DNA of 21,379 nt from a virus, in IMG/VR virus record IMGVR_UViG_3300032053_000620, positions 1 through 21,379 of that record. One strand, given 5' to 3'. Below are positions 1 to 21,379 of the stretch, one piece after another; position 1 is the first letter of the stretch, and every line of letters begins with the position of its first letter. The notes beneath the pieces are model-generated. The model was not told the DNA's origin. It was given only the letters and a program-made list of their open reading frames with translations, and searched no databases. Both the position numbers and the translations under genes were made by a program.

Positions 1-24
1 ACAAGCGATAGGAGGTGATGCAAA

Positions 25-195
25 TTGAGGAAGGCGGAACTGGAGGTAGTGGGCAGGATACTGAAAAAAGTGGGGGTTATTCTGATGTGCCCGGAGTGCG
101 GAGAACTGTTCTGGGCCATAGAGCCGAGGGACTATATGGGCAAGCCATGTCGGGAATGCCAGTATGGGATTAAGAAAATCAAGGCAATGGCATAA
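25..195 (+). CDS. Small zinc-ribbon protein (TTG start)
   Basis: A 56-residue protein too short for most gene callers. It starts with TTG at 25, supported by a strong GGAGGTGAT site at 11-19, and ends TAA at 193-195. The core carries CPEC and, 21 residues later, CREC, a pattern typical of a zinc ribbon (treble-clef or rubredoxin-like knuckles), within a charged, hydrophobic protein. Such mini zinc proteins are common in phage early regions and often bind nucleic acid or host proteins, but no function can be assigned. It ends 30 nt before the first promoter, so it belongs to the upstream transcription unit. Confidence 0.7.
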   Translation: MRKAELEVVGRILKKVGVILMCPECGELFWAIEPRDYMGKPCRECQYGIKKIKAMA

Positions 196-224
196 AATTA
201 TTTTAACGGAATTGAAGATTTTTC

Positions 225-253
225 TTGACTTTTTTGTTAAAGATTTTTATATT
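225..253 (+). promoter_or_regulatory. Sigma-70-type promoter P1
   Basis: TTGACT at 225-230, a 17-nt spacer and TATATT at 248-253, inside an AT-rich gap between two genes. It sits 25 nt before the ATG at 279, and an AGGGGGTGA ribosome binding site lies at 262-270. It should drive the recombination operon. Its sequence closely matches the second promoter at 4226-4254, including the T-rich flanks. Confidence 0.7.
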
Positions 254-278
254 AGGGATAAAGGGGGTGATTGACATA

Positions 279-1253
279 ATGATAAGGCAAGAAGAAGGCA
301 AGGCAAGAAAGGAAAGGAAACCAGCGGAGGTATTTCCGGTGGTGATGCTGAAACCACATGACCAGTATCTGACCCCGATGGATGTAGTGGAGCAGGTCGC
401 CCTCATCAAACACATCCAGGAGGCGGTGATGATTGAGGGGATTCACTATGGCAAGATAGCGGGATGCAACCAGCCATCGCTCTATAAGGCAGGCGCGGAG
501 AAATTGAGGCTGACATTCCGGCTGGCGGTCAATCCCATTATTGAGGACTTAAGCAACCCGGACGAGATAAGGTATCGGGTCAAAATGGAGGTCACTACCG
601 AGAAAAGCGGGACATTTATCGGGTCCGGCGTGGGGGAGTGCAGTAGCAACGAGGAAAAATACAAGTGGCGCGAGGCGGTAAGCGACAAGGAATGGGAGAC
701 CACCCTTGAGTCTCAGAGAAGAATCAAGCAGAAGAAATACTTCGACAAGCGGGCGGGAGGATACAATACCTATGAGGTAAAGCAAATCCGCACCCAGCCG
801 GCCGACCTGGCGAATACCATTCTCAAAATGGCCAAGAAGCGGGCTTTTGTTGATGCCATCCTGACCTGCACGGCTGCATCGGATTGTTTTATGCAGGACC
901 TTGAGGACATTGAGGAGAACCTGCGCGAGCATCTGCTGGCCGAGGAAAAGGACAAAAATGCCAAGGCATCTGTTGAAATGCCTCAGAAGAAGAACGAGAG
1001 GGACAAGTCGACTGAAGACAATCTGCAACAACCGAAGGATAGCGAGGCCAAGATTACCACTGAGCCGGTAAAGAATGGCAATGACAAGAAGATAACACCT
1101 CAGCAGGTTAGTGTCATTGAGAAATGTTGCAAGAATAGAGGACTCAAACTTGACGATGTGACCAAGGAATTCAAGGTTGGAAAAATTGAGGATTTACCAA
1201 TGGATAAACTGAATCCCGTCCTGGAGTGGTTAAGCGGGTTTGAGAATAAGTAA
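279..1253 (+). CDS. Probable phage single-strand annealing protein (Rad52/RecT-type role)
   Basis: 324 residues. I chose ATG 279 (AGGGGGTGA upstream) over an upstream in-frame start at 225, because 225 lies inside the promoter. Conserved blocks seen: HYGKIAG (57-63), KAGAEKL (70-76), GVGECSSNEEKY (117-128), QPADLANTILKMAKKRA (173-189) and ASDCFMQDLED (200-210). I associate this block pattern with a widespread phage protein that sits beside a PD-(D/E)XK exonuclease and is thought to anneal single strands. A charged, low-complexity linker (about 225-280) leads to a C-terminal helical domain like those ending ERF/Rad52-type annealing proteins. The next two genes, a RecB-like nuclease and a coiled-coil protein, fit a two-component recombination system. 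The role is inferred from motifs and context; no catalytic residue proves it. Confidence 0.6.
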   Translation: MIRQEEGKARKERKPAEVFPVVMLKPHDQYLTPMDVVEQVALIKHIQEAVMIEGIHYGKIAGCNQPSLYKAGAEKLRLTFRLAVNPIIEDLSNPDEIRYRVKMEVTTEKSGTFIGSGVGECSSNEEKYKWREAVSDKEWETTLESQRRIKQKKYFDKRAGGYNTYEVKQIRTQPADLANTILKMAKKRAFVDAILTCTAASDCFMQDLEDIEENLREHLLAEEKDKNAKASVEMPQKKNERDKSTEDNLQQPKDSEAKITTEPVKNGNDKKITPQQVSVIEKCCKNRGLKLDDVTKEFKVGKIEDLPMDKLNPVLEWLSGFENK

Positions 1254-1254
1254 C

Positions 1255-1857
1255 ATGATGAGGAATATACCGAAGTTAATAGCAAGCACTAATGAGTCGC
1301 ACAGGTTCAGGCATGGGAAGACGGAACTGACCTATCCGCGGGTAACCGCGGTAATCAAGTCAGCCGGTTTCTACGACAAGTTTGACAGGATACCGGCCGA
1401 TAATAGGGAGGCGGGATTGAGGTTCGGGACGGCGGTCCACCTGACCTGCGAATACGACGATAACGGCACGCTCGGAACATTTGACCCGATGGTGGCGCCC
1501 TACCTTGACGCCTGGCACAGGTTCAGGGCGGAGATAGCGTGGGCAAGGAAGGTGTTGCTTGCCGAGACGGTAGTATATTCCAATGCGTGGAGGTATGCGG
1601 GACGGCTGGATAGGGTGTTCAATGGCGGGATGCTTGTTGACATCAAGACCGGCGCGGCGGACATTGAGGCCGGCATCCAGACCTCCGCGTATGCCGAGGC
1701 GGTTACGGAGTGCCTGGGGATTAAAATCAAGAGGCGGTTTGTCGTCCAGTTAAGGCCAGACGGCTACCGCCTTCTTGAGTTCAAGGACAGGCGGGACATA
1801 AACATATTCCACGCCTGTGTTAATATACACAATTATAAAATAGGAGGCTTAAAATGA
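1255..1857 (+). CDS. RecB-like PD-(D/E)XK exonuclease
   Basis: 200 residues with the ordered motifs of the Cas4/RecB/lambda-exo-like nuclease family: GTAVH (58-62), a glutamate in LLAETVV (E104), GRLDRV with D119, the catalytic core VDIKTG (D129, K131; 128-133), then QTSAYAEA (142-149), the Q-x3-Y motif. These residues coordinate the metal ions for DNA cleavage. In phages this family makes single strands for the annealing protein, matching the gene upstream. The start is ATG 1255 or 1258, just after the upstream stop; a TTG at 1240 would add five residues and cannot be excluded. Its end overlaps the next gene by ATGA, so the two are probably translationally coupled. Confidence 0.85.
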   Translation: MMRNIPKLIASTNESHRFRHGKTELTYPRVTAVIKSAGFYDKFDRIPADNREAGLRFGTAVHLTCEYDDNGTLGTFDPMVAPYLDAWHRFRAEIAWARKVLLAETVVYSNAWRYAGRLDRVFNGGMLVDIKTGAADIEAGIQTSAYAEAVTECLGIKIKRRFVVQLRPDGYRLLEFKDRRDINIFHACVNIHNYKIGGLK

Positions 1858-2564
1858 ATGGAGACATGATACTGGTTCAGCCGTCCGACATGGACAGGAT
1901 GAGGGCTGAGATTTCCCCGGTAGTGCAGTATGCCAGGGAACTGGCGGTAACATCGCCGGATATTTATGAGATGGGAATGCAAAAACTGCTGGTTATTAAG
2001 GAGTTAAGGAAGAAGGTTAACGAAAAATTCGACCCCATCATCAGGAAGGCGTATGACGCCCACAAGGCAGTCTGTAACCTTAAAAGGGAAATAACTGACC
2101 CATTGGATATGGCTGAACAGATAATTGACCCTAAATGCAGAATCTACCGGAATGAACAGGAAGCGGAACGCCAAAGGTTAGAGGCCAAGATACAAGCCGA
2201 GGCGCTCGCCAAACAAAGAAAACTTGATGAGGAGGCCAAGGCGAAGGCACAGAAAGAAATGAAGAAGGGCAATACCGAAAGGGCCGAGGCAATAATGGAG
2301 ACCATCCCGCAGGTGCCGATTCCGATTGTGGAGTCGATTGTCCCGAAGGTCAAGGGTGCATCCTTCCGTGAGATATGGCATGCCGAGGTGGTGGACGAGA
2401 AGAAAGTCCCCAGACAATATCTCGTTCCAGACATGAAGAAACTGGATGGAATTGCCCGGGTTACCAAGGGCGAGATGAATATTCCTGGAATAAGGTTCTG
2501 CAAGGAAGAGATAACGGCCGGAAGGAGGGGGTTGAATAAATGGAGAAAAACCAGTCTGTTATAG
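1854..2564 (+). CDS. Phage coiled-coil protein of the recombination module
   Basis: 236 residues, start overlapping the nuclease stop (ATGA) with AGGAGG at 1842-1847. The N-terminal part is helical (KFDPIIRKAYDAHKAV, about 58-73). A long charged Ala/Glu/Lys/Gln coiled coil (about 100-150) follows, then a Pro/Val-rich linker (PQVPIPIVESIVPKVKG) and a C-terminal domain with FREIWHAEVVD and IPGIRF. This architecture is a very common phage unknown found beside annealing proteins and exonucleases, which suggests a structural or accessory role in recombination. I know no biochemical function for it. The last 25 nt overlap the next gene in another frame. Confidence 0.75.
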   Translation: MNGDMILVQPSDMDRMRAEISPVVQYARELAVTSPDIYEMGMQKLLVIKELRKKVNEKFDPIIRKAYDAHKAVCNLKREITDPLDMAEQIIDPKCRIYRNEQEAERQRLEAKIQAEALAKQRKLDEEAKAKAQKEMKKGNTERAEAIMETIPQVPIPIVESIVPKVKGASFREIWHAEVVDEKKVPRQYLVPDMKKLDGIARVTKGEMNIPGIRFCKEEITAGRRGLNKWRKTSLL

Positions 2565-2914
2565 CCATAGAGAAATTCGTTAATGAAATTAGGGATGACG
2601 GCCCCGAAATTTCTGTCACCGAGATAGAACGGAGGCTCTTTTTGTTGCCGAAACTAATCTACGAGGCATCCCTTGTGGTAATCAGCGCCAAACAGGCGAA
2701 GGACAAGCAGAAGATATACTGTGACGACGTGGCAATGTCGCCCATGAATTCGGCGCGGGTAACCGAAGGACTTGCCAACATCATCACTGGCAGAAAGGCG
2801 AAATTGATTGAACTGGAGGGCAAGTATCTGCAGGCGCAGGCGGTCAGGGAACTGCTGGAGAACATGTTTGTATCACTGAGAAAAATTGCAGAGTTGAGAA
2901 AGACCACTTATTAA
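2540..2914 (+). CDS. Hypothetical helical phage protein
   Basis: 124 residues, ATG 2540 with GGAAGGAGGGGG at 2520-2531 as ribosome binding site inside the previous gene. The protein is almost wholly alpha-helical by composition, with heptad-like runs (ITGRKAKLIELEGKYLQAQ and AVRELLENMFVSLRKIAEL), and it has no cysteine pair or catalytic motif that I recognise. The tight overlap with the upstream coiled-coil gene suggests co-expression with the recombination set. Function unknown. Confidence 0.65.
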   Translation: MEKNQSVIAIEKFVNEIRDDGPEISVTEIERRLFLLPKLIYEASLVVISAKQAKDKQKIYCDDVAMSPMNSARVTEGLANIITGRKAKLIELEGKYLQAQAVRELLENMFVSLRKIAELRKTTY

Positions 2915-2915
2915 G

Positions 2916-3170
2916 ATGCTAAATATGCCGGATAGTTTTTGGGAGGTATTCAGGGTGGACTATCCGGTAACCAGATGTCCGATATGCAATCGGGAATGCT
3001 TTCTTAGGGATGGTAGAAGTCGTGTATGTTTTTTATGCACCAGACAGATTAGAATGATACCGATAAAAATTACGGTGAGTGTCCCAAATCTAACTGAGAC
3101 AGTGAGATTGACTATGGGAATGGCGATGTTACTATCCGATGATAGAAATATCGAACCTAAGGGAGGATAA
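2916..3170 (+). CDS. Small zinc-finger-like hypothetical protein
   Basis: 84 residues, starting one base after the upstream stop; an internal ATG at 2925 is an alternative start. It holds CPICNREC (residues 21-28) and CFLC (38-41), giving two CxxC knuckles about 14 residues apart as in a short zinc ribbon, followed by a beta-rich segment (IPIKITVSVPNLTETVRLTM). There is no strong Shine-Dalgarno, so translation probably depends on coupling. Function unknown. Confidence 0.55.
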   Translation: MLNMPDSFWEVFRVDYPVTRCPICNRECFLRDGRSRVCFLCTRQIRMIPIKITVSVPNLTETVRLTMGMAMLLSDDRNIEPKGG

Positions 3171-3174
3171 AGAC

Positions 3175-3444
3175 ATGACTGAAAGCGATAACAGAGACCT
3201 TGCCGAGAGGAGCATGGCATTCTATAAACAGTTTAAGAAATGGATTAAGGAAATGGACATTGCTGATGTCCAGGTTGTCATCGTGGGACTGGGCATATTC
3301 ATGTCCGAGATAATTGCCCTGACTTCCCCGGCCGGGAAGGAAACAGATGTGCTTAATGAGTTTATCAGGGCATTAAACAGGGATTTTAACCATTTCCTTG
3401 AGAACAAGTTTCGTAATGGCGAAGGACAGGGGGTGCCGGCATGA
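3175..3444 (+). CDS. Hypothetical phage protein
   Basis: 89 residues. ATG 3175 is chosen because GGGAGGATAA lies at 3161-3170; the longer reading from 3139 would begin inside the preceding gene. It has a charged helical N-terminus, a hydrophobic centre (VQVVIVGLGIFMSEIIAL, about 34-51) that could be one buried or membrane helix, and an acidic/basic C-terminal helix. No known motif. It ends in an ATGA overlap with the next gene. Confidence 0.55.
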   Translation: MTESDNRDLAERSMAFYKQFKKWIKEMDIADVQVVIVGLGIFMSEIIALTSPAGKETDVLNEFIRALNRDFNHFLENKFRNGEGQGVPA

Positions 3445-3686
3445 AGGCAACACTTTTAAGGATAGAGCAGATGCCATCAAAGTATAATTCCTCCCTGTTC
3501 TATTACTTCTTTTTTAAGGGAGAGGACGGGAAGTCGTATCGGTCATGCGTTGACCCGGCATGTGGAAATTATAAGCGGTGGGCCCGCTTTATTGGATGTT
3601 CTCTACCGATTATCTTGGACAATCTGCGGGTGTTGAAGGGCAACATTATAGATGCCGACTGTGAGCCGGAAGTGGTTACAGGATAG
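3441..3686 (+). CDS. Hypothetical phage protein
   Basis: 81 residues, start overlapping the upstream stop by ATGA, so probably translationally coupled. The pattern GKSYRSCVDPACGNYKRW in the centre (about 30-47) looks like a small conserved beta-rich domain, seen in phages as a short protein about modified single-domain size. The two Cys are unlikely to be a metal site on their own. Function unknown. Confidence 0.6.
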   Translation: MKATLLRIEQMPSKYNSSLFYYFFFKGEDGKSYRSCVDPACGNYKRWARFIGCSLPIILDNLRVLKGNIIDADCEPEVVTG

Positions 3687-3699
3687 GAGGGAAAACAGT

Positions 3700-3903
3700 A
3701 TGGGTGAGTTAAGGAAAATCAAAGAGGCGACAAGGGAGAGGATTGAGAAGATAGAGGAAGCCATAAGGGAGGCTGATGATTATGAGGTGTCAAGCAAGTA
3801 TGCAGGGAAAGAGATTATTGCTTTTATAGACGGCATTGAGGAAGGACTAAGGATGGCTGTCAGGATTATGGAGAGGGATAATTTCAGGGATAGTCTTAAA
3901 TAA
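3700..3903 (+). CDS. Hypothetical short helical protein
   Basis: 67 residues. ATG 3700 is chosen because GGATAGGAGGGAAAA (3681-3695) gives a good ribosome binding site; an in-frame ATG at 3652 lies inside the previous gene. The protein is dominated by charged helix (IKEATRERIEKIEEAIREAD) and looks like a small coiled-coil dimer. Function unknown. Confidence 0.5.
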   Translation: MGELRKIKEATRERIEKIEEAIREADDYEVSSKYAGKEIIAFIDGIEEGLRMAVRIMERDNFRDSLK

Positions 3904-3907
3904 AACT

Positions 3908-4117
3908 ATGTCAGATGAAAATCTCAACGTAACGACCACCTGCCCGGATGGGCACGAGACTGTATCCGAGGTGATGATGGACACGGCCGAGAAGCCGGTG
4001 ACCATCCTATGTGCCGAGTGCCACAAAAAATATACCGTCTGGCTAAAGGTGGAAAGCCGGCCAGTGGTGGTGACCAACTCCAAACCGGAGTGGGTATTGA
4101 AGGAGGATATAAAATGA
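3908..4117 (+). CDS. Small zinc-ribbon-like hypothetical protein
   Basis: 69 residues. CPDGH (12-16) and CAECH (35-39) give a C/H...CxxCH arrangement typical of a small zinc site, followed by strand-like KKYTVWLKVESRPVVV. The start at 3908 has no clear Shine-Dalgarno and lies 4 nt after the previous stop, so it is probably coupled. It overlaps the next mini-gene by ATGA. Function unknown. Confidence 0.5.
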   Translation: MSDENLNVTTTCPDGHETVSEVMMDTAEKPVTILCAECHKKYTVWLKVESRPVVVTNSKPEWVLKEDIK

Positions 4118-4197
4118 TTGAATCTCTTTGTATCATAGTGATGGGAATTAACCTGACTATCATCAATATCATCTTAATTCTGAAATTATTGAAATAA
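4114..4197 (+). CDS. 27-residue single-helix membrane peptide
   Basis: A micro-gene. ATG 4114 overlaps the upstream TGA, and GAAGGAGGATAT (4098-4109) is an excellent ribosome binding site. The peptide is MIESL followed by an almost continuous hydrophobic stretch (CIIVMGINLTIINIILILKL) that would span a membrane once, ending in lysine. It is the last gene before promoter P2. Short phage membrane peptides can act in lysis control, superinfection or host membrane interaction; which of these applies is unknown. Confidence 0.55.
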   Translation: MIESLCIIVMGINLTIINIILILKLLK

Positions 4198-4225
4198 AAA
4201 TCTTTTAATAATTATTTAATTTTTC

Positions 4226-4254
4226 TTGACATTTTGGTAAAAGTTTTTAATAAT
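4226..4254 (+). promoter_or_regulatory. Sigma-70-type promoter P2
   Basis: TTGACA at 4226-4231, a 17-nt spacer and AATAAT at 4249-4254, in the AT-rich gap 4198-4277. The next gene's GAGGAGGTG follows at about 4261-4269 with ATG at 4278. It shares the flanking string ATTTTTCTTGAC and a T-rich spacer with GT(A/T)AAAG with promoter P1, so both may respond to the same control. Confidence 0.7.
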
Positions 4255-4277
4255 GACAGAGAGGAGGTGGATTAGCA

Positions 4278-4535
4278 ATGAGGAAGGTAATGAAAGGACT
4301 GATTGGGACGCCGACCAACCAGGCATTGGTCGAGTTATGGCTTAAGAAGAACGAGCGGAACTACTCTTATATCGCACGCCACACAGGGATACGCAACACG
4401 ATTTTAACCACATTCAAACAGGGGAGAAAGGTGGCGCCCGAGGTGCTTATCAGGATAGCGGAGTTTACGGGGCTTCCGCTCAAGGTATCCTTCAAGGGAT
4501 GCCGGACCAGTTTCGTGGCGGGAAAGGAGAGATAA
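4278..4535 (+). CDS. Small helix-turn-helix DNA-binding regulator
   Basis: 85 residues, ATG 4278 with GGAGGTG ten bases upstream. Residues 28-66 read YSYIARHTGIRNTILTTF then a basic QGRKVAPEVLIRIAEFTGLPL, the layout of an XRE/Cro-type helix-turn-helix: helix 2, turn around Gly, recognition helix, then a helix containing LIRIAEF. It is the first gene after P2 and probably binds operators near P1 and P2, regulating the switch between early operons. The family is inferred from the sequence pattern alone; no oligomerisation domain remains after the HTH. Confidence 0.7.
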   Translation: MRKVMKGLIGTPTNQALVELWLKKNERNYSYIARHTGIRNTILTTFKQGRKVAPEVLIRIAEFTGLPLKVSFKGCRTSFVAGKER

Positions 4536-4543
4536 AATATCTT

Positions 4544-5581
4544 ATGGGCAAACTGGCTAACGGAAGAACCGAACGCGAGTGGAGGCCTCTCTGGACCAAT
4601 GACCTATGGTCAAGCGCCAATTATATCAATGCCCCCATCCCAGAGAAGGGATACTATCTTATATTATGGTCGCGATGTCGAGATGGTAAGTATGCAGGAT
4701 GGATGTGTTTTGCGACCGGACTGCCAATGACATCAAAGGAAATCATCAACCTAATGTTACCACAGGAAAGAGACCGGACGGATAGAATAAAGAATGGACT
4801 CCTCTATCTATTACGGACCGGATTGCTTTACCTGTTTAACACCAAGACCAGCGAGAATGTCCCGCCCGACCATCAGATTAACCATGACTGGATTCATAGC
4901 GAAATATCCGAGAACCAATTAAGAAATTATGTCCTGGTGGTGAGGAAATATACGGAAAAGACGGCCCAAATGAACATGGTAGAAGAGGGGCGATTTCACC
5001 AGCAGATGAATGGCAGACCGGGGCCAGATGTGGGGGCAGATGGCAAGCAGATGACAAGCAGAGAGCAACCAGAGAAAAACGACCCCCTTACTATACAAGG
5101 ACTTATGACAGATAAATCCTCATATAAGAGTAAAGAATCTAAGAGTAAAGATAAAGATATATGCCTCTCCCTCTTTGCCTACTGGAACTCCCTACCGAAT
5201 GTCCTGACCCACAGGATGCTTACGGACAGGATAAAGCGGGCCATAAGCGGGCGGCTGGGTGATGGATACACGGCCGAGGAACTCAAGACCATGATGAGCA
5301 ACTACTCGGAGATACTGACCGGGGGCCTGCTTAAGCAGTATTTCTGGACATACCGGTGGGGACTGACGGACTTCCTTGCAAGACACAAGGACAGGTTCAA
5401 TGACATAGTAATTGCCCGGCAGACGTTCGCCAACAGGGAACAATATCAGGACAACAGGGTGCAGTGCTCGGAATGTTTCGGGAAGGGAAAATATATTTTA
5501 CAGGGGACGATGCAGAGATGCCACAAGTGCAAGGGCAAGGGATACGGTCCGGATGTGTCTAAGATGCCGAAGGAGAAATGA
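4544..5581 (+). CDS. Probable phage replication protein with DnaJ-like zinc tail
   Basis: 345 residues from ATG 4544 (GGAG at 4526-4529); an in-frame ATG at 4499 inside the HTH gene is an alternative. The N-terminus (about 1-140) resembles the winged-helix region of phage replisome organisers: REWRPLWTNDLW and LPMTSKEIINLM. A polar linker follows (about 145-215). The C-terminal part contains FAYWNSLPNVLTHR...RIKRAISGRLGDGYTAEELKTMMSNYSEIL and FWTYRWGLTDFLARHKDRF, a pattern I associate with phage DnaD/O-like initiator proteins that load host helicase. The last 45 residues carry CSECFGKGKY and CHKCKGKGYG, two CxxCxGxG knuckles like half a DnaJ zinc domain. Position next to the regulator is typical for replication initiation. 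The role is inferred. Confidence 0.6.
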   Translation: MGKLANGRTEREWRPLWTNDLWSSANYINAPIPEKGYYLILWSRCRDGKYAGWMCFATGLPMTSKEIINLMLPQERDRTDRIKNGLLYLLRTGLLYLFNTKTSENVPPDHQINHDWIHSEISENQLRNYVLVVRKYTEKTAQMNMVEEGRFHQQMNGRPGPDVGADGKQMTSREQPEKNDPLTIQGLMTDKSSYKSKESKSKDKDICLSLFAYWNSLPNVLTHRMLTDRIKRAISGRLGDGYTAEELKTMMSNYSEILTGGLLKQYFWTYRWGLTDFLARHKDRFNDIVIARQTFANREQYQDNRVQCSECFGKGKYILQGTMQRCHKCKGKGYGPDVSKMPKEK

Positions 5582-5632
5582 TAGGAAGGGTAAGGTTCTA
5601 TACGAAGTTAATAGATATGGTGAAGAAATAAA

Positions 5633-6382
5633 ATGACCATCAGCACAAAACCATCCAACGAGTTAGTCTGGGATAAGGATTATATCAATCAGATTCTCTG
5701 TGGAGATTGCCTTGAGATAATGAAGAATATACCAGATAAGTCTATTGACCTTGTAGTTACCAGCCCGCCTTATCACGAAAAAAACATTCGGGGGCATAAT
5801 GTTACTTCTTCGCCAATGTATATGAACTTTTTTACGCCATTTATTCAATATGCTGATTTATTTTATAAAGAGTTATACAGAATAACCAAGAACAATGCTT
5901 TAATAAATTTGGGATATAACGCTGATACTGGGTGGCAACACATATTAAAACTAATAATCCCAGCCTTAAACTATTTTCAAGGCAAAGAAATAATTATTTG
6001 GGAAAAGTCTAACCCCGAACCCAATAGTATGGGTGGACTAACTCATTCATTTGAATTCATTTTTATATTATACAAAGATAAAAAAAATAACTATATCAAA
6101 AAAGGCGAATATATAAAAGACCTTATCCGGGAAGGGGTAGATACCAAATCTGGATTGTGGGGTAATATTTATCACGGATGTCCTTTCCCCATTAATCTGA
6201 TTAAAAAACTACTACTCTATTTTTCTATGGAAAACGACCTTATATTAGACCCATTTCTCGGTTTTGGCACAACCGCCGTTGCCTGCAAGGAACTCGGTAG
6301 GCGGTTTATAGGTATAGAAATCAGCGAGAAGTATTGCGAGATAGCAATGAAGCGGTTAAGCCAAGGGGTATTATCATTATGA
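5633..6382 (+). CDS. DNA methyltransferase, beta class (N4-cytosine or N6-adenine), copy 1
   Basis: 249 residues. Catalytic motif IV TSPPY is at 43-47 and the SAM-binding motif I DPFLGFGTT at 206-214. This IV-first, I-last order defines beta-class amino-methyltransferases, with the target-recognition region in between (about 50-200). It transfers a methyl group from SAM to an exocyclic amino group of DNA. TSPPY fits both N4-cytosine and N6-adenine enzymes. No restriction endonuclease is adjacent, so it is probably an orphan methylase protecting phage DNA or controlling expression. The first ~47 and last ~44 residues are almost identical to the next gene. The coding centre is clearly more AT-rich than the ends. 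Confidence 0.9.
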   Translation: MTISTKPSNELVWDKDYINQILCGDCLEIMKNIPDKSIDLVVTSPPYHEKNIRGHNVTSSPMYMNFFTPFIQYADLFYKELYRITKNNALINLGYNADTGWQHILKLIIPALNYFQGKEIIIWEKSNPEPNSMGGLTHSFEFIFILYKDKKNNYIKKGEYIKDLIREGVDTKSGLWGNIYHGCPFPINLIKKLLLYFSMENDLILDPFLGFGTTAVACKELGRRFIGIEISEKYCEIAMKRLSQGVLSL

Positions 6383-7134
6383 TTATACAATCCCGACCAT
6401 CCAACGAGTTAGTCTGGGATAAGGATTATGTCAACCAGATTATCTGTGGGGATTGCCTTGAGATAATGAAGGACATACCAGACCAGAGTATTGACCTTGT
6501 GGTTACAAGTCCGCCTTATAATAAAGGAATAAAAACTGGTAGGAAAAATGGAGCGTGGGAAAGAGATATTGATTACGGGGAATATAAAGATGATATATCC
6601 GAGTGTGAATATCAAGAATGGCAAATAAATATATTAAAAGAGGCGATAAGGATAATAAAAATAACCGGTAGCATTTTCTATAACCATAAAGTTAAGTTCA
6701 TAAATAATAAATTGCTTATACCTACTGAATGGTTGAGTGGTTTTAATATAAGACAGATTATTACTTGGGATAGAGGGAGTAGTCCAATGATTGATTCTGT
6801 TAGATTTCTTCCGTCTACCGAATTAATCTATTGGATAACCAAAGTTAATATAGCCCCGAAGTTTAATCCCATAGCCCATAGTTTCAGAGATGTATGGCGT
6901 ATAAATTCCGATACAAGGAATAATCATCCCGCACCATTCCCGTTAGAAATACCCAAGCGATGTATTATTGCCTGTTCTGATATAAACGACATTATTGTTG
7001 ACCCTTTTTGTGGTTCGGGCAGCACTGCCGTTGCCTGCAAGGAATTAGGCAGGCGGTTTATAGGGATTGAAATCAGCGAGAAATATTGCAAGATGGCGGA
7101 AAGGCGATTATCACAAGGTATATTATCATTATGA
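6379..7134 (+). CDS. DNA methyltransferase, beta class, copy 2 (tandem paralogue)
   Basis: 251 residues, ATG 6379 overlapping the copy 1 stop (ATGA). Motif IV TSPPY is at 43-47, motif I DPFCGSGST at 208-216. The N-terminus (PSNELVWDKDY...GDCLEIMK...SIDLVVTSPPY) and C-terminus (AVACKELGRRFIGIEISEKYC) nearly repeat those of copy 1, including 33 identical bases. The centre (about 50-205: GRKNGAWERDIDYGEY, RQIITWDRGSSPM, SFRDVWRIN) shows no evident similarity to copy 1. That centre holds the target recognition region, so the two enzymes probably methylate different sites. They are co-translated and likely co-regulated. Confidence 0.9.
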   Translation: MIIQSRPSNELVWDKDYVNQIICGDCLEIMKDIPDQSIDLVVTSPPYNKGIKTGRKNGAWERDIDYGEYKDDISECEYQEWQINILKEAIRIIKITGSIFYNHKVKFINNKLLIPTEWLSGFNIRQIITWDRGSSPMIDSVRFLPSTELIYWITKVNIAPKFNPIAHSFRDVWRINSDTRNNHPAPFPLEIPKRCIIACSDINDIIVDPFCGSGSTAVACKELGRRFIGIEISEKYCKMAERRLSQGILSL

Positions 7135-7355
7135 CAATACAGACACGACCATCCAATGACAACTACCGGCAGAATTATGATGGGATATTTAGGAAGAAGT
7201 ATTCAATGGAAAAATGGTGTTGTTACGGGTTGCCCGATGGGACACAATGCAATATCCTTATTGAGGTGATTGAAGCGGACTATCCGAACGGTATAACCAG
7301 CGGACTGTGTCCTGAGCATCAGAAGATATGGGAAGATAAAATTGTGGAATTATAA
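7131..7355 (+). CDS. Small Cys-rich protein carrying a third copy of the methyltransferase leader
   Basis: 74 residues from ATG 7131, which overlaps the methyltransferase stop (ATGA). The first residues MTIQTRPSN repeat the N-terminus of both methyltransferases, after which the sequence diverges. The rest, from an alternative start ATG 7206 preceded by AGGAAGAAG (WCCYGLPDGTQC...CPEHQ), has spaced Cys/His residues suggesting a zinc site, and is probably the ancestral gene. So this looks like a short fusion created at a duplicated seam. It ends with GAATTATAA of the junction element at 7346-7370. Function unknown. Confidence 0.55.
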   Translation: MTIQTRPSNDNYRQNYDGIFRKKYSMEKWCCYGLPDGTQCNILIEVIEADYPNGITSGLCPEHQKIWEDKIVEL

Positions 7356-7367
7356 AGGAGGTAAAAG

Positions 7368-7556
7368 ATGATAAAATCAATAAATAATCCTCAGAAGGTT
7401 ATTCGGATTAAATCGGGCAAAGGAACTGGCGATAATTATTATACCTTAGAGGATGGAAGTGTATGGAAAACAAGCAGTCCTTTTTTCAAGAAAGGCACTG
7501 ATGATAGAACCGGTAGAACTGATGGTTGTATTCATTATGAAACAAGAAATGACTAA
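7368..7556 (+). CDS. Hypothetical small protein
   Basis: 62 residues with an excellent AAAGGAGGTAAAAG ribosome binding site from the conserved junction element. The composition is polar and basic with beta-type GDNYYTLEDGSVWKTSSPFF in the centre, so a small beta-sheet domain is likely. No cysteine pair or catalytic motif. First gene of the AT-rich small-gene array. Function unknown. Confidence 0.55.
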   Translation: MIKSINNPQKVIRIKSGKGTGDNYYTLEDGSVWKTSSPFFKKGTDDRTGRTDGCIHYETRND

Positions 7557-7606
7557 TAAGTCGGCTGTGGCAACTGCCAATGGTGTTAAATTATAGGAAG
7601 TGAAAG

Positions 7607-7822
7607 ATGACTAAGAAAAAAGGTTTTATCGTAACAATAGAATTTGATGTATTGAGAAGGATTGCCAATTATTATGAATTCCCTTTAGCCGTATTTCTGT
7701 GGTCGCCGAAGAACATTAAAAGACAATTAAAAGGGACAAGAAGAAATAGTCGGCGTGAAACAATGCTGAAGTATAAGAATAGATTTACCCAGTTATTTGA
7801 TGAATTTTTGGATAGATTATGA
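7607..7822 (+). CDS. Hypothetical small basic protein
   Basis: 71 residues, ribosome binding site GGAAGTGAAAG (7596-7606) from a degenerate junction copy. It is strongly basic (KNIKRQLKGTRRNSRRETMLKYK in the middle, stated here in part) with an aromatic, hydrophobic N-terminal half. Such a charge suggests nucleic-acid binding, but no fold is recognisable. Function unknown. Confidence 0.5.
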   Translation: MTKKKGFIVTIEFDVLRRIANYYEFPLAVFLWSPKNIKRQLKGTRRNSRRETMLKYKNRFTQLFDEFLDRL

Positions 7823-7829
7823 CTAACAA

Positions 7830-7850
7830 CTCAGTTGGTAACCAGCCGAG
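7830..7850 (+). promoter_or_regulatory. Intergenic hairpin, copy C of the CTCGGCT family
   Basis: CTCAGTTGG, a 3-nt loop, then CCAGCCGAG: 8 of 9 positions pair in RNA, counting one G-U. It lies directly before the stop/SD/start junction of the next gene (7852-7874). No U-run follows, so it is not a standard terminator. Confidence 0.55.
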
Positions 7851-7851
7851 C

Positions 7852-7874
7852 GGAATTATAGGAGGTGAAAGATG
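7852..7874 (+). repeat. Stop/Shine-Dalgarno/start junction element, copy C
   Basis: GGAATTATA followed by GGAGGTGAAAG and ATG. The same string, with small changes, ends at the start codons at 7368, 7607, 8836, 8996, 9337, 9998 and 10236. Here it gives the 7872 gene its ribosome binding site. Confidence 0.75.
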
Positions 7875-8591
7875 TGTGAATTTATATCGTGGATAGAGAT
7901 GAATGGCAGGATTTTGTTTCTAACCGATGAGGATATGAAACAGAAGAACAAAGAGATGTCTGCGTGGAATCAGGATAAATCAGAGTGGCAGGGACACGGG
8001 GGCATCAGGTTTTATTATCAACTTGAAGATTCAGATGGTATAAACAAAGAAAATACTAATTTCTCATCTCCTGACAACTTCCCCAAGGTAATTAGCAATG
8101 CGATAAAACAAGGCAAGATAACCTATGGAATAACGCCCGAAATAACGGAACAAATACTTGAGCAACCGGCTTGGGCTGAGTATAATAAGATTCAGCAATC
8201 GGCTCGGGCTGAGTATGAGAAGATTCGGCAACCGGCTTGGGCTGAGTATAAGAAGATTCAGCAATCGGCTTGGGCTGAGTATGAGAAGATTCAGCAATCG
8301 GCTCGGGCTGAGTATAAGAAGATTCAGCAACCGGCTTGGGCTGAGTATAAGACGATTGAGCAATCGGCTTGGGCTGAGTATAAGACGATTGAGCAATCGG
8401 CTTGGGCTGAGTATAAGAAGAAGATTAAGCAATTGGCTTGGGTTGAGTATAATAAGATTAAGCAATCGGCTTGGGCTGAGTATAAGAAGAAGATTAAGCA
8501 ACCGGCTTGGGCTGAGTATAAGACGATTGAGCAATCGGCTTTCAGCAAACTTGTAAAAATAAAGAAGAATCGCAATAAGATATGGCAATAG
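7872..8591 (+). CDS. Protein with eleven-residue (hendecad) AWAEY repeats
   Basis: 239 residues. The N-terminal domain (1-97) has W-rich, beta-like segments (FISWIEMNGRILFLTDED, HGGIRFYYQLEDSDG) that I do not recognise. Residues 98-220 are eleven tandem units of consensus Q(S/P)AWAEYKKI(Q/E/K); two units (8 and 10) are 12 residues long. A half unit QSAFSKL and a basic tail (KIKKNRNKIWQ) end the protein. Eleven-residue periodicity with Ala and aromatic positions suggests a right-handed coiled coil or a solenoid helix. Repeat number may vary between relatives through slippage or recombination. Similar repeat proteins occur in other phages, but I know no proven function. Confidence 0.75.
   Translation: MCEFISWIEMNGRILFLTDEDMKQKNKEMSAWNQDKSEWQGHGGIRFYYQLEDSDGINKENTNFSSPDNFPKVISNAIKQGKITYGITPEITEQILEQPAWAEYNKIQQSARAEYEKIRQPAWAEYKKIQQSAWAEYEKIQQSARAEYKKIQQPAWAEYKTIEQSAWAEYKTIEQSAWAEYKKKIKQLAWVEYNKIKQSAWAEYKKKIKQPAWAEYKTIEQSAFSKLVKIKKNRNKIWQ
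8163..8531 (+). repeat. 33-nt coding tandem repeat (11 units)
   Basis: Units of 33 nt, two of 36 nt, with core GGCTTGGGCTGAGTATAAGA. Length is always a multiple of three, so the frame is kept; other frames on both strands also stay open through the array and should not be called genes. Confidence 0.85.
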
Positions 8592-8605
8592 CCGAGAGGT
8601 AAGAA

Positions 8606-8803
8606 ATGAAACTCACTGAAGCACAAAAACAAAAGATGATAAAAGAATGTTTTCAGGGATTGTTTGAGTCCTATCCTGATTGTTTAGAGACTATCAGGAA
8701 TGGGTTACCAGAATTATTTAAAGGCAATCAACCAAAAAATATTATTGAGATGTGGTTGGAAGATGATGTCAAGAAGTTTATCGCAAAAGGATATGAGTGG
8801 TAA
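8606..8803 (+). CDS. Hypothetical small acidic helical protein
   Basis: 65 residues. Upstream is GAGAGGTAAGAA, a weak ribosome binding site that looks like a degraded junction copy (GCCGAGAGG matches the hairpin's right arm). The sequence is helical and acidic, with FQGLFESYPDCLETIRNGLPELF and IIEMWLEDDVKKFI as amphipathic segments. No motif recognised. Confidence 0.5.
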   Translation: MKLTEAQKQKMIKECFQGLFESYPDCLETIRNGLPELFKGNQPKNIIEMWLEDDVKKFIAKGYEW

Positions 8804-8813
8804 AATGACGAGC

Positions 8814-8838
8814 GGAATTATAAAGGAGGTGAAAGATG
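8814..8838 (+). repeat. Stop/Shine-Dalgarno/start junction element, copy D
   Basis: GGAATTATAA, then AGGAGGTGAAAG and ATG. Just before it, AATGAC is joined directly to GAGCGG, as if the hairpin between the left and right conserved halves had been deleted. Confidence 0.75.
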
Positions 8839-9021
8839 AAGGTAGAATTCAAGTTCAGTGATACGATTTTCAAATCCATTATGAGTATCTCTGACAAATG
8901 GGGAGTTCCTTGTAAATTACTTATGCAAATAATTGAGTTGGCAAAAGAGGAAGGAGAAGTTTGGGCTTATAAGATAGTTAATAAGGAGGTGAAAGATGAG
9001 GGCAAAAAAGAGAGAGGATAA
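8836..9021 (+). CDS. Hypothetical small protein
   Basis: 61 residues with a full-length junction element as ribosome binding site. It has a hydrophobic/charged N-terminus (VEFKFSDTIFKSIMSI) and helical IELAKEEGEVWAYKIV. The final residues NKEVKDEGKKERG are read through the next gene's ribosome binding site and start (8978-9021), so its C-terminus may be a by-product of the junction insertion. Function unknown. Confidence 0.55.
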   Translation: MKVEFKFSDTIFKSIMSISDKWGVPCKLLMQIIELAKEEGEVWAYKIVNKEVKDEGKKERG

Positions 9022-9217
9022 ACCAGATAATAAAATGACTACTAATATTTTTGGGAAAGAATTGGAAAGTTTAATAAATAGATATTCAAAAGAAAAGGAA
9101 AGTAACACCCCAGATTTTATTCTGGCACAGTATCTAAAAGATTGCTTAGACTCTTTTAATAAGGCAGTTCAACGAAGAGAAGGTTGGTATGGTAGAATTG
9201 ATGCAGAGAATGGTTAA
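8996..9217 (+). CDS. Conserved phage hypothetical protein (TPDFILAQYL family)
   Basis: 73 residues, AAGGAGGTGAAAG directly upstream inside the end of the preceding gene (26-nt overlap). The core SNTPDFILAQYLKDCLDSFNKAVQRREGWYG (given as partial words: TPDFILAQYL, CLDSFNKAV, REGWYG) matches a small protein I have seen in many tailed phages and prophages of unrelated hosts. Its function is unknown. A start at residue 14 (MTTNIFGKELE) is the usual beginning of the family, so the first 13 basic residues may be an extension. Confidence 0.7.
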   Translation: MRAKKREDKPDNKMTTNIFGKELESLINRYSKEKESNTPDFILAQYLKDCLDSFNKAVQRREGWYGRIDAENG

Positions 9218-9223
9218 GAGTTA

Positions 9224-9322
9224 ATGACTAATAACTCGGCTGTGGTGTTGAGGCTCAAGAAGTCCGCAACGATTAGAGCGTCAAGAACGCCAGTTGCTAC
9301 ACCCAGCCGAGCGGAATTATAA
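9224..9322 (+). CDS. Possible 32-residue peptide spanning the largest hairpin
   Basis: A short open frame starts ATG 9224 (MTNNSAVVLRLKK), crosses the hairpin and ends RAEL plus TAA at 9320-9322, the TAA being part of the junction element. Related peptides can be read from the equivalent places at 7549 (MTNKSAVATANGVKL) and 7819 (MTNNSVGNQPSGII). Only a weak AAGAG precedes it. It may be translated, or the similarity may simply reflect a conserved RNA. Low confidence. Confidence 0.25.
   Translation: MTNNSAVVLRLKKSATIRASRTPVATPSRAEL
9235..9310 (+). promoter_or_regulatory. Long structured intergenic hairpin, copy F
   Basis: The outer stem CTCGGCTG pairs with CAGCCGAG, then after a one-base bulge GGTGT pairs with ACACC. 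Inside, GCAAC pairs with GTTGC and GCGT with ACGC, giving a tall nested structure. It is followed without a U-run by the junction element of the 9337 gene, so translational control or a recombination site is more likely than termination. Confidence 0.55.
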
Positions 9323-9339
9323 AGGAGGTGATTTGAATG
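9313..9339 (+). repeat. Stop/Shine-Dalgarno/start junction element, copy F
   Basis: GGAATTATAA, AGGAGGTG, ATTTGA and ATG: same element with a changed spacer. It directly follows the long hairpin. Confidence 0.75.
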
Positions 9340-9708
9340 GATACAAAAGTAGAAGTGTTGACAATAAATGGTATAGAGTATGTGCCGAAAGAAGGTCAAT
9401 TACAAATGGCGAATGTTTGCAACGGAATGAAGTATGTTATTGTGAGGACATGCTCAGCCGGAGTATTTGCTGGGTATATAGAATCAAGGAATGGACAAGA
9501 AGTAGTATTGAGGCAAGCACGCAGATTATGGTATTGGGATGGCGCGTCGTCGTTATCTCAGTTAGCGATGGAAGGAGTAAAGAGACCGCAGACTTGCAAG
9601 TTTCCTTGTGAGGTAGAAAGAGTAGAACTTTTACAGGTGATAGAAATTTTGGACTGCACCGAACAGGCAAGAAAGAATATTGCTGAGGTAGAAATATGGA
9701 AACAATAA
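9337..9708 (+). CDS. Conserved phage protein, DUF6948-like
   Basis: 123 residues, AAAGGAGGTG eight bases upstream. The central region NGMKYVIVRTCSAGVFAGYIESRNGQEVVL and ARRLWYWDGASSLSQLAMEGV (cited in parts) with CKFPCEVERVELLQVIEIL is a distinctive conserved domain that I associate with DUF6948; the number is from memory. The family is beta-rich, widespread in phages, and has no known function. It is often followed by a Gly-X repeat protein, as here. It overlaps that gene by 13 nt. Confidence 0.75.
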   Translation: MDTKVEVLTINGIEYVPKEGQLQMANVCNGMKYVIVRTCSAGVFAGYIESRNGQEVVLRQARRLWYWDGASSLSQLAMEGVKRPQTCKFPCEVERVELLQVIEILDCTEQARKNIAEVEIWKQ

Positions 9709-10004
9709 AAATTGGCTCTGGCGATGGCTATGGCGATGGCGTTGGCTCTGGCTCTGGCTCTGGCTATGGCTATGGCTCTGGCTATGGCTTTGGCTCTGGC
9801 TCTGGCTCTGGCTCTGGCTATGGCTCTGGCGATGGCGATGGCTATAGCTATGGCTCTGGCTTTGGCTCTGGCTCTGGCGATGGCGATGGCTCTGGCTCTG
9901 GCTCTGGCTCTGGCGATGGCGATGGCGATGGCTCTGGCTATGGCTCTGGCTATGGTAACTATAAACTCGGCTATACCCAGCCGAGCGGAATTATAATATG
10001 CTAA
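9696..10004 (+). CDS. (Gly-X)n low-complexity protein
   Basis: 102 residues. After METIKI the protein is an unbroken Gly-X alternation (X = Ser, Tyr, Asp, rarely Phe or Val) for about 81 residues, then NYKLGYTQPSGIIIC. The start overlaps the DUF6948-like gene. Longer relatives I recall carry a folded C-terminal domain after the repeat. Here the tail is instead encoded by hairpin copy G and the junction element, so this copy appears truncated. The repeat would be disordered and hydrophilic. The alternative frame reads (Met/Leu-Ala)n, which I reject. Confidence 0.6.
   Translation: METIKIGSGDGYGDGVGSGSGSGYGYGSGYGFGSGSGSGSGYGSGDGDGYSYGSGFGSGSGDGDGSGSGSGSGDGDGDGSGYGSGYGNYKLGYTQPSGIIIC
9714..9956 (+). 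repeat. Six-base GGCNNN tandem repeat
   Basis: About 40 units of GGC plus TCT, TAT, GAT or similar, coding for Gly-Ser, Gly-Tyr and Gly-Asp. GGC is used for nearly every glycine, unlike the mixed codon use elsewhere, which suggests growth by slippage. Confidence 0.9.
9966..9985 (+). promoter_or_regulatory. Intergenic hairpin, copy G
   Basis: CTCGGCT, loop ATACCC, AGCCGAG: a perfect 7-bp stem. It lies inside the end of the Gly-X gene and just before GGAATTATAATATG at 9987-10000, where the AAGGAGGTGAAAG part of the junction is missing. Confidence 0.65.
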
Positions 10005-10234
10005 CGATTAAAGATTTTGAAGATAACCCATCCAATTATATCTGGGGAGACGATGTAACTTTGCATATAGACAGTATTTTTCAGAAAGAATTTAATGGAA
10101 ACATAAATTTATTGGTGGCTTGTTGTGAAGATAATGCAATGCCCAATGGGATAAATTATTACGAAGCGGTTAGGGATTATGAGAAATCAAGACAGAATTA
10201 TAATATCAAAAATGGAATTATAAAGGAGGGATGA
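9998..10234 (+). CDS. Hypothetical protein
   Basis: 78 residues. ATG 9998 lacks a Shine-Dalgarno because the junction copy here is truncated; it overlaps the end of the Gly-X gene by 7 nt and may depend on coupling. The sequence is acidic with helical and strand segments (LTIKDFEDNPSNYIWGDDVTLHI, YYEAVRDYEKSR). Its last residues NGIIKEG are encoded by the next junction element (10214-10238). Function unknown. Confidence 0.5.
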   Translation: MLTIKDFEDNPSNYIWGDDVTLHIDSIFQKEFNGNINLLVACCEDNAMPNGINYYEAVRDYEKSRQNYNIKNGIIKEG

Positions 10235-10238
10235 GATG
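10214..10238 (+). repeat. Stop/Shine-Dalgarno/start junction element, copy H
   Basis: GGAATTATAA, AGGAGGG, ATGAG, ATG: last clear copy of the junction family, in front of the 10236 gene. Confidence 0.7.
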
Positions 10239-10670
10239 AAAACAAACGATACATACAATACTACAAGACAAAAGAAATGTCCCTTATGTGGCAACTGGTT
10301 TGAGGGGGATGAAACAGCGAATGGTGAAATATGCAAGAACTGTTCTGAAGCGAAAAGGAATAGTGAAGAGGAGGTAAAAATGGGGATTAGGGAAATACTT
10401 AGAAGTGCGATGGGGAGAGGATATTGCACAAACGAAAATAGTGGTGAGGACATAGATGCTACTTTAATTGAGGCTATGCTAACGGAAATTATTTCAGTTA
10501 TCAAGAACGAGGTGATGAAGTGCAAGTTAGAAATATCTGAGGTCTATATCATAAATAATATTGTTGAGATTTCTAATATTACACAAAAACAGGCAGAAGG
10601 GTTTCTTTGTCTTTTCAATCGCATATTAAAACAGAAACTCACCAAACTTTTTGAGGAGAAGAAGTTATGA
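10236..10670 (+). CDS. Zinc-ribbon protein of unknown function
   Basis: 144 residues with a strong AAAGGAGGG site upstream. Residues 15-36 hold CPLCGNWF and CKNC, a classical zinc ribbon. The rest is helical (IREILRSAMGRGYCTNEN; AMLTEIISVIKNEVMKCK; ILKQKLTKLFEEKKL). An internal GAGGAGGTAAAAATG at 10368-10382 could allow a second start giving only the helical part. It ends in an ATGA overlap with the 3D-domain gene. Probably nucleic-acid or protein binding; function unknown. Confidence 0.6.
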   Translation: MKTNDTYNTTRQKKCPLCGNWFEGDETANGEICKNCSEAKRNSEEEVKMGIREILRSAMGRGYCTNENSGEDIDATLIEAMLTEIISVIKNEVMKCKLEISEVYIINNIVEISNITQKQAEGFLCLFNRILKQKLTKLFEEKKL

Positions 10671-11449
10671 AAAAGAACACTGGTATGATGGTTGAGTCAA
10701 TCCTGATGTCAATGTTGCTGGTGGGCATCGGTTTCATTGCCTGCTTTGTGATAATTGACATATCGGGGTTGAGGAACAGGGAAAGACCGGAGGCAATAGT
10801 TCGGCCGGCAGTCAATCCAATAGTGGTCGCCAGTCCGGTCCAGCCGGTCCCCGAGCCGAGGGGACGCTATGTCAGGGGTTACCTATGGAGTGGAAGGCGG
10901 GGGGAGAGGGTCGCGGGTATATTCTCCGACCTATGGGCAAGGGGGTTCAGGTTCGGGGCGGTGGCGGCCAGCGGCTATAATTCCGCATTGGTGAGGTTCT
11001 CGGAAAGGATTGATGAGAAGTATCCGATGCTGGTTGAACTGGGGCGACTCAAGAGGGACTTAACGATAGACTTCGGCCTGTCCAGAAGGGGAGGGGTCAG
11101 TCCCGCGACATTCAGTCCAGACGGAGGTCAGTGGGTCAAGGTCAGGGCAAAGATTACCCACTACTGCTGGCACCATCCCGGGGAAATCAAGGTGGGGAAG
11201 GGGAGGACATCCACCGGTAGGTCGGCGAAGAATAGTTCCGGCGTGGCGGTTGATCCGAGAATGATTCCTTACGGTTCGGAGGTATATGTGCCGGGATATG
11301 GGCTGAGGGTGGCTGATGATACCGGGGGCATACCGAGAAGATACGGCCAGCAGGGAAGGTATCTGGTGGACATCAGGCATGAATCTATATCCGTCCGGCG
11401 GGCCAGGGAACTGGGCACCATGTGGACGAATGTATGGGTAAAGAGGTAA
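10667..11449 (+). CDS. Membrane-anchored 3D-domain protein (double-psi beta-barrel, MltA/RlpA-like)
   Basis: 260 residues. One transmembrane segment at about 9-31 (VESILMSMLLVGIGFIACFV), then a Pro/Val linker (40-66) and a C-terminal 3D domain (about 158-258). The signatures seen are VAVDPRMIPYGSEVYVPGYG (D196), VADDTGG (D217, D218) and LVDIRHES (D235), the three-aspartate pattern that gives the domain its name. The family acts on peptidoglycan, as in lytic transglycosylase C-termini and spore or phage lysis proteins. An N-in membrane anchor would place it outside the inner membrane, so a role in cell-wall degradation at lysis or entry is plausible. It is GC-richer than the genes before it. 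No separate endolysin or holin is seen here. Confidence 0.75.
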   Translation: MKKNTGMMVESILMSMLLVGIGFIACFVIIDISGLRNRERPEAIVRPAVNPIVVASPVQPVPEPRGRYVRGYLWSGRRGERVAGIFSDLWARGFRFGAVAASGYNSALVRFSERIDEKYPMLVELGRLKRDLTIDFGLSRRGGVSPATFSPDGGQWVKVRAKITHYCWHHPGEIKVGKGRTSTGRSAKNSSGVAVDPRMIPYGSEVYVPGYGLRVADDTGGIPRRYGQQGRYLVDIRHESISVRRARELGTMWTNVWVKR

Positions 11450-11453
11450 TAAA

Positions 11454-11867
11454 ATGAGATTCCTAAGATACAGGCAAGGCAGGAGGAGACTGGCCGGAAA
11501 GCCTGGTTCAGAATACATCCTCCAGTGCAAAATAGTCCAGTATCTCAATGACCATTACCCGAATCTTCTTTTTACGGCAAGTGCTGGTGGTGCTCGGACG
11601 TCAATCGGGACGGCGATGAAACTTAAGATGATGGGTTGTAAGGCTGGGGTGCCGGACCTTATGATTTTTTATCCCACCAAGAAATATCATTCCCTATTCA
11701 TAGAACTGAAGACAGAGGAGAACAGGGATTTTGGTATCAAAAAAGGAAGAGTTTCGCCGGAACAGGAAAAGTGGATTGACAAACTGAACTTGCTTGGATA
11801 TTGTGCGAGAGTGTGCTATGGGTATGAAAACACGAAAGAGACAATAGAGAAATATCTGACAGAATAA
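11454..11867 (+). CDS. VRR-NUC domain nuclease (PD-(D/E)XK)
   Basis: 137 residues. Motifs in order: SEYILQCKIVQYL (19-31) with a glutamate in the first helix, GVPDLMIF (65-72; D68), FIELK (82-86; E84, K86), then SPEQEKWIDKL and GYCARVCYG. This is the VRR-NUC fold, used for structure-specific cleavage such as Holliday-junction or flap resolution. At this size it is the standalone phage form. It probably resolves branched replication or recombination intermediates before packaging. Start ATG 11454 lies 4 nt after the preceding stop with AGAGGTAA upstream. Confidence 0.85.
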   Translation: MRFLRYRQGRRRLAGKPGSEYILQCKIVQYLNDHYPNLLFTASAGGARTSIGTAMKLKMMGCKAGVPDLMIFYPTKKYHSLFIELKTEENRDFGIKKGRVSPEQEKWIDKLNLLGYCARVCYGYENTKETIEKYLTE

Positions 11868-11894
11868 TCCATAACAGAAAAGGAGATATATAGG

Positions 11895-12137
11895 ATGAAA
11901 TTATTTAGTATAGAATTTAATGAATGTGATTATGACCAGTATGGCGCATTTGTAATAATAGCCAATGATGAAAAGGATGCCATTAGTTTGATTAAAAAGA
12001 TGAAAGAGTATATGGACGAAGTAGATTGGGAAGGTGGTTATAAAATACACGAGATAATCCTTACGGAATATTCGCAAGCGACAATAGATAATCCTTACGG
12101 AATATTCGCAAGCGACAATAATTTTAAGTTCATTTAG
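11895..12137 (+). CDS. Hypothetical protein with C-terminus altered by a 34-nt duplication
   Basis: 80 residues, ribosome binding site AAAGGAGATATATAGG. The front FSIEFNECDYDQYGAFVIIANDEKDAISLIKK and WEGGYKIHEI (parts) belong to a small phage family I recognise by pattern only. At 12053-12120 an exact 34-nt segment is repeated in tandem. Because 34 is not a multiple of three, the frame shifts. Removing one copy gives the ending TEYSQATIILSSFRAG and a stop at about 12145, which resembles the usual family ending better than the present one (IDNPYGIFASDNNFKFI). So the C-terminus is probably a recent mutation. Function unknown. Confidence 0.65.
   Translation: MKLFSIEFNECDYDQYGAFVIIANDEKDAISLIKKMKEYMDEVDWEGGYKIHEIILTEYSQATIDNPYGIFASDNNFKFI
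12053..12120 (+). repeat. Exact 34-nt tandem duplication
   Basis: 12053-12086 and 12087-12120 are identical (GATAATCCTTACGGAATATT and the 14 bases that follow). It lies inside a coding region and changes its frame. Confidence 0.95.
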
Positions 12138-12163
12138 GGCGGGGTAAAATAGGAGGAGATTAT

Positions 12164-12871
12164 ATGCCACTCAACAAAGCCAAGGGTAATATGTATGATT
12201 TTGTTACACACTGCCATTCGCACCTTGGTGGAGAATGTCCGCATCGGTGTTGTTACTGTTATGTCCAGCGCAATAGGTTTGGAGTATCAGAACGATATAA
12301 GGGTGAGCCAAGATTGATTGAGAACGAATTGGCAGTCAATTACGGCTCGGGTAAGATAATCTTCATAGAGCATATGAGTGACCTGTTTGCCTGTGATATA
12401 AAAGGCGAGTGGATAAAGAGAATAATTGGACACTGCTTAACCTATAACCAAAACAAGTATGTGTTCCAGACCAAGAACCCGGCAAGATTTAATGATTATA
12501 TTGACCTGATGCCGGATAAATGCATGTTGGGAGTTACCATGGAGACTAATCGAGAATTTAGGAATGATGATAATTCCATAAAGATAAGTCAGGCGCCAAG
12601 ACCGATAAAAAGATATGAGGGTATAATGGCACTACAGAGACTATTTCCTGTCTTCATTACACTGGAACCTATACTTGATATGGATATTGATATTATGGTC
12701 GAATGGATGATAAACATAAAACCCGATTTTATCAACATAGGGGCTGATTCAAAGGAATGCGGACTACCCGAACCTTCGGCGGAAAAGATAAGGGAACTGA
12801 TTGCAAGGTTGCAGGAGAACAATCTGGTTATCAGGAAGAAATCCAACCTTGAAAGGATATTGGCAATATGA
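12164..12871 (+). CDS. Phage Gp37/Gp68-like protein (DUF5131), radical-SAM-like
   Basis: 235 residues, GGAGGAGAT upstream. CPHRCCYCY at 25-33 contains C25-x3-C29-x2-C32, the cluster-binding motif of radical SAM enzymes. Later segments also fit the family: IFIEHMSDLFACDI, VFQTKNPARF, MLGVTMETNREF, LFPVFITLEPILDMD and FINIGADSKECGLPEPS. In phages it is usually near methylases and ParB or ASCH genes. The enzymatic reaction is not known; a nucleobase or RNA modification has been suggested only by context. It has an ATGA overlap with a possible upstream start of the next gene. Confidence 0.8.
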   Translation: MPLNKAKGNMYDFVTHCHSHLGGECPHRCCYCYVQRNRFGVSERYKGEPRLIENELAVNYGSGKIIFIEHMSDLFACDIKGEWIKRIIGHCLTYNQNKYVFQTKNPARFNDYIDLMPDKCMLGVTMETNREFRNDDNSIKISQAPRPIKRYEGIMALQRLFPVFITLEPILDMDIDIMVEWMINIKPDFINIGADSKECGLPEPSAEKIRELIARLQENNLVIRKKSNLERILAI

Positions 12872-12903
12872 GAGACCTCAACCATCTTGAAAGGAGTGAA
12901 ATT

Positions 12904-13656
12904 ATGCGAGAAAAACCTATCTTATTCTCAACACCGATGGTCAAGGCGATACTTGATGGTCGTAAATCTCAGACCAGAAGGGTGATAAAGCCGCAACCGC
13001 CGGATAATTCCCATAATATATTACAAGTTTGGCAAGACCCGGGCAGTAAGAGGAATTATACGCACTTATTGAACAGTGATTATTATGTTTGGTTTCCCTA
13101 TGGTCAAATCGGAAGTAAGATATGGATACGGGAGACTACCTATCAATATGGCAGATGGTTCAAAAATGGGTTTACTAAAACGGGAAAACAAAAATGGACT
13201 TTTAGGCAAATGAGTGTTGATGTTCCCCTCTTAAATGGTTGTAATTTAAGATACTATGACAATCCCCCAGAACCGATACGCAAGAACTCATACGGGAAAG
13301 AAGGTTGGTATAAGCGCCCCTCCATCTTCATGCCCCGTATGTTCTCAAGAATTACACTGGAAGTTACGGATGTCAGGGTAGAATTATTGCAGAATATTAC
13401 GGAACAGGATGCGGTTAGGGAAGGATTTAGTTATAGAAAGGGCGATGAAAAATTCTCGATTAGTAAGATGTTTTCTATCAGCAATATTCATCCACCTTCT
13501 AAAAGAGTTGAGGAATTTAATTCATATTTTGGTAAGACAGAACAGACTACCAAGGAGGGATTTGCTGAATACTGGGATTTAATAAATCAAAAACGGGGTT
13601 ATGGCTGGTTGGTGAATCCATTTGTATGGGTAATCAGTTTTAAGAGGATAATATGA
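12904..13656 (+). CDS. ASCH/PUA-like phage protein
   Basis: 250 residues. ATG 12904 is chosen because AAGGAGTG lies seven bases upstream; an in-frame ATG at 12868, coupled to the previous stop, would add 12 residues. The N-terminus KPILFSTPMVKAILDGRKSQTRRVIKP is diagnostic of a widespread phage/prophage protein with an ASCH-like fold. Other matches: GSKIWIRETTY, RPSIFMPRMFSRITLEVTDVRVELLQNIT (parts), and a C-terminal NPFVWVISFKRI. ASCH domains are PUA-like and are thought to bind RNA or modified bases. The exact role is unknown. The next gene starts in its stop codon. Confidence 0.8.
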   Translation: MREKPILFSTPMVKAILDGRKSQTRRVIKPQPPDNSHNILQVWQDPGSKRNYTHLLNSDYYVWFPYGQIGSKIWIRETTYQYGRWFKNGFTKTGKQKWTFRQMSVDVPLLNGCNLRYYDNPPEPIRKNSYGKEGWYKRPSIFMPRMFSRITLEVTDVRVELLQNITEQDAVREGFSYRKGDEKFSISKMFSISNIHPPSKRVEEFNSYFGKTEQTTKEGFAEYWDLINQKRGYGWLVNPFVWVISFKRII

Positions 13657-13880
13657 AAGACATCCTCTGGAAATATGTCATTATCAACGGCCTGCCGGTC
13701 CTGTTCCCGAACTACACCAGTCTCAATCACAAGAGTTTTGAGCAGGTAGGCAAGGTAACGGGCGTGGGGTTCGTGATGCTGAAAGTGGATGCGGAAAGTG
13801 TCAATGTCATAGGCGAGTCGAATTCACTTGACATGAAGAGCAAGCCGGAGGATAAGGATATAATAAAGGCGTGGATATAG
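13653..13880 (+). CDS. Hypothetical protein
   Basis: 75 residues; start coupled to the ASCH-like gene by ATGA, with AAGAGGATA upstream. It is rich in beta-type residues (LWKYVIINGLPVLFPNYTSLNHKSF; VTGVGFVMLKVDAESVNVIGES, cited in part), giving a probable small all-beta fold. No motif. Codon use returns to the GC-richer type of the phage core. Function unknown. Confidence 0.55.
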   Translation: MKDILWKYVIINGLPVLFPNYTSLNHKSFEQVGKVTGVGFVMLKVDAESVNVIGESNSLDMKSKPEDKDIIKAWI

Positions 13881-13884
13881 CATA

Positions 13885-13932
13885 ATTAAAAACTGTAAAA
13901 CTTGCGGAAAAGAATTTAATATAAGACCATAA
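13885..13932 (+). pseudogene. Zinc-ribbon remnant between genes
   Basis: The gap reads IKNCKTCGKEFNIRP and a stop, without a start codon or ribosome binding site. CxxCGKEF is typical of the N-terminal zinc finger of phage HNH homing endonucleases. It is too short to be a gene and may be a remnant of one. Chance cannot be excluded. Confidence 0.3.
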
Positions 13933-13945
13933 AAAGGAGGAAAAA

Positions 13946-14404
13946 ATGGCATCGTTTAATCGGACAGTTTTGTTAGGAAATCTCACCAAAGACCCAGAAC
14001 TCCGCTATACTTCTGAAGGTGTAGCAGTCTCCTCATTTGACCTGGCAGTCAACGAGAAGCGCATGGACAGGAAGACGGGAGAGAAGAAAGAAGATGTGCT
14101 GTTTATCAGGGTGACATGTTGGGCCCGCCTGGCGGAATCCTGTGCCGAATACCTGGGGAAAGGGAGTCTTGTGCTGGTGGAGGGGCGGCTGAGACTGAAC
14201 CAATGGGAGGCGAAGGACGGGGGCGGGAAGAGGTCGCGGATAGAACTGGTGGCGCAGAACGTGCAGTTCCTGACGCCATCCAAGGGGAAGGGAAAGGGGC
14301 AGTCAGGTAACAGTGATATTCCTTCGGATACGAACAGGGACGCCCTACTGGCAGAGACTGGTGACGCGGTTGAACCCGGACCGGTGGACGATAGTGAACA
14401 GTAA
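13946..14404 (+). CDS. ssb: Single-stranded DNA-binding protein
   Basis: 152 residues with AAAAAGGAGGAAAAA before ATG 13946. The OB fold is clear: MASFNRTVLLGNLTKDPELRYT at the N-terminus, SSFDLAVNEK, FIRVTCWARLAESCAEYLGKGSLVLVEGRL (parts), then QNVQFL. A flexible Gly/Lys/Ser tail follows (about 112-140) and ends in acidic DDSEQ, less hydrophobic than the bacterial DDDIPF, so contact with host repair partners may differ. It coats single strands during phage replication and recombination, and would partner the annealing protein. Confidence 0.95.
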   Translation: MASFNRTVLLGNLTKDPELRYTSEGVAVSSFDLAVNEKRMDRKTGEKKEDVLFIRVTCWARLAESCAEYLGKGSLVLVEGRLRLNQWEAKDGGGKRSRIELVAQNVQFLTPSKGKGKGQSGNSDIPSDTNRDALLAETGDAVEPGPVDDSEQ

Positions 14405-14405
14405 A

Positions 14406-14421
14406 CACCGCATTGGCGGTG
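14406..14421 (+). promoter_or_regulatory. Hairpin between ssb and parB-like gene
   Basis: CACCGC, loop ATTG, GCGGTG: a perfect 6-bp stem directly before GAAAGGGGGAGG, the ribosome binding site of the next gene. No U-run follows. It could tune translation or limit coupling. Confidence 0.5.
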
Positions 14422-14434
14422 AAAGGGGGAGGAT

Positions 14435-15007
14435 ATGGCAACCGGCAGGAAAACGGTTATGGAAAAATTAATTTGGCATACTGAAAAACGCAAGATAAAG
14501 GATTTGATTCCCACCGAAGGCAACCCGCGCCAGATGACAGAGAAGCAGGCAAGAGATTTGCAGACATCATTGGAACGGTTCAATCTCGTTGACATACCGG
14601 CGATAAACACTGACAACAGGATAATATCCGGACACCAGAGAGTTGCCATACTGAAAGTATTGAAGCGGGATGGTGAGAGGATTGATGTAAGAGTTCCCAA
14701 CAGGAAACTGACCGGGGGGGAGCATAGGGAATATATGATCAGGGCAAACCGCAACCTCGGTGAGTGGGACTATGACCTACTTGCTAACTTTGACGAAGAA
14801 CTTCTTAAAGATATTGGTTGGGACAGCACCGAACTTGACCAGATATTCCAGTTGGAATCAGAACCGACAGATAATATTCCTGACATTCCCGAATATTTAA
14901 CTTTTATTGTAACATCTAAACAAAAAAAAGAAATAGAAAATCGTCTTGATAAGTGTAAAGGTGAAAACAGGACAGAGCAATTATTATGGTTAGTGAAACA
15001 AAAATAA
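14435..15007 (+). CDS. ParB-like nuclease-domain protein
   Basis: 190 residues, with GGGGGAGG just before ATG 14435 (ATG 14459 is a possible alternative). The ParB/Srx N-terminal fold is seen: EGNPRQMTEKQARDLQTSLERF, then the signature RIISGHQRVAILKVL (about 66-80). No helix-turn-helix centromere-binding domain follows, so it is the short phage form, often next to methylases or terminase, and is not a partition protein. It may be a nuclease or nucleotide-dependent switch. The last ~45 residues (YLTFIVTSKQKKEIENRL and on) are encoded by markedly AT-rich DNA, suggesting a chimeric 3' end. It overlaps the next gene by 22 nt. Confidence 0.8.
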   Translation: MATGRKTVMEKLIWHTEKRKIKDLIPTEGNPRQMTEKQARDLQTSLERFNLVDIPAINTDNRIISGHQRVAILKVLKRDGERIDVRVPNRKLTGGEHREYMIRANRNLGEWDYDLLANFDEELLKDIGWDSTELDQIFQLESEPTDNIPDIPEYLTFIVTSKQKKEIENRLDKCKGENRTEQLLWLVKQK

Positions 15008-15453
15008 TATATAGACGTGCGAGTTTGAAAGACTTAAAAGAAATCTGCAAATTTGTTGATTATTGGTTGTCTGGCAGAGGTTTGAGATTGGGAATCTCAA
15101 ATGCAGGAAATGATTATTTTATCAGTCCGAGTCAACATAGAACATATCTTAAATATTGTATAGTTTATATCGCGCTGAAACAGACTTTAACTACCCATCC
15201 AAAAATAGTAGGATGGGTAGTTAAAGAACGAACAAACGTTTTGATTCATTTATTGATAGCGGGTGATGAAAGAAAAAAAGGAATTGGTCAATCTCTACTC
15301 AAAATTATTAATCCAGATATAATAAGAAGTAAATCGGACCAGATGACGGGAAACCCCGCAGAATTTTATGAACAAAATGGATATATGAAAATATCTAAAA
15401 TTAAAGTTGGCAAGAAATCTAATATTGATTTAATGGTAAAAAAGTTAATTTGA
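14986..15453 (+). CDS. GNAT-family N-acetyltransferase
   Basis: 155 residues. The N-terminus IIYRRASLKDLKEICKF and the acetyl-CoA loop DERKKGIGQSLLKI (R/Q-x-x-G-x-G/A type: KKGIGQSL) with FYEQNGYMKISK identify a GNAT enzyme, which moves acetyl from acetyl-CoA to an amine. It is AT-rich with the neighbouring ASCH gene, and both look like an inserted pair of accessory genes. Its coding sequence contains a 16-bp perfect inverted repeat (15185-15226) that encodes the run TLTTHPKIVGWVVK. Substrate unknown. Confidence 0.75.
   Translation: MVSETKIIYRRASLKDLKEICKFVDYWLSGRGLRLGISNAGNDYFISPSQHRTYLKYCIVYIALKQTLTTHPKIVGWVVKERTNVLIHLLIAGDERKKGIGQSLLKIINPDIIRSKSDQMTGNPAEFYEQNGYMKISKIKVGKKSNIDLMVKKLI
15185..15226 (+). 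repeat. Perfect 16-bp inverted repeat inside the GNAT gene
   Basis: CTTTAACTACCCATCC, a 10-nt loop, then GGATGGGTAGTTAAAG. It is a very stable hairpin within coding DNA, with no U-run after it. Confidence 0.95.
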
Positions 15454-15455
15454 AT

Positions 15456-15719
15456 ATGTCAAATGTTTTAATATTAACACTTTATAAAAAATGGTTTGAT
15501 TTGATTGCTCAAAACTTAAAAAAGATTGAATATCGGGATAAAAAATCTTATTGGAGAAAACGATTGTTTGTTAATGGAAACGAATTACAGCCGAAGCGAT
15601 TTGATGAAATTGTTTTTGTCAATGGTTACGGACGAAATAGACCGAGAATTAGAATACAATTCAGTGATATTAAAATTACCGATAAATATGAAATAATATT
15701 AGGAGATAGAATAGTTTAA
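15456..15719 (+). CDS. Small ASCH-domain protein
   Basis: 87 residues from ATG 15456; a TTG two codons earlier overlaps the GNAT stop. LILTLYKKWFDLIAQNLKKIEYRDKKSYWRKRL (parts) is the start of an ASCH domain, followed by the strand region FDEIVFVNGYGRNRPRIRIQF and a C-terminal ITDKYEIILGDRIV. ASCH domains are PUA-like and probably bind RNA or modified nucleotides. In phages a short ASCH protein beside GNAT is a recurring accessory pair, in my recollection. Function unproven. Confidence 0.7.
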   Translation: MSNVLILTLYKKWFDLIAQNLKKIEYRDKKSYWRKRLFVNGNELQPKRFDEIVFVNGYGRNRPRIRIQFSDIKITDKYEIILGDRIV

Positions 15720-15749
15720 GATTGGCAAGAAGATAAGGTTTGACGAAAT

Positions 15750-16337
15750 ATGGTCAGCGGAAGAACCGAAAGCCGGAGGGCGGGGGATGGGATTAATAAG
15801 TCCGAAGTATCATCATACCAAAACAAGCCGGCACGAAAGAAACAGCAGAAGAACACGCAGGCTAAGTGGCTGACCATTAGGATGGCTTATACTGACAGGG
15901 AGGATGAGCCATCCATTCGCCAATTGGCAATGGAGTTCGAGATAAGTCTTGCTCAACTGGGACGGAAAGCAAGAAGCGAGAATTGGGTATCACAACGCAA
16001 GGAACATTGGAACAGGATAGGAACAAAGATAGCCAGAAAATGTTCATCCGACACGGCGGAACGGCTCATCCGCAACCAGAAGGTGGTGGCGGGGGCGATA
16101 GGGTATGTTGTCAGCCAGATAAAGAACGGAAGCATAAGGGCGAACCTAAGCGACCTTGACAAACTGATACGGCTTGAGGAATTTGTCCATGGCGGTCCCG
16201 ACAGCCGGCCCGATGCGTTGAGCGGGATAGAGGGAATTATTAGGGAACTTGGAAAAAAAAGGGCGATGGAACATAGGAATGTGGTTGCCGAGGACCAAAG
16301 AATAATCAATGGAACAGGTTCAGACAATACCGAATAG
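15750..16337 (+). CDS. terS: Terminase small subunit-like protein
   Basis: 195 residues ending 29 nt into the large-subunit gene. A helix-turn-helix occupies about residues 54-85 (PSIRQLAMEFEISLAQLGRKARSENWVSQRKEHW, cited by parts: PSIRQLAMEF and GRKARSENW), typical of phage terminase small subunits that recognise the packaging site. The basic, disordered N-terminus (KPARKKQQKNTQAK) and helical centre with an oligomerisation-like segment (LSDLDKLIRLEEFV) agree. No strong Shine-Dalgarno is visible before ATG 15750, so the start is uncertain. Identification rests on position plus HTH. Confidence 0.65.
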   Translation: MVSGRTESRRAGDGINKSEVSSYQNKPARKKQQKNTQAKWLTIRMAYTDREDEPSIRQLAMEFEISLAQLGRKARSENWVSQRKEHWNRIGTKIARKCSSDTAERLIRNQKVVAGAIGYVVSQIKNGSIRANLSDLDKLIRLEEFVHGGPDSRPDALSGIEGIIRELGKKRAMEHRNVVAEDQRIINGTGSDNTE

Positions 16338-17886
16338 TATCAGGGACATCTGGGGTAGTGATGCCCGCTACATCCAGCGGTTCCTCTGTATCAGGGACAA
16401 GGTGGGGCGGATAGTCCCGTTCTTCTTCAACCGGACACAGGTGGCATACCGGCGGATGAAGGGGATGGAACTGGCCAGGAGGCGGGAGAGGGATAGGAAT
16501 GCAAAGCCCCACTATCTTGTCCTAAAATACAGGCAGGGGGGGATAACGACCGAGGAGCAGGCGGAAAGTTTCTACTTGACGGCCACAAGGGAGAACCAGA
16601 GTCTTGTCACCCTTGCCCATGACAAGGCAAGCACGATAGAGATATTCAGAATGGTCAACCTCTTTGACCGGAAACTGACCCCGGAAATAAGGCCGGTCAG
16701 GGATTACGAGAACAAGGCCGAGATAGAGTATAAGGAACTCAATTCCAAGTTTCACATCGGGACGGCCGGGAACAGGACATTCGGGCGTGGCATGACACTC
16801 CAGCGGGCCCATGGAAGTGAGATAGGATTATGGGGCAGGACCAAGACTGGTTATTCAATGAATGTGCAGGACATAGCCAACCTGATTGCCGGCCTGTGCG
16901 AGGCATGTCCCTACGGTCCGGTGGTATTGGAGGGAACTGGCCAGGGGGCGAAGGGGTGGTTCTATGAGACTTGGAACGAGGCGAAGAAGGGCGGGAACGA
17001 CTGGATACCGATATTCCTGCCCTGGTTCATAGAGCCGATGAACTCATTACCGCTTGAAATAGGTGAGGAAATAACCTTGACCGAGGATGAGAAGAACTTC
17101 GTTGAGATGGTGGCAGGCAAATACAGCATGGCAATCAGGCCCGAGCAGTTGAAGTGGCGCCGTGCCAAGCAGAATAGCCTCAAGAAACTCTTCCTTCAGG
17201 AATATCCTGAAGACCCGATTACGGCATTCCTTGTATCCGGCCAGCATTACTTTGACATATCAATTATAAACAGTCTTGTCAAGTTATGCAAGCCGCCGGT
17301 TGAGGTAAGGGATGACGGATGCCTGACCGTCTGGGCCAAGCCGGTTGAGGGACATAAGTATATCATAGGTGGCGATGTCGGGGAGGGACTGTCGAACTCA
17401 GACTTTTCTGTGGCCGCGGTGCTTGACTACGAGACCTGCGAGCAGGTGGCGTGCTTGCATGGGAGATGGAAGCCGGAGGTATTCGGTGAGAAGATGGCGA
17501 AACTCGGATACGAATACAACACGGCATTGCTGGCGCCGGAGGCGAATAACCACGGGCATAGCACGCTTAATACCCTGCTTAATGTAATCCACTATCCACG
17601 ACTCTATTATCACAGGGACTATGATGCCACCAGCCAGTCCGCAAAACTCGGTTGGCAGACGAACGCCAAGACGCGCCCGATTATGCTGACCGGCATAAAG
17701 ACTGCAGTGGAAGATGGATTTATGAAAGTCAACTGTCCGATATTCCTGTCTGAGTGCAGGAACTTTCAGGACTCGGGTGAGGGGAAATATGAGGGCGACC
17801 ATGATGATACTATAATCGCATGGGCAATTTGTTTTGCTGTTAGACAGATAGGCTTCGGCCCTGAGCCGAGGGTATCGGTGATATGA
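16309..17886 (+). CDS. terL: Terminase large subunit (ATPase and nuclease)
   Basis: 525 residues. ATPase domain: deviant Walker A KYRQGGITT (73-81), LVTLAHDKAS (99-108), Walker-B-like GSEIGLW (169-175, E171), coupling-type motif LEGTGQGAKGWF (208-219). Nuclease domain (RNase H-like): GGDVGEG (354-360; D356), APEANNHG (409-416; E411) and GDHDD (496-500). These residues drive DNA translocation into the prohead and cut the concatemer. The length is normal for the family. It overlaps the small subunit by 29 nt and the following gene by ATGA. The headful or cos strategy cannot be read from the sequence. Confidence 0.95.
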   Translation: MEQVQTIPNSIRDIWGSDARYIQRFLCIRDKVGRIVPFFFNRTQVAYRRMKGMELARRRERDRNAKPHYLVLKYRQGGITTEEQAESFYLTATRENQSLVTLAHDKASTIEIFRMVNLFDRKLTPEIRPVRDYENKAEIEYKELNSKFHIGTAGNRTFGRGMTLQRAHGSEIGLWGRTKTGYSMNVQDIANLIAGLCEACPYGPVVLEGTGQGAKGWFYETWNEAKKGGNDWIPIFLPWFIEPMNSLPLEIGEEITLTEDEKNFVEMVAGKYSMAIRPEQLKWRRAKQNSLKKLFLQEYPEDPITAFLVSGQHYFDISIINSLVKLCKPPVEVRDDGCLTVWAKPVEGHKYIIGGDVGEGLSNSDFSVAAVLDYETCEQVACLHGRWKPEVFGEKMAKLGYEYNTALLAPEANNHGHSTLNTLLNVIHYPRLYYHRDYDATSQSAKLGWQTNAKTRPIMLTGIKTAVEDGFMKVNCPIFLSECRNFQDSGEGKYEGDHDDTIIAWAICFAVRQIGFGPEPRVSVI

Positions 17887-18224
17887 ACAAAGCCAGAAGA
17901 TGTCTCGTTTGTAATAGGCCGGTTAAGAGGCCGAACCATATCCATAAGAAGTGCCGGGACAAGGAGGACAATGTCGGTGCTTGCATAATTCCGAAGAGGG
18001 CGATTCCGAAGGGGTGCGGAAGCAACGACTTGTTGAAACTGACGCAGTTCTTTTGGCGTAATGACAAGCCGATACAAAGGGACTGGTTGGTGGAGATTGG
18101 CCAGGATGAAAAACACGCCGGCCTGATATGGTATCATCTTCCGAACGAGGTGAGGCGTGCGCTGGTAAGTGACGTGGAGAGGTGGAGTGGAAAGGTTGAC
18201 ACTGGGATGATGTTCAAGCATTAA
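17883..18224 (+). CDS. Hypothetical protein with CxxC zinc-knuckle start
   Basis: 113 residues, ATGA overlap with terminase. The N-terminus has CLVCNRPVKRPNHIHKKC, a CxxC...H.H..C pattern suggesting a zinc site. The rest (WLVEIGQDEKHAGLIWYHLPNEVRRALVSDVERW, cited in part) is a mixed helix/strand domain without known relatives. Coupling to the terminase suggests a packaging or head role. Function unknown. Confidence 0.6.
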   Translation: MNKARRCLVCNRPVKRPNHIHKKCRDKEDNVGACIIPKRAIPKGCGSNDLLKLTQFFWRNDKPIQRDWLVEIGQDEKHAGLIWYHLPNEVRRALVSDVERWSGKVDTGMMFKH

Positions 18225-18243
18225 TAAATAAGGAGAAAATTTG

Positions 18244-18612
18244 ATGAAGAAAATATCAGGGATATTGGCGAAGAGAAATAAAGTAGATAAGCAAGATGAT
18301 ATATTTACGGATAAGGCATTAAGAGAGATGGCGGACTTTAACTCTTCCAGATTCAAACTTAATCCTGTGATTCTTAATGAGTTTAGACTTGATTCACCAA
18401 TCGGTTCAGTAACAGATATGATATATAAAGATGGGGAATTAACGGCATCAATTCTATTAATGAAAGGCATGACGGTCAAGAAATTGAAGGATAAGATATT
18501 TAGGTGTTGGGGTTCTGTCACCAAGTCAGTAAAGAAAGGGAATATCCGCAAGATATTGGGTTTCGATATATTAGGCATAGGAATGGTATCAAAGGATAAG
18601 GATATATATTAG
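18244..18612 (+). CDS. Hypothetical protein, distantly prohead-protease-like in strand pattern
   Basis: 122 residues, AAGGAG upstream, start ATG 18244 (TTG at 18241 also in frame). The segment NPVILNEFRLDSPIGSVTDMIYKDGELTASILL (partly cited) resembles the beta-strand region of HK97-type prohead proteases, where a hydrophobic strand, DxPIG, and a DGxL turn follow each other. No catalytic His or Ser can be placed, so I do not call it a protease. AT-rich with the next small genes. Function unknown. Confidence 0.5.
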   Translation: MKKISGILAKRNKVDKQDDIFTDKALREMADFNSSRFKLNPVILNEFRLDSPIGSVTDMIYKDGELTASILLMKGMTVKKLKDKIFRCWGSVTKSVKKGNIRKILGFDILGIGMVSKDKDIY

Positions 18613-18629
18613 GAGAAGGAGGTAAGCCA

Positions 18630-18815
18630 ATGACAACAAGAATAGAAAGGAAGGGCATGGCAGATGGTAAAAAGAAATTGCCCGCCGTCAAACTTAATGC
18701 TCTTGTCATGATGAATCATGACAACTTAGGGTCGTCCACTTTGCCACATTTTGATAAATACCTTGAATGGCATGTAAGTGTAGCCATTGCAAAATTATTA
18801 AAAAGGAGGAAATAA
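18630..18815 (+). CDS. Hypothetical small protein, tandem paralogue 1
   Basis: 61 residues, AGGAGAAGGAGGTAAGCC upstream. It starts MTTRIERKG and ends YLEWHVSVAIAKLLKRRK, basic and helical. The ends match the following gene (MTTRTGRK..., YLEWHLGRAIRKA), so the two are paralogues that arose by tandem duplication. Function unknown. Confidence 0.55.
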   Translation: MTTRIERKGMADGKKKLPAVKLNALVMMNHDNLGSSTLPHFDKYLEWHVSVAIAKLLKRRK

Positions 18816-18985
18816 TGACAACAAGAACAGGCAGGAAACTGAACAAGACAGGCAAGAAATTTCTCAAGCAGATAAACCGTGACAACTATTATTTTTCTAA
18901 CGAATATCTTGAATGGCATTTAGGTAGGGCCATTAGGAAAGCATTTGACCGATTACTTAGTTCAAGAAATGTTAAAGCAAAATAA
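18815..18985 (+). CDS. Hypothetical small protein, tandem paralogue 2
   Basis: 56 residues; ATG 18815 shares one base with the preceding stop (TAATG), with AAAAGGAGGAAAT upstream. It is strongly basic (GRKLNKTGKKFLKQINR) and ends with the paralogous YLEWHLGRAIRKAFDRLL. The shorter length against paralogue 1 is due to a missing segment in the middle. Function unknown; perhaps nucleic-acid binding from its charge. Confidence 0.55.
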   Translation: MTTRTGRKLNKTGKKFLKQINRDNYYFSNEYLEWHLGRAIRKAFDRLLSSRNVKAK

Positions 18986-19005
18986 TTAAAAAGGGAGGTG
19001 AGCCA

Positions 19006-19200
19006 ATGATGAGCCGGCAGGAGGAGAAGGAGAGGGCGTTCATTAGTTTCATCACTGCCAAGGCGAAGGAGTTCGTGGGTAGCAATTTCTACGGGCGGAT
19101 GGTGATAGAGATGAAGGCGGGTAATATCGTCTTCATCAGAACAGAGCAGACGACGCAGATGGAGGACTTGATAAACAGGGGCAATATAATCGATGCCTAA
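19006..19200 (+). CDS. Hypothetical small protein, DUF2292-like strand pattern
   Basis: 64 residues with AAAGGGAGGTGAGCC upstream. It has a helical N-terminus (EKERAFISFITAKAKEF), then FYGRMVIEMKAGNIVFIRTEQ, a beta-hairpin pattern (YG-x-(V/I)-(I/V)-I-x-x-x-x-G-x-I-V-x-I) that recalls short DUF2292-type proteins. The similarity is weak. It is the last gene before the regulatory gap. Function unknown. Confidence 0.5.
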   Translation: MMSRQEEKERAFISFITAKAKEFVGSNFYGRMVIEMKAGNIVFIRTEQTTQMEDLINRGNIIDA

Positions 19201-19349
19201 AAATATTTTTCATAATCTTAATTATTCGCTTGATTTCAAGTAAAAATATAATATTATTATAGTATGATAAAAAAAGATTATCTTTGCGAAAAAAGATAGA
19301 GGGAAAATCATCCTGTAAAAAATAATTATGTAAATTTTTAATAAAAGAC

Positions 19350-19377
19350 TTGACAATGAATGATGCAGTGTTATACT
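19350..19377 (+). promoter_or_regulatory. Sigma-70-type promoter P3
   Basis: TTGACA at 19350-19355, a 16-nt spacer, TATACT at 19372-19377. It would start a transcript about 150 nt before the terminator at 19488-19530, so it may serve either a leader RNA for the portal operon or a small RNA. It does not share the T-rich context of P1 and P2. Confidence 0.65.
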
Positions 19378-19487
19378 AAATATGCTTTATGATATATAAA
19401 TGGCACGATATAATTTACGGTCTATAAAACACAATATGCACTAATAGGATTTAAGTAGTAGTATAAGTTCGGATAGCGGAAGAACCG

Positions 19488-19530
19488 AAGTCCGGGCGAC
19501 AGTTAACCGACTGCCGTTCGGACTTTTTTA
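19488..19530 (+). terminator. Rho-independent terminator
   Basis: AAGTCCG pairs with CGGACTT, an inner CAGT pairs with ACTG around TAACCG, and a T-run (TTTTTTATTTT) follows. It ends 14 nt before the portal ATG, so it would stop upstream transcripts, or attenuate expression of the portal operon. Confidence 0.75.
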
Positions 19531-19543
19531 TTTTGGTCACGAA

Positions 19544-21379
19544 ATGAGCAAGATAAAACGGATAGTCAGATACAAACCGTCCGCCAGGAAGACAGTTATT
19601 CCCGCCATAGATAATAAGGCAGTCGCAGTCAAGCCGATACTGGATGAGAATACGCGAAGGTTTCTTGGGTTTGAGAAGGGCATCGGGAAGTTTCCGGCCG
19701 ACTTGACATTCTTCCAATCGCTGAGGATGAGGATGTCCGGCGAGAATGTTGTCGAGCCATACCGCCAGCACGTCTGGGTGCATGTTGCCATCAATACCAT
19801 TGCCCAGGCCGTGGCGTCAGTCCCATTCAAACTGGCGAGGGGCGATGTCAAGAGTCCGAAAATCATAGAGAGCGGGCCGATATACAACCTCTTTATGAAC
19901 CCCAACCCGCACATGAGCCGGCACCAGTTGTGGGAGGCGACGATGATTTACCAGGAAGTGGAAGGCGAGTGCATGTGGCTTTTGGAAAGACCAAAGGGTG
20001 CCGAGAACAAGTATAACATCCTACCTACCGAGATATGGCCGGTAAGTGGTAAGAATTTCAATCCGGTAATAGAAAATAACGTGTTCGTCGGGTGGAAATA
20101 CCAGCCGATTGGAAGCGCCAAGGAGGAATATCTTACCGTTACCCAGGTAATACAGTTCAAATATTTCAACCCGTATAATTACTACCGGGGTCTGTCCCCG
20201 ATAAGCGCTGCGAAGATGAGCATCGACCAGGACTGGAACGCGGCGAAATACAATCTCGCCTTTTTTGAGAACTCGGCTGATCCGGGCGGAGTGCTAACCT
20301 ACAAGGGCAATACCGGTCTCAATGATGATCAGCGCAAGGCAATCCGCGAGGGGTGGGAGGACAGGCACAAAGGTTCGAAGAACACCAGAAGGGTGGCACT
20401 GCTTGAGGGCGGGATGGAATACCAGCAGACGCAAGTGAGTCATACCGACATGCTTTTCCTTGAGGGCAGGAAATACAACCGGGATGAGATTTTCGCCATA
20501 TACAAACTACCGAGATACGAGGAGTTAAACCTGGCAACTGCGAAGATACAGGAGAAGGGATTCTGGCAGAAGACACTCATCCCGAAGATGAACTATCTGA
20601 TGGACATACTTGAGGCAAAGGTATTCAAGTTCATAGAGGGCGGGGAGGTATGGGGATATTTCGACACGAGTGTGATAGAGGCGCTCCAGGAGGATTTCAA
20701 TGCCAAGGTGGAGACTGGATACAAATTGTGGCAGATGGGCTATCCGATAAACAAGGTGAACAAGCGGCTTGAGATGAATCTTGAGGAAGTCCCATGGGGT
20801 GATGAAATATTTGTCCCGTTCTCAATGACGCCGATAACATCATTGATGGGCGGGGAAGGCAAGCCATCAGGGGAGACTACACCACCCGCACCCATGCAGG
20901 AGTCGGCAAGGAAACTGTTGCCGGCCAAGTCAACTCTCAAGATGGACAGGGACAAATACTGGAATGGGTATGTGAAGATGATACTCGACCCGAATGAAAA
21001 GAAGTTCCAGAGCAAGATAAAACGGTATGTCTTTGAACTGAGGTCAGAGCAGTTAAAGAGAATGGAGGGTGGGAAGACGGCCGAACAGCGGACTGCTGTC
21101 ACTAAACTTGACTTGTTTGAACTTGACCAGGTCCTGTTCGCACAGCAGGAGTGGGACAAGAGACTGAAGGCACTTACCCGGCCCCTCTACGAGACGATAA
21201 TGTCAATGGCGGGACAGCAACTGTCCGAGGAGATGGGCGGGCTGTTCCAGTTCAACCTCACCGACCCGAAGATGCTGGCGTTCCTTAATGAAAAACTAAT
21301 AAAAGTGACTGACATAAACGATACGATAAGGGGCAACCTCAGGGAATCGTTGATGGAGGGCATAAATGCCAAGGAGACG
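19544..21379 (+). CDS. Portal protein (HK97 type), C-terminal Mu-F-like fusion, cut by window end
   Basis: 612 residues visible; no stop before the end, so it is partial. There is no strong Shine-Dalgarno before ATG 19544 (GGTCACGAA). The N-terminal half is an HK97-type portal: VWVHVAINTIAQAVASVPFKL, LFMNPNPHMSRHQLWEA, GECMWLLERP, VIQFKYFNPYNYYRGLSPI, EIFAIYKLPRY and a helical stem/clip region. From about residue 547 (PLYETIMSMAGQQL) to the end (FNLTDPKMLAFLNEKL, DTIRGNLRESLMEGIN) the sequence looks like the start of an Mu gpF/SPP1 gp7-like minor head protein. So portal and minor head protein seem fused. The portal ring is the DNA entry gate and docks the terminase. Confidence 0.85.
   Translation, partial: MSKIKRIVRYKPSARKTVIPAIDNKAVAVKPILDENTRRFLGFEKGIGKFPADLTFFQSLRMRMSGENVVEPYRQHVWVHVAINTIAQAVASVPFKLARGDVKSPKIIESGPIYNLFMNPNPHMSRHQLWEATMIYQEVEGECMWLLERPKGAENKYNILPTEIWPVSGKNFNPVIENNVFVGWKYQPIGSAKEEYLTVTQVIQFKYFNPYNYYRGLSPISAAKMSIDQDWNAAKYNLAFFENSADPGGVLTYKGNTGLNDDQRKAIREGWEDRHKGSKNTRRVALLEGGMEYQQTQVSHTDMLFLEGRKYNRDEIFAIYKLPRYEELNLATAKIQEKGFWQKTLIPKMNYLMDILEAKVFKFIEGGEVWGYFDTSVIEALQEDFNAKVETGYKLWQMGYPINKVNKRLEMNLEEVPWGDEIFVPFSMTPITSLMGGEGKPSGETTPPAPMQESARKLLPAKSTLKMDRDKYWNGYVKMILDPNEKKFQSKIKRYVFELRSEQLKRMEGGKTAEQRTAVTKLDLFELDQVLFAQQEWDKRLKALTRPLYETIMSMAGQQLSEEMGGLFQFNLTDPKMLAFLNEKLIKVTDINDTIRGNLRESLMEGINAKET

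Follow-up and report, generated by a model that had tools for sequence, protein, structure and literature searches.

Bacillus phages encode multispecific C5 methyltransferases, which are single C5 proteins that act on several sites and combine a common catalytic part with several exchangeable recognition modules. The two enzymes described here, methyltransferases A and B, differ from these in being two separate amino-methyltransferases. In Helicobacter pylori, recognition domains of Type III mod genes and Type I specificity genes move between non-orthologous methyltransferase genes (PMC3983042, PMC7379913), and this movement occurs at weakly similar motif-coding DNA (PMC3983042). As in H. pylori, recombination at motif-coding DNA would have changed the recognition part, with the catalytic ends staying in place. 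Unlike in H. pylori, however, the genes are small, Type II-like beta-class phage genes, the whole centre (including motifs V–VIII and X) differs, both versions stand in tandem in one genome, and a change in specificity is probable. One accepted way for permuted DNA methyltransferases to arise is by duplication (PMC3320104, PMC5944983; for permutation by duplication, Jeltsch 1999 and Bujnicki 2002 as presented in these two papers). The A/B locus resembles that route in its head-to-tail genes, with a continuous catalytic block composed of the end of the first gene and the beginning of the second, but A and B are separate and already permuted, and no new permutation has been formed. B also resembles bdelloid N4CMT (PDB 8s9m–8s9o; PMC8885841), which it matches over its whole length with 36–40% identity and a common SPPY motif, and phage members exist among the bacterial and phage N4-cytosine relatives of N4CMT. 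Unlike the bdelloid enzyme, B is the product of an orphan phage gene that stands in tandem and has ends like those of A. Conserved methyltransferase motifs are already known as sites of recombination, and the A/B case is a variant of this; it differs in that phage orphan genes are concerned, that the whole centre is involved, and that both products stand in tandem with the shared block between them.

Architecture of the two genes and their shared ends

The window, i.e. the whole stretch of 21,379 bases that was analyzed, is the contig of an uncultivated virus and carries a terminase and further phage genes (PHROG profile scan). Methyltransferase A (5633–6382, 249 aa) and methyltransferase B (6379–7134, 251 aa) are encoded head to tail on the plus strand, on which all parts of the genes discussed below are also located, and their open reading frames overlap by 4 nt (ATGA). 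This tandem arrangement, which had been proposed at the same coordinates in a first-pass annotation, is confirmed by the reading frames and by matches to the PF01555 profile (E-values of 4e-35 for A and 1e-44 for B), which is covered nearly in full. Both proteins also match PHROG DNA methyltransferases (A matches phrog_67 with an E-value of 1e-58), and they are classified as a beta-class amino-methyltransferase (A) and a beta-class enzyme of probable N4-cytosine type (B). The frames are open and the motifs intact: A contains the catalytic TSPPY (residues 43–47) and DPFLGFGTT as motif I (DPF.G at residues 206–210), and B contains TSPPY and DPFCGSGST. The permuted motif order of the class was confirmed, with motif IV near the N-end, followed by the recognition region and then by motifs X, I, and II at the C-end. 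The structural models concur, as AlphaFold predicted a beta-class fold for both A and B with moderate confidence (mean pLDDT of 75 and 77, respectively). The tail of A contains the sequence AAGGGG 5′ of the B start, which could be the ribosome-binding site of B. No restriction endonuclease was recognized among the window proteins that were scanned with Pfam and PHROGs, which comprised part of the neighboring ORFs. Elsewhere in the window (14435–15007), a ParB-like protein also matches the N-terminal part of the phage methyltransferase profile phrog_498.

The N-end of A (5650–5773), which extends from the leader PSNELVWDKDY to motif IV, is 90% identical over 124 nt to the N-end of B (6396–6519) in an ungapped alignment. 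The C-end match covers 176 nt at 78% identity (6232–6407 and 6984–7159) and continues past the stop codon to include the beginning of the gene that follows; within it, the C-end of B (6984–7134) comprises motifs I and II and the tail SQGILSL. The ends are thus shared, as described in the first-pass annotation, but the term ‘nearly identical’ used there is too strong for the proteins, in which A and B are ∼83% identical over the first 47 residues and ∼82% over the last 44 (counted on the alignment). The run of identical bases that had been given as 33 nt (5651–5683 and 6397–6429) was found to be 34 nt long (5650–5683 and 6396–6429). Between the ends, the centers of A (5774–6231) and B (6520–6983), each with motifs V–VIII, the recognition region, and motif X, are AT-rich as had been noted (GC content of 31% and 34%, respectively; the ends have 40–44%, and the window as a whole has 44%). 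DNA identity of the centers drops to background, and amino acid identity is 19% over 150 aligned columns. The earlier view of centers without evident similarity therefore stands as regards strong divergence, but not as regards unrelatedness, because their local alignment (score of 77, shuffle mean of 30) was equaled by 0 of 300 shuffles and the predicted fold is the same, which makes the two centers distant homologues.

Because the class is permuted, the end of A and the start of B form one continuous block (6232–6519) with motifs in the unpermuted order I-II-III-IV, as read from the sequence; the C-end supplies motifs I and II, and the N-end supplies motifs III and IV. This block matches 6984–7159 (78%) and 5650–5773 (90%). 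The shared start occurs a third time 3′ of B (7131–7159), as a partial copy that is identical to the B start at 23 of 29 nt; its alignment with B has a score of 28 (the maximum in 1000 shuffles is 25), and its similarity to A alone is not significant. This copy forms the head of ORF C (7131–7355, plus strand, 74 aa, alternative start at 7206), for which no family was found by profile scans and no phage relative in searches. The search for relatives that would fix its start yielded nothing but a short match of the LCPEHQK type, located in unrelated genes.

Recombination, constraint, and ancestry of the centers

At the protein level, conserved ends and divergent centers are usual in the family. 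For example, A and the viral gene L005 are 84%, 22%, and 79% identical in the N-end, center, and C-end, respectively. The contrast at the protein level alone therefore proves nothing, and the DNA evidence decides; identity of the protein ends was rejected as evidence, as L005 and others match in this way without recent DNA kinship. Identity along the gene changes stepwise and not gradually, in agreement with the expectation of the first-pass annotation: the AIC was 241 for a step model and 280 for a gradual model, i.e. 39 units in favor of the former. The steps are located at A residues 48 and 201, which correspond to motif IV (TSPPY) and the strand that precedes motif I, so the differing segment consists of motifs V–VIII, the recognition region, and motif X. 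The proportion of synonymous differences between A and B (pS) is 0.36 in the N-end (33 codons) and 0.49 in the C-end (41 codons), whereas all pairs with L005 or with the gene of a more distant virus (G002) have values of at least 0.74. Synonymous sites in the A–B ends have thus not reached saturation, whereas they are saturated in relatives whose protein ends are equally similar. In a comparison panel of 24 family genes (276 pairs), the DNA identity of the ends was highest for A–B (0.80, followed by 0.68; mean of 0.53, sd of 0.06), and the pooled pS of A–B (0.46) was the lowest among the 188 pairs with dissimilar centers (median of 0.83). Orthologues in the panel have centers that are about as similar as their ends.

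Approximately unbiased (AU) tests rejected a sister grouping of A and B for the alignment of the centers (p = 0.011) and did not reject it for the ends. The tree built from the protein ends is weak and does not group B’s ends with those of A in preference to the relatives of its center. GC3 decreases from ∼0.46 in the ends to ∼0.30 in the centers of both genes, and in 25 other family entries (with L005 entered twice) this difference averages none (sd of 0.09). The contrast amounts to ∼2 standard deviations per gene and places A and B second and third of 27, with one other gene exceeding them. The shared ends also take in the non-motif leader, the non-motif tail, and the gene junction, and are therefore not explained by motif constraint. 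Sharp breaks at conserved motifs and discordant ancestry, by which movement of recognition domains is recognized, were both observed, with the ends tree by itself not decisive. Recombination bounded by the shared ends of A and B is supported by these comparisons. The first-pass proposal that recognition domains were exchanged by recombination at the shared ends is supported in part, as regards recombination, by the step model, the unsaturated synonymous sites, the AU test, and the GC3 shift, but not in the idea that the recognition domain alone was exchanged, as the breaks at motif IV and before motif I delimit a larger segment.

The center of B is 37–40% identical at the amino acid level to L007–L010, and 34 phage records match it. 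Its relatives include cyanophage and Methanosarcina virus genes, as well as alphaproteobacterial, spirochaete, and Synergistaceae genes, and one relative on an Acinetobacter plasmid adjoins a gene for a restriction enzyme of the MvaI/BcnI family. B matches the bdelloid N4CMT structures 8s9n/8s9m with an E-value of 1e-50, and its predicted fold agrees. The N4CMT clade is located near TCGA- and CCSGG-specific enzymes (PMC8885841). Judged by these similarities, the center of B belongs to the N4-cytosine clade. For the center of A, there was no phage match at 1e-5, and in both sequence and predicted fold A is closest to CcrM (6pbd), an N6-adenine enzyme. B, with SPPY and kinship to N4CMT, is probably an active N4-cytosine methyltransferase. 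A is probably active as well and may also methylate N4-cytosine, as suggested by its SPPY motif, but this is less sure because of its proximity to CcrM. The two enzymes probably target different motifs and would thus represent two specificities.

Proposed origin of the pair and alternative explanations

We favor, with a probability of roughly 0.6, an origin in which a phage methyltransferase gene was duplicated and the center was replaced in at least one copy, resulting in two probably active enzymes with different targets. An orphan phage methyltransferase gene would have been duplicated head to tail, and we infer that only afterward did at least one copy receive the center of another beta-class methyltransferase in place of its own. 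The crossovers would have occurred within or beside the sequences encoding conserved motifs IV and I. Exchange at the I-II-III-IV blocks would swap the whole center (motifs V–VIII, recognition region, and motif X), and because the class is circularly permuted, complete genes would remain after such an exchange, coupled by ATGA overlaps. The permuted beta class may be well suited to this process, because the conserved halves of neighboring genes join into one recombining block. Both products would mark phage DNA, which may protect it with two methylation patterns against host restriction. The pair would then be a clear case of center exchange whose two products are encoded next to each other in a single phage genome and are directly comparable, and it suggests how small phage methyltransferases acquire new specificities against restriction. 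Searches of viral contigs recovered no donor, no single-gene ancestor, and no DNA-level relative that combines these ends with a different center. A further-reaching scheme, which we regard as doubtful, is that the I-II-III-IV block is a standing recombination module with which phages gain, lose, and shuffle whole centers within ∼290 nt, in which case start copies such as that at 7131–7159 would be scars and the locus a growable array of specificities.

The main rival to center replacement is a live one, although on balance we consider it rather unlikely: two different methyltransferases became neighbors and gene conversion homogenized their ends, with the centers never exchanged. It would also account for the stepwise change and the synonymous differences, the motif-coding ends are the sole parts alike enough for conversion to start, and the protein tree of the ends leaves B unseparated from the relatives of its center. 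However, conversion would then need to extend at both ends beyond the motifs, to include the non-motif leader, the non-motif tail, and the sequence past the stop codon as far as the next start, whereas duplication accounts for the shared non-motif flanks in one step; moreover, other adjacent beta-class pairs have no such homogenized ends. Ordinary tandem duplication with subsequent gradual divergence, in which the center was free to change and the ends were held by selection on catalytic motifs, agrees with the presence in the ends of catalytic and cofactor motifs that are conserved family-wide. We find it improbable, since the synonymous sites of the ends (dS of about 0.5–0.8) are unsaturated yet the centers are nearly without similarity, orthologues elsewhere hold their centers as similar as their ends, and both the preferred step model and the rejection of A and B as sisters in the AU test for the centers argue against it.

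An assembly artifact, in which the genes of two strains were joined at their similar ends, would be conceivable for the contig of an uncultivated virus, and a second contig with the junction was not found in the searches. Nevertheless, the longest identical stretch is just 34 nt, embedded in repeats that are 78–90% alike, and this is a short basis for a false join, given that assembly usually relies on long k-mers. The reading frames and ATGA overlaps are also intact, and we consider an artifact very improbable.

Relatives, candidate parallels, and other features of the viral genomes

Searches of viral contigs with the A protein returned no relatives, and those with B returned two partial relatives. 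Viral contigs were also scanned with narrow degenerate patterns representing the start and C-end, and no relative with the same ends was identified. A strict pattern for the junction, which matches the window, had no hit in any further viral contig; this pattern is also narrow, and rarity is not implied. Seven other adjacent or nearby methyltransferase pairs (L012, L014, L018, L055, L074, L075, and L077) were rejected as parallels, with shared ends of at most 20–43 nt, and a 53-nt match in L074 is merely the overlap of two frames. L074 (978–3746), from a Synergistaceae genome, contains three consecutive beta-class methyltransferase frames without shared DNA ends. L030, a Cloacimonadota contig, was likewise rejected as a case of the same ends, as it contains a single methyltransferase frame of 718 aa with a long insert (305–2461); the N- and C-ends of this frame are like those of A and B, and it is overlapped in another reading frame by an HNH-like frame (1749–2264).

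Counted on both strands of the window, several sites are scarce: GATC occurs 8 times (174 expected), CTAG 0 times (46 expected), TCGA 40 times (117 expected), and CCNGG 114 times (207 expected). This may reflect restriction avoidance. The counts were discarded as a hint of specificity, as several sites are scarce and none points to A or B.

Two virus records, IMGVR_UViG_3300032053_000277 and IMGVR_UViG_3300009285_000009, are related to that of the window. The contig of the closest sister virus starts downstream of the A/B locus. The more distant virus G002 has one related methyltransferase gene at another location, upstream of a large frame that was read as portal-like. In the sister virus L058, the terminase frame (186–2837, 883 aa), which corresponds to 16309–17886 of the window, contains an intein-like insert that begins with CFTADTKISF and ends with VHN before S; the insert is absent at the equivalent point of the window terminase. 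Proteins with short tandem repeats are encoded in the window (7872–8591 and 9696–10004) and in L055 (4666–6369), with AWAEYKKIQQ-like and GSGSGYG-like repeats, and the related virus G002 encodes a similarly repetitive KVWAKVRDKVGD protein.
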